This document shows, piece after piece, positions 1 through 64,000 of a stretch of 64,000 nucleotides of DNA. The DNA is from Citricoccus muralis (GTDB lineage: Bacteria; Actinomycetota; Actinomycetes; Actinomycetales; Micrococcaceae): the NCBI RefSeq assembly GCF_029637705.1, contig NZ_CP121252.1, positions 2,046,001-2,110,000 of the forward strand, written 5' to 3'. Both the position numbers and the translations under genes were made by a program. The stretch's first letter is position 1. Each line of letters begins with the position of its first letter. Under the pieces are notes generated by a model, which was not told the origin of the DNA, ran no database searches, and saw nothing but the letters and a program-made list of their open reading frames with translations.

Positions 1-661
1 AAGTCACGGTCACTACATCCGGTGCCGGCGGGAAGGCCGGATCATCGGTGTAGGAGTAAACGTCCTTGGTCGGGCCATTCCAGATGTCCTCGAGGAATCC
101 GGTTTCGACCGCCCGGCCCCATACATTCTGGTCGATGGAGAACGGGTTCTTCTTCGTCGTCTCGATCGGCAGGTTGTTGCGCTCGGCGTAATCAATCGCT
201 TTGTCACGGGTGAGGGCGAGGTCGCGGACCGGGGCAATGCACTTCAGGTCCGGGCCCAGGGTCTGGATGCCGACCTCGAAGCGCACCTGATCGTTGCCCT
301 TGCCGGTGCAGCCGTGGGCCACGGTGGAGGCGCCGAATTGCCGGGCAGCGGCCACCAGGTGACGGACGATCACCGGGCGGGAAATCGCGGAGACGAGCGG
401 GTACGCATCCATGTAGTACGCATTGGCCTTCAGGGTGGGCCAGCAGTACTGCTCGGCGAATTCGTCGCGGGCATCGGCAACGTATGCTTCCACCGCACCG
501 CAGTCCAAGGCGCGTTGACGCACGGTCTCCAGGGACTCTCCGCCCTGTCCGACGTCAACCGCCACGGCGATGACCTCGGCACCGGTGGCTTCAGCGATCC
601 AGCCGATGGCCACCGAGGTGTCAAGACCGCCGGAATAGGCCAGTACGATGCGTTCCTTCAT
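1..661 (-). CDS. argG: argininosuccinate synthase (C-terminal part outside window)
   Basis: ATP-dependent ligase that joins citrulline and aspartate to make argininosuccinate, the penultimate step of arginine synthesis, in the cytoplasm. The product starts [16 protein letters not shown], the N-type ATP pyrophosphatase P-loop at residues 9-16, followed by family-typical stretches such as [16 protein letters not shown]. The start ATG (659-661) is preceded by a strong AGGAGG ribosome-binding site. About 220 codons are present; the rest runs off the left edge, where argH would be expected but cannot be seen. It is separated from argCJBDFR by two plus-strand genes but shares their putative ArgR operator motif. 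The identification is secure. Confidence 0.97.
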
Positions 662-683
662 GCGTCCTCCTGCGACTTCATGT

Positions 684-713
684 TGACTATGCAAGAGTCT
701 ACATAATTATGCA
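684..713 (-). promoter_or_regulatory. putative ArgR operator (ARG boxes) upstream of argG
   Basis: The plus strand shows TACATAATTATGCA at 700-713 and a weaker half-site TGACTATGCA at 684-693. Their ends are 20 bases apart, about two helical turns. The 9-mer AATTATGCA recurs twice upstream of argC (7871-7916), in the same orientation relative to the gene. ArgR is known to bind paired AT-rich boxes at arg promoters; that these are its sites is inferred from position and sharing. Confidence 0.65.
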
Positions 714-754
714 GGATCGTGCATCTCGCCGGTGCGCCGATTAGTCTGGATCGC

Positions 755-1174
755 ATGACCACTCAGCCCGAGCCCGGCTCCGAGCCGCAGCCCCAGCTCA
801 CCGACGACCAGATCGAATTCCTGAATTCGCTGTTCGATTTCGCCCGGCAGGGCAACACCGAGGCCCTGCTGTCGGTGATCGATCAGGGTGTTCCGGTGGA
901 TCTGACCGACCACAAGGGTGACACCCTGTTGATCCTGGCCACCTACAACCAGCACGCCGATCTCGTGGCCGCACTGCTGGCGCGCGGCGCCGATGTGCAG
1001 CGGTTGAACCAGCGCGGGCAGTCGGCCTTGACCTGCGCCGTTTTCACTCAGCACGAGGACAATGTGCGCGCGCTGCTGGCCGCCGGCGCCGACCCCGATG
1101 CGGGGGCACAGTCCGCTCGTGCCACCGCCGCCCAATTCCAGCTCGAAGCCATGTCGGCCCTGCTCGAGCGCTGA
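755..1174 (+). CDS. small ankyrin-repeat protein
   Basis: A 139-residue cytoplasmic protein. After an acidic, proline-rich N-terminus it holds two clear ankyrin repeats, at about residues 53-83 and 86-116 (GDTLLILATYNQHADLVAALL, then GQSALTCAVFTQHEDNVRALL), plus flanking half-repeats. Such proteins mediate protein-protein contacts; no enzyme motif is visible and the partner is unknown. The ATG at 755 was chosen over one 12 codons upstream because that start would lie inside the divergent argG promoter region. No good ribosome-binding site is visible, so translation may be nearly leaderless. Confidence 0.8.
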   Translation: MTTQPEPGSEPQPQLTDDQIEFLNSLFDFARQGNTEALLSVIDQGVPVDLTDHKGDTLLILATYNQHADLVAALLARGADVQRLNQRGQSALTCAVFTQHEDNVRALLAAGADPDAGAQSARATAAQFQLEAMSALLER

Positions 1175-1204
1175 TTACTCGCCACGATCCGATCGGAGAT
1201 CCCC

Positions 1205-1939
1205 ATGTTCACCACCACTCGCTCCCCCGCCGCTGCTCGATTCGTGCCAGGTACTGTGCGTCGTCGTGCACGCAGCCTGTCCGTGATGGGGCTAGCTGCT
1301 GCTGGCGCGCTGGCCCTGACCGCCTGCGGTGGCGCGCCCAGCTTTGAGGAGGCCTGGCCCGAGGCGTACCAGAAACTGCAGGAAGCCGAGTCAGTCGCCA
1401 TGTCGTTCGAGGGCACCGACCCCAGTGACGACACGACCTACACCTCGGAATATTCCGGGCAACTCGACGACTCCAACTTCGTGGGCACCATCACCCAGGG
1501 CGAGAGCGAGCTGGAAATCCGCTCCGTGGACGGGCGCACCGTATTGCGGGGCAATGAGGACTACTTCACCGGGCAGAACGCCGAAGCCCTCAATGAGATG
1601 GTCGGCGACGGCTGGGTGGAGCTCGAAGGTCCCGGAGAATTCTCCATCAGCGGTTTCTATGAGTCCCTGACCGGCACCTTCACCGGCGCCGAGGCCACGG
1701 AAACCGAGGACCTGGAGGTGCAGAAGGTCGATGAGGACGGCACCGTGCTCTACCAGTACTCCGGCACCGCCGAGAACGGCGAACCCTTCTCGGTCTACCT
1801 CAATGAGGACCGCGAGTTGGTGCGCCTGGAGTCGCATTCCGAAAGCCTTGAGGGCACCGTCGAATTCAGCGACTGGAACGCCGTCGAGCCCGTTCAGCTA
1901 CCGGCCGACGACGAGGTTGTTTCGCTACCCGGCAGCTGA
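1205..1939 (+). CDS. putative secreted lipoprotein, family not recognised
   Basis: A 244-residue protein with an arginine-rich N-terminus, a hydrophobic signal segment (about 26-38) and a lipobox LTAC with Cys41, so it is probably a lipid-anchored extracytoplasmic protein. The mature part is acidic, rich in Glu, Asp, Ser and Thr, and seems to be mostly beta-strands (patterns such as GTITQGESELEIRSVDGRTVL). This loosely resembles the LolA/LppX-type fold of actinobacterial lipoproteins, but I cannot name a family. It lies 30 bases behind the ankyrin gene and converges on argR with a 3-base gap. The start at 1205 gives a credible signal peptide. Confidence 0.75.
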   Translation: MFTTTRSPAAARFVPGTVRRRARSLSVMGLAAAGALALTACGGAPSFEEAWPEAYQKLQEAESVAMSFEGTDPSDDTTYTSEYSGQLDDSNFVGTITQGESELEIRSVDGRTVLRGNEDYFTGQNAEALNEMVGDGWVELEGPGEFSISGFYESLTGTFTGAEATETEDLEVQKVDEDGTVLYQYSGTAENGEPFSVYLNEDRELVRLESHSESLEGTVEFSDWNAVEPVQLPADDEVVSLPGS

Positions 1940-1942
1940 GCC

Positions 1943-2440
1943 TTATTCGGTGTAGCGCAGGAACCGGGCGGCGAGCGCGTGCCCGCCGTCCGGGTCGCGG
2001 GAGACGACCATGATGGAGTCATCACCGGCGATGGTGCCTAGGATTTCGTCCACCCGGGATTGATCCACCACCGAGGCCAGATACTGCGCGGCCCCGGGCG
2101 GGGTACGGAGCACCGCAATATTGGCGGAGGCGTCTGCGGAGACCAATAGTTCCCGGCACAGCGCGGCTAACCGGGATTCGTGAGCCTCCGAGGTGCGGAT
2201 TGAGGCACGTTCCTGACCGGCCGGCCCCTCCTCAGGCACCGTGTAGATCACCTGCCCCTGCCCGTCACGCACCCGGTAGGCGCCCAGGTCGACGAGGTCA
2301 CGGGACAGGGTGCCCTGGGTGACGCTCATCCCTTGGGCCTCGAGCAGTTCCATCAGCTCGGCTTGGGAATGCACGGGCCGCTCGGCCAGCACCTGCTTGA
2401 TGGCGGCTTGCCGAGCGGTTTTGGTGGCGGGCACGCTCAT
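1943..2440 (-). CDS. argR: arginine repressor ArgR
   Basis: A 165-residue transcriptional repressor that binds arginine as a hexamer and shuts down arg promoters. The N-terminal winged helix (about 8-75: [19 protein letters not shown], then [20 protein letters not shown]) contains the typical SQxELxxxL and TQ.TLSRD motifs. The C-terminal arginine-binding and oligomerisation domain has the [13 protein letters not shown] and [12 protein letters not shown] motifs. The start MSVPATK was chosen because it overlaps the argF stop by four bases (ATGA arrangement); longer starts would run into argF. It is the last gene of argCJBDFR, giving autoregulated control of its own operon. Confidence 0.96.
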
Positions 2441-3450
2441 GCCGAGGTCCCGGTGGACTGCCCGCGCGCGGCTTGGGCTTCCGGCAACTGAAGATCTGCG
2501 GGAATCTCGGCCAGTCCGGAGGCATAAAGAAGCCACGCCATCAGGGCTTTCTGCGCGTGCAGCCGGTTCTCGGCCTCATCGAACACCACCGACTGCGGCC
2601 CGTCGATCACCTCGGCGGTCACCTCGTAGTCACGGTAGGCAGGCAGGCAGTGCAGGAAGATCGCCTGATCGTCGGCCTGCGCCATGGCCGCGGCGTCGAC
2701 GGTGTAGTCGCGGAAGAGCTGCAGGCGCTGTTCTTTTTCGTCTTCCTGCCCCATGGACACCCAGGTATCAGTGACCACGACGTCGGCCCCGGCCAACGCC
2801 TCGGCGGCGTCGGTGGTGATGAGCACCGATCCCCCGGTCTGTTCGGCGCGCTCACGGGCGGCCTTCACGATGTCCTCGGCGGGCAGATACCCTTCGGGGC
2901 CGGCGATGCGCACGTGTAGTCCCGCCGTGACCCCGGACAGCAGGTACGAGTTGGCCATGTTGTTGGCGGCGTCGCCGAGGTAGGTCATCGTCAGTCCTTC
3001 GATGGACCCAGACGCATCGGCTTTGTGTTCCCGGATGGTCTGCAGGTCCGCCAGCAACTGGCAGGGGTGGTAGTCATCGGTGAGCGCGTTGATGACGGGC
3101 ACCGAACTGTGCTCGGCCAATTCCTCCAACGGGGCCTGGGCGAAGGTGCGCCAGATGACCACCGAGCTCATCCGGGCGAAGACCCGGGCTGAGTCGGAAA
3201 TGGTCTCTTTGTGTCCCAGTTGGGACTCCCCCGGGTTGATGATCAGCGGGGAGCCACCCAGCGCGGCGATGCCCGCCGAGAAGGACACCCGGGTGCGGGT
3301 GGAGGTCTTATCGAAGAGCACGATCCCAGTCTGCGGGCCTTCCAACGGGCGGAAACGGTAGGGCTCGGCTTTCATCAGGGCGGCCAGGTCGAGGACCTCC
3401 CTCTGCTCGGCCGGGCTCAGGTCGGTGTCGATGAGAAAGTGGCGGATCAT
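2437..3450 (-). CDS. argF: ornithine carbamoyltransferase
   Basis: A 337-residue cytoplasmic enzyme that makes citrulline from ornithine and carbamoyl phosphate. The carbamoyl-phosphate motif STRTR and the family signatures HCLPAYR and [12 protein letters not shown] (ornithine-binding loop) are all present. The start is [16 protein letters not shown]; its ATG overlaps the argD stop by four bases, and the gene in turn overlaps argR, so translational coupling is likely. Upstream codons in this frame are the antisense-like arginine-rich shadow of argD and are not part of the protein. Length is normal for the family. Confidence 0.97.
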
Positions 3451-4715
3451 GAGGAAGCCTTCGTCTCGGTGGCGGTCAGGGCGCGGTCGATCAGCGCGGG
3501 CAGCTGCTGCAGGAAGGTGCGCAGGGTATCGGCGTCGATGATCAGCGGCGGGGCTAGGCGCAGGGTGTGCGGCCCAGTGGCGTTGATGATCCACCCGGCT
3601 TCCAGGGCGGCGGCGACCACGGCGGGGGCGATCTCGACGTCGAGGTCGATCCCGATGAGCCCGCCAAAAGCCCGCACCGCCTGGACGTGGCCGATACCGG
3701 ATGCGGCGTCGCACACGGCAGTGGCGAGTTCAGAAACATGCTCCAGCAGACCGTCGTGCTCGATGGTCTCAATGACGGCGAGCCCGGCGGCGGTGGCCAT
3801 CGGGTTGCCGCCGAACGTGGTGCCGTGCTGGCCGGCGGTCAGCAGCTGCGAGGTGGCCTCGGTGAAACACACCAGGGCGCCGATGGGGATGCCCCCGCCG
3901 AGGCCTTTGGCCAGGGTCATCGCGTCGGGCATGACGCGGGCGCCGCCGGTGACCTGAGTGTTCTGGTGGGCGAACCAGGTACCGGTGCGGCCCATGCCGG
4001 ACTGCACTTCGTCGAAAATCAGGAGGGCGCCGTGACGGGTGCAGGCCTCGCGTACGGCTTCCAAGTAGCCCGCCGGGGACGCGTTCACCCCGGATTCGCC
4101 CTGGACCGGTTCCAGGATCACCGCCGCGACCGTCTCGTCAATGGCCGACACCATGGCGTCCTGATCACCGAAAGGCAGGTGCTCCACCCCGCCGGGCAGC
4201 GGGGCGAAGGGAGCGCGGTACTGTTCCTTCCAGGTGAGGGCGAGGGCTCCCATGGTGCGGCCGTGGAAGGCGTGCTCGACCGCGAGAATGCGGTGGCGGG
4301 TGGCGTCACCGTGGCGGCGTGCCAATTTGAACGCGGCTTCGTTGGCTTCGGTGCCCGAGTTCGCGAAGAACACGGTGCCACCGGTGGCCTGCGCCCCGGA
4401 GAGTTCCAAGAGGCGTTCGGCCAGCTGGATCTGCGGCACCGATGTGAAGAAGTTGGAGATGTGTCCCAGAGTGGACAGCTGCTCGGTGACAGCGGCCACC
4501 AGGCGCGGGTGGGCGTGGCCGAGCGCATTGACGGCAATACCAGCCATCAAATCGGTGTAGGCGTGGCCGTCGGCGTCCCACACGGTCACCCCCTCTCCGC
4601 GGACCAGGGTGCGTTGCGGGGTACCGAAGACGCCGGTCAGGGCAGTGCGGTAGCGCTGCATCAGCTCTTCGCCGTCGGTTCCCACAGTATCGGGGTCGGT
4701 GGACGGTGCGCTCAT
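3447..4715 (-). CDS. argD: acetylornithine aminotransferase
   Basis: A 422-residue PLP enzyme of aminotransferase class III that converts N-acetylglutamate semialdehyde to N-acetylornithine using glutamate. Visible signatures include [18 protein letters not shown] (substrate and cofactor region), [13 protein letters not shown] (PLP aspartate loop) and [12 protein letters not shown], which holds the Schiff-base lysine. It overlaps argB upstream and argF downstream by four bases each. It has a slightly extended N-terminus (about 15 residues). The assignment is supported by both sequence and operon position. Confidence 0.97.
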
Positions 4716-5662
4716 GGGGTCACGCTCGCTTTCTGATCGGTGCCGGCCGGGTCATCAGGCAGAATCTGGGTGCCCACCCCGGCGGTGGTGAAGACTTCCA
4801 AGAGCATGGTGTGCGGCTCGCGCCCGTCAACAATGTGAGCCTGAGCGACCCCGCCGTCGACGGCTTTAAGACACGCCTCAACCTTGGGGATCATGCCGGA
4901 TTCCAGGCTCGGCAGGAGCAGGCGCAACTCATCGGCGGTGATACTGGAGACCAGGGAGTCCCGGTTCGGCCAGTCGGAGTAGAGCCCCTCGACGTCGGTA
5001 AGGATGACCATTTTCGACGCACCCAGCGCGCTGGCCAGGGCGGCGGCGGCGGTGTCGGCGTTGATGTTGAGCACTTCGCCGGTGGGTTCGCCGTCGTCGC
5101 CGATTTCGGGAGCCACGGAGGAGACCACCGGAATTCGGCCGTGGTCCACCAGGTCACGGATGGCGGTCGGGTGCACGCTGGTGACCTCCCCGACCAAACC
5201 GAGATCGACCTCTTCGCCGTCCACCACGGTGGTGCGGCGCTTGGCTCGAAACAGCCCAGCGTCTTCGCCGGAGAGTCCGACCGCGTAAGGGCCGTGGGAG
5301 TTGATCAGCCCGACCAGCTCACGACCCACCTGACCGGTGAGCACCATGCGCACCACATCCATCGCCTCGGAAGTGGTCACGCGCAGCCCGCCACGGAATT
5401 CGGAGGCAATGCCGAGCTTGTCCAGCATGGTGTTGATCTGGGGTCCGCCCCCGTGCAGCACCACGGGGTGGATGCCGCAGTGGTGCAGGAACACGATGTC
5501 CTCGGCGAAGGCGCGGCGCAGGTCCTCGGAGACCATGGCGTTGCCGCCGTACTTGATGACCATGGTGGTGCCGGCAAACTGCTGAATCCACGGCAGTGCC
5601 TCAACGAGCACAGCAGCTTTGGCCGCGGCCTCGCTGGGGTGGTTGTGATGGGGGATGCTCAT
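4712..5662 (-). CDS. argB: acetylglutamate kinase
   Basis: A 316-residue amino-acid kinase that phosphorylates N-acetylglutamate, normally the arginine-inhibited control step of the pathway. The ATP-binding glycine-rich motif VIKYGGNAM lies near residue 37, [10 protein letters not shown] near 70, and the C-terminal half has [13 protein letters not shown] and [13 protein letters not shown]. The N-terminal extension ([22 protein letters not shown]) matches the N-terminal helix of arginine-sensitive, hexameric kinases, so feedback inhibition is inferred. It begins 18 bases after argJ and overlaps argD by four. Confidence 0.97.
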
Positions 5663-5680
5663 GGGGATGCTTTCTTCGAG

Positions 5681-6832
5681 TCAGCTGGAGTAGACGGAAT
5701 TTTCGTGCACGTACTCGTGGGTGAGGTCGTTGGTCCAGATGGTGGCGGTCTGCTCTCCGGCGTGCAGGTCGATGAGCACCTGGACCTCGCGCGGTTCCAG
5801 GTCCACGAGGTCGCGGGAGTCGCCGATACCACCGGCACGGCAAACCTGGACCCCGTTGATGGAGACGTCCAGCTGGTCTGCTTCAAATTCGGCGTCGGTG
5901 GTGCCGACGGCGGCCAGTACGCGCCCCCAATTCGGGTCGCGGCCGAAAATAGCGGTCTTGAACAGGTTCGACCGGGCTACCGCGCGGGCTGCTTCCTCGG
6001 CGTCGGTTTCGCTGGCGGCATTGACCACGGTGATGGCGATGTCGTGGCTGGCGCCCTCGGCGTCGGCAATGATCTGCCGGGCCAGGGAGGAGCACAACTC
6101 GGTGAGCTCGGCACGGAACTGCGCCGGGTCGGGGGTGACTCCCGAGGCGCCGGAGGCCAACAGGATCACGGTGTCGTTGGTGGACATGCAACCATCGGAA
6201 TCGGCGCGATTGAACGACACCCGTACCGCGTCCTGCAGGTGCTCGGTGAGAGTGGCGGGATCGACGACGGCGTCGGTGGTGACCACGGCGAGCATGGTGG
6301 CCATGCCGGGGGCGATCATGCCGGCCCCCTTGGTCATCCCACCGACCTGGTAGCCCGCACCGGAGACCACAGCGGTCTTGGGCACCGAATCGGTGGTCAT
6401 GATGGCCACGGCCGCAGCGTCGCCGCCGTCCTCGCTCAGCTCACCAGCGGCCTTGTCGACCCCGGCCAACAGCTCGGGCATGGGCAGGCGCTCACCGATC
6501 AGCCCGGTGGAGCAGACCTGAACATCGAGGGCGGAGAGGCCGAGGGTGCCGGCGACTTTCTCGGCGGTGGCGTGGGCGTCCTGGAACCCCGGGGCGCCGG
6601 TGCACGCGTTGGCCCCGCCGGAGTTCAGCACCACGGCATCGGCCCGCCCGTCGGTGATCGCCTGGCGCGACCAGATCACCGGCGCGGCGACGACGCGGTT
6701 GGAGGTGAACACCGCGGCGGCGTGGTGATCGGGGCCGTCATTGACGACGAGTGCTAAGTCTGGGTTGCCGTTGGATTTGATACCGGCGGCGATCCCGGAG
6801 GCGCGGAATCCTTGGGCTGCGGTGACGCTCAT
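5681..6832 (-). CDS. argJ: glutamate N-acetyltransferase / amino-acid acetyltransferase
   Basis: A 383-residue ornithine acetyltransferase that transfers acetyl from N-acetylornithine to glutamate, so the acetyl group is recycled. The self-cleavage site is visible as [10 protein letters not shown]: the precursor is cut before the second threonine, which becomes the nucleophile of the beta chain. [13 protein letters not shown] and [12 protein letters not shown] near the C-terminus are family motifs. No argA-like gene is in the window, so it may also make acetylglutamate from acetyl-CoA, but sequence alone does not decide this. It overlaps argC by four bases. Confidence 0.97.
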
Positions 6833-7860
6833 GGGGTGACTCCCTGGTGGGCCAGGCCGGCGTTCTCCGCCAGGCCGAGGGCAATGTTCATGGACTGGAC
6901 GGCACCACCGGCGGTGCCCTTGGTGAGATTGTCAATCGCAGCGGAGACGATGACGCGCCCAGCGTGAGCATCCACCGCGAGCTGCAGCACCGCGTGGTTG
7001 GACCCCAGCACGGACTTCGTAGCCGGCCACTGTCCCTCCGGCAGCAGGTGCACGAACTCCTCGTCGGCGTAGGCGTCACTGTAGGCCTGACGCACCTGGG
7101 CCTCGGTGACACCGGGACGCAGCTTGGCGGTGGCGGTGGTGAGAATGCCGCGGGCCATCGGCGCCAGCGTGGGGGTGAAGGAGACCTGGACCGACTCTCC
7201 GGCGGCCCAGCTCAGCCCCTGCTCAATCTCGGGGGTGTGCCGGTGGCCGCCGCCGACACCGTAGGGGCTCATCCCACCCATAACCTCGGAGCCGAGCAGA
7301 TGCGGCTTCGTCGATTTGCCCGCGCCGGAGGTGCCGGAGGCTGCCACGATCACCACGTCTTCGGGCTGCAGCAGCCCGGCGGAGTAGCCGGGGCTCAGTG
7401 CCAGCAACGACGACGTCGGGTAGCAGCCGGGTACGGCGATGCGCCGGGCCCCGCGCAGGTGCTCGCGCCGGCCGGGCAGCTCGGGCAGGCCGTAGGGCCA
7501 GTGCCCGGCGTGCTCTGAACCGTAGAACTGCTGCCAGGCGTCGGCGGATTCGAGACGGTGATCGGCTCCGGCGTCAATCACCAGGGTGTCGGCCGGAAGC
7601 TGGGCAGCAATCTCCGCGCTGGCCCCGTGCGGCAAGGCCAGGAAGACGACGTCATGCCCGGCCAATACCTCGGCCGTGGTGTCTTCGAGCACGCGGTCGG
7701 CCAGGGAGTGCAAATGCGGCTGCAGGCTCCCCAGCCGCTGTCCTGCATTGGAATGGGCGGTGATCGATCCGATGGTCACCTCGGGATGCGTGCTGAGCAG
7801 GCGCAGCACCTCTCCCCCGGCGTAGCCACTGGCTCCTGAAACGGCGACGGTAAGACTCAT
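6829..7860 (-). CDS. argC: N-acetyl-gamma-glutamyl-phosphate reductase
   Basis: A 343-residue NADPH-dependent reductase that converts N-acetylglutamyl phosphate to the semialdehyde. The N-terminal Rossmann motif is [15 protein letters not shown], and the catalytic cysteine sits in [14 protein letters not shown]. The [16 protein letters not shown] histidine region is typical. It is the first gene of the argCJBDFR operon, about 40 bases below a promoter that carries two putative ArgR boxes. Start and length agree with the family. Confidence 0.97.
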
Positions 7861-7870
7861 AGGTCAAGGA

Positions 7871-7916
7871 TACAGAAATTATGCAGTCCGGCCAATATCA
7901 CACAAATAATTATGCA
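7871..7916 (-). promoter_or_regulatory. argC promoter with two putative ArgR boxes
   Basis: On the plus strand the boxes read TACAGAAATTATGCA (7871-7885) and CAAATAATTATGCA (7903-7916). They share AATTATGCA with the box before argG, and their ends are 31 bases apart (about three helical turns). A sigma-70-like promoter for argC is visible on the minus strand: -35 TTGTGT (7900-7905), 16-base spacer, -10 CATAAT (7878-7883). The -10 lies inside the gene-proximal box, so a bound repressor would block RNA polymerase. The assignment to ArgR is inferred. Confidence 0.7.
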
Positions 7917-7954
7917 CGGTGTCGTGGGCTCGGTGGACGGGATACGGTGGAACC

Positions 7955-8950
7955 ATGACCGAGAGCGATTCACAGATCCCCGCCCAGCACCGTGCCATCG
8001 TCGTCGAGCAGACCGGCGCCCCTGAAGCCCTGACCTGGACCACCGTGGACACCCCCACCCCCGGGGCCGGCGAGGTGCTGATCCGCACCGCCGCTGCTGG
8101 GCTCAATTTCATCGAGACGTACCAGCGTTCCGGCGTGTACCCGATGACGACGCCGTTCACCCCGGGCACCGAGGCTTCCGGCGAGGTCGTCGCGGTGGGC
8201 GAGAACGTTACCACGGTATCGGTGGGTGACCGGGTGGCCACCGCGGCTGGACGCGCCACCTACGCCGAACACTTCGTGGCGCCGGCCGAGCAGCTGCTTC
8301 GGGTTCCCGAGACCATGGATCTGGCCGAGGCTGCGGCGTTGCCGCTGCAGGGGATGACCTCCCATTACCTGTGCCGTTCCACCTACCCGGTGTCGGCCTC
8401 GGACACGGTGCTGCTGCACGCCGGGGCCGGCGGCGTGGGCCTGGTACTCACCCAGCTGTGCGTCAGCCTTGGCGCCACCGTGTACACCACGGCATCGACG
8501 GAAGAGAAGAAGGAACTGTCTCTCCAGGCGGGCGCCACCGAGGTATTTGACTACGACGATGTCGCCACCCGCGTCCGCGAGCGCACGGGCGGCAAGGGCG
8601 TGGACGTGGTCTTCGACGGTGTTGGCAAAGACACGTTCGAAGCATCGCTGTCCGCGCTGCGCCCCCGCGGGATGATGGTGCTCTTCGGTGGCTCCTCGGG
8701 ACAGGTGCCGCCCTTTGACCTGCAGCGGCTCAATGCCTTGGGCTCTCTCTTTGTCACTCGGCCCTCCCTGGCGGCCTACACCGCCACGGGTGAAGAAACC
8801 GCGTGGCGGGGCGAGGAACTGTTTGCCGCGCTCCAGGAGGGCACCCTGAACCTGCGCATTGGCGACCGTGTGCCCCTGGCGGAGGCCGCTCGGGCCCACA
8901 CCGCACTGGAGGGGCGCCAGACGACCGGCAAGGTGATTCTCACCGTCTGA
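7955..8950 (+). CDS. NADPH:quinone reductase (zinc-free MDR family)
   Basis: A 331-residue cytoplasmic oxidoreductase of the quinone oxidoreductase branch of the medium-chain dehydrogenase superfamily. The GroES-like N-terminal domain includes GLNFIETYQRSGVYP and PGTEASGEVVAVGENV. The Rossmann nucleotide-binding domain has LHAGAGGVGLVLTQL, and GKGVDVVFDGVGKDTF follows. The cysteine ligands of zinc alcohol dehydrogenases are absent, as expected for quinone reductases. ATG 7955 is preferred to one 12 codons upstream, since the longer form lacks family similarity. It is divergent from argC. The physiological substrate is not known. Confidence 0.9.
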   Translation: MTESDSQIPAQHRAIVVEQTGAPEALTWTTVDTPTPGAGEVLIRTAAAGLNFIETYQRSGVYPMTTPFTPGTEASGEVVAVGENVTTVSVGDRVATAAGRATYAEHFVAPAEQLLRVPETMDLAEAAALPLQGMTSHYLCRSTYPVSASDTVLLHAGAGGVGLVLTQLCVSLGATVYTTASTEEKKELSLQAGATEVFDYDDVATRVRERTGGKGVDVVFDGVGKDTFEASLSALRPRGMMVLFGGSSGQVPPFDLQRLNALGSLFVTRPSLAAYTATGEETAWRGEELFAALQEGTLNLRIGDRVPLAEAARAHTALEGRQTTGKVILTV

Positions 8951-8963
8951 GTGCGCGACCGGG

Positions 8964-9119
8964 CTAGATGAACAGCCCGATCAGAGTCGAGCACAGCAGG
9001 GCCCCGATCACGATCAGCGCCAACACGCTAACCACTCGCCGACCCCGAGTCCGATCACGGCGTTCTTCGGCGGTGAACTCGGTGGGATTCAGTTCCCATG
9101 GTTGCCGGTCCATGCTCAT
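8964..9119 (-). CDS. small single-pass membrane protein, 51 residues
   Basis: A short open frame encoding MSMDRQPWELNPTEF followed by a charged stretch (AEERRDRTRGRR, about 17-28) and one strong hydrophobic helix (VVSVLALIVIGALLCSTLIGLF, about 29-50) that ends at the stop codon. The arrangement suggests an N-in, tail-anchored membrane peptide. The ribosome-binding site is weak, and the second ATG (codon 3) is an alternative start. It converges with the quinone reductase with a 13-base gap. No family is recognised; the clean charged-then-hydrophobic design favours a real gene. Confidence 0.6.
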   Translation of the reverse strand: MSMDRQPWELNPTEFTAEERRDRTRGRRVVSVLALIVIGALLCSTLIGLFI

Positions 9120-9258
9120 CGCGGGGCACTCACCCTTCGTCGTCGTGCTGGTGCTCGCTACTTCATGCTACCGGGGAGGACACCTGGGGTTCACCTTGCT
9201 GGCGTGGGATCGCTAGGCGCGATCCCCAGTGGATCCCCGAAGGAAGGCCTCCGTCACC

Positions 9259-10020
9259 GTGAGCACGTATCTGCCGTAGCTGCCCGCCGCTCAGCGGGCT
9301 CCTGCGGTACGGACCTTGATCGATATTCTGAGCGAAACCGCCCGAGAACACCCGGAGGCCCCGGCCCTGGACGACGGCGACTCCGTTCTGTCCTATGCGG
9401 AGCTACTCGACGAGGTCAAGACGCTGGGCCGCGACCTGTACGCCGCCGGCATCGGTGCCGGAGACCGGGTGGGCGTGCGCGGCTGGTGTTTTCCTAGGCG
9501 AAGGTCGCTGCGATTCTGACGTCCGGGGAGATCCAGGTCAGCGATTCCCGTCCCCGTCCCTTCCCGGAGCCGCGATTGCCCGGGCCCAACGACGACGCCT
9601 GGATGATCTTCACCTCCAGCTCGACCGGCACCCCGAGGGGTGTGGCCGTGACCCACCGCAACACCGCAGCTTTTGTGGATGCCGAGGCGCGGATTTTCCT
9701 GCAGCCGGCCCCCTTGGGTCCCGGCGACCTGGTGCTCGCCGGGCTATCGGTGACTTTTGACGCCTCCCGTGAGGAAATGTGGCTGGCCTGGCGATCGGGC
9801 GCCTGCCTGCTGCCCGCCCCGCGCTCCCTGGTTCGCTCCGGCATGGACCTTGGCCCCTGGCTGGTGTCCCGCTCGATCAATGTGGTCTCCACCGTGCCGA
9901 CCCTGGTCGCACTGTGGCCGCCGGAAGCCCTGGAAAACGTGCGCCCATTGATTTTCGGCGGTGAGGCCTGCCCGTCCGATCTGGCGGCACGGTTGGCCGA
10001 GGACGAACGCCTGCGTCGTC
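9259..10020 (+). pseudogene. decayed adenylation domain of a Pls/PosA-family non-ribosomal peptide synthetase
   Basis: Remnant of the 5' end of a large peptide synthetase. From a GTG at 9259, with GAAGGAAGG before it, the frame reads VSTYLP and then an in-frame amber codon (9277-9279). The same frame continues into a typical adenylation-domain start (LIDILSETAREHPE, SYAELLDEV, GAGDRVGVR). Near 9478-9497 a deletion of roughly 45 codons shifts the frame. The next part resumes with DDAWMIFTSSSTGTPRGVAV (core motif A3), ending in STVPTLVALWPPEAL and FGGEACPSDLAARL. Similarity stops near 10010, just before the end of pheT. The wording of the motifs resembles epsilon-poly-lysine synthetase (Pls) more than ordinary NRPS domains. 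At least three disabling lesions make it non-functional. Confidence 0.85.
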
Positions 10021-10045
10021 GCCCAGCCAGATGGTGGTCACCGGG

Positions 10046-12604
10046 TCAGCGCTGGACGGCACCGAACCGCTCGACGGCTGCCGCAGTAGCCGCGGCACGG
10101 GCCTCCGAGGCCTCGTCAGCGGTCAGGGTGCGGTCCGCGGCCCGGAAACGCAAACTGAAGGCGAGCGATTTCTTGCCTTCGTCCACGCCGGGTCCTTGGT
10201 ATACGTCGAACAGTGCGATCTCCTCGAGCAATTCGCCAGCCGCTGTGGCCAGAGTCTGCTGCACCTGGGCGGCCGCGATGTCGGCATCCACCACCAGCGC
10301 CACGTCCTGCGTGGTCGCGGGGAAAGTGGACAGCGGCTCGGCCTCGACCACATCCGGTGCGGTCGCGGCCAGAGCGTCCAGATCCAGTTCGACGGCGACA
10401 GTGCGGGCCGGCAGGTCGGAATTTTCCAGAAGCTTCGGCAACAGCTCCCCGGCGTAGCCGATCACGGTGCCGTCGGCCAACTGCAGGGCGGCGGTGCGAC
10501 CCGGGTGGAACGCTTGATGGGCGCCCTGCGCCACGGTGAGGGTGGCACCGAGCAGATCGGCAATGTCCAGGGCCGTGGATACGGCGTCCTGCCAGTCCCA
10601 GGGGCGCGGATCGTGGCCCGGCCCCGGGGCGGAGTCATGTCCGATAAACACGGCGGCCACGCGTTGCGGCTGGTTCGGGATGCCGGCGTTGAGCTCGGCC
10701 AGCACCTCGGGTGCAGGCAGTGCGCCCAGCGGCGGGATCTCGGAAGAACCCAGTCGCTCACCGGGCAGGAACACCTGACCCAGCTCGTACAGGGCCAAGT
10801 CGCGGAAGCCACGGCCGTGGTTGCGGCGTGCGGTTTCTAGCAGTCCGGGCAGCAGCGAGGTGCGCAGGTAACCAAACTCGGCGGAGATCGGGTTGGCCAG
10901 GTGCACGGCCGGCACGTCTGCCCCGGCGTCAGGGGTACCAAACTGCCGGTTCTGGGCCTCAGAGACGAACGGGTAGGCCAACGTCTCCACCAAGCCAGCA
11001 TCGGCCAGCCCCTGGGCCACCCGGCGGCGCTGGGCCTGGGTGCGGGTGAGCCCGCGGCCCGGCGGCGGCACCGGAACGGTAGCCGGAATGATGTCGTACC
11101 CGACGAGTCGGGCGATCTCCTCGATGAGGTCTTCCGGGATGGCCAGGTCGTGCCGCCAGGTCGGCGGGGTCACGTTGATTGCGTCTTCGCCCGACGAGGT
11201 CTGGGTGCGCTCGACGGTGGCCCCAATCTGTTCCAGCACGGAAACGATCTGCTCGGCCGGGTAGTCCACGCCTATCAGCCTGGACGGCGCCTGCAACGGC
11301 AAGGTGATGGCCACCGGTTCCGGGCGCTGTCCGACGTCGGTGATGCCGGGGGCTGCGGTACCGCCGGCCAGTTCCACCAGCAACTGCACGGCCCGCTCGG
11401 CGGCCTTATCGGCCACCTCCCAGTCCACGCCGCGCTCATTGCGCTTGGACGCTTCCGAAGGCAGCTTGTGGCGACGCCGGGTCCGGCCGATGGAGACCGG
11501 GTCGAAGTGGGCGGATTCGATGACGATCGTGGTGGTCTCATCCCCCACCTCGGTGTCCGCGCCGCCCATGACGCCGGCCAGGCCGATGGGACCGCGATCG
11601 TCGGTGATCAGCAGATCCTCGGTGTTCAGGCTGCGCTGCTTATCGTCAAGGGTCACCAAGGTTTCGCCCTGCAGGGCCCGGCGCACCACGATCTCGCCGG
11701 AGAGCTTGTCGCCGTCGTAGAAGTGCAGTGGCTGACCGAGTTCCCACATCACGTAGTTGGAGATGTCCACGGGCAAGGAGATGGAGCGCATCCCGGCCAG
11801 GCGCAAACGCTGTGCCATCCAGGCCGGGGTGGGACGGGTGGTGTCGATGCCGGTGACGGTACGGGTGACGAACCGGTCGCAGCCGGGCACCCCGTAGATG
11901 GGGGCAGCGTCATCAAGGCGCACCGGATAGCCCTCGCCGTCGGCTGCCGGGGGCTGAACCTGCCCGGCAGGGTCGGTGAAGGTCCCGCCGGTGGCGTGGC
12001 TGTATTCACGAGCCACCCCGCGGATGGAGAACGCGTAGGAGCGGTCTGCCGTCACGTTGATCTCGGCGGCCTCGTCGTCCAGGTGCAGCAGGGAGTGCAC
12101 ATCGGTGCCGACCTCGGGGTCCAGGCCCCATTCGGAGAGGACGATGATGCCGTCGTGGACATCCCCTAAGCCCAGCTCGCGGGCCGAGGCGATCATCCCG
12201 GCAGAAACATGACCGTAGGTCTTGCGCGGGGAGATCCGGAAGTCTCCGGGCAGCACGGCCCCGGGCAGGGTGACGATCACTTTGTCGCCCACGGTGAAGT
12301 TGTGCGCGCCGCACACCACGCCCTGCACGCCGGAGGGGTCGATGCCGTCGCCGGTGAGGGTCTGCTCGGTGCCTTCGGGCACCACACGCACCTGGCACCA
12401 GTTGATAGTCTTGCCGTTCTTCTGAGGCTCGGGCGTCATCTCGAGCACTTCGCCGACGACGATGGGCCCGGTCAACTCGTCGGAAGGGCGGTGCACGTCC
12501 TCTTCTTCAAAACCAACGCGCACCAGATCGGCCATGACCGACTCAGCGGTGGCATCAGTGGCGACGGGGACGAATTCACCCAGCCAAGACAGCGGGATAC
12601 GCAT
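10046..12604 (-). CDS. pheT: phenylalanine-tRNA ligase beta subunit
   Basis: An 852-residue subunit of the (alpha-beta)2 enzyme that charges tRNA-Phe. It starts MRIPLSWLGEFVPV. An OB-fold tRNA-binding domain follows (about 40-150, ending near VHDGIIVLSEW), then the B3/B4 editing domain, the B5 domain (about 410-490, including ERGVDWEVADKAAERAVQLL), and a C-terminal ferredoxin-like anticodon-binding domain (LSTFPATTQDVALVVD to ERFGAVQR). It begins three bases after pheS, so the two are cotranscribed. Its 3' end abuts the peptide-synthetase remnant. Confidence 0.97.
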   Translation of the reverse strand: MRIPLSWLGEFVPVATDATAESVMADLVRVGFEEEDVHRPSDELTGPIVVGEVLEMTPEPQKNGKTINWCQVRVVPEGTEQTLTGDGIDPSGVQGVVCGAHNFTVGDKVIVTLPGAVLPGDFRISPRKTYGHVSAGMIASARELGLGDVHDGIIVLSEWGLDPEVGTDVHSLLHLDDEAAEINVTADRSYAFSIRGVAREYSHATGGTFTDPAGQVQPPAADGEGYPVRLDDAAPIYGVPGCDRFVTRTVTGIDTTRPTPAWMAQRLRLAGMRSISLPVDISNYVMWELGQPLHFYDGDKLSGEIVVRRALQGETLVTLDDKQRSLNTEDLLITDDRGPIGLAGVMGGADTEVGDETTTIVIESAHFDPVSIGRTRRRHKLPSEASKRNERGVDWEVADKAAERAVQLLVELAGGTAAPGITDVGQRPEPVAITLPLQAPSRLIGVDYPAEQIVSVLEQIGATVERTQTSSGEDAINVTPPTWRHDLAIPEDLIEEIARLVGYDIIPATVPVPPPGRGLTRTQAQRRRVAQGLADAGLVETLAYPFVSEAQNRQFGTPDAGADVPAVHLANPISAEFGYLRTSLLPGLLETARRNHGRGFRDLALYELGQVFLPGERLGSSEIPPLGALPAPEVLAELNAGIPNQPQRVAAVFIGHDSAPGPGHDPRPWDWQDAVSTALDIADLLGATLTVAQGAHQAFHPGRTAALQLADGTVIGYAGELLPKLLENSDLPARTVAVELDLDALAATAPDVVEAEPLSTFPATTQDVALVVDADIAAAQVQQTLATAAGELLEEIALFDVYQGPGVDEGKKSLAFSLRFRAADRTLTADEASEARAAATAAAVERFGAVQR

Positions 12605-12607
12605 GAA

Positions 12608-13693
12608 TCAAATCTCCATTCCGAAGTGCTGGGAGAAGCGGATATCGCCTTCGATCATGTCGCGCATATCGGACACGTCGTTGCGGAACATCAGGGTGCG
12701 TTCGATGCCCATACCGAACGCGAAACCGGAAAACTCCTCCGGGTCCAGTCCGGCGGCACGCAGCACGTTGGGGTGCACCATGCCGCAGCCGCCCCATTCG
12801 ATCCACTGGGGACCGCCTTTGGCGCCGGGGTGCCAGATGTCCATCTCGGCGGAGGGCTCGGTGAACGGGAAGAAATTCGGGCGGAGACGGATCTCGGCTT
12901 CGGGGCCGAACATCTGCCGGGCGAAGTACTCTAGGGTGCCGCGCAGATCCGCCATCGTCAGCCCACGGTCAATAGCAAGCCCCTCGAATTGGTGGAACAC
13001 CGGAGTGTGGGTGGCGTCCAGCTCATCGGTGCGGAAGGTGCGTCCCGGGCACAGCACGTACACCGGTGCGCCGCGTTCGATCATGGAGCGGACCTGCACC
13101 GGGGAGGTGTGAGTGCGCAACAGCAGGTGCGCTTCGGCGGGCTCCACGAAGAACGTGTCCTGCATTTCGCGGGCCGGATGATCGGGCAGGAAGTTCAGCG
13201 CGTCGAAGTTGAACCACTCGCTCTCCAGCTCGGGCCCCTCGGCAATCTCCCACCCCATGCCGATGAAAATGTCCGAGACTCGCTCCTGCAGCACCGACAG
13301 CGGGTGACGAGCCCCCACGCGACGACGACGCACAGCCGTGGTGACGTCTACAGTCTCTTCGACCAGCATGCGCGCGGCGTATTCTTCTTCCAACACCTGG
13401 GTGCGGGCCGCCAGCGCCTGGTTGATCCGGCCGCGGGCCTGGCCCATGGTCTTACCAGCGGTTGCCTTGTCTTCCTTGGCCAGAGAACCGATGGCGCGGT
13501 TGGCCAAGGTCAGCGGAGCCTTATCACCGGTGTGCGCCAGGCGAGCCGTCTTCAGCTCGTCCAGGGTGGTGGCTGCGTCGAATGCGTCCAGGGCCACCTG
13601 CACGCTGGCCTGGACGGCCTCGGCATCGGTCGGCGAAGGGATCTCGACGCGATCGGGACTCTGTGGGTCCGTCACGGAGGACTGGTCGGACAT
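12608..13693 (-). CDS. pheS: phenylalanine-tRNA ligase alpha subunit
   Basis: A 361-residue catalytic subunit. An N-terminal coiled-coil arm (about 25-110) contacts tRNA-Phe. The class II synthetase core follows: motif 2 region around THTSPVQVRSMIE and CPGRTFRTDE, and motif 3 GFAFGMGIERTLM near the C-terminus. The start MSDQSSVTD was chosen over one four codons upstream; both are possible. No T-box or leader peptide is evident in the 117 bases upstream, which are shared with a divergent plus-strand gene. Confidence 0.97.
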   Translation of the reverse strand: MSDQSSVTDPQSPDRVEIPSPTDAEAVQASVQVALDAFDAATTLDELKTARLAHTGDKAPLTLANRAIGSLAKEDKATAGKTMGQARGRINQALAARTQVLEEEYAARMLVEETVDVTTAVRRRRVGARHPLSVLQERVSDIFIGMGWEIAEGPELESEWFNFDALNFLPDHPAREMQDTFFVEPAEAHLLLRTHTSPVQVRSMIERGAPVYVLCPGRTFRTDELDATHTPVFHQFEGLAIDRGLTMADLRGTLEYFARQMFGPEAEIRLRPNFFPFTEPSAEMDIWHPGAKGGPQWIEWGGCGMVHPNVLRAAGLDPEEFSGFAFGMGIERTLMFRNDVSDMRDMIEGDIRFSQHFGMEI

Positions 13694-13810
13694 TTCGAAG
13701 CACACGCCTTTGATACTCGTACGGCTGGTTCAGGGGAACGAAGCACAGTCTATCGACTCCGCCCCGAGCCACACGACACGTGTTCCGACGTGTCCGGTAG
13801 GGTTCACCTC

Positions 13811-14233
13811 ATGTCGACGGTGCGGACCTGGTGGAATCTCCTCAACGGCTCCACCGTGCTCGGCCTGCTGATCGCCGTAGCCAGCAGAACCACCTTGCGT
13901 CCGGGCCCGCGAGGCACGCTGCTGGCTCAGGGATACACCTGGGGCTTCCCGAACGGCGGAGCGATCACCATCGGCAACGTGATCCTGGTCCGCCCCGGCG
14001 TACGCTGCACCGAGGCGCTACTACGCCACGAGGACCGTCACGTCAGCCAGTACGCGTTCTGCTTAGGGCTCCCCTTCCTCATCCTCTACGCGGTCAGTGT
14101 TGCGGTGTCTCTGGCAGTGTGCGGGGATACCGCGAGCGCGAACCCCTTCGAACGTGCCGCGGGCCTGGCCGACGGCGGATATCGAGCCCATCCTCCCAGG
14201 TGGCGGCGGACACACCGTAGAATCAGCACATGA
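13811..14233 (+). CDS. small membrane protein with an HEXXH motif
   Basis: A 140-residue protein with a hydrophobic N-terminal segment (about 13-25), the sequence LLRHEDRHVSQYAFCLGLP with a zinc-protease-type HEXXH at residues 73-77, and a second hydrophobic helix (about 82-103). The C-terminus includes NPFERAAGLADGGYR. HEXXH followed by VSQY recalls the DUF4157 type of putative metallopeptidase, but the protein is too short to be sure it is an active enzyme. Its stop codon overlaps the start of the response regulator (ATGA), so it is probably cotranscribed with the two-component system. Confidence 0.75.
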   Translation: MSTVRTWWNLLNGSTVLGLLIAVASRTTLRPGPRGTLLAQGYTWGFPNGGAITIGNVILVRPGVRCTEALLRHEDRHVSQYAFCLGLPFLILYAVSVAVSLAVCGDTASANPFERAAGLADGGYRAHPPRWRRTHRRIST

Positions 14234-14922
14234 TCCGAGTTCTGCTGGTCGAAGACGATACGCGCCTGGCCAGCGCCCTGGCCGATGTGCTGGAGAGTCA
14301 CGGTTTCGCCGTCACCTCCGTGAGCACCGGCGCCGCCGCGCTGTCCGCAGACACCGCCGACCTCGTGCTGCTGGATCTGGGGCTGCCCGATATGGACGGG
14401 CTCGAAGTGCTCTCGGGTCTGCGCGCTCGCTACGACATGCGCGATGCCGGGATCATCGTGCTCACCGCCCGCGGCCAGACGGTGGATCGTATCCAGGGGT
14501 TGCGGGCCGGAGCAGATGATTACCTGTCTAAACCCGTGAGCATCGCCGAGCTCACCGCACGCATCGAAGCCGTGGCACGTCGCATGACCCGGTCCCGACC
14601 CACCACGTTGCGTGCGGGCGTACTCGAGCTGGACCTGGGCGCTAGCGAGGCCCGGGTCTCGGGCACCGCACTGAGCCTCACCGTCAAGGAGTTCGAGCTG
14701 CTGGCGGCACTGATGGAAGACCACGGGCGCACCGTGCACCGCGACCGGCTGCTGCTCCGCGTCTGGCGCACCGTCTATCCCAGCACCGCGCGTTCGCTCG
14801 AAGTCCACATCAGCGCCTTGCGCTCGAAACTCGCGGCCCTCGCCGACGACGACATGGTGCTCATCGAGACGGTGCGCGGCGTTGGATACCGGCTGATGGC
14901 CACCCCATGCACCGCCGGCTAA
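14230..14922 (+). CDS. OmpR/PhoB-family response regulator
   Basis: A 230-residue DNA-binding regulator. The receiver domain (1-118) has the acidic pair Asp9/Asp10, phospho-acceptor Asp49 in LVLLDLGLPDMDG, Thr79 and Lys101 (SKPVS). The winged-helix domain (about 130-225) ends with ARSLEVHISALRSKL and ETVRGVGYRL. OmpR-type regulators bind tandem repeats of about 11 bases, which is what lies at 17384-17412 in front of the neighbouring TAXI genes. It overlaps the kinase gene by 16 bases. The TctD-like role is inferred from context. Confidence 0.95.
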   Translation: MIRVLLVEDDTRLASALADVLESHGFAVTSVSTGAAALSADTADLVLLDLGLPDMDGLEVLSGLRARYDMRDAGIIVLTARGQTVDRIQGLRAGADDYLSKPVSIAELTARIEAVARRMTRSRPTTLRAGVLELDLGASEARVSGTALSLTVKEFELLAALMEDHGRTVHRDRLLLRVWRTVYPSTARSLEVHISALRSKLAALADDDMVLIETVRGVGYRLMATPCTAG

Positions 14923-16349
14923 CCGCCATCTACTTCACCCTGCTCGTGGTCGCCACCCTCGGGCTGGCTGTACCGCTGAGTGTCGCCGTCGTCGATCGCG
15001 CCACCCACACCCTGGTGATGGACCGCACAGCCGATGCCGCCCGGTTCGCCTCGCTCTCCGAGAACGCCATTCTCACCGGCCGGGTGGACTCCACCGAGGC
15101 CGAGCTGAGCATCTACGAACAGCTTTATGGGATCCGCGCAGTCGTGCTCGACGCCGACGCCCGGCTCGTGGCTGCTTCCTCTCCTGACGTGAGACTGCAG
15201 ACGCTCCAGGAAGCCGCCGGATTCGCCCCTGAGACTGCGGGATTACCCGGAGAAATTGTGATGACGGCACTGGCCGGGTTGCGCCAGGAATCCGAGCCGC
15301 GGATCTGGCCGTGGTCCGTCCGCCAGCTGCTCATCGCCGAGCCGATCAACACCGGTGATGAGACCGTCGGCGTGGTGGTCACCGCCTCGCCCACCGGTGA
15401 CCTCCACCGTTCCATCCTGTTGCAGTGGCTCATGATTGCCACGGGCGTGGCGCTGGCCCTGGTGCTAGGAGTATGGGCGGCACGCCCGCTCAGCCAGTGG
15501 GTGATGCGCCCGGTGGCACGGCTGGCCGATGCCGCCCAGGACATCAGCCGCGGCCGGTTGGATGCGCGCGTCTCCGAGCTGGACGGCCCCGGCGAGCTCA
15601 AGCACCTCGCCCACGCTTTCAACCAGATGAGCGCCACCATCACCGAGATCCTGGACCGTCAGCGTCACTTCGTCGCTTACGCCAGTCATCAAATCCGCAA
15701 CCCGCTGGCCGGTGTGCGACTGCGCGTCGAAGCCCTCGGCGCCGCGCTTCCTCCGGAACGACTGCCCGCTCACCGCGCCGCGCTGGAAGAACTCGACCGC
15801 CTCACCCGCACCTGTGAAGGCCTGCTGAATCTCGCCCGCGCCGCCGACGTCGACCCTGAGAAAGTGCTGGTCCCCCTGCACGCCGTCGCCCTGCAGCGGC
15901 AGCGGGCCTGGGAACCGGTCGCCGCCCGCCGTGAGGCCCGCGTAGAGGTCGAGGTACCGGAGGACCTGGCCGTGCACCTCGTCGAGCACACCCTGGATCA
16001 GACGCTGGATGTGCTCATCGACAACGCGCTGAAATTCGGAGGCGACGGTGTCACCGTGACCTTGCAGGCGCGTCGGCTCGCGGAGGGCACCGTGGAATTG
16101 ATCGTCGACGACGACGGGCCGGGCATCCCCACCGAACTACTCGAGCAAGCCTTGGTGCCCTTCTGGCGCAACGGCACCGCCCGAAATGCCGCTGGTCTCG
16201 ACGTCGCTGGTGGGGCCGGACTCGGACTGTCCATCGTCGTCACCCTCCTGGAGCTCGACGAGGGCACTCTCACTTTGGAGACGCGATCCCCGCACGGGCT
16301 CCGCGCGGTGGTCCGGCTACCCGCCGCCACGGCCGCCCTGGATCACTGA
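14907..16349 (+). CDS. membrane sensor histidine kinase (TctE/QseC-like)
   Basis: A 480-residue kinase paired with the regulator just upstream. Transmembrane helix 1 covers about residues 5-27. An extracytoplasmic sensor region (about 28-167) follows, then helix 2 (about 168-190) and a HAMP linker. The HisKA box has phospho-acceptor His261 in YASHQIRNPLAGV, a variant of the usual SHELRTPL. The HATPase domain has DNALKFGG (N box), DDDGPGIP (G1) and GGAGLGLSIV (G2). It converges on a TAXI solute-binding protein gene one base away, so the ligand may be what that transporter carries. That link is inference. Confidence 0.94.
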   Translation: MHRRLTAIYFTLLVVATLGLAVPLSVAVVDRATHTLVMDRTADAARFASLSENAILTGRVDSTEAELSIYEQLYGIRAVVLDADARLVAASSPDVRLQTLQEAAGFAPETAGLPGEIVMTALAGLRQESEPRIWPWSVRQLLIAEPINTGDETVGVVVTASPTGDLHRSILLQWLMIATGVALALVLGVWAARPLSQWVMRPVARLADAAQDISRGRLDARVSELDGPGELKHLAHAFNQMSATITEILDRQRHFVAYASHQIRNPLAGVRLRVEALGAALPPERLPAHRAALEELDRLTRTCEGLLNLARAADVDPEKVLVPLHAVALQRQRAWEPVAARREARVEVEVPEDLAVHLVEHTLDQTLDVLIDNALKFGGDGVTVTLQARRLAEGTVELIVDDDGPGIPTELLEQALVPFWRNGTARNAAGLDVAGGAGLGLSIVVTLLELDEGTLTLETRSPHGLRAVVRLPAATAALDH

Positions 16350-16350
16350 T

Positions 16351-17373
16351 TCAGTTCTCCAAGGCAGAACGATGCGCTACTTTGGCCCGTTCGTAGTAGT
16401 TCACCGCGCCCTCGTGCAGTGGCACCGGTAGCGTCCCGATCGCCGTACGTTCACTGAGCTGCCGGATCCCGGGATGCACCTGCACCAAATCCGCGCGGGA
16501 ATCGAACAGCGTCTCAGTCAGCTGCTCCACCGTTTTGGTGCCCAAATCCTCACGCACCACCAGCAGACTGGAGATTCCCACCGATCGCACCCCGGGCACC
16601 CCGGGGTAGGTGTCCACCGGGATCGGCACCTCCTCGAAGTGCGCCCCGTGTCGTTCCGTCAGCGGGGCCGCCCATTCGGAAAGATCAATCAATCGAACCG
16701 ACGTCCTTTCGGCCAGCTCCGTCACCGCTTGGGTCGGTACCCCGGCCGACCAGAAGAACGCGTCCACCCGCCCGTGTTCCAAGGCATGCACGGACTCTGT
16801 CAGGCTCATCGACACCGGCTGCACCGCGTCCGTCCCGGCCTCGGCGTCCAGCCCGGCGATCTCCAGAAACCGGTGGGCCAAAAATTCGGTGCCCGAGCCC
16901 GCCGCGCCCACCGAGAGCGTCCCGCCGGCGAGATCGGTGAGTTGCTCCACCGGACTGTCTTCGAGCACCACCAGGTGGGTGTGGTTGTCATAGAGTCTGG
17001 CCACCGTGCGAATCCCCAGCGGCTCCTCGAAGGGCCCCTCCCCGCTGACGGCCAGGGCGGTAATATCGGCGAGCGCGAAGCCCACATCTGCCTCACCGCT
17101 CGCCAGCATCTCCAGGTTCACCACCGACGCCGCCGTCTGCCGCGCCGTCACCTGTGCATCAGTGCCCTCGGTCGCATGCTGTAGCGCCTCCCCCAGCGAG
17201 TGATACACCCCGCCGGGCAATCCCGAGACCAACGTGAGCTGTTCGGGTGCGGCGCCACCACGTTCGTGCACGGTCCACCAGACACCACCACCGGCCAGCG
17301 CCACCACCGCGGCCAGGGAAACCACCATCCCGGCACGCACGCGTCGCCGCGGAGGGGCTGGCTGTTCCGTCAT
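16351..17373 (-). CDS. TAXI-family TRAP solute-binding protein (second copy, membrane-anchored)
   Basis: A 340-residue extracytoplasmic binding protein of the TRAP-associated TAXI family. It has an N-terminal arginine-rich cytoplasmic tip and one uncleaved-looking helix (about 15-35), with no lipobox, so it is probably tethered. The family pattern SGLPGGVYHSLGEAL, GEADVGFALADI and HPGIRQLSE is visible. It differs clearly from the lipoprotein copy at 17532. It lies back-to-tail against the histidine kinase and is divergent from the TRAP operon. A sensory role, presenting ligand to the kinase, is an alternative to transport. The start ATG is preceded by GAGG, which lies inside the 11-bp repeat region. 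Confidence 0.88.
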   Translation of the reverse strand: MTEQPAPPRRRVRAGMVVSLAAVVALAGGGVWWTVHERGGAAPEQLTLVSGLPGGVYHSLGEALQHATEGTDAQVTARQTAASVVNLEMLASGEADVGFALADITALAVSGEGPFEEPLGIRTVARLYDNHTHLVVLEDSPVEQLTDLAGGTLSVGAAGSGTEFLAHRFLEIAGLDAEAGTDAVQPVSMSLTESVHALEHGRVDAFFWSAGVPTQAVTELAERTSVRLIDLSEWAAPLTERHGAHFEEVPIPVDTYPGVPGVRSVGISSLLVVREDLGTKTVEQLTETLFDSRADLVQVHPGIRQLSERTAIGTLPVPLHEGAVNYYERAKVAHRSALEN

Positions 17374-17383
17374 CGTCGTTCTA

Positions 17384-17412
17384 CCTCAAGCCTTCCTCAA
17401 GTCTTCCTCAAG
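17384..17412. promoter_or_regulatory. three 11-bp direct repeats, putative response-regulator operator
   Basis: CCTCAAG occurs at 17384, 17395 and 17406, exactly 11 bases apart, each followed by a CT-rich tetramer (CCTT, TCTT, CTTT). One repeat per helical turn is the usual binding layout of OmpR-family regulators. The array starts 11 bases before the minus-strand TAXI gene and overlaps its ribosome-binding site, and it is about 120 bases before the plus-strand TAXI gene. Binding by the regulator at 14230-14922 is inferred. Confidence 0.65.
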
Positions 17413-17436
17413 CTTTCTCTCGGGACATGACTTCAG

Positions 17437-17483
17437 TGTGACACAGCTCATAGCGTGAAAGAGGCGACGTGACGTATCTCACG
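17437..17483. promoter_or_regulatory. two CRP-like palindromes in the TAXI-TRAP control region
   Basis: TGTGA-N6-TCATA lies at 17437-17452 and CGTGA-N6-TCACG at 17468-17483. Both match the TGTGA-N6-TCACA pattern of CRP/FNR-family regulators; the second has perfect arms. They start 31 bases apart, so they face the same side of the helix, and the second is about 48 bases before the TAXI lipoprotein start. Catabolite-type control of the transporter is inferred; no crp gene is in the window. Confidence 0.55.
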
Positions 17484-17531
17484 GTCTGCCGCTTCGACAG
17501 GATCACTCACCACCGAATCACAGGAGTCCTC

Positions 17532-18569
17532 ATGTCTGCCACACGACGCACCACCGCCACCCTTGCCCTGGCGGCCACGGTCGGATTGATTGTCGCCGGC
17601 TGCAGCCAGCCCGCCGAATCAGGAGGAGGCGGCGACGGCGAGGAGCAGGACCGCGTTAGCACCATGTCCATCGTCACTGGCGGCACAGCCGGGGTGTACT
17701 ATCCCATCGGCGGCGCGCTCTCCGGCATCATCGACGACCATGTGGAGGGCACCTCGGCCTCCGTGGAAGCCACCGGCGCCTCTGTGGAGAACATCCGGCT
17801 CATCGCCTCCGGCTCCGCCGACATCGCCGTCACCCAGGGCGATGCCGCTGACCAGGCGTACAACGGCACCGGTGACTTCGACGGCGAAGAGCCCATCGAG
17901 ACCAAAGCCATCGCAGTGCTGTATCCGAACGTTTATCACACCGTCACTCTGGCCAGCATTCAGAATAGGCTCGGGCTCGAGTGCTTCTCCGATATTGAGG
18001 GCCACCGATATTCAGTGGGCGATGTGGGGTCCGGCAACGAAGCCACCACCAACCAGGTCTTCGAATCCCTCGGCCTCGACGTCACCTCCGACATCACCCG
18101 CAGCCAGTTGGGATATGCCGAAACCACCAACGCCTTGACCAGCGGCGGCCTGGATGCCGGCTCTTGGGTGGTTGGCGAGGGGCACGGCGGCATCAACGAA
18201 CTAGCCGCCACCGATGATGTTGCCCTGGTTCCGATGTGTGAAGACGAGATCACCGCCATCACCGAAGGCGACGGCGGCTACACGGCACACACGATCCCCG
18301 GTGGCACCTACTCCGGGGTCGACGAGGACGTCGAAACCATCGCCGTATGGAACGTGCTGGTCGTGCCCGCCGACTTCAACGAAGAACAGGCCTACGAACT
18401 CACCGAGGCCATCTTCGACAATGTCGACGCCATCACCGATGTCTACGCCCCGGCCGCGGATTACCTGACCTTCGACAACGTGGAAAACGCTCCCGTGCCT
18501 TTCCACCCCGGTGCCGTCCGCTACTTCCAGGACAACGACGTCGAGGTCCCCGAGGACCTGCAGGGTTAA
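17532..18569 (+). CDS. TAXI-family TRAP solute-binding lipoprotein
   Basis: A 345-residue binding protein with a signal peptide and lipobox VAGC (Cys24), so it is anchored outside the membrane. The TAXI signatures are present: SIVTGGTAGVYYPIGGALS, VEATGASVENIRLIASGSADIAVTQGDAA in pieces, and DVGSGNEATTNQVF. It is the first gene of an operon with a DUF1850 protein and the fused TRAP permease, so it is the delivery protein of that transporter. TAXI systems carry organic acids such as glutamate-like or C4 compounds; the substrate here cannot be read. ATG 17532 has CAGGAG seven bases upstream. Confidence 0.95.
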   Translation: MSATRRTTATLALAATVGLIVAGCSQPAESGGGGDGEEQDRVSTMSIVTGGTAGVYYPIGGALSGIIDDHVEGTSASVEATGASVENIRLIASGSADIAVTQGDAADQAYNGTGDFDGEEPIETKAIAVLYPNVYHTVTLASIQNRLGLECFSDIEGHRYSVGDVGSGNEATTNQVFESLGLDVTSDITRSQLGYAETTNALTSGGLDAGSWVVGEGHGGINELAATDDVALVPMCEDEITAITEGDGGYTAHTIPGGTYSGVDEDVETIAVWNVLVVPADFNEEQAYELTEAIFDNVDAITDVYAPAADYLTFDNVENAPVPFHPGAVRYFQDNDVEVPEDLQG

Positions 18570-18582
18570 GGACGCCACCACC

Positions 18583-19149
18583 GTGAGCACCCCGCGTTCA
18601 CAGCCGCCGGCTCGTCGATCGCGTCGCGTGATTGGCGGGCTGGTGGCGGCGCTACTGGTCACGGCAATCGGCTTCGGTCTCCTGGTCCCCCTCTGGCCGG
18701 CGGTCACCGTGGATCACGATGAGGATCGGCTGGCCGCTTGGCGCACCGAGGCCTTCACCCTCAGCTACATCCATTCCATCGACGGGCTACCGATCGAAGA
18801 GGACCTGCGCGTGACTGAGGGTGAGCTGGTGGTCGAACGTACCCGACTGAAGCAATTCGGTGCCGGCATGGGCCATATTGACGGCGAAGGTCAGGGCCGC
18901 GCCGACGGCGACTGGTGGGTGGTCGATGACCTGGAGCGTGACATCGGCAGCCAGATGCACCTGCGCGCCGGAGCCACCCGCATCGATCACCGCATTACAT
19001 CAGCCGAACACGAACTACGACTCTCAGTGTGCCTGCCCGGCGAACGCATCACCATTAGCGCTTCCCGGGTCTCCACACTCACCCTGTTCACTACGCCCGA
19101 TGACCCCGCATGCGCCGGGGACACGTACCAGAATGAGGAAGATTCATGA
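18583..19149 (+). CDS. DUF1850 protein of the TAXI-TRAP operon
   Basis: A 188-residue protein with one N-terminal transmembrane helix (about 16-37) and a compact extracytoplasmic domain. The pattern AFTLSYIHSIDGLPIEEDLRV and RLKQFGAGM is the DUF1850 signature, a family found almost only beside TAXI-type TRAP permeases, where it may be an accessory subunit. The GTG start at 18583 is preceded by AAGGA at a rather long spacing. The gene starts 13 bases after the binding protein and overlaps the permease by four bases (ATGA). Confidence 0.88.
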   Translation: MSTPRSQPPARRSRRVIGGLVAALLVTAIGFGLLVPLWPAVTVDHDEDRLAAWRTEAFTLSYIHSIDGLPIEEDLRVTEGELVVERTRLKQFGAGMGHIDGEGQGRADGDWWVVDDLERDIGSQMHLRAGATRIDHRITSAEHELRLSVCLPGERITISASRVSTLTLFTTPDDPACAGDTYQNEEDS

Positions 19150-21284
19150 GCCAATCAGCGGTGGAAGAAGCCGCCGAGCGCCACGGCGCTCAGCTGCTCC
19201 CCGAAGAACTTCGACGGATGAACACCGGGGTCGATCAGGATGACGACTCCGAGGAAACCGATTCCGACACGCCCCTGTGGCATCGCCTCGCCGAACAGCG
19301 AGTGGGCACCGGCGGATTCCAGAAGCTGCTGGGTTGGATCATTCTGGCCCTGGCATTGGGCCTTGGCGGATTCCAGATCTACATCGGTGTGACATACAGC
19401 TTGGATGCCCGCCAGCAGCGGCTCATCCACCTGCTCTTTGTCCTGACCCTGATTTTCCTCACCGTGCCCGCGTTCAAGAACAAGTTCGGGCGCTCCGTCC
19501 CAATGCTCCTGGTCGATCTCGGGCTGATCGCCGCGGCCGTGGTGGTCTCCGTGTACCCGATCGTCAACGCCGCGGAACTCGCTCGCCGCGCCGGCGCCTA
19601 CGAGACCACGGACTGGGTACTCGGACTCGTGATGACCGTGCTGCTGTTGGAAGCCACCCGACGCACCGTGGGCTGGTTTATGTCCGTGCTGGTGCTGTTC
19701 TTCATGTTCTATGCCTGGGCCGGCCCCTGGTTCCCTGGAGATTTCGGCCACCGTGGCGCGACCATCGAGCGCCTTTCCAGCTACGTGTATCTCGGCAACG
19801 ACGGCATTCTCGGCTTGACCTTGGGCGTGGTGGTGACCTTCGTGTTCATTTTCGTGCTCTTTGGTGCGGTGCTGCAAAAAACCGGAGGTGGTAACTTCTT
19901 CATCGGTTTGGCCTTCTGCCTCACCGGCCGCTCCCCCGGCGGTCCCGCCAAGGGTGCGGTGGTTGGCTCGGCCATGATGGGTTCCATCTCCGGCACCGCC
20001 TTGGGAAACGTAGCCACCACCGGCCCCTTCACCATTCCGATGATGAAGAAAGTCGGTTACAAGAAGGAAGAGGCCGCGGGTGTGGAAGCAGCTGCCTCCA
20101 CCGGCGGACAGATTCTGCCGCCCATCATGGGTGCCGGTGCCTTCCTCATCGCCGAGCGCACCGGCATCCCCTACGCGGATATTGTGCTGGTGTCGATTAT
20201 CCCGGCGCTGATGTACTTCGGCACCGTTTACCTCTTCGTCGACATCAAGGCGCGCAAGCGTGGCATGGCGGGTATGACCAAAGAACAGCTCCCGGTGCTC
20301 AAAGAAGTCATGAAGGGCGGATGGCACTTCCTGGCTCCGCTCGTGCTGCTCATCGTGTTGCTGCTGCAGTACGTGCCTCCGGGCCGCGCGGGTCTTTACG
20401 CCACCGGCGCTCTCTTCATCGTGGCCATGCTGCGCGGCATCAGCCGGCTGAGTCTGAAAGACATGGGTGAGGTGTTCGTCATCGCTGCACGTAATACCCT
20501 GCCCGTCTCCGCGGCCTGCGCCATCGCCGGCATCATCGTTGGCGTGGTTGGCCTCACCGGCCTGGGCCTCGTGATCTCGGATGTGCTGGTGAGCGCCTTC
20601 GCCGGTAGCCTGCTGCTCACCCTGATCATGGTCGCCCTGGCGTCACTGTTGCTCGGCGTCGGTCTGCCGGTGACTGCGTCCTATGTCGTGCTGATCATCC
20701 TCGCCGGACCTGCCCTGCAGGAACTCGGCTTGGCCGTGATCGTCACGCACCTGATCGTCTACTGGTACAGCCAGGATTCCAATGTCACCCCACCGGTGGC
20801 GCTGGCAGCGTTCGTGGCCGCCGGCATCGCGAACTCCTCGCCCATGAAATCAGCATTCCATGCGTGGATTTTCGCCAAGGGGCTCTACTTCATCCCGCTC
20901 ATGTTCGCCTATTCGGCACTACTGATGACCGGGCCACCCTCCGAAGTGGTCATCGCGACCATCACCGGCTGTATCTCGCTGGTCGCCGTGGCGATGGCAA
21001 TCGAAGGCTATCTGGTACGAAAGGTGCCCGGATGGCAGCGGATCGTCCTGGCCATCTCCGGGTTCATGGTGATGACCGCTCCCGAGTGGACCGGATGGAC
21101 AGAGTCCCTGTTCGGCGCTCATGTCGGATCCCCCGTGTTCGTATGGGCAGGCACCGCGGTGACCTGTGTGTTCGTCGCGTTGCAGCTGATTCAGCACAAG
21201 CGCTTCGGTCCGCAGATTATTGAGCCGGTTTCCCCGAAGAACGAGGCAACCGCATCGGCAGAGGCGGCTCGGCAGCCCGCGTAG
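19146..21284 (+). CDS. TRAP transporter fused permease (DctQM type, TAXI system)
   Basis: A 712-residue inner-membrane protein joining the small (4-helix, DctQ-like, about 60-200) and large (12-helix, DctM-like, about 210-690) permease subunits, as is usual for TAXI systems. A hydrophilic acidic N-terminus precedes helix 1. The DctM core motifs GSAMMGSISGTALGNVATTGPFTIPMM (in pieces) and ASTGGQILPPIMGAGAFLIAE are clear. It uses an ion gradient rather than ATP and depends on the binding protein encoded at 17532. It ends the operon and converges on pcp. Confidence 0.95.
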   Translation: MSQSAVEEAAERHGAQLLPEELRRMNTGVDQDDDSEETDSDTPLWHRLAEQRVGTGGFQKLLGWIILALALGLGGFQIYIGVTYSLDARQQRLIHLLFVLTLIFLTVPAFKNKFGRSVPMLLVDLGLIAAAVVVSVYPIVNAAELARRAGAYETTDWVLGLVMTVLLLEATRRTVGWFMSVLVLFFMFYAWAGPWFPGDFGHRGATIERLSSYVYLGNDGILGLTLGVVVTFVFIFVLFGAVLQKTGGGNFFIGLAFCLTGRSPGGPAKGAVVGSAMMGSISGTALGNVATTGPFTIPMMKKVGYKKEEAAGVEAAASTGGQILPPIMGAGAFLIAERTGIPYADIVLVSIIPALMYFGTVYLFVDIKARKRGMAGMTKEQLPVLKEVMKGGWHFLAPLVLLIVLLLQYVPPGRAGLYATGALFIVAMLRGISRLSLKDMGEVFVIAARNTLPVSAACAIAGIIVGVVGLTGLGLVISDVLVSAFAGSLLLTLIMVALASLLLGVGLPVTASYVVLIILAGPALQELGLAVIVTHLIVYWYSQDSNVTPPVALAAFVAAGIANSSPMKSAFHAWIFAKGLYFIPLMFAYSALLMTGPPSEVVIATITGCISLVAVAMAIEGYLVRKVPGWQRIVLAISGFMVMTAPEWTGWTESLFGAHVGSPVFVWAGTAVTCVFVALQLIQHKRFGPQIIEPVSPKNEATASAEAARQPA

Positions 21285-21307
21285 TGCTTCAGCAGTGACC
21301 AACCCGG

Positions 21308-22000
21308 TCAGTGCAATGTTCCGAGGCCGGCCCCCTGAGTGGTGTCGGCCTCGGGCGCGTCTGGGTCGCTAAGGTGCTTCAGAGTTTCCTCCACCACATG
21401 ACACACGCCAGCCACACTCTCCGCCAGGGGGATTCCCGGATAGACCGTGGAGACATCGGTGTCCCAGGGAACATGGACAAATCCAGCAGATTTCGGACTG
21501 TGCTCACCCCACGCGCCGATCTCGACTGCATGCATCAACGCGTAGAAAACGTGATTGCAGACGAAAGTCCCCGCGCTCAAAGAGAGCTCCACCGGCAGTT
21601 CCCCCGCCGCTGACACGATGCGACGAGCGGGCAGCGTGGCGAAGATTCCGTCGGGGCCACCAACGACAACCGGTGTCCCGTTGGGTTGACATCCGGCATT
21701 GTCTGAGATCCGCGCCTGCTGGAGATTGATTCCGACCTGCTCCACGCCGACTTGCGACCGTCCGGCCGCCAGCCCCAGACAAATTACAACTTCGGGTTCG
21801 TGGTGAGCGATGAGGTCGAACAATACCTCGTGCGAGGTGGCAAACTCACAGGGCAGCACAGCCGAGACCACCTGAACGCCTGACCCCAGCAAGGCACGGG
21901 CGGCCGCATCAGCAACGGTGGCTGACGGATTGTGCTCGTCATCGCCGAAGGGCTCGAATCCCGTCAGCAATACAGTCGGAGTTTCATGCGTGAAGCTCAT
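21308..22000 (-). CDS. pcp: pyroglutamyl-peptidase I
   Basis: A 230-residue cytosolic cysteine peptidase (family C15) that removes N-terminal pyroglutamate from peptides. The catalytic triad is visible: Glu87 in VEQVGIN, Cys148 in SAGTFVCNHVFYALMH and His176 in AGFVHVPWD. The N-terminal TGFEPFGDDEHNPS motif is diagnostic. ATG 22000 (MSFTHET) is chosen; ATG 22006 (MIMSFT) is equally possible and neither has a strong ribosome-binding site. The C-terminal 15 residues are unstructured and acidic. Confidence 0.93.
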   Translation of the reverse strand: MSFTHETPTVLLTGFEPFGDDEHNPSATVADAAARALLGSGVQVVSAVLPCEFATSHEVLFDLIAHHEPEVVICLGLAAGRSQVGVEQVGINLQQARISDNAGCQPNGTPVVVGGPDGIFATLPARRIVSAAGELPVELSLSAGTFVCNHVFYALMHAVEIGAWGEHSPKSAGFVHVPWDTDVSTVYPGIPLAESVAGVCHVVEETLKHLSDPDAPEADTTQGAGLGTLH

Positions 22001-22101
22001 GATCATCCATCGTAAATGCCTCGCCGTCAGAAGGGACACCCCTTCTATAGAACATCGAACACTTGCTTGCTTAATCCCAGAACAGGTGTTTCAATAGAAG
22101 C

Positions 22102-23190
22102 ATGCGATGGGAAGCGCAGATGCTGCAGGCCGATGACGAGCAACCGGCGGACTCCCCCGGCATTCCAGCCGGACGCACCGCCACTTTGCCCCTCGTTGGC
22201 CTGCAGCGTTCCATCACCTCTCCCCAATTCGCTGACACCGTGTTCCATGAAGTTCTGGCCAAGTCGGCGCTCAATCAGGTTCCCGCAGCGTCATCGATGC
22301 CGTTCCGCTGGACGGTGAACCCCTATCGGGGATGCACGCACGCCTGCGTCTACTGCTACGCACGCAACACCCACACCTACCTGGATCTCGACGCAGGAGC
22401 AGACTTCGACCAGCAGATCGTGGTCAAAGTAAACATCGCCGACGTCTTGAAGGCCGAAGTGAATCGCCCCAGCTGGACCCGAGAAATGGTGGCACTGGGC
22501 ACCAACACCGATCCCTACCAGCGTGCCGAGGGTAGATATCAGCTTATGCCGGGAATCATCCGCACTCTGGCTGATTCCGGAACGCCGATCTCGCTACTCA
22601 CCAAGGGCACACTGCTAAAACGCGATCTGCCGATTCTCAAAGAAGCGTCCAGCCTGGTACCTATCCAGGTTGGGGTGTCCTTAGCGCTCCTCGAACCGGC
22701 GTTGGCCGCTCGGGTCGAACCTGGAACACCGAGCCCCACCGCCCGACTCAAGCTAATCGAGAAACTTACTGAGGCCGGTGCCGAAGTGTCCGTCATGGCC
22801 ATGCCGATCTTGCCCTGGCTGACGGATGGCGAGGACGATCTCGAGTCCCTCTTTTCTGCGGTAAGGGACGCTGGCGCACACCAGATCCAAGCTGGTGCGC
22901 TGCACCTTCGCCCTGGCGCACGGCAGTGGTACCTCGAATGGATTGAACGCGAACATCCACAATTGCTAGCCGGCTACCGAAACTTTTACGCCCACGGGTC
23001 CTACGCACCACAGAGTTATCGACGTGCGCTGAGTCGTCGAGCCGTTTCTGTGGCTTCTCGGATGGGACTTCACTACGGGTCTGCACATCGCGCTCTCCCA
23101 GAGCGACCGCGTTCCGCCGCACCGGACTTCGGCGCCGAGACGTCCACGCTGCGAGAACCTGCGCCACTCCAGCCCAGCCTTTTCGACTGA
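22102..23190 (+). CDS. Rv2578c-like radical SAM protein
   Basis: A 362-residue iron-sulphur protein of the radical SAM superfamily, in the branch near spore photoproduct lyase that includes mycobacterial Rv2578c. The cluster motif is C-x3-C-x2-C (Cys78, Cys82, Cys85) in GCTHACVYCYARNTH. Further motifs are VALGTNTDPYQRAEGRY, LLTKGTLLKRDLP and VSVMAMPILPWL. The substrate is not established for this family; a role in DNA repair is a guess from its relatives. A poor LexA-box-like sequence lies just upstream. The gene is convergent with the NUDIX gene. Confidence 0.9.
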   Translation: MRWEAQMLQADDEQPADSPGIPAGRTATLPLVGLQRSITSPQFADTVFHEVLAKSALNQVPAASSMPFRWTVNPYRGCTHACVYCYARNTHTYLDLDAGADFDQQIVVKVNIADVLKAEVNRPSWTREMVALGTNTDPYQRAEGRYQLMPGIIRTLADSGTPISLLTKGTLLKRDLPILKEASSLVPIQVGVSLALLEPALAARVEPGTPSPTARLKLIEKLTEAGAEVSVMAMPILPWLTDGEDDLESLFSAVRDAGAHQIQAGALHLRPGARQWYLEWIEREHPQLLAGYRNFYAHGSYAPQSYRRALSRRAVSVASRMGLHYGSAHRALPERPRSAAPDFGAETSTLREPAPLQPSLFD

Positions 23191-23194
23191 GCGT

Positions 23195-23671
23195 CTACTC
23201 GCCGAAACGCGCCAAAAGGGCGTCGACGATAGGGAAATCGGCGGGAATCCATTCCAGTCGGTACAGTGCCTCAGTCGTCACATCAGTCCACTCCAGCAGG
23301 TCGTGGTCCTCCAAGGGCGCTGTTTCACCGGCGACGATCCAGGCTTCAAAGACTCGCATGCGAGCTCCGTTAGCCAAGAGCCACCCGTCTGGGTGATCGG
23401 ACCGAATCTCGTCCCCCAGCTCGATCTCGACACCCAGTTCTTCCTTGACCTCTCGGATCAACGCCGACTCTGCATTCTCCCCGGGCTCCACTTTTCCACC
23501 AGGAAATTCCCACAGGCCAGCCAGAGCCTCTGGAGCACTGCGCCGAGCAGCGAGTAGTTGCTTCCTCGATTCCCGAGTATCGAGTATCGCAGCACCAACG
23601 ACCCCGCGTTTCTTTTTCGACTGAGATGGCGGCGTACTCGTAGGCACCGCAGAGGAGGAGGCACGACTCAT
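23195..23671 (-). CDS. NUDIX hydrolase, MutT-like
   Basis: A 158-residue pyrophosphohydrolase that probably cleans oxidised dGTP from the nucleotide pool. The complete NUDIX box G-x5-E-x7-REUXEEXGU runs through GGKVEPGENAESALIREVKEELG, preceded by GLWEFPGG, the MutT signature. The N-terminal 25 residues are Ser/Pro/Lys-rich and probably disordered. The start MSRASSS was chosen; an upstream ATG would add 12 residues with no family similarity. It is convergent with the radical SAM gene with a 4-base gap, which fits a shared genome-maintenance theme but does not prove it. Confidence 0.9.
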   Translation of the reverse strand: MSRASSSAVPTSTPPSQSKKKRGVVGAAILDTRESRKQLLAARRSAPEALAGLWEFPGGKVEPGENAESALIREVKEELGVEIELGDEIRSDHPDGWLLANGARMRVFEAWIVAGETAPLEDHDLLEWTDVTTEALYRLEWIPADFPIVDALLARFGE

Positions 23672-23796
23672 GGTCTCGATGATAGTTCCAACAACGCCTC
23701 CCCACATCCGCCGTTGTGATCAATCCGACGTCCGAGAGGAGCCGTTCCGAGGTCTTCTGCGTTGAGAGCGTGTTCTGAGGTCCCTAAACTTGGCTA

Positions 23797-25023
23797 GTGA
23801 CGTTTTCCTTTGCTCCGCGCTCGGCTAGCGGACGTACTTATCCTTTGATTCCGGCGGTCCTCGCTCTTGCTTTGGGCGCCTTTGCTATCGGCGTCACCGA
23901 ATTCACCATCATGGGGTTACTTCCCCAGGCGGTCGAGGATCTTGGCGTGGATCTACCCTCAGGTGGCATCCTCATTTCTGCCTACGCGATCGGCGTCGTG
24001 GTCGGCGCCCCGATTCTGGCAGCCGCGCTGGCTACACTCGACCGCCGAATGTCGGCTGGTCTGCTGATGGTTCTCTTCGCGCTCGGCCACTTCGGCTCCA
24101 TTTTTGCGCCGGATTACACATCGATGCTTGCCGCACGATTCATTTCGGGGCTGCCTCATGGCGCCTATTTTTCAGCAGCCGCATTGGCCGCCTCACATCT
24201 CGCAGGCCCGGCACGTCGAGGACAAGCCATCTCGTGGGTCTTGGCGGGACTCTCTGGGGCCATGCTCGTTGGTGCCCCCGCCGCCACGTGGCTGGGCCAA
24301 ATCACCCATTGGCGCTCCATGTTCATCCTGGTGACCGTGCTGGCCTCGCTGACCGTGCTCTTGGTCTTCCTGCTCGTGCCGCGCGTTCCTGCCCCGGAGA
24401 ACGCCTCCATCCGTCGTGAACTCTCCGGGTTGAAGTCTGCGGGTCTGTGGAAGGCGATCATCGTCGCGGTGATCGGCTTCGCCGGTGTTTTCGCCCTCTA
24501 CACCTACATCGCAGAAATTACTGTTCAGGTGGGCGGCATGCCCGCTTCGCTGATTCCACTGGTCCTTGCGATCTACGGCGTCGGAGGCGTGGCCGGCACC
24601 CTCCTGGGCGGAAAGATGGCGAATACCAGGCCAGTCTTTACCGTAATCGTGATGATCGCAGCACTCACAGCATCGCTGGCACTTTTCGGTTTGACCTCCC
24701 CTTGGTGGATCCTGTCGTGCGTTTTCGTCCTAACGGCCGGAGCGACTGCCTCAGCACTCTCCCCCGCCATGCAGGTCATCCTCGTGGATTCGGCGCCGCA
24801 GTCGCCCCAGCTGGCCGGAGCATTCAACCACTCGGCTTTCAACATGGCCAATGCGATGGGAGCTTGGATCGGTGCTGGCGTGCTTCAAGCTGGGTTCGGC
24901 GTTCAGGTGACTCCGCTGGCCGGCGCGGCCGTGGCTGCTGTCGGACTCGTACTGGCAGTGCCGCTGCTCGGCGGTCGCAGAATTCAGCGGCGCTCAACCC
25001 GTGGCGTCAAGGCCACTGACTAG
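23797..25023 (+). CDS. MFS exporter, AraJ/Cmx-type (DHA1 family)
   Basis: A 408-residue, 12-helix major facilitator protein starting at GTG. The first helix carries ALGAFAIGVTEFTIMGLLPQ, the hallmark of the sugar-efflux, Cmx and PbuE-like DHA1 drug:proton antiporters. The loop between helices 2 and 3 (LDRRMSAGLLM) matches the family position for motif A. FISGLPHGAYFSAAALAA in helix 4 is also typical. The export substrate (drug or sugar) cannot be determined. It is transcribed alone, divergently from the NUDIX gene, with no regulator beside it. Confidence 0.9.
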   Translation: MTFSFAPRSASGRTYPLIPAVLALALGAFAIGVTEFTIMGLLPQAVEDLGVDLPSGGILISAYAIGVVVGAPILAAALATLDRRMSAGLLMVLFALGHFGSIFAPDYTSMLAARFISGLPHGAYFSAAALAASHLAGPARRGQAISWVLAGLSGAMLVGAPAATWLGQITHWRSMFILVTVLASLTVLLVFLLVPRVPAPENASIRRELSGLKSAGLWKAIIVAVIGFAGVFALYTYIAEITVQVGGMPASLIPLVLAIYGVGGVAGTLLGGKMANTRPVFTVIVMIAALTASLALFGLTSPWWILSCVFVLTAGATASALSPAMQVILVDSAPQSPQLAGAFNHSAFNMANAMGAWIGAGVLQAGFGVQVTPLAGAAVAAVGLVLAVPLLGGRRIQRRSTRGVKATD

Positions 25024-25082
25024 TAGCCTTCAGATTAGAACGTTCAAGACCTGAACGTCACTCACAGATGAAAGGAGCCATC

Positions 25083-25352
25083 ATGGGCATCATCGCTTGG
25101 ATTGTTTTGGGACTCATCGCAGGTGCGATCGCACGAATGATCCTGCCCGGCAAGCAAGGCGGAGGCTGGCTCGGTGCACTGCTCACCGGCCTCCTCGGCG
25201 CACTGCTCGGCGGCTGGATCGCTTCAGCTATTTTCAATATCAACGTCAACGACGCATTCTTCGATCTGCCAACATGGATCTTCGCGATCTTGGGTGGTGT
25301 CATTGTTGGATTCGTCTGGCAGGCCATCACTCGTTCGCGTTCGAAGGCGTAA
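25083..25352 (+). CDS. GlsB/YeaQ/YmgE-family stress membrane protein
   Basis: An 89-residue protein with three hydrophobic helices and the family pattern GLIAGAIARMILPGKQGGGW, GLLGALLGGW and ILGGVIVGFVWQ. Members of this transglycosylase-associated family are induced by general stress; the mechanism is unknown. ATG 25083 (MGIIAW) is preferred because AAAGGAG lies seven bases upstream; the ATG at 25068 would sit before that site. A strong hairpin follows the gene, so it is probably a single-gene transcript. Confidence 0.93.
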   Translation: MGIIAWIVLGLIAGAIARMILPGKQGGGWLGALLTGLLGALLGGWIASAIFNINVNDAFFDLPTWIFAILGGVIVGFVWQAITRSRSKA

Positions 25353-25382
25353 TCACGACGCAGACACACTGAGCTGAGAATA

Positions 25383-25415
25383 AGGTCGGGGGGGCATGAT
25401 GCCCCGGCCCGACCT
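25383..25415 (+). terminator. GC-rich terminator-like hairpin after the GlsB-type gene
   Basis: AGGTCGGG and CCCGACCT form the outer stem, with GGGGCAT and ATGCCCC inside, a nearly perfect inverted repeat of about 14 pairs. There is no T run after it on either strand, which is common for actinobacterial terminators. It lies between a plus-strand gene and the end of a minus-strand gene, so it may serve both. Confidence 0.7.
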
Positions 25416-25461
25416 GTGTCTGCCGATGTGAACGAATCCCCGCACACGGCAGCTGAATGAC

Positions 25462-26352
25462 TTAGTGACTTGCGCTGTCCACTGAACCTGCCGCCATGGC
25501 CGAGGCATAGAGACAGACGGTAGCGGCGGTGGCGACGTTCAGCGATTCCGCGTGGCCGTACAACGGTACTGCGACGCGAGCATCCGCCAGATCGCGTTCC
25601 TCAGGTGATAGCCCCTGCGCCTCATTGCCGAAAAGCCAGGTGGTGGTTCGGGCAAGCGCCGATCCGAGGTTCACAAGATACTCTTCCCCGTACCCGTCAG
25701 CGGCGAGAACCTGGTGGCCAAGTTCTCGCACGGAGTCCAGCGTGCTGGACAGGTCAACCGCGGTGAATACCGGAAGGTGGAACAGCGAACCCGCAGTTGA
25801 GCGTACGGCTTTGGGATTGAACGGATCTACCGAGCCGCTGGTGAGGAGGACGGCATCGGCACCAGCGGCATCGGCCGCACGAATGATCGTGCCCATGTTT
25901 CCTGGGTCCTGGACCCGGCACAGGACCGCCAGCAGTTTCGGTGAGGTAACGTGTTGCTGCAACCATTCCACGCTGCGTCGCGCTCCGGGTAGCGTGCACA
26001 CTGCGATGACGTCCTGGTGCGTTACCGCGTCGGAGAGCGCTTCGAGCACCTCATCCGTCACCACACGAACCTGAATGGACGCTCGCGCCTGGTCGATGAG
26101 CTCGGCGATATCTGGGTGCAGTGCGGCGATGCCTTCAGTGACGAACACTTCTTCCACCACGCCTTGACCCCAGTGCCCCGAGAGGGTCGCCTCAAATTCG
26201 CCGAGGTGCGCGCGCAGTGCCTCGCGTACCGACTGGGGGCCTTCGGCCAGAAAACGATTCTGCTTCTGACGCGCTGAACGCCCCGCCAGACGGGCAACGG
26301 TCTTCACTCGGTCAGCCCGAGGGTTGCTCATCTGTGCGGGGCGTTCAGTCAT
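25462..26352 (-). CDS. TrmH/SpoU-family RNA 2'-O-methyltransferase
   Basis: A 296-residue SPOUT methyltransferase. The N-terminal substrate-binding domain (about 15-115) has RQKQNRFLAEGPQSVREAL. The C-terminal trefoil-knot domain has motif 1 VQDPGNMGTIIRAADAAGADAV, motif 2 LFGNEAQGLSPEE and motif 3 VPLYGHAESLNVATAATVCLY, which bind SAM and the RNA ribose. Target is rRNA or tRNA; which one cannot be told. It follows rplT by about 35 bases, a common actinobacterial arrangement, and may be partly cotranscribed. An internal ATG at codon 8 is an alternative start. Confidence 0.93.
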   Translation of the reverse strand: MTERPAQMSNPRADRVKTVARLAGRSARQKQNRFLAEGPQSVREALRAHLGEFEATLSGHWGQGVVEEVFVTEGIAALHPDIAELIDQARASIQVRVVTDEVLEALSDAVTHQDVIAVCTLPGARRSVEWLQQHVTSPKLLAVLCRVQDPGNMGTIIRAADAAGADAVLLTSGSVDPFNPKAVRSTAGSLFHLPVFTAVDLSSTLDSVRELGHQVLAADGYGEEYLVNLGSALARTTTWLFGNEAQGLSPEERDLADARVAVPLYGHAESLNVATAATVCLYASAMAAGSVDSASH

Positions 26353-26368
26353 GGGTGCGTCGTGATCT

Positions 26369-26384
26369 CGTTCTAGAAAGAACG
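26369..26384 (-). terminator. short hairpin immediately after rplT
   Basis: CGTTCT-AGAA-AGAACG forms a six-pair stem, extended by flanking GATC on each side with one bulge. It lies two bases after the rplT stop codon and before the methyltransferase gene. There is no T run, so termination would be partial at best. Confidence 0.35.
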
Positions 26385-26386
26385 GA

Positions 26387-26773
26387 TCAGCGGGATGCTG
26401 CCGGGGCGTTGACGTCAGCCGGCAGAGCCTGCTGAGCGGTCTTCACCAGGGTGGCGAAGGTCGCTGCGTCAGAGACGGCGATCTCGGCCAGCATGCGGCG
26501 GTCCAGCTCGATCCCGGCCAGCTTCAGGCCCTGGATGAAGCGGTTGTAGGTCATGCCGTTAGCGCGAGCGGCAGCGTTGATACGCGTGATCCACAGACGA
26601 CGGAAGTCGCCCTTGCGCTTGTGACGGTGCTGGTAGTTGTAGACGAACGAGTGGAGCAACTGCTCCTTCGCCTTGCGGTACAGGCGCGAGCGCTGCCCGC
26701 GGTAGCCAGACGCGCGGTCAAGTACCGTACGACGCTTCTTGTGGGCGTTGACCGCCCGCTTCACACGTGCCAC
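26387..26773 (-). CDS. rplT: 50S ribosomal protein L20
   Basis: A 128-residue ribosomal protein that binds 23S rRNA early in 50S assembly. [14 protein letters not shown] at the N-terminus and [20 protein letters not shown] and [13 protein letters not shown] in the middle are diagnostic. Translation starts at GTG 26773, with AAGGAG upstream at normal spacing. The last gene of infC-rpmI-rplT. The C-terminal tail is alanine-rich and slightly longer than average. Confidence 0.97.
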
Positions 26774-26856
26774 GTGCGTTCTCCTTCGATTGGGTCCCTC
26801 ACTCAGCAATTCGCGCCGGTGATGGAAAGCTGTAGTTGTTGGTCAGGCAGGCAGAA

Positions 26857-27051
26857 TCAGATGCCAAGCATCCGCTTGATGACTTTGACCTTGCCCTTGG
26901 AAACGAGCTTGTCCGAAGCAAGGCGACGCGTCAGCCGGGAGGACTTGTGCTCCAGGTAGTGACGACGGTTGGCCTGCTGACGCATCAGCTTTCCGGAGCC
27001 GGTCACGCGGAAGCGCTTTGCGGCACCCTTGTGGGTCTTCATCTTCGGCAT
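26857..27051 (-). CDS. rpmI: 50S ribosomal protein L35
   Basis: A 64-residue ribosomal protein, [21 protein letters not shown] at the N-terminus and KVIKRMLGI at the end, full length for the family. AAGGAG lies upstream of the ATG. It sits between infC and rplT in the conserved operon, with 110 bases before it and 83 after it, neither of which holds another gene. Confidence 0.98.
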
Positions 27052-27161
27052 GGCTGCCGTTCTCCTTCTATTGGTCGCTGGCTTCCGCGACGGAACCAGC
27101 TCAACGATCCGCTGGGGATCAGTCTTCCCGAACCGGGTATTCGGTCCGGGTGAGTCTGTGA

Positions 27162-27902
27162 CTACTTCTTCGGAGCGTGAGGCTTCGGGGGCTGAGGTGT
27201 TGCCGAGGACATCTTCTTCAGTTCCTCAGGCATGGCATCCGCCACCGAGTTCTTCACCGGCTTGGCGTTCTCCGCTACCGCTTCCTCGCGCTTGGCCTTC
27301 GCTTCGCGAGCGGCCTGATCGCGACGAGATCCGCCTCCGGAGCGCTCCTTGTTTCCAGTGGAGTCGCGGCGCGAGTCTGCACGGGCTTCAGCCTTGGTGC
27401 GCACCGGCCCCACCACCATGACCATGTTGCGACCATCCTGACGCGGTGACGACTCGACGACTCCAAATTCGGCCACGTCGTCCGCGAATTTCTCGAGCAG
27501 TCGAATGCCCAATTCAGGACGTTGCTGCTCACGACCACGGAACTGGATCATGGCTTTGACTTTGTCACCGGCCTGCAGGAACTTCTTCGCCCGCGCCGTC
27601 TTGGTCTCATAGTCATGAGTATCGATTTTCAGGCGGAAGCGCACTTCCTTCAGAACCGTGTTGGTCTGGTTCTTCCGTGCCTCACGGGCCTTGACCGCCG
27701 CCTCGTACTTCCACTTACCGAAGTCCATCAGTTTGCAGACAGGAGGCTTTGCGGTCGGTGCGACTTCCACCAAGTCGAGATCTGCTTCAACGGCCAGACG
27801 CAACGCATCCTCGATACGCACGATTCCGACCTGTTCGCCCTGTGGGCCAACTAGGCGGACCTCGGGCACACGAATGCGTTCATTGATTCTTGGCTCGCTA
27901 AT
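27162..27902 (-). CDS. infC: translation initiation factor IF-3, starting at ATT
   Basis: A 246-residue factor that dissociates ribosomes and proofreads the initiator codon. The protein begins [20 protein letters not shown], read from an ATT at 27900-27902 with AAGGAG seven bases upstream. No ATG or GTG in this region gives the conserved N-terminus. Rare AUU starts of infC are known in E. coli, where IF-3 represses its own non-standard start. The N-terminal domain (about 1-75), linker, and C-terminal domain (about 85-175, [18 protein letters not shown] and [10 protein letters not shown]) are normal. The C-terminal 65 residues are a charged, disordered extension. A hairpin attenuator lies in the leader. 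Confidence 0.96.
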
Positions 27903-27962
27903 GGTGAGTCTCCTTGATAGATATGAGTTGAGCCAGCTCCCGGAACATCAGACGCGGAGACG

Positions 27963-27991
27963 AAAAAACCTCCGTGCAGATGCAGCGGAGG
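27963..27991 (-). terminator. intrinsic terminator in the infC leader (probable attenuator)
   Basis: On the minus strand CCTCCG (27986-27991) pairs with CGGAGG (27969-27974) across an 11-base loop and is followed directly by six T (27963-27968), a textbook intrinsic terminator about 61 bases before the infC start. Upstream on the same strand, GGAGGCC at 28117-28123 can pair with the 5' side GGCCTCC (27987-27993), giving a competing anti-terminator. The regulating signal is not known; an L20- or IF-3-type control is possible. Confidence 0.7.
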
Positions 27992-28203
27992 CCTGTCGAC
28001 GCCGGTACGGCATCGACCTTCGATCGACAACACGCCCCAAGGAACGATGTCTCAACCGGAGTACCCGGCAACTCGAGCTTCTTTCGAAGTCTTGCTGACG
28101 CGGGTGGGAGCTGTGGCCTCCACTTTTCAAACACACATCATACACTGCTTCGCACTCTGATACGAAGCAGATAAACATGCGCGGTCTGTGTCAAGCTTAC
28201 CCT

Positions 28204-28593
28204 ATGACTGATTCCGACCAGAATCCCGTTGGCCACGACGCCGGCGCCCAGACCGAAGCACCTCTCGACGACCAGGTTCGCGAGATCCACGAGGTTCCCG
28301 CCGTGGAACTAATCAACACCACCGCCGTGCACCTCATGACTGCAGCTGCAGTCAAGTGCGGCCTCGCCGATCTGCCCGACGCCGAGGAACAGCAGGACCT
28401 GGATGAAGCGCGCAAGCTCATCACAGCCCTGGCCGGCTTGGTCACCGCTGCCGCCCCCGAGATTGGGTCGCAGCACGCCGGTCCGCTACGCGACGGCTTG
28501 CGAACCCTGCAGCTAGCTTTCCGTGAGGCTTCACCCTTCCCGGACGCCCCAGGCAAGGGGCCCGGAGAGAAGTACACCGGTGCGGTGAACTGA
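28204..28593 (+). CDS. DUF1844 protein
   Basis: A 129-residue cytoplasmic, acidic, mostly helical protein of the DUF1844 family, seen in VHLMTAAAVKCGLADLPDAEEQQDLDEARKLITAL in pieces (about 45-85). The C-terminus has FREASPFPDAPGKGPGEKY. Function is unknown; in many actinobacteria it neighbours infC, divergently as here. The ATG at 28204 is chosen over one nine codons upstream; no ribosome-binding site is clear, suggesting a leaderless or very short leader. Confidence 0.85.
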   Translation: MTDSDQNPVGHDAGAQTEAPLDDQVREIHEVPAVELINTTAVHLMTAAAVKCGLADLPDAEEQQDLDEARKLITALAGLVTAAAPEIGSQHAGPLRDGLRTLQLAFREASPFPDAPGKGPGEKYTGAVN

Positions 28594-28612
28594 CGAATTT
28601 TCCACCGATACT

Positions 28613-28644
28613 CTGGGTCAGCGGTCAATGTACCGCTGACCCAG
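28613..28644. terminator. 13-bp perfect hairpin at a convergent junction
   Basis: CTGGGTCAGCGGT (28613-28625) and ACCGCTGACCCAG (28632-28644) are perfect reverse complements with a six-base loop. The arms lie between the DUF1844 gene and the convergent membrane-protein gene, and the latter's last codons and stop (28618-28620) are inside the stem. There is no T run. It can form on either strand and so probably ends both transcripts. Confidence 0.65.
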
Positions 28645-29028
28645 ATGTGTATTAACGCTCGGGGTGAAGAGCAACAGCAACACCACGGCCGCGGGCACCA
28701 GCAGAAGCAGTCCACCGCGAATATCACCGGCACTGAGTGAACCCATCGAGAGGATCGCTGCGAAGAGTTGGATCACAATCACCGCGGCTCGAGTCCACGT
28801 CTTTCCCGCCTTGACACCCCAGGCCGTAGCACCCAGCCACACCGCGCCGAGCAAAATCAGAAAGACGAGAAACAACTGTGCCGGAACCCCCAAGGCACCG
28901 TCCCCGAGCATGACGATCACCATCATGGCGGATACGACCAGCGCAGCAGCCTGCAGCCCCACGATGAAGGCGATCCCCCATGCCGCAGGCGGCGTCACCG
29001 ACCTGACTTCTTCACTCACTGAATTCAC
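28618..29028 (-). CDS. four-helix membrane protein, family not recognised
   Basis: A 136-residue protein with four hydrophobic helices (about 15-40, 48-70, 78-96 and 102-122) and a short polar N-terminus, MNSVSEEVRSVTPP. It lacks charged catalytic motifs and cysteines; WGVKAGKTWTRAAVIVIQL in the second loop is typical of small actinobacterial integral membrane proteins of unknown role. It is followed by the DUF1844 gene in convergent orientation and shares its hairpin. It is the only gene on its transcript. Confidence 0.78.
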   Translation of the reverse strand: MNSVSEEVRSVTPPAAWGIAFIVGLQAAALVVSAMMVIVMLGDGALGVPAQLFLVFLILLGAVWLGATAWGVKAGKTWTRAAVIVIQLFAAILSMGSLSAGDIRGGLLLLVPAAVVLLLLFTPSVNTHLGQRYIDR

Positions 29029-29381
29029 TCACTTCCGAGGCAGATGGTCCAGCAGACAGCCTATCGCCCATGGCCGCACACCCATTACTACTCATGAGTT
29101 AGGTAAGGCTCAGCAACGTGACAAAGACCTCCCGTATACCGCCGCATTTCTTCCCGAGAACCCTTGTATGGCGTTTCGGTGCGTGTCATGATAATTGGGA
29201 CATTTCGCAGGATGAAATTCATCCCCCAGATTTAAATTGATCTCATGTCTAGATCATCACGAGTTCATCGGCTGTTTACTCACGAATTCTCTCAGAGGAG
29301 ATTTTCAAAACAGCACCTTTCCCTCACCGAGGGTCGGCCATTCGTGTTGATTCAGGACTGATCAGAAGGAGAGTGCACCGC
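29029..29381. other. 353-base intergenic region before the whiB gene
   Basis: No open frame with coding character is seen. The part from about 29100 to 29290 is AT-rich compared with its surroundings and probably holds the whiB promoter; TTGTAT (29164-29169), a 17-base spacer and CATGAT (29187-29192) is a possible core. A long leader would then precede the ATG, with AAGGAG just before it. I found no CRP-like site such as those known before whiB1 of mycobacteria. Confidence 0.4.
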
Positions 29382-29630
29382 ATGGATTGGCGTAGCCGCG
29401 CAGCCTGCCTCAACAAAGACCCCGAGCTGTTCTTCCCGGTCGGCAACACCGGCCCAGCACTGCTGCAGATCGAAGAAGCCAAGGCCATCTGCCGTACGTG
29501 CGAGGTCATGGATACCTGTCTGCAGTGGGCCATGGAAAGCGGCCAGGACGCTGGCGTCTGGGGTGGCACCAGTGAAGACGAGCGTCGCGCGATGAAGCGC
29601 CGCGCCGCACGCGCACGTCGCGCTTCCTGA
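29382..29630 (+). CDS. whiB1: WhiB1-type iron-sulphur transcription factor
   Basis: An 82-residue Wbl protein. MDWRSRAACLNKDPELFFPVG is the classic WhiB1 start. Four cluster cysteines are at residues 9, 37, 40 and 46, followed by the turn GVWGG (58-62) and a basic tail RRAMKRRAARARRA that binds DNA. WhiB1 carries a [4Fe-4S] cluster, sensitive to nitric oxide, and binds the domain 4 region of the main sigma factor. A 13-bp hairpin follows, then the convergent PdtaS-like kinase. The symbol is by closest resemblance to the mycobacterial protein. Confidence 0.95.
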   Translation: MDWRSRAACLNKDPELFFPVGNTGPALLQIEEAKAICRTCEVMDTCLQWAMESGQDAGVWGGTSEDERRAMKRRAARARRAS

Positions 29631-29653
29631 TACTCGGATCACCTACGCGTCTT

Positions 29654-29685
29654 GGGGGCGCAGACCTTTTGCGGTCTGCGCCCCC
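29654..29685. terminator. 13-bp perfect hairpin between whiB1 and the PdtaS-like gene
   Basis: GGGGGCGCAGACC (29654-29666) pairs perfectly with GGTCTGCGCCCCC (29673-29685) across TTTTGC. On the plus strand it is followed by ATTGCTTT, weakly T-rich. It lies 24 bases after whiB1 and 7 bases before the end of the opposing kinase gene, so it can serve both directions. Confidence 0.8.
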
Positions 29686-29691
29686 ATTGCT

Positions 29692-31170
29692 TTAACGATC
29701 GTGGAGCGGCACCGTGATCCTGACCTCAGTACCGGGCAGCTGGTCCCCGGCTTCCGAACGAGGGTGCCATTCGATGCGCCCACCCAAATCTGATTCCACC
29801 AAGGTCGTCACAATCTGCAGGCCTAGACCACCGGCACCGCTCGGCTTCACCGGCACCGTGTCGGCTTGATCCGTGGGGCCCTCGTCGCGCATGATAATGC
29901 TCAGCCATTCGCCGTCGTCGTCCGTCCGGCGGCTGGCTTCGAGCTCAACCACTCCGCCTCCAGCTTTGGTGCCGTGCTCCACAGCATTGGTCGCCAATTC
30001 GTTGATCACCAGCGCCAAGGGTGTGGCCATGCTACCGGGCAGGGTCCCGAAAGATCCGTGCATACGCGCACGCACATTCGGTGCGGCCGAGGCCACTTCG
30101 ACGGCCAGGGTGAACTGCCGCGACAGCAGCCCATCCATGTCGAGGTCGTCCTCGGTAGTGAAGGACATGGTCTCGTGGACCAGAGCGATGGTGTCCACCC
30201 GCTGCATGGCCTGTTCCAGCCCACGACGAGCCTCGGGAGAACTCATCCGCCGGGATTGCATGCGCAGCAGCGAACCCACCGTCTGGAGATTGTTTTTCAC
30301 CCGGTGGTGGACCTCCCGGATGGTCGCATCCTTGCCCATCAGTTTGAGGTCACGACGACGAATTTCCGTTACCTCGCGCAACAGCACCAGCGCACCGAAA
30401 CGCTCCCCGTCGCGGCGCAGCGGAACCGAACGCAATGACAGGCTGACCGTGCGCAGGTCGATGGAGGCCCGCCCCGCGCTGCGGCCGAAGAGTACCGCCG
30501 GCAGGTTTTCATCCACGGGGCGACGCTGATCCATGTAGTCTAGTGCCAACCGTGACAGCTGCCGGCCTTCCAATTGCTCGCTGATCCCCAGCTTCCGGAG
30601 CGCCGAAATCGCGTTCGGCGAGGCGAAGGTGACCAGTCCGTGGGCATCCATCCGGATCATCCCATCCCCCACACGCGGGTTGTCCCACACCACGGTGGGC
30701 GAATGCGCGTCAGGTTCCGGCCAGGTACCTTGAGCGATCATCCGCAGCACATCATCTGCGCTAAGCCGGTAGATGGCTTCCAGTCGCGAGGGCACCCGCT
30801 GGGTGGTGAGGTTCTGATGTACCGTCACCACCGCAATGGGATGCCCGCCGCGCATGACCGGCCAGACGGCAACCCCCAGAGAACTGCCCGGATTGGGCAC
30901 GTCGTTGGGATTCACCGTCTGACCCGTCATCCAGGCTTGCTGCACCAGTGGTTTGAGACCGACGCGCGGCGAAGACCCGACCACATCACGGTGCAGTGTG
31001 GTCTGCGCGGTGAAGGGTCGGGCCTGTGCCACAGCGGTGAACCCCGTCGTGTCATTTGACCCCGGTTGGCTGGCCGGTGCCCAGAGGACCAGGTCAGAGA
31101 ACGCCAAATCGGCGATCATCTGCCAGTCATGGGTGAGCCGGCGCAGGTGCTCCTCGGTGTCTTCGCTCAT
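29692..31170 (-). CDS. pdtaS: PdtaS-like cytosolic histidine kinase
   Basis: A 492-residue kinase without transmembrane helices. Domains in order are a GAF-like region (about 10-150), a PAS-like region (about 175-285), the HisKA_2 phospho-acceptor helix EVHHRVKNNLQTVGSLLRMQ (about 300) and a HATPase with ELATNAVEHGTK and GAGGLGLQIV. This is the layout of mycobacterial PdtaS, which signals to the RNA-binding ANTAR protein PdtaR. No PdtaR gene is in the window, so the partner must lie elsewhere. ATG 31170 (MSEDTEEHL) is preferred to a start six codons upstream. Confidence 0.9.
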   Translation of the reverse strand: MSEDTEEHLRRLTHDWQMIADLAFSDLVLWAPASQPGSNDTTGFTAVAQARPFTAQTTLHRDVVGSSPRVGLKPLVQQAWMTGQTVNPNDVPNPGSSLGVAVWPVMRGGHPIAVVTVHQNLTTQRVPSRLEAIYRLSADDVLRMIAQGTWPEPDAHSPTVVWDNPRVGDGMIRMDAHGLVTFASPNAISALRKLGISEQLEGRQLSRLALDYMDQRRPVDENLPAVLFGRSAGRASIDLRTVSLSLRSVPLRRDGERFGALVLLREVTEIRRRDLKLMGKDATIREVHHRVKNNLQTVGSLLRMQSRRMSSPEARRGLEQAMQRVDTIALVHETMSFTTEDDLDMDGLLSRQFTLAVEVASAAPNVRARMHGSFGTLPGSMATPLALVINELATNAVEHGTKAGGGVVELEASRRTDDDGEWLSIIMRDEGPTDQADTVPVKPSGAGGLGLQIVTTLVESDLGGRIEWHPRSEAGDQLPGTEVRITVPLHDR

Positions 31171-31204
31171 CGCGACGGGAAAGACCATGCACGGATCTTA
31201 CCGC

Positions 31205-34200
31205 TCATTGCACCAAGCTTCGCAGTCGACGCAACATCACGGTCAATGCAGCAAGGTCGGTCTTACCGGTCTTCTCATCAGGGGTGAGCTGGTCATGCAC
31301 CCCGTCCAGGAAGGTGCGCAGTCGCTCGATCCTGGTTTCGTTCTGGGTGTGCCAGCGACCCAGCAGATCCTCTGTGCTGAGGCCTTCCTCGTTATGACTG
31401 AGCACCGACTCGGTCACCTGGATCATCCAGATGTAGAAGTCGTCACGCATTGCCCCGCGTGCCAGTGCCTGCCACCGGGTGCGGCGCGGCAGGAAGGTGA
31501 TGAAGTCGAGCAGCTCATCTGCGCTGAATTCGTCGTAAAGCCGGAAGTAGACTTCCGCCACCCGCACCGGGTCCAGGTCCTGGCGACGGGCCAGGGTCAC
31601 GATATCCAGTAGCGCGTAGGTTTCGAAGGCCATCGCGCGCACCGCGGCGATCCCCTCAGGGAAGCCCGCACGCAGGTTGTTCTCCTTCCACAGCGTGTAA
31701 CGCTCGTCGACCTCGCCGACAAATATTCCTGGCAGGAGGGCGGCCAGGCGCTGCACCGGCACGGCAAGATCCCCGATCTGGTCCTCGAGGGTCTCGTCAA
31801 TCCCGCGATGCAGGATCATCCACCGCACGGCACGGTCCAGCAGTCGGCGCAGTTCCTGGTAGGCCAGGCTGCGCGTGGCCGGGTCGATGCCCACCGGGAG
31901 GTCTTGGAGCTGAGACATGTAGCGGTCCAGCCAGTAGATCTCCTTGGAGGCGATGTAGGCCTTGACGATCGCGGTGGTCTCCGCGCCGGTTTCTTCCTGG
32001 GCGCGGAACACGAAGGTGGTGCCGCCGACGTTGACGACGTCGTTGGCCACCATCGTGGCGATAATCTGACGCCGCAGCGGGTGCGCCTGAATCGCATCCA
32101 CCCGCGAGCGCACACGGCGCGGGAAGTACTGGATCAGCACCTTGGCGAACCAAGGGTCGTCAATCAGGTCGGATTCCAGCAGCTGTTCGGTCAGGTTGAT
32201 CTTGGTATAGGCCTGCAGCACCGACAGCTCGGGAGTGGTGAGCCCCTCCCCCTGCTGGACCCTCTGGTTGAGCTCCTCGGTGGTCGGGATCGATTCGATG
32301 CTGCGATCCAGCCCGGCGTTGGCTTCCAACCAGGAGGCGTGCCGGATGAAGCTGGGCATCCAATCCGACACCCGCGCCGAGTCGTTACGCAACAACACGT
32401 TCTGCGCCTTGTTGGTGGCCAGCACCAGCTGTGCAACGTTATCAGTCATGGAGCGCAGGGTTTCGGCACGCTCGTCGGGATCGAGACTGCCATCCTGGAT
32501 CATCGCGTTGAGCAGGATCTTGATGTTCACCTCATGGTCTGAGGTGTCCACGCCGGCCGAGTTGTCGATGGCGTCAGTGTTGATTAGTACCCCGTTGCGC
32601 GCGGCTTCAATGCGGCCCAGCTGGGTGGCTCCCAAGTTGCCGCCTTCAACGACCACAGTTGCGCGCAGATCGGCACCGTTCACTCGGATCGCGTCATTGG
32701 CACGATCGCCCACGACGTCGTTGGACTCGCCGGTGGCCTTGATGTAGGTGCCGATGCCGCCGTTGTACAGCAGGTCGACGTCGGCGCTGAGCACCGCTTT
32801 GAGCAGCTGGGTCGGCGTCATGGTGGTGACGCTCTCGTCGAGGTCCAGCAGCTCCCGGATCTCCGGGGTGATGCCGACCGACTTGGCCGATCGGTCGAAC
32901 ACGCCGCCGCCGGTGCTGATCAGTGCGGGGTCGTAGTCGGACCACGACGAACGGGGCAGCGAGTACAGCCGCTCGCGTTCCTGGAAGGAGACCTCCGGGT
33001 CGGGGTTCGGGTCGATGAAGATGTGCAGATGGTTGAACGCTGCCACCAGGCGGGTGTGACGGGACCGGAGCATGCCGTTGCCGAACACGTCCCCCGACAT
33101 GTCGCCGATGCCCACCGCGGTGAAGTCCTCGGTCTGCACATCATGACCGAAGGAGGCGAAATGGCTGCGTACGGACTCCCAGGCGCCACGGGCGGTGATG
33201 CCCATGCCCTTGTGGTCGTAGCCTTCGGAACCGCCCGAGGCGAAGCCGTCGCCGAGCCAGTGCCCGTATTCCTCAGAGATGGCGTTGGCAGTGTCCGAAA
33301 AGGAGGCGGTGCCTTTATCAGCGGCCACCACAAGGTAGGCGTCCGGTGCGTCGTGACGGATGATGCCTTCGCGGGTGATCGTTCGGGTCCCCTCGGCATC
33401 GACGACCTGGTTGTCAGTGACGTCGAGCAAACCGCGGATGAAGGTGCGGTAGGCGTCCTTGCCCGCTTCCATCCACGCCCCGCGATCCACCGAGGGGTCG
33501 GGCAACCGGTGCGCGTAGAACCCGCCCTTTGCGCCGGTCGGCACGATGACGGCGTTCTTGACCTGCTGGGTCTGGACGAGGCCGAGCACCTCGGTGCGGA
33601 AGTCCTCTCGACGATCGGACCAGCGCAGTCCGCCGCGAGCGACCGCGCCGAAGCGCAGATGGGTGCCGGAAACGTCTGGCGATTCCACCCAGATCTCGTG
33701 GGCTGGGCGAGGCGCCGGGGCGAACGGGATGCGCGAGGGAACGATCTTCAGCGACAGCCACTCGTGGTGCTGGTAGAAGTTCGTGCGGTCGGTGGCTCCC
33801 ATGGCGGTGAGGTAGCCGCGCAGCACACGGTCGGCGTCCAGCGTCGGCACGGCGTCGAGTGCGACCAGGATGTCCTCGTTGACGGCGTCGAGCACCTGGT
33901 GGCGCAGCTCGGAGGCTTCACCCCCGTATTCGAAGTCATCGACCAAGGCTTCCGGCCGGCTGACGATCTCCGTATGCTCCGGGTCGAACCGCACCTGGAA
34001 GTACCGCACCAGGCCAGCGGTCACGTTAGGGTTGCGCAACAGTGTGTCCGCCATGAAATCCGGCGAGTGGGGCACGCCCAGCTGCCGCAGATAGTGTCCG
34101 TAGCCGCGCAGCATCGACACGGTACGCACGTCGAGTCCCTGGCGCAGCACCAGGCGGTTGAATGCGTCCGAGGCGGCGCGCCCCGTCATCGCCTCGGCCA

Positions 34201-36133
34201 CCGATTCGGAGACCAGATTCGAAACGGGCCCGAGCTCGATATCGTCTGGTGTCAGCACACCGAGGTCGTAGAGGTGGAAGGTCCGGCCATCGGCCGGGGT
34301 GATCACGAAGGGACGCTCATCGGTGACGGTGAGTCCCAGGTTCTGGATCACGGGCAGAATCTCGGTCAGCGTACGGGGCGTATCCGAATAGATTTTCAGG
34401 CGCAGACGTTCGTCGTCCTCATCCGCATCCCGTACGGCTTTGTCTCCGGGCGGGGCGATGTAGACCGCCGGGGTGCCGTCGCCGGGCAGGGCGGTGAAAC
34501 GGGAGATGTCCTCGAGCGCATCCTCCACCTCGTAACGGACTCGGTAGGCTGGCGGGAAGGCCTCGTCCCAGAGCTGGGCGGCGGCCACACCGGTGTCTTC
34601 GCCGAAGACCACCAGGGCCTGTTCGTCCACGCCTTCTTTCCACGAACGAACGGTGCTGACCAGCTTCTGCTCCAGCAGATCCGACTGCAGCGAACCGGAC
34701 CGGTCCCAGTCGGAAGGCAACTGCACGCGGAAGAACAACCGTGCCAGCGACGATTCGGTGAGTCGCACCTGATATTCCACCGAGACACCGCCGAGCTCGT
34801 CGAGCAGCAGCGCTTCGATGCGGTGGCGCACCCCGGTGTTGTATCGGTCTCGCGGCAGGAACACCAGCGCCGTCAGAAAACGACCGTAGATGTCACGGCG
34901 CAGGAACAACCGGGTCCGTCGGCGCTCTTCGAGCTGTAGGATTTCCCGGGCCACGTCCCAGAGCTGTTCGGCGGTCATTTGGAACAGCTCGTCGCGGGGG
35001 TAGGTTTCGAGCAGGTTGGTCAGCTCGGAACCAGAGTGCGAGGTGCGCGAGAAACCGGCCAGATCGAAAACCTCGTCGACCTTCTCACGCAGCACGGGCA
35101 CGTCCCGAATGGAGACGGTATAGGTAGAGGCGCTCCACAGCCCGATGAACCGACGCTCCCCCACCACACGACCGCGCTCGTCGTAGGTCTTGACCGCCAC
35201 GTAGTCCATGTAGGCGTGGCGCTGGACACGCGAGCGGGAGTTAGTCTTGGTGATGATCAGCGGGGTCGGCTTCTCAATCTGGTTGCGACCTGACACGCTC
35301 AGCGGCGACGGCGACGCAGGCGGTCGGCCGCGCAGCACACCGAGACCGGTGCCTTCCACGGGGTGCAGCACCTGGTGGTTATCTCCGGTGCGCAGTACGT
35401 ACTCGCGGTAGCCGATGAAAGTGAAGTTGCCGTTGCGCATCCACTCCAGCAGGTCGGCCGAGCGGTTGACCTGCAGCGCCTGCGACGGCGCATCGTGACG
35501 CAGCGTCTGAGCCGCACTCAGCGCGGCCGCCCGCATCTCTTCCCAGTCGCGCACGGAAGCGCGCACATCGGCCAGAGCCTGCGTGACGCCTTCTTCCAGT
35601 TCCGCGGCGGCCGCTTCGGACATTGGACCGGTGGTGTGGATGCTAATCCAGGATTCCACGCCCACTCGCACGTCGTCACCGCTCAAATAAGCACCGAGAC
35701 CGGTCAGCGCGGCCGTATCGCCGGAGGCCACGGGACCCTGGGCCGGAATATCGAAGATGCCGACCAGTTCACCGGTGTCTTTCTGATGATGCGTCAGGAA
35801 GGTGGGGTGGGCGACCATGTGGATGGCGTACCCCTGCCGAGTCACCTCAGCGGCAACGGAATCCACCAGGAAGGGCATATCGGCTTGCACCACACGCAGC
35901 ACTGCGGAGGTGGTGGCCCGATCCACACGCACCACCGGCTCCTCGCTGACGCGCCGTTGCGCCAGCTTGAGGTGATGTTCGACCGCTTCGAGCCGTCCTC
36001 GTTGACCGAGCTCTTCTTGATCGTTGTGCGAGACGTGGCGAAAATACGCCTGCGTGAGTTTTTCAATGGCGGGTCCGGACGTGGTCGACTCGGAGGCATG
36101 CTCGAGCGACCAGAGCGAGACGGTAGCAGTCAT
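31205..36133 (-). CDS. gdh2: large NAD-dependent glutamate dehydrogenase (180-kDa type)
   Basis: A 1642-residue enzyme that deaminates glutamate to 2-oxoglutarate with NAD+, catabolic in direction. Regulatory ACT-like segments fill the N-terminal half (to about 700). The dehydrogenase core (about 760-1250) includes [25 protein letters not shown] in pieces, [10 protein letters not shown] and [15 protein letters not shown]. The C-terminal helical third is typical of the family. The start MTATVSLW is preceded by AAAGAG at long spacing. It has no cotranscribed partner; the PdtaS-like kinase follows after 16 bases on the same strand. Confidence 0.96.
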   Translation of the reverse strand: [1642 protein letters not shown]

Positions 36134-36221
36134 CTGAGTGCAATCTCTTTCATGGTGGTTTTGCGGAGCCCCATTGCTCCACGTCACTACCCTACCGATA
36201 GCCCGCCGCGTGTTGTAGTTC

Positions 36222-37703
36222 TCACCCCTGTTTGGTTCGGCTAAATCTGTTCACGATTCTGCTCACCGGGTTCATCGTCGCACGGGTGCTTCCACGACGA
36301 CGCCGACGGCTGTCCCGTTGTTCGGATGACAACACCGACGCTGACCTGGACGCTGGCTCCGACTGAAGCCCTTCCGCACCGGCCCGCACTCTCGCGGCGA
36401 CACCGGCGATCGCGATGCGGATGGATGATTTCGGGGAGGCTTCCGCCAGCACTTGGCCGCCGAACAGGGCGTTGGATACCGCTTTGGCGTCGTGGGGCAA
36501 GAACGCATGCACCTCGTACTGGGATCCGTAGCGGCTCCACACCGAACGGATCTGCGCCCGCGGACCCACACCGGAGGTGCTGGCGCTGACCTTGTTGATC
36601 ACCGGATCGATGCGCACTGACTTCTCAGCGCTGACCAGGCGCTCCACGTCATCGAGGCCCTTGATCAGTCGGGGCAGACCCACGGGGTCCCCCGTCCCGA
36701 TCGCCAGCACATGATCGGCTGCCGTCAGGGCGGTCAGCGTGGCCCCGTTGCGCTGCGGGGCGGGCACATCGAAGCTGAGCTCTTCGTCTTCTTCCAAGCC
36801 GAATCCGCAGTCCACCACGACGTGGCTCCACTGGTCGGTCGCACGGGACAACACCTGAGCCAGCGACGCCGCGCGCAACTCAGCCCAACGATCCGGACGA
36901 GTCAGCCCCGTCAGCACGTCGATCCTGGTCCCGGCCACTCGAATCGGAGAGGCCAACGATTTCAGCCTGGCCCCGCTGATGTCGGCGCGTTCTGCGGCAC
37001 GGCAGGCCTGAGCGATACCGGCGGAATCATCGAGCAAACCCAGCATCGCAGCAACCGATGCGCCGTAGGTGTCGGCATCGATGAGGACGACGTCTTCACC
37101 TGCCAGCCCCAATTCCACCGCCAGGTTGATAGCAACGGTGGTGCGACCCGGCGAGCCGATCGGGCCCCATACGGCGGTCACGGTGCCAGGTGTCTGTCTC
37201 GGTTGCCCGGCGTCGCGATGAGTCGACGGGGTCCCTGCAGACTCACCGGCGTCGTCCTCGACAGTCCATGGCGCAGCATCGCCACCGGAATGTTCCGCGC
37301 CAGCCGGTTCTACAGTCTTGGATCGCCAACCCTGGTCACTTTCGCGGTGCTGCCGCACCACGTCAGAGAGCCACGCCACCAACTTCGACGGATCCAGGTC
37401 CGGGCTGGTGGCGGCAATGCCTAACGATTCGAGGCGCTCCCGTTCCGACGACACATCCGAAAGGACCGCCAACGCCGGTGAGCGACCGCCCGGTATCTGC
37501 ACCGCTTCCAGAACGTTGCGACCCACATCATCGGTGTCACCAGCAACCAGCATAAGATCGACGATCCCCGACCGCCCCAAACTCATGAGTTCGGGTAGAT
37601 CATCACAGCGGTGCGTGACCAAAACATTTCCACGAACTGATTCAATACTCGTCACATGGTCGAATCGCGGGTTGAACGTGGTGGCAACAGTTAGCGGTTT
37701 CAT
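36222..37703 (-). CDS. CpaE-like P-loop ATPase
   Basis: A 493-residue protein of the MinD/ParA-type SIMIBI ATPases as found in CpaE. The N-terminal 130 residues look like a receiver-type domain without the full phosphorylation triad. A linker rich in Glu, Ser and Pro follows. The ATPase part (about 165-440) has a deviant Walker A region GPIGSPGRTTVAINLA and DVVLIDADTYGASVAAMLGLLDD. CpaE localises pilus assembly in Caulobacter, but no cpaF, tadB/C or pilin genes are near. It is cotranscribed with the SAF-domain protein just upstream (13-base gap). Confidence 0.8.
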   Translation of the reverse strand: MKPLTVATTFNPRFDHVTSIESVRGNVLVTHRCDDLPELMSLGRSGIVDLMLVAGDTDDVGRNVLEAVQIPGGRSPALAVLSDVSSERERLESLGIAATSPDLDPSKLVAWLSDVVRQHRESDQGWRSKTVEPAGAEHSGGDAAPWTVEDDAGESAGTPSTHRDAGQPRQTPGTVTAVWGPIGSPGRTTVAINLAVELGLAGEDVVLIDADTYGASVAAMLGLLDDSAGIAQACRAAERADISGARLKSLASPIRVAGTRIDVLTGLTRPDRWAELRAASLAQVLSRATDQWSHVVVDCGFGLEEDEELSFDVPAPQRNGATLTALTAADHVLAIGTGDPVGLPRLIKGLDDVERLVSAEKSVRIDPVINKVSASTSGVGPRAQIRSVWSRYGSQYEVHAFLPHDAKAVSNALFGGQVLAEASPKSSIRIAIAGVAARVRAGAEGLQSEPASRSASVLSSEQRDSRRRRRGSTRATMNPVSRIVNRFSRTKQG

Positions 37704-37716
37704 CCGTCTCCCCGTG

Positions 37717-38352
37717 TCAGGACGAGCCCAGTGAGGGAACGATGGTCATCCGCGCCCCATTCGCCTGTGCACCCAAAATTTCCGGCACTTCTTCAGGACC
37801 CAGCATCAAAGCGACGTTGCCCGTGACACCGGCTCCGAACGCGGTTGTCGATTCTGAGGTGCCCACGACTTCGGCAGAGACGGCCACCTGCTCGGGCTCG
37901 AAGAATCCGCGGCCGGTGTCATCTGGGAAAGCGACCCATAGGTCGACTCGGTCGCCGTTGCTGAGATGCTCCGGCACCACATCCGAGACTTGAACCGTGA
38001 TCTGCTGACGTTCTTCGGGGTCGCGAACAGCAAGCCCACCGGCAGGCAGTAGTTCGCCCTGCCGTACGGTCGCCACAGCCGCCACATTGTCGGGCACCGG
38101 CTGATCGGCCGGCAGGTAGCCTTGCGACGAATCCCCCAGATTCGCTGACACCACGGTCAGGTGCTCGGCTTTGAGCGCGGTACCGGGGGTGATGTCCTGG
38201 GCGGCCGCCCAATACTCAACCCGAGAATCGGCCTGACGGACCAAAAGAACCACCGCTGCGACGGATACCATCACCAGCAGAACACCCACCAACAGTCGTG
38301 GATCTTTCCAGCCAGGTCGTCTCAGACGTGGAGCATCAGCGCGATCGGTCAT
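37717..38352 (-). CDS. SAF-domain protein, CpaB/RcpC-like
   Basis: A 211-residue protein with one N-terminal transmembrane helix (about 20-41) and an extracytoplasmic SAF domain (VEYWAAAQDITPGTALKAEHLTVV in pieces, about 44-105), as in the pilus protein CpaB and RcpC. The rest is beta-rich (DRVDLWVAFPDD, EVPEILGAQANGARMTIVPSL). It is the first gene of a two-gene operon with the CpaE-like ATPase. AGGAGAG precedes the ATG. An inverted repeat 36 bases before the start (38389-38411) may be its operator. Confidence 0.8.
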   Translation of the reverse strand: MTDRADAPRLRRPGWKDPRLLVGVLLVMVSVAAVVLLVRQADSRVEYWAAAQDITPGTALKAEHLTVVSANLGDSSQGYLPADQPVPDNVAAVATVRQGELLPAGGLAVRDPEERQQITVQVSDVVPEHLSNGDRVDLWVAFPDDTGRGFFEPEQVAVSAEVVGTSESTTAFGAGVTGNVALMLGPEEVPEILGAQANGARMTIVPSLGSS

Positions 38353-38388
38353 CTCGACTCTCTCCTGGTCATTGGTCGTACCTTCAAA

Positions 38389-38411
38389 CTGACATACTGT
38401 CGGAATGTCAG
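38389..38411. promoter_or_regulatory. operator-like inverted repeat upstream of the SAF/CpaE operon
   Basis: CTGACAT (38389-38395) and ATGTCAG (38405-38411) form perfect arms around nine bases, centred about 48 bases before the SAF-protein start. The spacing suits a dimeric regulator. Which protein binds is unknown; the helix-turn-helix protein at 38645 is transcribed away from the same region and is one candidate. Confidence 0.5.
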
Positions 38412-38644
38412 CGCGACGTACAGGCCTTCGTCTTCATGTTCAGTCACATTCTCAACTCCGCCGTGCACGCTTTCACCACTGTACGGCAAAGAGCATCAAA
38501 TTGGGCCAAAACTGATCATTCTGTGGATAACCGGCCTCATTTATCTCCTCAGTGAACAGCCTGGTGGAAACTCGCCCTCGGACTTCACTCTTGTGAGAAA
38601 CTGAGATGGATTATGATTCATCGACAGAGAAACGGACGGTCATC

Positions 38645-38860
38645 ATGCCTCGCTTCTTGACGCTGACCGATGTTGCGGAAGAACTGCAGATTTCGGTGGC
38701 GCAGGTGCGCGCCCTCGTTCGCTCAGGCGAACTGGCGGCCATCCAGATCGGCGGTCGAGGGCAGTGGCGCGTCGAGACTGCCAAGCTGGAAGACTACATC
38801 CAGGGGCTCTACGCCTCTCAGGAAGTCAAGGTTAAAGAGCGCCAGCGCGCCGATTCCTGA
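38645..38860 (+). CDS. excisionase-type helix-turn-helix protein
   Basis: A 71-residue DNA-binding protein of the MerR-like/excisionase (HTH_17) family: MPRFLTLTDVAEELQISVAQ, then ALVRSGELAAIQIGGRGQWRVE. The winged helix fills nearly the whole protein, and no second domain exists. In phage genes this fold bends DNA for excision; chromosomal copies such as this one usually act as regulators. ATG 38645 fits the family N-terminus; an upstream ATG at 38606 would add 13 unrelated residues. It is transcribed away from the SAF/CpaE operon. Confidence 0.85.
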   Translation: MPRFLTLTDVAEELQISVAQVRALVRSGELAAIQIGGRGQWRVETAKLEDYIQGLYASQEVKVKERQRADS

Positions 38861-38868
38861 GGACTACA

Positions 38869-39426
38869 TCAGTCCATAGCCATCCGGTGCGCACGCACCG
38901 TCTGGACGGCCGCCATCGGGATGGCCCGGCGCAGTCTGCTGCCACGCCTGCCGCCTCCACTCAGTGATGCGGTGACTTCGATATAGTCCGCACCCACCAG
39001 GTCAATCCGCCCCTCCGCCAGCACGCACCCCGATACCGAGGTGACGGCGACGAGCTCGCGACGACGCGACAGCGAACGACAGGCCGCTGCAAAACTGGCC
39101 CCGACGCGAGGCTTTTCTTCGGGTGGAGCCGCCCTGCTCAGATCGGCATCGACCATTTCAATTGCGCGCGTGGTCACAATGAGACTTCCCGCACCGTCGT
39201 ATCCACCCAGCCACTCTGGGGCGGCAGACTGCAGCATCATGGGCATCATTCCACCACCAGTCAGGCCCACGCGCACCTGAGTACCCACAGCGGCCTGAAG
39301 ACGCTGCCCTAAAGCAATCTGCGCCCTGTCGCCGCGTGTGAGCTCGGCCGCCGTGGCTTCAATTTCCTGCCACCGTTGCGCCGCCAGCTCACCTTCCAGA
39401 TCAGCGAACAATGCTTCCCATCTCAT
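38869..39426 (-). CDS. conserved actinobacterial protein of unknown function
   Basis: A 185-residue soluble protein. The N-terminal half (MRWEALFADLEGELAAQRWQ, about 1-50) is helical and charged; the second half seems beta-rich with VAVTSVSGCVLAEGRIDLVGADYIEVTASL in pieces. Many actinobacteria carry this protein near the same helix-turn-helix gene. It has no recognisable catalytic motif. It converges on that gene with an eight-base gap. Function is not assigned. Confidence 0.75.
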   Translation of the reverse strand: MRWEALFADLEGELAAQRWQEIEATAAELTRGDRAQIALGQRLQAAVGTQVRVGLTGGGMMPMMLQSAAPEWLGGYDGAGSLIVTTRAIEMVDADLSRAAPPEEKPRVGASFAAACRSLSRRRELVAVTSVSGCVLAEGRIDLVGADYIEVTASLSGGGRRGSRLRRAIPMAAVQTVRAHRMAMD

Positions 39427-39594
39427 CGCACCAGACTAGCGCCTACCCGAACTAGTCTGCGCCTCCGTCAACATCGCAAAAATCATCAAACTACATCAAA
39501 ATGCACACAACAGAGTTCTTTAGCATCTATTGACACCTAGTCGACATGATTGATAGAACATTGTCATTGCCGGACCATCGGAGACGAGGACACC

Positions 39595-40314
39595 ATGACG
39601 ACAGCAATCACGAAACCGACGGAGCGATCTCTCGAGGCTGCCAATGTTGCGCTCCTCGTGCTCACGGTCATCAGCGGACCTCTGCTGGTGTGGCTCGGCC
39701 TGCAAGGAAAATCCACACAGAGTGCCCTCGGCCAGGTAGAGCTGTTGGTCGCGGCCGGTTGCGTGGTCATCGGCATTTTGATCTGCCTCATCACACTGAC
39801 CATGAGCCTCGGAGCCGTCCTCATGCTCGTTGGGCACCGCATCCAGTCACGCCGGTGGATGCGGTGGGGTTGGGCGATCAGCCCGTGGTTCCTGCGGCGA
39901 CTGGCCGTCGGCGTTCTCGGGGTGCACCTCGTATCGGGCGGCGCCGCGTTCGCAACCGAATCCTCGTGGGAGGCACCGTCGCCGGCGTGGAGTCAGCACA
40001 CGACGTCGGCTCTGACACACACCCACCCGACCGACGTGGCTCGGGCATCGGCATCGGACGGGGGATGGATGCCGGTGGCACCGGAGGTGGTGGTCACTTC
40101 CCCCGACCACCGCACCACGCACCTCGAGCACATCGTTGTCACCGGTGACAGCCTGTGGCGTATCGCGGCTGCAGAGCTCGGACCTTCGGCGACAGCCTAT
40201 GAAATCGACCAACGTTGGCGGCAATGGTGGCAGGAGAACCGTCACAGCATCGGCGACAACCCCCACGTCCTGATTCCCGGAACGGTGTTGACCACTCCGG
40301 CTTGGACTCACTAA
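39595..40314 (+). CDS. membrane protein with C-terminal LysM-like domain
   Basis: A 239-residue protein. Helices at about 18-35 and 46-73, and a third at about 96-114 ending in a possible signal-type cleavage region (GGAAFATE), precede a Thr/Ser/His-rich segment. The C-terminal part (about 180-238) has HIVVTGDSLWRIAAAELGPSAT and NPHVLIPGTVLTTP, which is a LysM peptidoglycan-binding fold with an inserted loop. It probably attaches to the cell wall. GAGGA lies five bases before the ATG. It is followed after 30 bases by the Rv3235-like gene on the same strand. Confidence 0.82.
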   Translation: MTTAITKPTERSLEAANVALLVLTVISGPLLVWLGLQGKSTQSALGQVELLVAAGCVVIGILICLITLTMSLGAVLMLVGHRIQSRRWMRWGWAISPWFLRRLAVGVLGVHLVSGGAAFATESSWEAPSPAWSQHTTSALTHTHPTDVARASASDGGWMPVAPEVVVTSPDHRTTHLEHIVVTGDSLWRIAAAELGPSATAYEIDQRWRQWWQENRHSIGDNPHVLIPGTVLTTPAWTH

Positions 40315-40344
40315 TCACCTTGATCACAACCGCAGGAGCTTCCC

Positions 40345-40907
40345 ATGTCTGCACCCAGCATTGACACCACGCACCCTGGTCCTCTTGACACCTTGAGCAT
40401 GAGGGTGGTTCGAGCCAAGACGTTATTGGACATCGCGGCGCCGGTAAAACCGGAGTTCTTTGCTCCACACCCGTCACGGTGCCGGACCGCGCCGAGCACC
40501 GCCCCGGATTCTGATGGTTCCGCGTCGCTGAGCCCGGCGCAGATTCGGCGTCGGCTGAACCTTGTGCAATCAGCCGAGACCGAACGTGCGATTCATAAAG
40601 TGGTGCGTATCGTCGGCCTGGCTTGCATCGAGGCCGAGTTGGGGTTGCGCTCTGTCCACCAGTTATCGCGCTGGATGAACCTACCCACCTACGAAAAGAT
40701 GAACCGCCGTAGCCAATTGGCACAGCGAATCCGTCCCGAGCATCAGGACCGGACCTCCACCCGGACCTTGTCGTCGCGACTGAATCGCATCGATGACAAC
40801 ATTTATGAAGCCAGCACCAGCGTGAAGGTCGGCGATCGGGTACGCGCCGCAGCGCTTCGCCTGGAACGTCACCGTACCGGCTGGAAAGTCACCGCCATCG
40901 AGTTGGG

Positions 40908-40911
<4 letters not shown>
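40345..40911 (+). CDS. Rv3235-family protein
   Basis: A 188-residue cytoplasmic protein of the actinobacterial Rv3235 family, which lies next to secA in many genomes. The conserved portion (about 85-188) has [17 protein letters not shown] and [22 protein letters not shown]. The N-terminal third is low in complexity and probably disordered. The function is unknown. A good CAGGAG ribosome-binding site precedes the ATG. It is convergent with secA and their stop codons overlap (TTAG, 40908-40911). Confidence 0.82.
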
Positions 40912-43652
<2,741 letters not shown>

Positions 43653-43804
43653 GTGTATAAACTCCCGGGTTGCGGACGCGGTGGGCCGGTCACGGCCCGT
43701 GCAGGTTCCATCGGTCGCATGGGACGACCGTCGACTACCCATACTACGACGATTCGCCTGGGAATTTGCTCCGTATCAAGCCACGTCCGCCCCAACAGAA
43801 GCGA

Positions 43805-43847
43805 CGGGGCCCGGGCTCCGACGGTGATGTCGGTGCCCGGGGCCCCG
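43805..43847 (-). terminator. GC-rich hairpin between hpf and secA
   Basis: CGGGGCCCGGGC (43805-43816) pairs with GCCCGGGGCCCCG (43835-43847), with one bulged G, around an 18-base loop that itself contains CCGACGG and a partial partner. It lies 13 bases after the hpf stop on the minus strand and upstream of secA, so it probably ends the hpf transcript; no T run is visible. Confidence 0.6.
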
Positions 43848-43859
43848 GGAGGGCGGGGA

Positions 43860-44540
43860 TCAGCCGCCGTTGGTGTTGCTGTGGTAGATCCGCTCGGTGC
43901 TGGACTCTTCATCGCCCAGAGCGATCACGCCGTAGGACCAGCCTCGACGTCGGTAGGCCACGGAAGGCCGTTCGGTCTCGGAATCGACGAACAGGTAGAA
44001 ATCGTGACCGACCAGTTCCATGTTGTCGACCGCTTCGTCCACGGTCATCCGCTCAGTGGGAAATACCTTCTGACGAATGCTCACCGGAACATCGCCTTCA
44101 CGCCGCGCGCGCTCTGCTTCTTCGGCCTCGGCTTCCTCGGCCTTGCGCGCCTCGAGCACCTGGTTGACCAGGGAATCGCCCTGGGTCGGCGGTGTCAGAG
44201 ACGCGGTGGCTTCGGAAACAGAAGCCCGGCGTCGTCCGCCCTTCCGACGATCCCGCAGCCGGCGGAGCCGTTCCTGCAGGCGGTGGAAGGTCTGGTCGAA
44301 GGCGACCAGTTTGTCGTTATCAGAGGACTCCGCGCGGATGATGTCGCTCTTCTCATGAAGCGTCAGCTCGACGGTCATCGACCCATCGGCACCTCGATGT
44401 GCCTGCTTGGTGAGTTTGATCTCCAGTCGCTGCGCTCCATTGGTCAGCGGTTGGATCCGGTCGAACCTTTCTTCTGCGTACTCACGGAAACTCTCCGGGA
44501 TCGAGACGTTACGAGCAACATAGTTGATGTCCAGGGTCAT
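43860..44540 (-). CDS. hpf: long-form ribosome hibernation promoting factor
   Basis: A 226-residue protein. The N-terminal S30EA ribosome-binding domain (about 1-105: TLDINYVARNVSIPESFREY) precedes an Arg/Glu linker (about 105-165) and the C-terminal dimerisation domain (about 168-226, KVFPTERMTVDEAVDNMEL and GHDFYLFVDSET). Long HPF causes 100S ribosome dimers in stationary phase. GGAGG six bases before the ATG 44540 fixes the start. It is followed by a strong hairpin and then secA, and preceded on the same strand by comF, as in other actinobacteria. Confidence 0.96.
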   Translation of the reverse strand: MTLDINYVARNVSIPESFREYAEERFDRIQPLTNGAQRLEIKLTKQAHRGADGSMTVELTLHEKSDIIRAESSDNDKLVAFDQTFHRLQERLRRLRDRRKGGRRRASVSEATASLTPPTQGDSLVNQVLEARKAEEAEAEEAERARREGDVPVSIRQKVFPTERMTVDEAVDNMELVGHDFYLFVDSETERPSVAYRRRGWSYGVIALGDEESSTERIYHSNTNGG

Positions 44541-44643
44541 CCTGACCTCCTGATGAGACGCGAATGGCGACGAAAGAACCACTCCTTTCGTCGCCGACGG
44601 GCTGAACTGTTTCCAGTTCGTAGACATTACTCTAGCCTGTCGA

Positions 44644-45459
44644 TCACGTCTCGTTAAGATCTGATTCAACTCGAATTTCCGCGACCTCCGGTTCCCGTGT
44701 CACGGCTGCTACCACGAGACCCGCTAACACCTGGTGACCGGCCGCGGTAAGGGTCCGCCAGGCTGCAGCCAGGGTGGAGCCCGTGGTGAGGACATCGTCC
44801 ATCACAATGACCCGCCGGGGTGGACTCGGGCGGACCCGGAACTTCTTTGATGCGCGTTGTCGCCGCCCGGTGGCGCTGGATCCGGCGTGGGCCGTGCCAC
44901 CCATGATCTGGACCCGGTGTTGCAGGAGCCGCGGCTCCACCGGCCAGGGCAAGGGCGTGCGCAGCAGCTCGGTGACCGGATCGTAGCCACGACGTCGGAA
45001 ACCGCTTCCCGATCCGGGGATGGGTACCAGCACGGCGCCATTGTTCCCCGGGGTAGAAGGGACAGCATCAGCGGATTCTTTCAGCTGGCTGTGTAGGTGG
45101 TGGGCGGCGCGGGTAAGCCCGGGGCGGAAGAGCCGCGCCGCCGGTAATCGCCCGTGATCTTTGAACGCCAGCAGCGCCCGGGCCACCTCCGCGGAGTAGC
45201 GTCCGGCGGCCACCACGGGCAACGGTTCCTCCCTGAGCAGAGGCAGTGATTCTGCGTCGTGTTCGGCGGCGAAAGGGTGCAGAAGTGCCCTGGCCAGAAG
45301 GTCGCGGCAGGATGCACACGCATGGTCGCGATACCCGGGCTCGGCATCGCACACCACGCACCAGGACGGGATGAGCAGACCGGCGACTTCACGAGCGGCG
45401 GCACGTGCGTGGAGGGTGACGGGATGGTGCAGGGTGCGGTCAAGGACAGAGGTCAGCAT
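44644..45459 (-). CDS. comF: ComF-family phosphoribosyltransferase
   Basis: A 271-residue protein. The N-terminal zinc-finger-like cysteine pairs CVVCDAEPGYRDHACASCRD (about 32-51) are typical of ComF. The PRTase domain (about 60-250) has the signature VIVMDDVLTTGSTLAAAWR and an arginine-rich hinge. ComF helps DNA uptake in transformable bacteria; here other competence genes are not seen, so its role is uncertain. ATG 45459 (MLTSVLDR) is chosen; the longer upstream frame overlaps non-conserved sequence. It follows lpqB by 104 bases. Confidence 0.9.
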   Translation of the reverse strand: MLTSVLDRTLHHPVTLHARAAAREVAGLLIPSWCVVCDAEPGYRDHACASCRDLLARALLHPFAAEHDAESLPLLREEPLPVVAAGRYSAEVARALLAFKDHGRLPAARLFRPGLTRAAHHLHSQLKESADAVPSTPGNNGAVLVPIPGSGSGFRRRGYDPVTELLRTPLPWPVEPRLLQHRVQIMGGTAHAGSSATGRRQRASKKFRVRPSPPRRVIVMDDVLTTGSTLAAAWRTLTAAGHQVLAGLVVAAVTREPEVAEIRVESDLNET

Positions 45460-45563
45460 CCGATCAGCATGCGTTGCGCTCGCAGGGTGAGTCAGGCTGT
45501 GACGGGGATCTGGTGGAGACCGGCGGTCTGTCCGTCGAGGGTCAGGCCCTGTGGAGGAGACGG

Positions 45564-47267
45564 TCAGCCCGGGAAGGACAGGTCGCTGGCGACTCCGGAT
45601 TGTGGGCGCCACCAGGAGCCGACACCGAGCACGACTTCTTCTTCGGTTTCGGCGTAGATCACGTTGGATCCGGCGCCGGCGGAGAATCCGGTCATGCCCA
45701 GCAGCGGGTTGAGGCTGGCTTGGGTGCCGTTGAGTCCAATGAGCTCGGGCACCACGCGTTCGGTGGCGGAGGTAGCTGCCACCAGCAGTTCCTCGGTGGA
45801 GTACCAGACGACGTCGTTGAGCGGCACGGTGGTTTCCAACGAGATGGGGTTACCGATGCTCACCGGATTGCCGGACTCGTCCCGGATGACCCCGGCTACG
45901 AAGAGCTCGTTGCTGTCGCCGTCGCCGACCACCACCGCCACACGTGCGCCGTCGGGTGAGATGCGAAGGGCTTCCACCCGGCGCTGGTCGAGCCAGGCGG
46001 CGTCGATGGTGCGGGTTTCGATCTCCTCACCGAAACGGGCCACGGTGACGGTGGATTCGTCGTCCTGGTTTCGATCGGCGGTCCAGGCCCAACCGGTGTG
46101 GTCCAGGGAAGGCGCGGTGAGGTTTTCGCCGTCGTGAACCCGATCGAGCTGGCCGTGGGTGGTGGCCCAGTACATTCCGTCACGCTCGCCATTGAGGAAC
46201 ACCAGCTGGGAGTGATCCAGGCTCATGGTCGGGTCGACCGGCTCGAGGAAGGCGGCGTCGGGGGCGCCGGCGATGGGCAGCACAGCCGCACCTTCGTAGT
46301 AGACCAACTGGTCGTTCTCGCTGATGGCGACCTGCAGGCTGCCCACCGAGGCGGAGGTGCTCACGGTTTCGAACTCTTCGGCTTCTTCGCCCAGGTTCAC
46401 TGGGTTCTGGCCCATGGTCATCTCCACATCGGAGACACGGGCGAGTTCGGTCAGGGTCAGTTCCAGCTGTTGTTGCATGCGCTGCCGGGCCAGCGGCTCG
46501 GTGCCGCCCAGGGTGGAGGCGTTGAGGTCGACCTCGGCCACCCCGGAGCTCACGGGCACCGAGGCACGGGACAGTGCCGCACCGTCCGGGAAGGCGGTAG
46601 CGACCGCGCCGTCGAGGTACGCGGCGGGGCCGTCCATCAGAGATTGGACGATCTCGGCGGTCTGTCCGGAGCGGTTAAGGAACCAGCGAACATCGGGCAC
46701 AGCGTAGCTGTAGGAGGGGTCGTAGAAGAACAACCGGTGGGAGGCATAGAGCGCGTTGAACTGGGAGGAATCGAGAATGATGCCATCCGGGGCTTCGGCC
46801 ACGCGCCACTCGCCCGCTTCATTTTCGACGAGACGCAGGGTGATGGCCTCAGTGGAGTTCTCGGAGGTTTGGGAGAGCACCCCGGCGTCGTCGACCACAC
46901 CCTGGATTTCGAATTGGACAGTGTATTCGCCTTCGGCGTCGGAGGCGACGACAGCGGGCTGGGAAGAATAGATCACGGTGCGCAATTCGGGATCCCAGGA
47001 TTCGGCGGCTTCCGGGGTCATGTATTCCCGCGCGGTGGCAAAGTCGTCTTGGATGCCGGAGCCTGCATTGATAAACCCGGTGACAATAGCTTCGGGGGTG
47101 GCGCCCTGGGTAGGGGCCGGCGGGTTGAAGATGTAGGAGGCGGTGGATTCGGAGCCGCCCTGCTCATCGGAGCGGGTGACCGGACCGGCCTGGGGCAGGC
47201 TGGTGCAGCCGGCCAGGAGCAGGGCCAGGACGCTCACGAGTGCGAGCAGACGACAGCGGCGTAGCAT
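45564..47267 (-). CDS. lpqB: lipoprotein LpqB
   Basis: A 567-residue lipoprotein with lipobox LAGC (Cys21). A beta-propeller-like portion follows GerMN-like domain features (about 190-300, including ETVSTSASVGSLQVAI). LpqB interacts with MtrB and helps control cell division and wall integrity. Its ATG overlaps the mtrB stop (ATGA), so translational coupling is likely. It lies in the mtrA-mtrB-lpqB operon conserved in actinobacteria. Confidence 0.95.
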   Translation of the reverse strand: MLRRCRLLALVSVLALLLAGCTSLPQAGPVTRSDEQGGSESTASYIFNPPAPTQGATPEAIVTGFINAGSGIQDDFATAREYMTPEAAESWDPELRTVIYSSQPAVVASDAEGEYTVQFEIQGVVDDAGVLSQTSENSTEAITLRLVENEAGEWRVAEAPDGIILDSSQFNALYASHRLFFYDPSYSYAVPDVRWFLNRSGQTAEIVQSLMDGPAAYLDGAVATAFPDGAALSRASVPVSSGVAEVDLNASTLGGTEPLARQRMQQQLELTLTELARVSDVEMTMGQNPVNLGEEAEEFETVSTSASVGSLQVAISENDQLVYYEGAAVLPIAGAPDAAFLEPVDPTMSLDHSQLVFLNGERDGMYWATTHGQLDRVHDGENLTAPSLDHTGWAWTADRNQDDESTVTVARFGEEIETRTIDAAWLDQRRVEALRISPDGARVAVVVGDGDSNELFVAGVIRDESGNPVSIGNPISLETTVPLNDVVWYSTEELLVAATSATERVVPELIGLNGTQASLNPLLGMTGFSAGAGSNVIYAETEEEVVLGVGSWWRPQSGVASDLSFPG

Positions 47268-49057
47268 CAGCGCTCACCTCCGTTCTCGTTCCGCGGCGGT
47301 TTCGGCGGGTGCAGCGACTGCTCATAGGCCCGCTTGGGCAGGTCGGCGTGGCTGTGTGATGCGGTGTTGTCGTGCGCCTCGGCGTTGTCGTCCTGGGGGA
47401 ACTCGATCTCGCGGGCTGGCCGGCGGTCGGCCAGATCGTAGTCCGGTGGCAGGCACAGCGGCGGGGTGGCGGTGGTGGCCTCGCCGCGGTTGCGTGGCAG
47501 CACCAAGCGGAACGCGGCGCCCTCCCCCGGTTCGCCCCAGACGTCGAGCTGGCCGTGGTGCAGCCGGGTATCTTCGGCCGCAATGGACAAACCCAGTCCG
47601 GAGCCGCCGGTGGTGCGGGTGCGTGCCGGGTCGGCGCGCCAGAACCGGTCGAAAACGTGGGCGACCTGTTCTTCGTTCATGCCGATGCCGTGGTCGCGCA
47701 CCACCACGGCCACCTGGACCTCGTCGGAGGCGACGATGACATCGACCGGGCGGGATTCGCCGTGTTCGATCGCATTATTCACCAGATTGCGCAGAATACG
47801 CTCGATGCGGCGGTGGTCGACGTCGGCGGTGAAGTTCTCGCCCACGGGCACCACCCACACCTCGGTGTCGGCGTTGTCGGCCAGGGGTTGCGCGGTGAGC
47901 ACGACATCAGCAGCCAGGTGCAGAATGTCGGTGGATTCGGCGGCGACTTCCGCGGCACCGGCGTCGAACCGGCTGATTTCCAGCAGGTCTGCGAGCAGAG
48001 CTTGGAACCGTTCCACCTGGTGGTAGAGCAGCTCGGCAGAACGCCGGTTCACCGGGTCGAAATCGTAGCGGGAGTCGTGCAGCACCTCGGCCGCCATGGA
48101 CACGGTGGTCAGCGGGGTGCGCAGTTCGTGGGAGACGTCGGAGACGAAGCGTTGCTGAATCATCGACAGGTCGGCCAGCTGGGTGATCTGGTCCTGAATG
48201 TTGTCGGCCATGCGGTTGAACGAGGTGCCCAACCGGGCCACCTCGTCGCGTCGTCGCACCGCCATACGCACGGAAAGGTCTCCGGACGACAGCGACTCTG
48301 CGGTGGCGGCGGCTTGCTGCACCGGGCGCACCACCTGACGGGTGGTGAACAGGGCGATCATGATGTTGAGCACGAGCAGAATCACCAGGGCGAGCACGAG
48401 CACATTGGTCAGGTAGTCCAGGGTGGATTGGACCTCGGTGAGGTCGTAGACCAGGTAGAGCGCGTAAAAGTTACCCGGGGGCAGCACCAGCTGGGTGCCA
48501 AACACCAGGCCCGGCCCGGTCTGCTCGCCCACGCCCACGGGCACGGACACCGACTGCCAGTAGATGCCCTGATCCTCGGCGACGGCGTCGGACATTTCCT
48601 GGGTAATCAGATCCTCGGAGACCCCGGCGGAGGAGATGGATCCAACATAGAGGTTCTGGCCCTCGTCCAAGGGCACCAGAATAAAACCTCGCGCCATGGT
48701 GCCGCTGCCGCCGGCCAGGGAGCCCAGGGTGTCGGTGACCAGGTTGGAGGTGTTCTCCTGGTCATTCGTGTTCGCGTTCTCGAAGATGGTGCGCGCCTGA
48801 TTCAGCCCGTGGTTAGCCTCGGCCTGCACCTGGGCGAACCGCGACTCAAATAGTCCGGTAGAGACCTGATGGGAGAGGAACAGCCCCAGGATCAGCGCGG
48901 AGGCGAAGGTGAAGAACACGGTCGTCGACACCGTGCGGAATTGCAGCGAGGATACCCAGCGATCGCGAATCCAGCGCACGCCGTGGCCCGGCAGGTACAG
49001 CCAGCCGCGCGCGCCGCGGCGCTGTTGCGGTGCCAGCACCGGGGTGGAGCCATGCAA
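47267..49057 (-). CDS. mtrB: sensor histidine kinase MtrB
   Basis: A 596-residue membrane kinase. Helix 1 (about 43-64) and helix 2 (about 212-233) flank an extracytoplasmic region; a HAMP domain (about 235-285) and the HisKA box with His310 in SDVSHELRTPLTTV follow. The HATPase has NNAIEHGES, DHGIGM and GGSGLGLSIA. A Pro/Asp-rich C-terminal tail of about 80 residues follows, not part of the catalytic core. The partner MtrA begins 36 bases upstream on the same strand. Confidence 0.96.
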   Translation of the reverse strand: MHGSTPVLAPQQRRGARGWLYLPGHGVRWIRDRWVSSLQFRTVSTTVFFTFASALILGLFLSHQVSTGLFESRFAQVQAEANHGLNQARTIFENANTNDQENTSNLVTDTLGSLAGGSGTMARGFILVPLDEGQNLYVGSISSAGVSEDLITQEMSDAVAEDQGIYWQSVSVPVGVGEQTGPGLVFGTQLVLPPGNFYALYLVYDLTEVQSTLDYLTNVLVLALVILLVLNIMIALFTTRQVVRPVQQAAATAESLSSGDLSVRMAVRRRDEVARLGTSFNRMADNIQDQITQLADLSMIQQRFVSDVSHELRTPLTTVSMAAEVLHDSRYDFDPVNRRSAELLYHQVERFQALLADLLEISRFDAGAAEVAAESTDILHLAADVVLTAQPLADNADTEVWVVPVGENFTADVDHRRIERILRNLVNNAIEHGESRPVDVIVASDEVQVAVVVRDHGIGMNEEQVAHVFDRFWRADPARTRTTGGSGLGLSIAAEDTRLHHGQLDVWGEPGEGAAFRLVLPRNRGEATTATPPLCLPPDYDLADRRPAREIEFPQDDNAEAHDNTASHSHADLPKRAYEQSLHPPKPPRNENGGER

Positions 49058-49092
49058 CGCGACGGGCGCACTGGGGGTGGAACGTGTCTGGC

Positions 49093-49770
49093 TCAGGGCT
49101 GACCGGCCTTGTACCCGACCCCGCGTACCGTGAGCACCACCTCAGGATTGTCAGGATCCTTCTCCACTTTGGAGCGCAAGCGCTGGACGTGCACGTTGAC
49201 TAGGCGGGCGTCGCCCTGGTGGCGGTACCCCCAGATCTCTTCCAGCAGCATGTCGCGGGTCAGCACCTGACCCGGACGGCGGGCCAGCGCGACCAGCAGG
49301 TCAAACTCCAACGGGGTGAGGTTGATACGTTCCCCGGCGCGGGTGACTTCGTGGCCGGAGACATCAATGGTGACATCTCCAATACGCAGCGCCTCAGAGG
49401 AGCGTACATCGCCCTCACGCAGTCGGGCGCGCACGCGGGCCACCAATTCGGCGGGCTTGAACGGCTTGGGCACGTAGTCGTCGGCGCCGGCTTCCAATCC
49501 ACGCACCACGTCGGCCGTTTCGGATTTCGCGGTGAGCATCACGATGGGGGTGTCCGATTCCTGGCGGATCGCACGGCAGATTTCGATGCCGTCGCGGCCG
49601 GGCAACATCAGATCGAGCAGCACCAAATCCGGGCGGATCGAGCGGAACAGATCGACTGCGGCGTTGCCGTCGGCACAGAAATAGGGTTCGAAACCGTCGT
49701 TACGCAGCACGATGCCGATCATCTCGGACAGCGCCTCGTCGTCGTCGACCACCAAGATTCTGGCTTTCAT
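49093..49770 (-). CDS. mtrA: response regulator MtrA
   Basis: A 225-residue OmpR-type regulator, essential in mycobacteria, where it controls the cell cycle and wall genes. The receiver domain has Asp9/Asp10/Asp11, phospho-acceptor Asp53 in LVLLDLMLPGRDG, and KPFKP. The winged helix ends with RLVNVHVQRLRSKVEKDP and VRGVGYKAG. The start MKARILVVDDD is family-typical; upstream codons in the frame are not conserved. It heads the mtrA-mtrB-lpqB operon. An inverted repeat lies about 85 bases before it (49853-49866). Confidence 0.97.
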   Translation of the reverse strand: MKARILVVDDDEALSEMIGIVLRNDGFEPYFCADGNAAVDLFRSIRPDLVLLDLMLPGRDGIEICRAIRQESDTPIVMLTAKSETADVVRGLEAGADDYVPKPFKPAELVARVRARLREGDVRSSEALRIGDVTIDVSGHEVTRAGERINLTPLEFDLLVALARRPGQVLTRDMLLEEIWGYRHQGDARLVNVHVQRLRSKVEKDPDNPEVVLTVRGVGYKAGQP

Positions 49771-49852
49771 CCTCGGTCCAACCCCCGTTCTCCACACATG
49801 TCGCCCCGGAGCATGGGGCGATCTGTGAAGAAGCATATCGGTTGCTGGCCGT

Positions 49853-49866
49853 GTTACGTGGATAAC
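49853..49866. promoter_or_regulatory. inverted repeat GTTA-N6-TAAC between mtrA and its divergent neighbour
   Basis: A short palindrome in a region shared by two divergent promoters. Within it CGTGGATAA (49857-49865) reads TTATCCACG on the minus strand, close to a DnaA box. It may be a chance match; neither role is supported beyond sequence. Confidence 0.25.
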
Positions 49867-49955
49867 TCGGCCGAAATCTGGAGAGTCCTGACAACACCGG
49901 TATAGAGTCGAGTCCGAGAGATCACGACGTCGACCACTCGAGAGGCTCCGCGTTC

Positions 49956-51239
49956 ATGAGCACACCACAGCCCCCCGAGGGCTCGGAACCCTCCAACCCC
50001 TACGTCGGCTCGCCGAACCCGTACGGTTCCCCGAATCCTTATGGCGTCATCCCGTCCCAGCCAAGCCAGCCCGGCGGCTATCAGGTGCCCCCGTATCAGC
50101 CGGTCGGAGCCTACCCCGGCTCCTACTCGGGTCAGCAGCCTGGCCACCATCCGGGTCAGCAGCCCGTATTTGTGCAAGCCTCCCGTCCCGGCACCATCCC
50201 CTTGCGCCCGCTGACGCTGTCGGATCTGCTCGAGGGTATCTTCGCCACGCTGCGACGCAACCCGGGGGCGGTACTCGGCATTTCCGCCGTCGCCGCCGTC
50301 GCCCAGGCCGCCGTCTACATGGTGGGTATCTACGCCCTGTTCTCCACGCTCGGTGAGAATATGATGACACCGGGCATGGACGATCCCTCGGATGAGCAAA
50401 TCTTTGATCTGCTGGCCACCATGGCGACCTGGGGAGGCACGAGCTTCGGCGGAATGATGGTGCTCTCCGTCTTCTTCACCCTGCTGGCCCAGGCTGTGCT
50501 CGGCATTGTGGCGGTGCGCTCCGCGGTGGGCGTGAAGACCACCTTCGGCCAGACGTTGCGGCTGATGCGCGGTTCCTGGGGCAAGTTGCTGCTGTTTATG
50601 CTGTTGTTGGCCGTCATCACCACCGTGATCATGGCCATTTTCGTGGGCCTGATCGTCTGGGCGGTGTTCTCGTGGCAGGATGCGAGCTTCGGGGTCGCCA
50701 TCGTGACCATCCTGCTTTTCGGTTTCGCCACCTTCATGATTGGCATCTGGCTGGGCATCAAGTTCTGCTTGACCACCACGCTCATCGGGGTCGAGCAGAT
50801 CGGCCCGCTGCGGGCCATGGGCCGGTCGTGGCGGCTCACCGGCGGGGCCTGGTGGCGGACCTTCGGCATCGTGCTGCTGGTGACCCTGATCCTCGGCATT
50901 GTCACCTCGGTGATCACCACGCCACTGTCGATGATCTCGGTGATGTTCCTTGACGAGAACGCCTCCGCAGAAGAGATGGTCCAGCAAACCGCGCTGCTCA
51001 CCGCGATCCAGACCGGCGTGTCGATCTTCGTCTCGATGTTCGCCCAGTGCCTGATCTCGATTCTGTACGGCCTGTTTTACGTCGACTACCGGATGCGGCG
51101 CGAGGGCTTCGACCGTGAACTGCTGAATATTGCCACCTCGGTGGGCGCGGAAACGGACGACCGCTTCTCCACCCGCCTCAACGCCCAGACCCTCGACAGC
51201 GCCGCTGATGACCTTGTTCCTGGCCGCCCGCGCAGCTGA
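49956..51239 (+). CDS. polytopic membrane protein (glycerophosphodiesterase-type membrane domain)
   Basis: A 427-residue protein. Its first 75 residues are Pro, Gly, Tyr, Ser and Gln-rich, a disordered cytoplasmic tail with repeats of NPYGSP and GQQPG type. Then come SDLLEGIFATLRRNPGAVLG and about six helices (about 97-385). The motif FCLTTTLIGVEQIGPLRAMGRSWRLTGGAWWRTFG (in pieces) is typical of actinobacterial proteins resembling the membrane part of glycerophosphoryl diester phosphodiesterase; no catalytic domain is present. It overlaps the next gene by 32 bases and starts the DUF4129-DUF58 operon. Confidence 0.85.
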   Translation: MSTPQPPEGSEPSNPYVGSPNPYGSPNPYGVIPSQPSQPGGYQVPPYQPVGAYPGSYSGQQPGHHPGQQPVFVQASRPGTIPLRPLTLSDLLEGIFATLRRNPGAVLGISAVAAVAQAAVYMVGIYALFSTLGENMMTPGMDDPSDEQIFDLLATMATWGGTSFGGMMVLSVFFTLLAQAVLGIVAVRSAVGVKTTFGQTLRLMRGSWGKLLLFMLLLAVITTVIMAIFVGLIVWAVFSWQDASFGVAIVTILLFGFATFMIGIWLGIKFCLTTTLIGVEQIGPLRAMGRSWRLTGGAWWRTFGIVLLVTLILGIVTSVITTPLSMISVMFLDENASAEEMVQQTALLTAIQTGVSIFVSMFAQCLISILYGLFYVDYRMRREGFDRELLNIATSVGAETDDRFSTRLNAQTLDSAADDLVPGRPRS

Positions 51240-51885
51240 GATCCCCTGGACGCCTGACCGGGACGAGGCGCGCCGCACCATTCTGCACGAGCTCTCGCAG
51301 CAGGAGTATGCCGAGCAGCGCCCCAACCCCCTGGCCGAGTGGCTTGAGGCCGCCTGGCACGCCCTGGTCGGGTGGCTGGCCGGGGTGGAAGGTGGCGCCG
51401 GACTGCCGGCGTGGCTGATCGTGGCGGCGGTGATCGTGCTGACGGTCGTGCTGTTGTTGTGGTTGCGTCCCCGTTTCGGAGTACGTCGATCCGGCGATGA
51501 CGACCGTGCGGGCGTGGTGGATGCCGCGCTGACCGCCGAGCAGTACCGGGAAGCCGGCGACACCGCGATACGCGAGTCCCGAGCCTCGGATGCCGTACTC
51601 GCCTACTTCCGCGCCATCCTCCGACAGGGACAGAACCGAGTACTGCTCCCCGAACGAGCCTCACTCACGGCGACCGGTGCCAGTGCCACCCTCGGCGAGG
51701 TGTTCCCCGAGCATCGTGCGCGACTGGACGAGTCCGCCGGCTGGTTCAACGACGTCGCCTATGGCCACCGTGGGGCTTCCATCGACCAGGCCAAGCGCCT
51801 GGCCGAGCTCGAACGTGAACTGCGTGTGGCTTCACCGTCCCGACCCAGCTCGAGGCACACCCCGCGGCAGGTGGTGCCCCGATGA
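51208..51885 (+). CDS. DUF4129-domain membrane protein
   Basis: A 225-residue protein with one transmembrane helix (about 67-86) and a C-terminal cytoplasmic DUF4129 domain (about 105-200: YREAGDTAIRESRASDAVLAYFRAIL). In this domain family the neighbours are MoxR ATPase and DUF58 proteins, all found in this operon. ATG 51208 (MTLFLAARAAEIPW) is preferred; an in-frame ATG further upstream would lie deep in the preceding gene. Its stop overlaps the DUF4350 start. Confidence 0.85.
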   Translation: MTLFLAARAAEIPWTPDRDEARRTILHELSQQEYAEQRPNPLAEWLEAAWHALVGWLAGVEGGAGLPAWLIVAAVIVLTVVLLLWLRPRFGVRRSGDDDRAGVVDAALTAEQYREAGDTAIRESRASDAVLAYFRAILRQGQNRVLLPERASLTATGASATLGEVFPEHRARLDESAGWFNDVAYGHRGASIDQAKRLAELERELRVASPSRPSSRHTPRQVVPR

Positions 51886-53087
51886 CCACCTCCGCTGTCC
51901 CCTCGGTGGCCGATCTGTGGCGGACGCACCGCCGCACCGTGCTGCTCGTGGCCGCGCTGGTGGGGCTTTTCGCGATCACGGTGGCGGTGCTGTTCACCCG
52001 CCAGCCCGAGGATAACGCCGTACTCGGGGCGGACAATCCGGGGCCCACCGGCGGCCAGGCTGTGGCCCGGGTGGTTGCTGGCTACGGTGTCGACGTGCGC
52101 CCCGCATCCAGCCTGGATGAGGTGCAAGCGCTGCTCGAAGAAGACCCCGAGGCCCGCGTGCTGCTCTACGACGAGGGCATCCTCGAGTCCAGCCCGCAGC
52201 GCCTCGACGAGGTGGCCGAGACGGTGCCTGCGGAACAGCGGGTGCTGGTGGCTCCCACCGCCTCGATGGCCGAGGTACTGACCGAGGGCGTCGCCGTGGG
52301 CGAGTCACTCGACGACGTCGAGGCTAGCGCAGCCTGTGAGCTTCCCGTGGCCCGCGAGGCGGAGACCGTGACCGGCAACGGCGTGGAGCTGACCTGGAAC
52401 GTTGAAAACTCCGATGCCACAGAAGCGCACACCTGTTTCGAGACCGAGAAAGGGCACGCGCTGATCCAGGACCCTGCCGGGACCACCGTGATCGGGCTCT
52501 ACGATATGTTTACCAACCGGGGAGTGTCCGAAGACGGCAACGCTGTGGTCGCGCTGTGGAGCGCGGCAGCCACCGACACCCTGATCTGGTACCTGCCCGG
52601 CATGGCGGATCTCTCTGTGGCGGGCGGCACCCCGGGCCCGGTGATGCCGGACTGGGTGCGCCCCGGAATGCTCTGGCTGCTGGTCATCGCCGTGGTCGGG
52701 ATGGTCTGGGCGGGACGCCGGCACGGCCCCGTCGTCGTGGAACCATTCCCCGCCCAGGTCTCGCCCCTGGAATCCAGTGTGGGCCGGGCCCGCCTCTACG
52801 AGCGAGGCAACCAGCAGACCGCCGCCTTGGACACCCTGCAGCGCGGCGCCCTGCTCCGCATGGCCCGCCTGCTGCGCACCCCGGACGATACGGACTCCGT
52901 GATCACCGAGACCGCCCGGGTACTGGGTCGGGATCGCGCCGACGTCGAATCCGTCCTCGATCCGCGCCGCCGCCCCGAGAAACTCAGCCGGTCCGAGCTA
53001 GTGACCCGCTCCCGCCGTCTGCTCGCCCTGGAACGCGAGCTTGCCGCATCCCTGACCCACCCACGAAGGAGAATCGATGACCTCTGA
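51882..53087 (+). CDS. DUF4350-domain protein
   Basis: A 401-residue membrane protein. Helix 1 (about 18-38) is followed by an extracytoplasmic DUF4350 domain (about 60-240: QAVARVVAGYGVDVRPASSLDEVQALL in pieces), then helix 2 (about 262-280) and a cytoplasmic helical C-terminus. The domain is found in operons with moxR and DUF58 genes. It overlaps the DUF4129 gene and the MoxR gene (11 bases). It probably forms part of a membrane assembly with them; the job is unknown. Confidence 0.83.
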   Translation: MTTSAVPSVADLWRTHRRTVLLVAALVGLFAITVAVLFTRQPEDNAVLGADNPGPTGGQAVARVVAGYGVDVRPASSLDEVQALLEEDPEARVLLYDEGILESSPQRLDEVAETVPAEQRVLVAPTASMAEVLTEGVAVGESLDDVEASAACELPVAREAETVTGNGVELTWNVENSDATEAHTCFETEKGHALIQDPAGTTVIGLYDMFTNRGVSEDGNAVVALWSAAATDTLIWYLPGMADLSVAGGTPGPVMPDWVRPGMLWLLVIAVVGMVWAGRRHGPVVVEPFPAQVSPLESSVGRARLYERGNQQTAALDTLQRGALLRMARLLRTPDDTDSVITETARVLGRDRADVESVLDPRRRPEKLSRSELVTRSRRLLALERELAASLTHPRRRIDDL

Positions 53088-54036
53088 GAACACCCTCCGA
53101 GACAAGCTGCAGGCGGTGCGCACCGAGGTGGCGCGTGCCGTGGTGGGCCAGGACGCCGCGGTGACTTCCCTACTGATTGGCCTGCTCTGCCGCGGCCACG
53201 TACTGCTCGAGGGCGTACCCGGGGTGGCCAAGACCCTCCTGGTACGCTCCCTCTCCGCCGCCATTTCGTTGGAAACCCGCCGCGTGCAGTTCACCCCCGA
53301 TCTGATGCCCGGTGACATCACCGGCTCGTTGGTCTACGACGCCCGCACCGGGGAGTTCGAGTTCCGCCGCGGCCCCGTGTTCACCCACCTGATGCTGGCC
53401 GACGAGATCAACCGCACGCCCCCGAAAACCCAGGCCGCGCTGCTGGAGGCCATGGAAGAGCGTCAGGTCTCCGCCGACGGGTCATCGCTCCCCTTGCCCG
53501 ACCCGTTTATGGTGGCCGCCACCCAGAACCCGGTGGAATACGAGGGCACCTACCCGCTGCCCGAGGCGCAGCTGGACCGGTTCCTGCTCAAGGTCACCCT
53601 GAACCTGCCCGAGCGCGACCAGGAAATCGAGATCCTCACCCGTCACGCGGCCGGATTCTCACCCTCCGACCTAGCGGCGGCCGGGGTCACCGCGGTGGCC
53701 AGCGCCGAAGACATTCAGCTCGCTCGCGCCGAAGCCGCGACGGTGCAGGCCAGCCCTGAGGTTCTCGGCTATATCGCCGACATCGCCCGGGCCACCCGCA
53801 CCTCGCCGTCGTTCCAGCTCGGGGTCTCCCCGCGCGGCTCGACTGCCCTGCTCAATGCATCCAAGGCGTGGGCCTGGCTGTCCGGGCGGGACTACATCTC
53901 CCCCGATGACGTCCAAGCGCTGGTGCTGCCCTGCCTGCGCCATCGCGTTTCGCTGCGGCCCGAGGCCGAGATGGACGGCGTCACCACCGACCAGGTGCTG
54001 ACCTCGCTGCTGTCCACTGTCCCGGTCCCCCGGTGA
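53077..54036 (+). CDS. MoxR-family AAA+ ATPase
   Basis: A 319-residue chaperone-like ATPase. Walker A GVPGVAKTLLV, Walker B LADEINRTPPKTQAALLEAMEE and sensor 1 VAATQNPVEYEGTYPLPEAQLDRFL are complete, followed by the lid domain (RHRVSLRPEAEMDGVTTDQV). MoxR proteins remodel or activate partner proteins, usually together with DUF58/VWA proteins. AAGGAG precedes the ATG. The next gene is a DUF58 protein, as expected. Confidence 0.95.
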   Translation: MTSENTLRDKLQAVRTEVARAVVGQDAAVTSLLIGLLCRGHVLLEGVPGVAKTLLVRSLSAAISLETRRVQFTPDLMPGDITGSLVYDARTGEFEFRRGPVFTHLMLADEINRTPPKTQAALLEAMEERQVSADGSSLPLPDPFMVAATQNPVEYEGTYPLPEAQLDRFLLKVTLNLPERDQEIEILTRHAAGFSPSDLAAAGVTAVASAEDIQLARAEAATVQASPEVLGYIADIARATRTSPSFQLGVSPRGSTALLNASKAWAWLSGRDYISPDDVQALVLPCLRHRVSLRPEAEMDGVTTDQVLTSLLSTVPVPR

Positions 54037-54040
54037 TCTT

Positions 54041-55333
54041 GTGGTTCTTTCCCTGCGCTGTCTCGCCCTGAGCCTGCTCGGGATCATCCCGGTGCTGATC
54101 TGGCCCACCACCGCGACCGTGTGGTGGTGCGTCTTGGCCCTGGTGGTGATCATCAGTCTCGATCTGCTGACGGCGGCCTCGCCCCGAGCGGTGAGCTTCA
54201 CCCGCGAGATCGACTCCTCGGTGCGCTTGGACGAATCGGCACATTCAGCGCTGATCGTTCACCAGTTGGGGCGACGACGCCTGCGCGGCTCCGTGCGCGA
54301 CGGCTGGCAACCCACTGCCGGGGCGCACCCGGTACAGCAGAACCTCGACCTGCCGCCGGGCGAATCGCGCCGGCTCACCATGACCCTGACCCCCTCCCGC
54401 CGCGGAACGCTGAACACCCGCGTGGTGACGGTGCGCTCCTGGGGGCTGCTCGGTGTGGCCGGGCGCCAGGTCACCCACCCGGCACCGGGGCGGATCACAG
54501 TGCTACCGCCGTTCCGGTCCCGCAAGCACCTGCCCTCGCGGCTGGCCCGACTGCGCGAAATGGACGGGCGCTCCGCTATACAGACCCGCGGTGCCGGCAA
54601 TGAGTTTGATTCCCTGCGAGATTATGTGCGCGGCGACGACGTCCGCTCCATCGACTGGCGGGCTACCGCCCGGCGTCAGGACCTGGTGGTACGCACCTGG
54701 CGCCCGGAGCGCGACCGCCGGGTGGTGATCGTGGTCGATTCCTCCCGTACGGCTGCGGCCCGGGTACAGAACGAAACCCGCTTCGACACCGGGATCGAAA
54801 CCGCACTGTTGCTCGCAGCGCTGGCTCAGTCCGGCGGCGACCGGGTGGAGGTATTGGCCTTTGACCGCCAGGTACGCGCCCGGGCCTCGTCCACCACCAA
54901 GGGGTCGCTGCTGAACCATATGGTGACCGCCCTGGCTGATGTGGAGCCCCGGTTGTTGGCGGCAGATTGGACACAGGTGCCGGTCGAGGTGTCGCGGGTG
55001 GCCCGACAGCGCGCCCTGGTGGTGCTGGTGACCTCGCTCGACGCCGGCGCCCTGCAGGAGGGGTTGTTCCCGATCCTGCCGCAGCTCGCCCGCCATCACC
55101 AGGTGTTGGTCGCCTCGGTGGCCGACCCGGAGCTGGCCGAACTCAGCAACCAGATCGATGATCCCGGTTCGGCGTTCATGGCCGCGGCCGCTCAGCGATC
55201 CCAGCTCGACGAAGCCGGACTGGTGCAGATGCTGCGGCATGCCGGAGCCGACGTCGTACAGGCAGCCCCTACCCACCTGCCGACGGCGGTGGCCGACACC
55301 TATCTGCGGCTCAAAAGCGCTGGACGGCTCTAA
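54041..55333 (+). CDS. DUF58 (VWA-like) protein
   Basis: A 430-residue protein with two N-terminal helices (about 5-45) and a beta-rich middle. The DUF58 signature GNEFDSLRDYVRGDDVRSIDWRATAR is seen in pieces at about 185-210, and VVIVVDSSRTAAARV follows in a VWA-like fold. It starts at GTG 54041, only four bases after the moxR stop; in this frame no ATG is near. It ends the operon that begins at 49956 and converges on the MetE-like gene with a four-base gap. Confidence 0.92.
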   Translation: MVLSLRCLALSLLGIIPVLIWPTTATVWWCVLALVVIISLDLLTAASPRAVSFTREIDSSVRLDESAHSALIVHQLGRRRLRGSVRDGWQPTAGAHPVQQNLDLPPGESRRLTMTLTPSRRGTLNTRVVTVRSWGLLGVAGRQVTHPAPGRITVLPPFRSRKHLPSRLARLREMDGRSAIQTRGAGNEFDSLRDYVRGDDVRSIDWRATARRQDLVVRTWRPERDRRVVIVVDSSRTAAARVQNETRFDTGIETALLLAALAQSGGDRVEVLAFDRQVRARASSTTKGSLLNHMVTALADVEPRLLAADWTQVPVEVSRVARQRALVVLVTSLDAGALQEGLFPILPQLARHHQVLVASVADPELAELSNQIDDPGSAFMAAAAQRSQLDEAGLVQMLRHAGADVVQAAPTHLPTAVADTYLRLKSAGRL

Positions 55334-55336
55334 ATC

Positions 55337-56428
55337 TTACAACGGCTGGCTGGCCCGCTCGGCCACCTGCCGCACCCGGTCCAGCGCACGCGGCACCGCG
55401 GCTGTTCCGACGGCACCCTGGCTGAGGTCCGGAGCGCACACCCGCACCGCTTCCAGCAGTGCCGGGTCCAGTCCGAGTCGGTCCCAGCGCTGTTGCAGTG
55501 CCTGGGCTAGCCGTGCCGGGTCGACCCCGGGCCGCTGAGCCAGCTCGGACGGCACCATCAGGTCCGCCCCGTACCCGGATTCCACCAGCTCGGCGATGGT
55601 GTCCCATAGCGCCGGGTGCGTCCCGTGCTGCTCAAAGCCAGCCCACGGTAGCCCCAGGCTCAGCCGCGACGGCGTCTGATCCGCGAGTGTCTCCGGTGTC
55701 GGCAACGCCTCGATCAGAGTCCTGGTCAACATCTGGCTGGCCTGCCCGTCTTCACCAGCCCCTGCAGCATCCAAGGTTAGCCCGTCCTCGGCCAGTCTTG
55801 GACGGCAGAGTGCCGTGACTGCAGCACGCCAGTGTGTGCGCACTTCGGAGCGGTCCAGCGAGCGGACAGTGCGGTATCCGGAGGCGGTAGGAATCGTGCC
55901 GGTGAGTGCCCCGAGCGCCTCGGGTTCGGCCACCACCAGGTGCATCTTCGCCCCGGTGAGCCGGTGAATGCGATCGAGCTGTGCAGCCACCCCGTCGGCC
56001 CAGGAGGCCATGATGTCGGCCCGGGCCCCGTGGTCACGCAGCGCTCGTTCCCCGCCGGGCAGCCACAACCGGGCCATCAGACTCACCGGTCCGAGCACCC
56101 GCAGTCCCAGCCGCGGCACGGAAATCCCCTGCTCCCCGGCAACATCAACGAAAGCATCTAGGCCCTGGCCGAACCACGAGGCGGCGCGGCGAGCGGGCAC
56201 CGACTCCGCCGACACCAGTCGCCATCCATAGGGCTGACGGTCCACGGGAAGCTCGGTGAGCATCACAGCGCTCCGCCCGGTGGTATCAGAGCGTCCCTCA
56301 GCGTGAAGCTCGGGCAGCACGGGCAGGTGCGGGTCACGCAGTTCGCTAAGCATCCAGACGGCCGCGGCGCGCGGGTCAGCGCCCGGAAGGCCGCCGTGGG
56401 CGGTGGCGGTGATCAGGTGGGTGCTCAC
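55337..56428 (-). CDS. MetE C-terminal-like protein (cobalamin-independent methionine synthase superfamily)
   Basis: A 363-residue protein resembling mycobacterial Rv3015c-type products annotated as vitamin-B12-independent methionine synthase. LRVLGPVSLMARLWLPGGERAL, HLVVAEPEAL and LTLDAAGAGEDGQ are recognisable. It has only one half of the length of MetE, and I see no clear Cys/His zinc set, so methyl-transfer activity is doubtful. Its ATG overlaps the chorismate mutase stop (four bases). Confidence 0.7.
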   Translation of the reverse strand: MSTHLITATAHGGLPGADPRAAAVWMLSELRDPHLPVLPELHAEGRSDTTGRSAVMLTELPVDRQPYGWRLVSAESVPARRAASWFGQGLDAFVDVAGEQGISVPRLGLRVLGPVSLMARLWLPGGERALRDHGARADIMASWADGVAAQLDRIHRLTGAKMHLVVAEPEALGALTGTIPTASGYRTVRSLDRSEVRTHWRAAVTALCRPRLAEDGLTLDAAGAGEDGQASQMLTRTLIEALPTPETLADQTPSRLSLGLPWAGFEQHGTHPALWDTIAELVESGYGADLMVPSELAQRPGVDPARLAQALQQRWDRLGLDPALLEAVRVCAPDLSQGAVGTAAVPRALDRVRQVAERASQPL

Positions 56429-56781
56429 TGGTGGTCAGCGGCGATCTTCTGGTGATGCCGGATCACTTCGGAGATAATGAAGTTGAGGAACTGTTCGGCG
56501 AAGTCCGGATCAAGTTCGGCGTCGGCGGCGAGGCGCTTGAGGCGTTGGATCTGCGCGGCTTCCCGGTTTGGATCCGAGGGCGGCAGTTCGTGTTCGGCCT
56601 TAAGCCGTCCCACGCGCTGAGTGTATTTGAAGCGTTCTGCGAGCAGATAAACCAGGGTGGCGTCGATGTTGTCGATGCTGCCGCGGATGGCGTACAGCTC
56701 ATCGAGTATAGCCGTATCCGTGGCCTCCGACAGTGACGTGGCCAGCGGATCGTAGGTCTCGGCATCACGGGGTTCGCTCAT
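56425..56781 (-). CDS. chorismate mutase (AroQ type)
   Basis: A 118-residue all-helical enzyme that turns chorismate into prephenate, on the way to phenylalanine and tyrosine. The AroQ core is clear: AIRGSIDNIDATLVYLLAER, KYTQRVGRLKAEHELP and DPNREAAQIQRLK, then FLNFIISEVIRHHQ. It lacks a prephenate dehydratase domain and a signal peptide, so it is a stand-alone cytoplasmic form. MSEPRD was taken as start, four codons into the longest frame. Confidence 0.92.
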   Translation of the reverse strand: MSEPRDAETYDPLATSLSEATDTAILDELYAIRGSIDNIDATLVYLLAERFKYTQRVGRLKAEHELPPSDPNREAAQIQRLKRLAADAELDPDFAEQFLNFIISEVIRHHQKIAADHQ

Positions 56782-56802
56782 GAAACCCAGCATACCGATC
56801 CC

Positions 56803-57960
56803 CTAGGCGTGCGCGTCGGCGGTGCTCAACAATCGCTGCGCATTCACGGCGCGATCAATGGTCGACTGGCCCAGCACCCGGGTGCCCTGATACACGACGG
56901 CGGTCTGCCCCGGGGCCACCCCAGAGAGCGGCTCCTCCAGTTCCAGGTGCCAGGCCGGAATGGTCTCCCCGTGCTCGTCCTCGGTGGTGCCTACTCGGGC
57001 TCGCCCGGGCACCGGGTCGCCGTGAGCCCGCACCTGCACGTGGCAGTCGAACCATTCACCGGTGGCTTCCTCAGCCAGCGGCAGGCCGGCCCAGGAGGGG
57101 CGAATCCCGGTAATCCGGTCCACGTTCAGCAGAGCCTTCGGCCCGACCACCACGGTGTTGTCCTTGGGCCGAACCTCCAGCACGAAACGCGGCTTGCCGT
57201 CGGCGGCGGGCCGGCCAATGCCGAGTCCCTTGCGCTGGCCCACCGTGAAGGCGTGCGCGCCGGGATGGGTGCCCAGGGTGTTGCCCTCGGTGTCGAGAAT
57301 CTCGCCTTCGCGCATCTCGATGCGCTCTTCGAGCCAGCCGCGGGTGTCCCCGTCGGGGATGAAGCAGATGTCATGCGAGTCCGGCTTGTTCGCCACCGTC
57401 AGCCCGCGCTCGGCCGCCTCAGCGCGTACTTCGTCCTTCGAGGGAGTGTCCGCCAGCGGGAACATGGAGTGCTCGAGCTGCTCGGCCGTCAACACGCCCA
57501 GCACATAAGACTGGTCCTTGGCCCAGTCGGCGGCGCGGTGCAGTTCCAGGTCCCCGGCATCGTTGCGCACCACCTTCGCGTAGTGGCCAGTGCACACGGC
57601 GTCAAAACCCAGCGCCAATGCTTTCTCCAGCAGCGCGGCAAACTTGATGCGCTCGTTGCAGCGCATACACGGATTCGGGGTGCGCCCGGCAGCATACTCG
57701 GCAATGAAATCGTCGACGACGTCGTCCTTGAACCGCTCGGAGAAGTCCCAGGTGTAGTACGGGATGCCGAGCTTTTCGCAGGCGCGCCAGGCGTCCCGCG
57801 AGTCCTCGATGGTGCAGCAGCCGCGTGATCCGGTGCGCAGCGTGCCCGGCATGCGCGACAGCGCCAGGTGCACGCCGACCACCTCGTGTCCGGCGTCGAC
57901 GGCGCGTGCGGCGGCGACGGCTGAATCGACTCCTCCGCTCATGGCGGCCAGGACCTTCAT
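56803..57960 (-). CDS. mnmA: tRNA-specific 2-thiouridylase MnmA
   Basis: A 385-residue enzyme that thiolates uridine-34 of Lys, Glu and Gln tRNAs. The PP-loop [17 protein letters not shown] is near the N-terminus. The catalytic cysteine pair is in [12 protein letters not shown] and [15 protein letters not shown]. The family C-terminal beta-barrel follows with [14 protein letters not shown]. The cysteine desulfurase gene is directly upstream (31-base gap), and supplies the sulphur. The start [10 protein letters not shown] follows a short untranslated spacer. Confidence 0.97.
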
Positions 57961-57991
57961 GGTGTTTCCCTCCGTTGCCGTGAATTTCTGT

Positions 57992-59257
57992 TCAGCGGCT
58001 GCGATGACTGTTGGCGGTGCGGATGCGTGAGTCTTCCCCGGCCATACCGGCGCGGCGCGCCTGTTCGTAGACGGCGGGAAGAACGTCCAGCACATGGTCA
58101 ACGTCCGCAGCGCTCGATGTATGCCCGAGGCTGAAACGTTGCGTGGATCGCGCCGTACTTTCGTCTGCTCCGGCGGCGATCAGCACATGCGAGGGCCGGG
58201 AGACTCCGGCCGTACACGCGGACCCGGTGGACGATTCTACCCCGGCCATGTCGAGTCCGAACAGCAGGGAATCCCCTTCGCAACCGGGGAAGCTCACGTG
58301 CACGTTACCCGGCAACCGACGCGTGCCCGGCGCCAATCGCTCCCCAGTCTCCGGATCGACATCCAGTTCACCCTGCACCTGGGCGTCCGGGATCGCGGTG
58401 CGGATTCCCTCGATCAGCCGGTCGCGTAGCCCCGCCAAACGCTCTCGCTCGGCCGGTAACTGTGAGCTGGCTTCCTCGGCGGCCGCCGCAAAAGCCGCGA
58501 TCAACGGTCCTGGGATGGTGCCTGAGCGAATATCGCGCTCCTGCCCACCGCCGTGCAGCAGCGGGGTCACGGCGGCGTCGCGCCGGGTCACCAGGGCGCC
58601 GATGCCCACTGGGGCCCCGATTTTGTGCCCCGACACGGCCAGAGTCGTCGCGCCGACGGCGGCAAAGTCCAGGTCCAGAATCCCGAAGGCCTGCACCGCA
58701 TCCACATGGAAGGGCACCTCCGCATCCCGACACCACTGCGCCAGCTGCGCTACCGGTTGCACCGTGCCGATCTCGTTGTTGGCCCACATCATCGTGGCTA
58801 GCGCAATCGTCTCTGGTGCGTACGCGAGCGCGGCACGCCAAGCATCCTCGTCTACGCGCCCTGTGGCCGACACCGGAATGAATTCCAGTTCCGCGCCCTC
58901 GTGAGCTTCCAACCAGGTGACCGTATCTAATACGGCGTGATGCTCGATGCCGGTGAGCAGGATCCGCCGCCGGGCCGCCCCGTGCTGAGGATCCGCGCGT
59001 CGGGCCCACCACAGCCCCTTCAGCGCCAGATTGTCCGCTTCGGTTCCGCCAGCCGTGAAAATGATCTCCGAGGGGTGGGCCCCCAGTGTGGAGGCCAGCC
59101 GGTCCCGTGCATCTTCTACCGCCAGCTTGGCCCCGCGCCCCGAAGAATGCAACGCCGAAGCATTACCCCGGCGCACGGAGTGCTCGGCAAAGGCCTCCAG
59201 CGCCGTCGGGCGGGTCTCGGTGGTGGCTGCGTGATCAAGGTAGCTGCGGGGTCTCAC
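57992..59257 (-). CDS. iscS: cysteine desulfurase, IscS/NifS family
   Basis: A 421-residue PLP enzyme that takes sulphur from cysteine for tRNA thiolation and Fe-S clusters. [19 protein letters not shown] marks the start, [11 protein letters not shown] is the histidine motif, [18 protein letters not shown] has the Schiff-base lysine, and [17 protein letters not shown] holds the catalytic cysteine. I use GTG 59257 (VRPRSYLDH) as start; the frame is open further upstream through a tandem 15-base duplication, but this adds no family sequence. It forms an operon with mnmA. Confidence 0.94.
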
Positions 59258-59260
59258 CTT

Positions 59261-59290
59261 TCCAGTGTAGGCCGCTCCAGTGTAGGCCGC
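59261..59290. repeat. tandem 15-bp duplication before the cysteine desulfurase start
   Basis: TCCAGTGTAGGCCGC occurs twice head to tail. It lies in the 72-base region between the divergent cysteine desulfurase and DnaJ-domain genes. The duplication keeps the upstream frame open and may alter the promoter spacing of one of them; it looks like recent slippage. Confidence 0.9.
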
Positions 59291-59329
59291 GGGCCCGTCG
59301 CACCGGCTCGCACCGCTAGACTGTTCCGC

Positions 59330-60286
59330 GTGGCAGATGCAGGCGAACACGACGGACGCACCCCGTATCAGGTGCTCGGCGTGCCCTCCGACGCCACTGA
59401 ATCCGAATTGCGCTCCGCCTGGCGCCGCGCGGTACGCCGCACCCACCCCGACTACGGCGGCGACGTCGACGAATTTCATCAGGTCACCGTCGCCTGGGAC
59501 GCCATCGGCTCCCCCGAGGCCCGCGCCGACTATGACCGTCGCGCCCGCCGCAACGGCTCCTCCGACACCGTCAACATCGCTGCCTCGTCCGCAGCCCACA
59601 GCACCCCAGCTTCTTCATCCGCCCGATCCACCCCGCGTCGCCCCGCCACCGTCCGTTACGCTCCCCCGCTCAGCGTCGGCCCCCTCACCATCGGTGAGAT
59701 CATCGTCGACGCCGAAATCGCCCACCGCCAGGTCCACGGCACCGCCCCAACCTCCGGGCTCTTCCAAGGCCGCCGCGCCGCCCGCCTGCAACGCGCCACC
59801 GTAGAACTGCTCCGCGCTCAGGTCGCCCCGGCCCTGCCCGCCACCCGGATACTGCAGGGGCTGCGCATCCGCCACGGTGCGTTCTCCACGGTCCGTATCG
59901 ACACCCTGGCGCTGTGCGGCGACCGCATCGCCGTGATCGCCGACGTCGAGGCCCCCGCCGACGCCTACCGCTGGACCGGTCCCGAGCTGCGCTCCGCCCG
60001 CCGCCGCATCGCCCTGCCTGACCTCGGCGAGCGCATCAGCGCGGTACAACGCCTTCTGCCCGACGTGCACGTCGGCGGTTTCGTCGTGGTCAGTTCCCGG
60101 GACGGCAACCCGCATGCGCCCTTGGTCGAACCAGACCTCAGCGCCTTCCAGAACACTGTGCTCACCGAGGCGCCCGGCAACCCGGTCGCCTCCGCCCGCG
60201 CCGTGAAACTGTTCTTCGGCACCGGCTCCGCCTCCGACACCGTCGACCGCCAACGCCTGGGTCTCCTCCTCGGCACCCTTGACTGA
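59330..60286 (+). CDS. DnaJ (J-domain) protein with extra C-terminal domain
   Basis: A 318-residue protein with an N-terminal J-domain (about 11-70: PYQVLGVPSDATESELRSAWR) containing the DnaK-stimulating HPD at residues 39-41. The low-complexity Ser/Ala/Pro segment (about 80-105) leads to a C-terminal domain (about 110-315) not like the cysteine-rich or client domains of DnaJ. It has LRIRHGAFSTVRIDTLALCGDRIAVIADVE in pieces, resembling a nuclease-related or NERD-type core; this is only a guess. It starts at GTG 59330. A type III J-protein. Confidence 0.82.
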   Translation: MADAGEHDGRTPYQVLGVPSDATESELRSAWRRAVRRTHPDYGGDVDEFHQVTVAWDAIGSPEARADYDRRARRNGSSDTVNIAASSAAHSTPASSSARSTPRRPATVRYAPPLSVGPLTIGEIIVDAEIAHRQVHGTAPTSGLFQGRRAARLQRATVELLRAQVAPALPATRILQGLRIRHGAFSTVRIDTLALCGDRIAVIADVEAPADAYRWTGPELRSARRRIALPDLGERISAVQRLLPDVHVGGFVVVSSRDGNPHAPLVEPDLSAFQNTVLTEAPGNPVASARAVKLFFGTGSASDTVDRQRLGLLLGTLD

Positions 60287-60309
60287 CCACACACCGGAAG
60301 GATGACTCC

Positions 60310-60873
60310 GTGACGCCCCCCGATACCAACGACTCACAGACCTCCGCTACCTCCACCAATCCACACACCTGGGCGCAGCGCACCCCCGCTCCGCACACCC
60401 CCGGGCTGCGCATCCTCTTCCATACCCCGGAGATCCCCGGCAATACCGGCAACGCCATCCGCCTGGCCGCCATCACCGGCGCGGAATTGCACCTGGTCGA
60501 ACCGCTCGGCTTCAACTTTGACGACTCCCACCTGCGCCGGGCCGGCCTGGACTATCACGACCTCGCCGTGGTCACTGTTCACCCGGATCTTCAGACTGCC
60601 TGGGCGGCACTCTCGCCCTCGCGGGTTTTCGCCTTCACCTCCCAGGGCTCCGTGCTCTACACCGAGGTCGCCTACCAGCCCGGCGACGTGTTGATGTTCG
60701 GCCGAGAATCCACGGGACTCGACGATGACGTGCTCGACGACCCCCACGTCACGGCCCAAGTCCGTCTGCCGATGCAGCCGGGACGCCGTTCACTGAATCT
60801 GGCCAATGCCGCCTCCATTGCCGTGTTCGAGGCCTGGCGCCAACACGGTTTCACCGGCGACGGCGGGGCCTGA
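60310..60873 (+). CDS. trmL: tRNA (cytidine(34)-2'-O)-methyltransferase
   Basis: A 187-residue SPOUT enzyme that methylates the ribose of nucleotide 34 in Leu tRNAs. The knotted fold is read from LFHTPEIPGNTGNAIRLAA, LDYHDLAVVTVH, MFGRESTGLDDDVL and IPLQ-like QVRLPMQPGRRSLNLANAASIAVFEAWRQ (in pieces). The first 30 residues are a Thr/Pro/Ser-rich extension not normally found. The start is GTG 60310 with AAGGA-like sequence upstream. It lies just before the sigma/anti-sigma fusion. Confidence 0.93.
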   Translation: MTPPDTNDSQTSATSTNPHTWAQRTPAPHTPGLRILFHTPEIPGNTGNAIRLAAITGAELHLVEPLGFNFDDSHLRRAGLDYHDLAVVTVHPDLQTAWAALSPSRVFAFTSQGSVLYTEVAYQPGDVLMFGRESTGLDDDVLDDPHVTAQVRLPMQPGRRSLNLANAASIAVFEAWRQHGFTGDGGA

Positions 60874-60935
60874 CACGCCGAACCCCCAGCGTGGCGGGCT
60901 GCTGTCAGCACCCAAGGTTCTAAGCTGGAAGGACC

Positions 60936-62357
60936 ATGGTTAATGACACCCCGGGCGTCGCCCGACTCCTGCAGCTCACCGGCGAATCGGAACAAGCAGC
61001 CTTCGCCGCGCTCTACGATGCCACGGCCCCACGCGTGTACGGACTGGCCCGCACCGTCTTCGCCTCGGAAGACCACGCCGCCAGCGCCACCACGGCTGCC
61101 TACCAGCAGGTCTGGGAGCAGGCACCGCACTTCCAATACTCCTTCGGCCCCGAGCACTCGGACGAAGCAGCGCGGAATCGCACTGTCGCCGCCTGGGTGG
61201 AGACCCTCAGCCATGAGACCTTCGTCGAGCTTGCCGCTTCCGGGAACTACGGCGAACGTTCCGCAACCCGGGCCGTGCTCGACGCCACCGCCGACCTGCC
61301 CGAACTCGCCTCCCTCACCGACGCCCAGCGTCACGCCCTCGGCCTAGCCTGGGCCGGGGCCCGGTCCTACCGCGAGGTCTCCGAACAGCTCAACGTCGGG
61401 GTGCCCACCCTGAAGTCCCGGTTGCGCGACGCCGTGCAGCGACTGAACTCCACCTACCGCGTCAAGCTCTCCGGGCAGAACGTCGAGCACAGCGATGACC
61501 CACTCCTGGCTCGCCCCGTCACCCCCGACGTCGCGGCCCGTACCGGCCAGGCTCCCAGTTTCAGCGAAAGCATCGAGGCCGACCTCCAGAACGGGCTGCT
61601 CACCGAGCTGGCCCCGCTGAAAGCCCTGGACGCGATCACCTCCGCCGAGTCCGTCGCCCTGGACTCTCACGCCACCGGCCAGGGCACCGGTGCCATCGAA
61701 TCCTGGCGGGAACGAGTCAACCTCACCGAGCGCACCATCACCTGGGCGTTCCGGGGGCTCGCCGCCGAACCGCCGTCCTGGCTGCTGGACGACATCCTGA
61801 GCCAGCTGCCGGAGCAAAACGTTGGCATGGGCTTCATGGAAGATTTCGAAGAGGAAGAGGTCGCCGACCAGCCCCGTTCACCCTGGGCCCGCTGGCTGTT
61901 CCTCGGCCTCGGTGCCATCCTGGTCATCGCCCTCATCCTGGCCGTGGTTCGCATGGCCGTGGGGTCTAACCCGGTGGCCACGGTGGACGGCGCCGACGAT
62001 CTTTTCGCTACCGATGTCATCGAGATGGTCGACGGCGGGACCGTGCAGGGCAACGTGTCCGAGTCCGAGGATCTCGGCTACCTGTCCTTCGAGGAGGTCC
62101 CGGCTCTGCCCGAAGATCAGCGCTACCAGGTGTGGCTCTACCAAGAGGCCGGCGGTTCGCCTCGCTCTCTGGGCCTGTACACGGCCGAAGAGCTCCTCGA
62201 CGACGACGCCACCATCCGCAATGTCAGCGATTACGCCCAGGCGTGGGTGAGCATCGAGCCGGCCAGCGGGTCCGAAGCCCCAACCTCCGAAACCCAGGCG
62301 CAGATTCCGCTGCGCCCGCAGGTCAGCCAGGGTCCGCAGTACGGCGGCACCGGCTAA
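60936..62357 (+). CDS. ECF sigma factor fused to an RskA-type anti-sigma factor
   Basis: A 473-residue protein in one reading frame. Residues about 18-65 look like sigma region 2 of SigK-type ECF factors (FAALYDATAPRVYGLARTVF, then AYQQVW). Residues about 121-175 look like region 4 (LTDAQRHALGLAWAGARSYREV, SEQLNVGVPTLKSRLRDAV). Residues about 222-292 resemble an anti-sigma domain (KALDAITSAESVALDSHA, ESWRERVNL, PPSWLLDDIL) but without the zinc-ligand cysteines. One helix (about 317-341) crosses the membrane, and an RskA-like C-terminal domain (about 345-442, with LPEDQRYQVWLYQEAGG) lies outside. Region 2 lacks the usual acidic core (DHAASATTAA). So it is a membrane-tethered sigma factor or a degenerate sensor; the ligand is unknown. 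Confidence 0.8.
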   Translation: MVNDTPGVARLLQLTGESEQAAFAALYDATAPRVYGLARTVFASEDHAASATTAAYQQVWEQAPHFQYSFGPEHSDEAARNRTVAAWVETLSHETFVELAASGNYGERSATRAVLDATADLPELASLTDAQRHALGLAWAGARSYREVSEQLNVGVPTLKSRLRDAVQRLNSTYRVKLSGQNVEHSDDPLLARPVTPDVAARTGQAPSFSESIEADLQNGLLTELAPLKALDAITSAESVALDSHATGQGTGAIESWRERVNLTERTITWAFRGLAAEPPSWLLDDILSQLPEQNVGMGFMEDFEEEEVADQPRSPWARWLFLGLGAILVIALILAVVRMAVGSNPVATVDGADDLFATDVIEMVDGGTVQGNVSESEDLGYLSFEEVPALPEDQRYQVWLYQEAGGSPRSLGLYTAEELLDDDATIRNVSDYAQAWVSIEPASGSEAPTSETQAQIPLRPQVSQGPQYGGTG

Positions 62358-62484
62358 GACCCAGAGCCGTCATCGCCGACGGTTACCCATCGACGTGGTG
62401 GGGCCGGGGTTGCTCGTGTCCCTTCGTGGTACGCCAACGACCTCGATCTTCTCGAGGCCGCCCCTATCCTCATGAGGCTCAATC

Positions 62485-62973
62485 ATGCCCGAGAATCATG
62501 CCCCGGACGGCGGCATACCAAGGCAGCAGCAAGCAACGCGGAATCTTGCGCAAGAACTTTTTCAATACATCCTTGAGGCCCCATCAGAATTCACGAGTCT
62601 GCAGTTCACCGCTCGCTACGCGGGCGACTTTGCACAATCGTCCCTCCTCGGATTCTGCTCAGATGGAAGTGAGGGGTGGAAGGGGATTCGTCCGCCAGAA
62701 AGAAATCTGGACGTTGCCACCGACCGGCTGCGTCAAGCAATGTACCGTCCGGGCACCGGTACCTGGTTTGGGATCATCATGACTATTTCCCGCGAGGGCA
62801 AAGTGTTCATGGACTTCGACTACGACAACGAACCTGACTTCGGCCGAGAAGTCCATGCAGGCAGCTTTGTCGCCGACCAGAAACAATTCCCTCGAGACGC
62901 CGAGCACACCCCCGAATGGCTCGCGCGCAAACTACATGAAGGTCGACTTAATCAGCCAGCAGACACGTCGTAG
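62485..62973 (+). CDS. YezG/DUF600-like immunity-type protein
   Basis: A 162-residue soluble protein. The C-terminal half has FMDFDYDNEPDFGREV followed by FPRDAEHTPEWLARKL, the aspartate- and tryptophan-rich pattern of DUF600/YezG-type immunity proteins of polymorphic toxins. No toxin gene is adjacent. GAGG precedes the ATG at good spacing. Base composition is visibly lower in GC than its neighbours, and it stands between convergent or unrelated genes, which suggests recent transfer. The immunity role is inferred from motif shape. Confidence 0.6.
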   Translation: MPENHAPDGGIPRQQQATRNLAQELFQYILEAPSEFTSLQFTARYAGDFAQSSLLGFCSDGSEGWKGIRPPERNLDVATDRLRQAMYRPGTGTWFGIIMTISREGKVFMDFDYDNEPDFGREVHAGSFVADQKQFPRDAEHTPEWLARKLHEGRLNQPADTS

Positions 62974-62979
62974 CGAGGC

Positions 62980-63828
62980 CTAGAACCCAGAGATAGTATC
63001 CGCGGCGTTGACCTCCACCAGGTGGAACGCTTCACCAAAACGGCCATCGTCCGGGTGCAGCGCTTCCATGGCTTTCAGCACGAACCTCCGCATCGCCGTC
63101 GGGTCCGGGTGCTGTGAGGCGTGCTCATTCAGAGCGCTGATCTTCCGCTGAGCCGTTCCCGTCACGTCCACGGTCACGTTGCTCCGTGAGGCTGGTCCGC
63201 CCATGAGCATCAGCCAGCGCAGCTTGAACGCTTCCAGCCCGGCCTCGGCGAGCTCGGGGTAGGCGAAGGGGTTCTCTACCGCCGGGTAGGAGGCCCGCGC
63301 GACCGCCTCGCCGCAGGCCAGGTGGTCCGGATGGGAGCGCTGCAGTCGCGACCAGTCACGTTCCGGGTGCGAGGTCAGCACCAGCTCGGGGCGCACCTCG
63401 CGCATCAACCGGACGATCTCGCGCATGACCTCATGGGTGACCTGGACGTCCCCGTCTTTGAAATCGAAAAACTCGACGCGCTCCACACCCACCTGGTGGG
63501 CTGCTTGGCGCTGTTCTTCCTGGCGGATCGACGCCATCGATTCGCGCTGCGTCGGATCGAAGCCACCGGCGTCTCCCCCGGTGAGCACCGCATACACCAC
63601 GTTCACTCCGGCCGAGGTCAGCCCAGCCAGCGTCGCGGCGGCGCCAAAATCAAGATCATCAGGGTGGGCGGCAATCGCCAGCACCGTTTTCAGCTTCAGT
63701 TCACTGACCAGCTGCACGGGGGTCAGGATCGGAGCCGAGGTCAGCTGCTCAACATCATGACGGCCCGAGGAAGGCATGGGAACGGCAGCGTCGGTAGCGG
63801 GGGTGGTGATGTTAACGGGAATGCGCAC
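62980..63828 (-). CDS. PIG-L family deacetylase
   Basis: A 282-residue zinc-dependent N-acetylglucosaminyl-type deacetylase of the MshB/Mca superfamily. The metal-binding motif AAHPDDLDFGAAAT (about 53-66) and the second HPDH (about 165) are complete. VLTGGDAGGFDPTQRE is typical. The N-terminal 40 residues are an extension; the substrate may be mycothiol-related or another N-acetyl sugar, and cannot be decided here. It is convergent with the immunity-type gene with a six-base gap. Confidence 0.9.
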   Translation of the reverse strand: MRIPVNITTPATDAAVPMPSSGRHDVEQLTSAPILTPVQLVSELKLKTVLAIAAHPDDLDFGAAATLAGLTSAGVNVVYAVLTGGDAGGFDPTQRESMASIRQEEQRQAAHQVGVERVEFFDFKDGDVQVTHEVMREIVRLMREVRPELVLTSHPERDWSRLQRSHPDHLACGEAVARASYPAVENPFAYPELAEAGLEAFKLRWLMLMGGPASRSNVTVDVTGTAQRKISALNEHASQHPDPTAMRRFVLKAMEALHPDDGRFGEAFHLVEVNAADTISGF

Positions 63829-63892
63829 TCCTTCACTCTAAGGGGTGCGCATTCCAGGGTCGGTGCGTATCGCGCCAGGCTGAACGAGACGA

Positions 63893-64000
63893 CTACGACT
63901 GGTCGGCTCCGTCGCCGAGTGTCACCTCGATTTCTTCTTCTTCATCGTCACGGTTCACTGTCAGAATCGCGGTGCCGCCGGCCGGGTACTCACGGATGGT
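63893..64000 (-). CDS. C-terminal end of a PDZ-domain (HtrA-like) serine protease
   Basis: Only the last 35 codons are in the window: TIREYPAGGTAILTVNRDDE, ending in IEVTLGDGADQS. This is the last strand of a PDZ domain as found in S1-C/HtrA-type proteases of actinobacteria. The rest lies beyond 64000. The 64 bases between it and the PIG-L deacetylase hold nothing of note. Confidence 0.7.
   Translation of the reverse strand, partial: TIREYPAGGTAILTVNRDDEEEEIEVTLGDGADQS

Follow-up and report, generated by a model that had tools for sequence, protein, structure and literature searches.

Within the 64,000-nucleotide stretch of Citricoccus muralis DNA that we analyzed (contig NZ_CP121252.1; here called the window), a two-component system lies beside two TAXI-family solute-binding proteins and a TRAP permease. 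The response regulator (RR; 14230..14922, plus strand) has a receiver and a Trans_reg_C domain (PF00072 and PF00486 in Pfam) and is thus of the OmpR/PhoB type. Its reading frame overlaps by 16 nt that of a sensor histidine kinase (HK; 14907..16349, plus strand), in which Pfam recognizes HAMP, HisKA, and HATPase_c domains and which has one extracytoplasmic domain at about residues 30 to 172. TAXI1 (16351..17373, minus strand; 234.8 bits with TIGR02122), which we propose as the sensor binding protein of HK, is convergent with the kinase gene, with 1 bp between them, and divergent from a run of three plus-strand genes: TAXI2 (17532..18569; 280.0 bits with TIGR02122), the predicted transport binding protein; a DUF1850 protein (18583..19149; PF08905, in a scan that began at an in-frame start further upstream, 18511); and a TRAP_fused permease of the DctQM type (19146..21284; 620.9 bits with TIGR02123, whose cut-off is 320.65). 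This run, a TAXI gene beside a fused DctQM permease and with DUF1850, has the composition of a TAXI-TRAP transporter. TAXI1 and TAXI2 are the only two proteins of the genome above the curated TIGR02122 cut-off of 84.35 bits, and the profiles confirm the claim of an earlier note that two distinct TAXI proteins flank a control region ahead of DUF1850 and the fused permease.

That note had also coupled a small HEXXH membrane protein (13811..14233, plus strand) to RR and HK. The overlaps stand, the one between the HEXXH and RR frames being 4 nt; the HEXXH protein as a part of the module does not. We rejected it as a member and judge it a bystander because its gene adjoins pheS in 9 of the 10 loci checked and RR only in its own genome. 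The gene occurs in 39 of the 61 genomes of the family, our own among them, and its product had no match at E<=0.001 in Pfam or NCBIfam.

The control region between the TAXI genes, read from the sequence, holds three CCTCAAG direct repeats with an 11-bp period (17384..17412, no strand assigned), which we propose as the RR operator. It also holds TGTGA-N6-TCATA at 17437..17452, a putative CRP/GlxR-like site by an unscored motif. No known RNA family exceeded its gathering score between positions 8000 and 30000, and promoter and terminator scans of positions 13600 to 21600 gave counts no higher than in shuffles.

We examined the company that TAXI genes keep in related genomes. Kinase-linked TAXI proteins formed one branch (60 rows plus 2 unlinked and 0 permease-linked rows; SH-aLRT, 100) in a tree built after removal of 4 rows that were fragments or had very long branches, together with 21 near-copies, from a set of 158. 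In this tree and in another, from which 1 fragment (L118) had been dropped, TAXI1 grouped with the kinase-linked proteins and TAXI2 with the permease-linked ones; TAXI1, within the 62-row kinase clade, is thus no member of the permease-linked TAXI-TRAP lineage. Four loci were labeled kinase-linked by hand in both trees: L041, whose broken HK lies 2.5 kb off in several frames; L043 and L064, at contig ends; and L098, where HK and TAXI are joined in one open frame. We gave the L098 fusion little weight: translation could begin internally, ahead of a Tat-like signal, and the fusion comes from one draft genome. HK is also split, into two frames, in the island relative L061. Among 87 TAXI open reading frames at order-level loci (own window and fused L098 left out), 28 had a kinase within 1 kb, 52 had a TRAP permease within that distance, 7 had neither, and none had both. 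A TRAP_fused permease over the cut-off was missing from 29 of the 32 order genomes that have a kinase-clade TAXI and present in 3. The idea of the earlier note would fail if relatives always carried the TAXI pair without a kinase; 15 of the 17 islands with a divergent TAXI pair, our own included, have both RR and HK, and the remaining 2 (L043 and L064) stop at a contig edge. Relatives of the window kinase (E<=1e-33) occurred in 29 of 396 genomes, with a TAXI gene adjacent in 24 and on another contig in 2. Here as in the other counts, related sequences inflate the numbers. At E<=1e-20, no TAXI was found in 3 of the 29 genomes with a close kinase (G005, G026, and G299), and the G026 kinase adjoins an SDF symporter. 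In the G489 genome, which belongs to another class, a kinase scores 211.0 bits against the Streptomyces kinase (the window kinase scores 211.4), and no TAXI was found there. Outside the Actinomycetota, where sampling consisted of plasmids and a few contigs, all 8 plasmid records inspected (of 322 with TAXI matches; L217, L219, and L220, whose regions lack annotation, were left out) have TAXI beside a TRAP permease, and 3 of them (Marivivens, Gemmobacter, and Agrobacterium) have an "ATP-binding protein" or sensor histidine kinase gene after the operon.

The two TAXI proteins of the window differ at the N terminus. TAXI2 has the lipobox VAGC, and TAXI1 has a hydrophobic segment without Cys, which may be a retained anchor or may be cleaved after ALA. 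The contrast that had been drawn between a lipoprotein and a tethered copy holds as to the lipobox, and TAXI1 may be anchored. A kinase does neighbor a lipobox-free TAXI here, as had been noted, but we rejected the lipobox-free N terminus as a rule for recognizing sensor copies: the lipobox pattern matches 35 of 63 kinase-linked TAXI proteins, and among the 28 without a match, at least 3 (L054, L056, and L097) do contain a Cys that the pattern missed. Among permease-linked TAXI proteins, 80 of 85 match, and an N-terminal anchor without a lipobox is rare. The AF2 model of TAXI1 has a pLDDT of 90. The ligand pocket is kept in kinase-linked TAXI proteins, with Tyr45 as Y in 58 of 63 and F in 5 and Ser75 as Ser in all 63. 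In the alignment, Leu101 of TAXI1 occupies the position of VcGluP Gln93.

HK yielded an AF2 model with a pLDDT of 84, in which the ectodomain has helices and four strands in an order that is compatible with a small ligand-binding domain. Pfam found no match in HK at E<=0.001 to PF08521, which we take to be the 2CSK_N sensor domain that marks TctDE/BctDE-type kinases, and fold searches with the whole kinase were filled by the catalytic core. The best genome-wide match of HK in G562, G044, G389, and G085 was the TAXI-linked kinase; in G562 it scored 240 bits and the next kinase 82 bits, which makes HK a close relative of the gluABCD-linked Streptomyces-type kinase.

The candidate operator was followed in the same loci. 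All 17 islands carry the 11-bp direct repeat CTCA[AG]N6CTCA[AG] in the gap that separates the divergent TAXI genes. The repeat is also present at other kinase-TAXI loci, including a position before gluA in 8 of 8 Streptomyces-like loci. The 50 kinase-clade loci hold 32 sites, where 2.0 were expected, and 16 of these sites fall in the 34 nonisland loci; the 49 permease-only loci hold 2, where 7.0 were expected. Of the 61 loci where an RR was identified, 22 lack the repeat, including all 13 MFS-linked loci. Relatives with the repeat share the RR recognition helix SLEVHISALR, and the helix reads LEVH or VEVH at 37 of the 39 repeat-bearing loci versus 6 of the 22 that lack the repeat. Genome-wide, the exact two-copy operator occurs only in the window (two overlapping matches) and at one other place, some 115 bp upstream of a DASS transporter gene; with 2 mismatches allowed, the pattern was no commoner than its reversed control (11 versus 21). 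The DASS site is unconfirmed as a conserved regulon member: in a scan of 30 loci (for 34 places; 3 loci from our own genome), the motif occurred in 1, our own gene. It was not seen at DASS genes from 13 other island genomes, and the upstream DNA of the G252 orthologue lies off its contig.

The transporter family next to the module varies while the kinase and TAXI stay. The window RR-HK pair stands beside TAXI-TRAP and not gluABCD; at other kinase-TAXI loci the module adjoins ABC (GluABCD-type), MFS, SDF, Nramp, or amino acid transporters, and its relatives at L058, L060, and L174 to L181 do adjoin gluABCD. At L175, the TAXI gene is 3.1 kb from the kinase.

TAXI1 is encoded with the kinase, and its clade keeps the company of kinases and persists in genomes without a TAXI-type TRAP permease. 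Because this lineage accompanies a sensor kinase and not transporters, one TAXI protein of the cluster probably serves the kinase as an antenna that detects a small carboxylic or amino acid, and its sister probably transports, as the earlier note had suggested for the tethered copy and the lipoprotein; the separate kinase-linked and permease-linked clades lend this support. We consider it likely that TAXI1 is the ligand receptor of HK and that RR controls the TAXI2-TRAP operon, where we infer the contact, the ligand, and the DNA binding. TAXI1 would be a membrane-held solute-binding protein recruited as the receptor of the neighboring kinase. Its ligand-closed form would touch the extracytoplasmic domain of HK and alter HK activity. 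Phosphorylated RR would then bind the direct repeats and drive the TAXI2-DUF1850-permease operon, perhaps also TAXI1 and the distant DASS carboxylate transporter, and TAXI2 would hand its substrate on to the permease. L-Glutamate or a related carboxylate is the probable ligand, and TAXI1 and TAXI2 may differ in affinity or ligand. Glutamate itself is an unsafe guess for TAXI1 because Leu stands where VcGluP needs Gln93.

An interaction of glutamate with the GluK kinase itself is reported in PMC9739842 (section 3.17), in which case TAXI may be dispensable for sensing. HK could then detect its ligand through its own ectodomain, with TAXI1 as an accessory, either a scavenger that raises the local ligand concentration or a brake. 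The modeled ectodomain would allow this, and the 3 of 29 close kinases without TAXI and the G489 kinase fit it; the adjacency of TAXI and kinase in 24 of the 29 genomes and the retention of the clade where the TRAP_fused permease is missing speak against it, and we regard it as unlikely.

It is far less probable that TAXI1 is a second transport protein of the same permease, for another ligand or affinity, with a kinase adjacent by chance or coregulated. The shared island and intergenic control region would suit such a role, as would Leu for Gln at the main affinity site, which suggests another ligand; however, the kinase-linked clade has no permease-linked member, no TAXI frame adjoins both partners within 1 kb, and the clade persists without the permease. 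Marginally less probable still is that kinase-linked TAXI proteins are the binding proteins of a non-TRAP transporter, as in TAXI-GltS (excerpts of PMC12344293), the kinase link being secondary. The array of transporters that adjoin the module speaks for this, but their family changes while kinase and TAXI are constant, GluABCD-type operons carry their own SBP_bac_3 binding protein, and GltS occurs in just 3 of the 32 genomes with a kinase-clade TAXI and at none of the kinase-TAXI loci.

We thus prefer TAXI1 as the receptor of HK. Because RR-HK-TAXI is kept while the adjoining transporter is swapped among at least six families, we lean toward GluR-GluK being a three-part system whose receptor was overlooked: a whole TAXI lineage of the Actinomycetota would have abandoned transport to serve GluK-type kinases as a portable receptor subunit, with the operator kept as well in many branches. 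If true, such a lineage would account for many "orphan" TAXI genes and would set right automatic annotations that call them TRAP transporter subunits, and deleting a single gene would put the glutamate signal of Streptomyces GluK-type systems to a direct test. The original GluR-GluK paper is said to be Li 2017, and Roden 2023 reportedly concerns a membrane-anchored TAXI protein in a secondary transporter. Among the literature matches listed, a scope without those two papers and Matilla 2021, we found no description of TAXI as a kinase partner.

In known systems, VcGluP-VcGluQM and TtGluBP share the TAXI family and the Tyr45/Ser75 pocket positions with TAXI1, but they are transport proteins, and TAXI1 has no Gln93 equivalent; the words kinase, sensor, and two-component are absent from PMC11574862, on VcGluP. 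TAXI-GltS of Bordetella pertussis, in excerpts of PMC12344293, is likewise a TAXI without a TRAP membrane component, but its partner is a symporter, and the same three words are absent from the main text. In excerpts of PMC9739842, GluK/R of S. coelicolor, an OmpR-type RR and a kinase encoded next to a glutamate ABC operon, controls gluABCD and reacts to glutamate, a response published only for that species. The Streptomyces loci L058, L060, and L174 to L181, on which, rather than on S. coelicolor's own genes, the likeness rests, have the GluR-GluK order, a TAXI convergent with the kinase, and the same repeat operator. The window differs in that its target operon would be TAXI-TRAP, and those excerpts mention no TAXI protein. 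The closest precedent in signaling is BctC-BctDE/BctCBA of B. pertussis, where, in excerpts of PMC5812351 and PMC9602780, the binding protein BctC relays ligand occupancy to the sensor kinase BctE that controls a tripartite-type transporter (TTT family). BctC belongs to the TctC family and doubles as the transport protein, whereas the window has a separate, apparently kinase-devoted TAXI whose clade in 29 of 32 order genomes occurs without the TRAP_fused permease. Binding proteins that activate sensor kinases number about 10 characterized cases in excerpts of PMC9602780, and TAXI1 with HK would be a new variant of such binding-protein-dependent kinase sensing.

In the window, the gene order begins with a small HEXXH membrane protein (13811-14233, plus strand) and continues with an OmpR/PhoB-type response regulator (RR, 14230-14922), a HAMP histidine kinase (HK, 14907-16349), a minus-strand TAXI protein (TAXI1, 16351-17373), a second TAXI protein (TAXI2, 17532-18569), DUF1850 (18583-19149), and a fused TRAP permease (19146-21284). 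The TAXI1 gene is convergent with that for HK and divergent from TAXI2 across a 158-bp intergenic region, in agreement with the earlier note, which had two TAXI proteins flanking a control region. No other TAXI protein scored over the family cut-off in the whole genome (one contig, 3.13 Mb). The same note had joined the HEXXH protein to the two-component system. Relatives of this protein occur in 39 of the 61 genomes of the family, but the gene lies beside pheS in 9 of 10 checked loci and adjoins an RR gene only in our genome (own genome included in each count); we therefore rejected it as a module member and regard it as a bystander. It has no Pfam or NCBIfam match, and the family deserves a name. 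Separately, a plus-strand frame at 9576-10457 contains TSSSTGTPRGVAVTH, which resembles part of an adenylation domain; the frame extends into pheT antisense and is possibly a truncated synthetase gene.

TAXI proteins fall into two lineages, one of them linked to kinases. Using TAXI1 as the query against 396 genomes of the order (E<=1e-20), we found 90 places in 73 genomes, 2 being those of our own window; the other 88 were taken with their flanks and annotated by phmmer using the window proteins and some relatives. Among 87 annotated TAXI frames (the 88th, the fused locus L098, is excluded), 28 had a kinase within 1 kb, 52 had a TRAP permease, none had both, and 7 had neither. A 124-row tree of the order-level frames and loci from a scan of named genomes (25 loci) split into 53 rows (51 kinase-linked, 2 unlinked) and 71 rows (67 permease-linked, 4 unlinked) with an SH-aLRT of 94. 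When the phylum sample was added, with a kinase allowed up to 3.3 kb from its TAXI, and near-copies were thinned, 60 kinase-labelled and 2 unlinked rows of the resulting 133 formed one branch (SH-aLRT, 100) containing no permease-linked row. The linkage label changed 3 times on this tree versus a mean of 44.1 in shuffles; four tree labels (L041, L043, L064, and L098) were set by hand. In both trees, the window's TAXI1 groups with the kinase-linked rows and its TAXI2 with the permease-linked ones. A single open frame on the minus strand of L098 (G024:C16, 6754-9633) covers both kinase and TAXI: either the two are naturally fused, or the stop has been lost and an internal start precedes a Tat-like signal.

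The complete island, with RR, HK, convergent TAXI1, and divergent TAXI2-DUF1850-permease, recurs in Nocardiopsis, Streptomonospora, and Kineosphaera loci, and a copy in G252 is cut by the contig end. Kinase-less TAXI pairs, which the earlier note had wanted looked for in relatives, did not emerge: RR and HK are present in 15 of 17 islands (own included), and the other two (L043 and L064) end before them. The kinases of L041 and L061 are split over frames. A second order of the same parts, in which TAXI is transcribed toward HK-RR and away from the permease and a second TAXI, is annotated on Streptomyces sp. NBC_01207 plasmid NZ_CP108555.1 and also occurs in L068. In most genomes tested, the kinase-linked TAXI is independent of TRAP permeases. 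A TRAP_fused permease over the cut-off was found in 3 of 32 order genomes with a kinase-clade TAXI (own, G252, and G066), a count that leaves out Nocardiopsis-type islands and Streptomyces-like genomes, and 7 more had weaker DctM-type matches. GltS, a known TAXI partner, occurs in 3 of these 32 genomes and is absent from the kinase-TAXI loci. Three alphaproteobacterial TAXI-TRAP-DUF1850 operons (L221, L225, and L227) have a single TAXI, and downstream of each is a large gene whose annotation reads ATP-binding protein or sensor histidine kinase.

Conversely, the window kinase as the query (E<=1e-33) matched in 29 of 396 genomes. TAXI adjoins the kinase in 24, is on another contig in 2 (G252 and G149), and was not found in 3 (G005, G026, and G299). 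The TAXI-linked kinase was the genome's best match in G562, G044, G389, and G085, with 240 bits in G562 versus 82 for the next. A Streptomyces TAXI-linked kinase (E<=1e-35) matched in 44 of 296 phylum genomes, 12 of them TAXI-linked (own, 8 Streptomyces-like, G595, G605, and G666); G005 and 15 more of the remainder were inspected and had no TAXI nearby (L282 and L285-L299). With this query, most TAXI-less kinases score far below the Streptomyces TAXI-linked kinases, but that of G489, which lacks TAXI, reaches 211.0 bits versus 211.4 for the window kinase. Because 24 of 29 adjoin but G489 and others lack it, TAXI accompanies this kinase type in most, not all, genomes.

The neighboring transporter varies. 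A script searching six transporter families at 62 RR-HK-TAXI loci besides the window found a TRAP permease at 17, a GluABCD-type ABC operon at 19, MFS at 13, Nramp at 3, SDF at 1, an amino-acid permease at 1, and none of the six at 8. The Nramp-family genes (L099, L111, and L125) are unexpected for a carboxylate sensor. Isocitrate lyase and malate synthase genes lie near five MFS-linked modules in this family (L091, L093, L097, L098, and L102); the enzyme families were scanned in L097. In 8 phylum-sample genomes, which we infer to be Streptomyces-like from their likeness to S. rubellomurinus L058, gluABCD is divergent from RR-HK and the convergent TAXI has no lipobox (in L175, TAXI is 3.1 kb away).

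Many kinase-TAXI loci share a repeat. The TAXI1/TAXI2 intergenic region holds three CCTCAAG copies 11 bp apart, the spacing expected for OmpR/PhoB-type regulators, and CTCA[AG]N6CTCA[AG] occurs at this position in 17 of 17 islands. Three first-order Markov copies per locus gave the expected numbers: 32 sites versus 2.0 expected in 50 kinase-clade loci outside the window (734 kb), with 16 of the 32 in the 34 non-island loci, and 2 versus 7.0 in 49 permease-only loci (709 kb). Because the loci are related, these counts are not independent. All 8 Streptomyces-like loci have the repeat between RR and gluA. The recognition helix of RR has LEVH or VEVH in 37 of the 39 loci that carry the repeat anywhere in their stretch and in 6 of the 22 that do not. 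All 13 MFS-linked loci lack the repeat, so the proposed operator is not shared by the whole kinase clade. In three loci of one genus (L071, L077, and L083), the repeat motif lies at the junction of galE-like and small membrane protein genes. In our genome, the exact form CCTCAAGN4CCTCAAG has two overlapping hits in the island and only one elsewhere, ~115 bp upstream of a gene for a DASS-family transporter (TIGR00785, 228 bits; cut-off, 198.6). With 2 mismatches allowed, the operator pattern was not commoner there than its reversed control (11 versus 21). No repeat was seen at DASS genes from 13 other island genomes with matches; for the G252 orthologue, the upstream DNA lies off the contig.

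In VcGluP, glutamate is bound by Y45, S75, Q93, E125, Y200, and M201; Y45A and Q93A lower affinity 213-fold and 990-fold, and glutamine and pyroglutamate bind with lower affinity (PMC11574862). Among 63 kinase-linked TAXI rows, position 45 is Y in 58 and F in 5 and position 75 is S in all 63, so the pocket has not decayed. Position 93 is L in 34, A in 21, Q in 4, T in 3, and H in 1, versus Q in 45, L in 23, M in 9, V in 7, and F in 1 of 85 permease-linked rows. It is Leu in TAXI1 and Gln in TAXI2, and judging from these residues, the two may differ in ligand or affinity. A pyroglutamyl peptidase gene (21308-22039, minus strand) follows the island and converges on the permease gene; since VcGluP binds pyroglutamate weakly, this gene may be connected with the transported ligand. 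The proposed pairing of a lipoprotein with a tethered TAXI stands for TAXI2, which has a lipobox; for TAXI1, the hydrophobic, Cys-free N-terminus suggests an anchor or, as we judge less likely, a cleaved signal. Nor is a lipobox-free TAXI the rule beside kinases: by pattern, 28 of 63 kinase-linked proteins lack the lipobox and 35 have it, as do 80 of 85 permease-linked proteins, and 10 Streptomyces-type rows (L058, L060, and L174-L181) have a hydrophobic N-terminus instead. With either feature, TAXI would stay membrane-bound, which a membrane kinase would require of its receptor.

We favor a reading in which TAXI1 would be the receptor, its signal would pass through the kinase, and RR would bind the repeats and control the TAXI2-TRAP operon. 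In the chief alternative, the kinase would bind the ligand itself, with TAXI as a helper. AlphaFold2 models TAXI1 with a confident TAXI domain (pLDDT, 90). In the kinase model (pLDDT, 84), the extracytoplasmic domain consists of helices and four strands, which, as we read the secondary structure, would fit a PAS/Cache-like domain; whole-kinase fold searches were filled by the catalytic core rather than the ectodomain. According to a review, GluK/R with gluABCD senses glutamate, and biolayer interferometry detected a glutamate-GluK interaction (PMC9739842). This system (SCO5779/78 with SCO5774-77) has the same layout as the 8 Streptomyces-like loci; from the numbering, SCO5780 is the expected TAXI gene, and no mention of it was found in the literature searched. 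If TAXI1 is the receptor, the window system would differ from BctC-BctE by assigning sensing and transport to separate proteins, so that the two functions would not have to share one.
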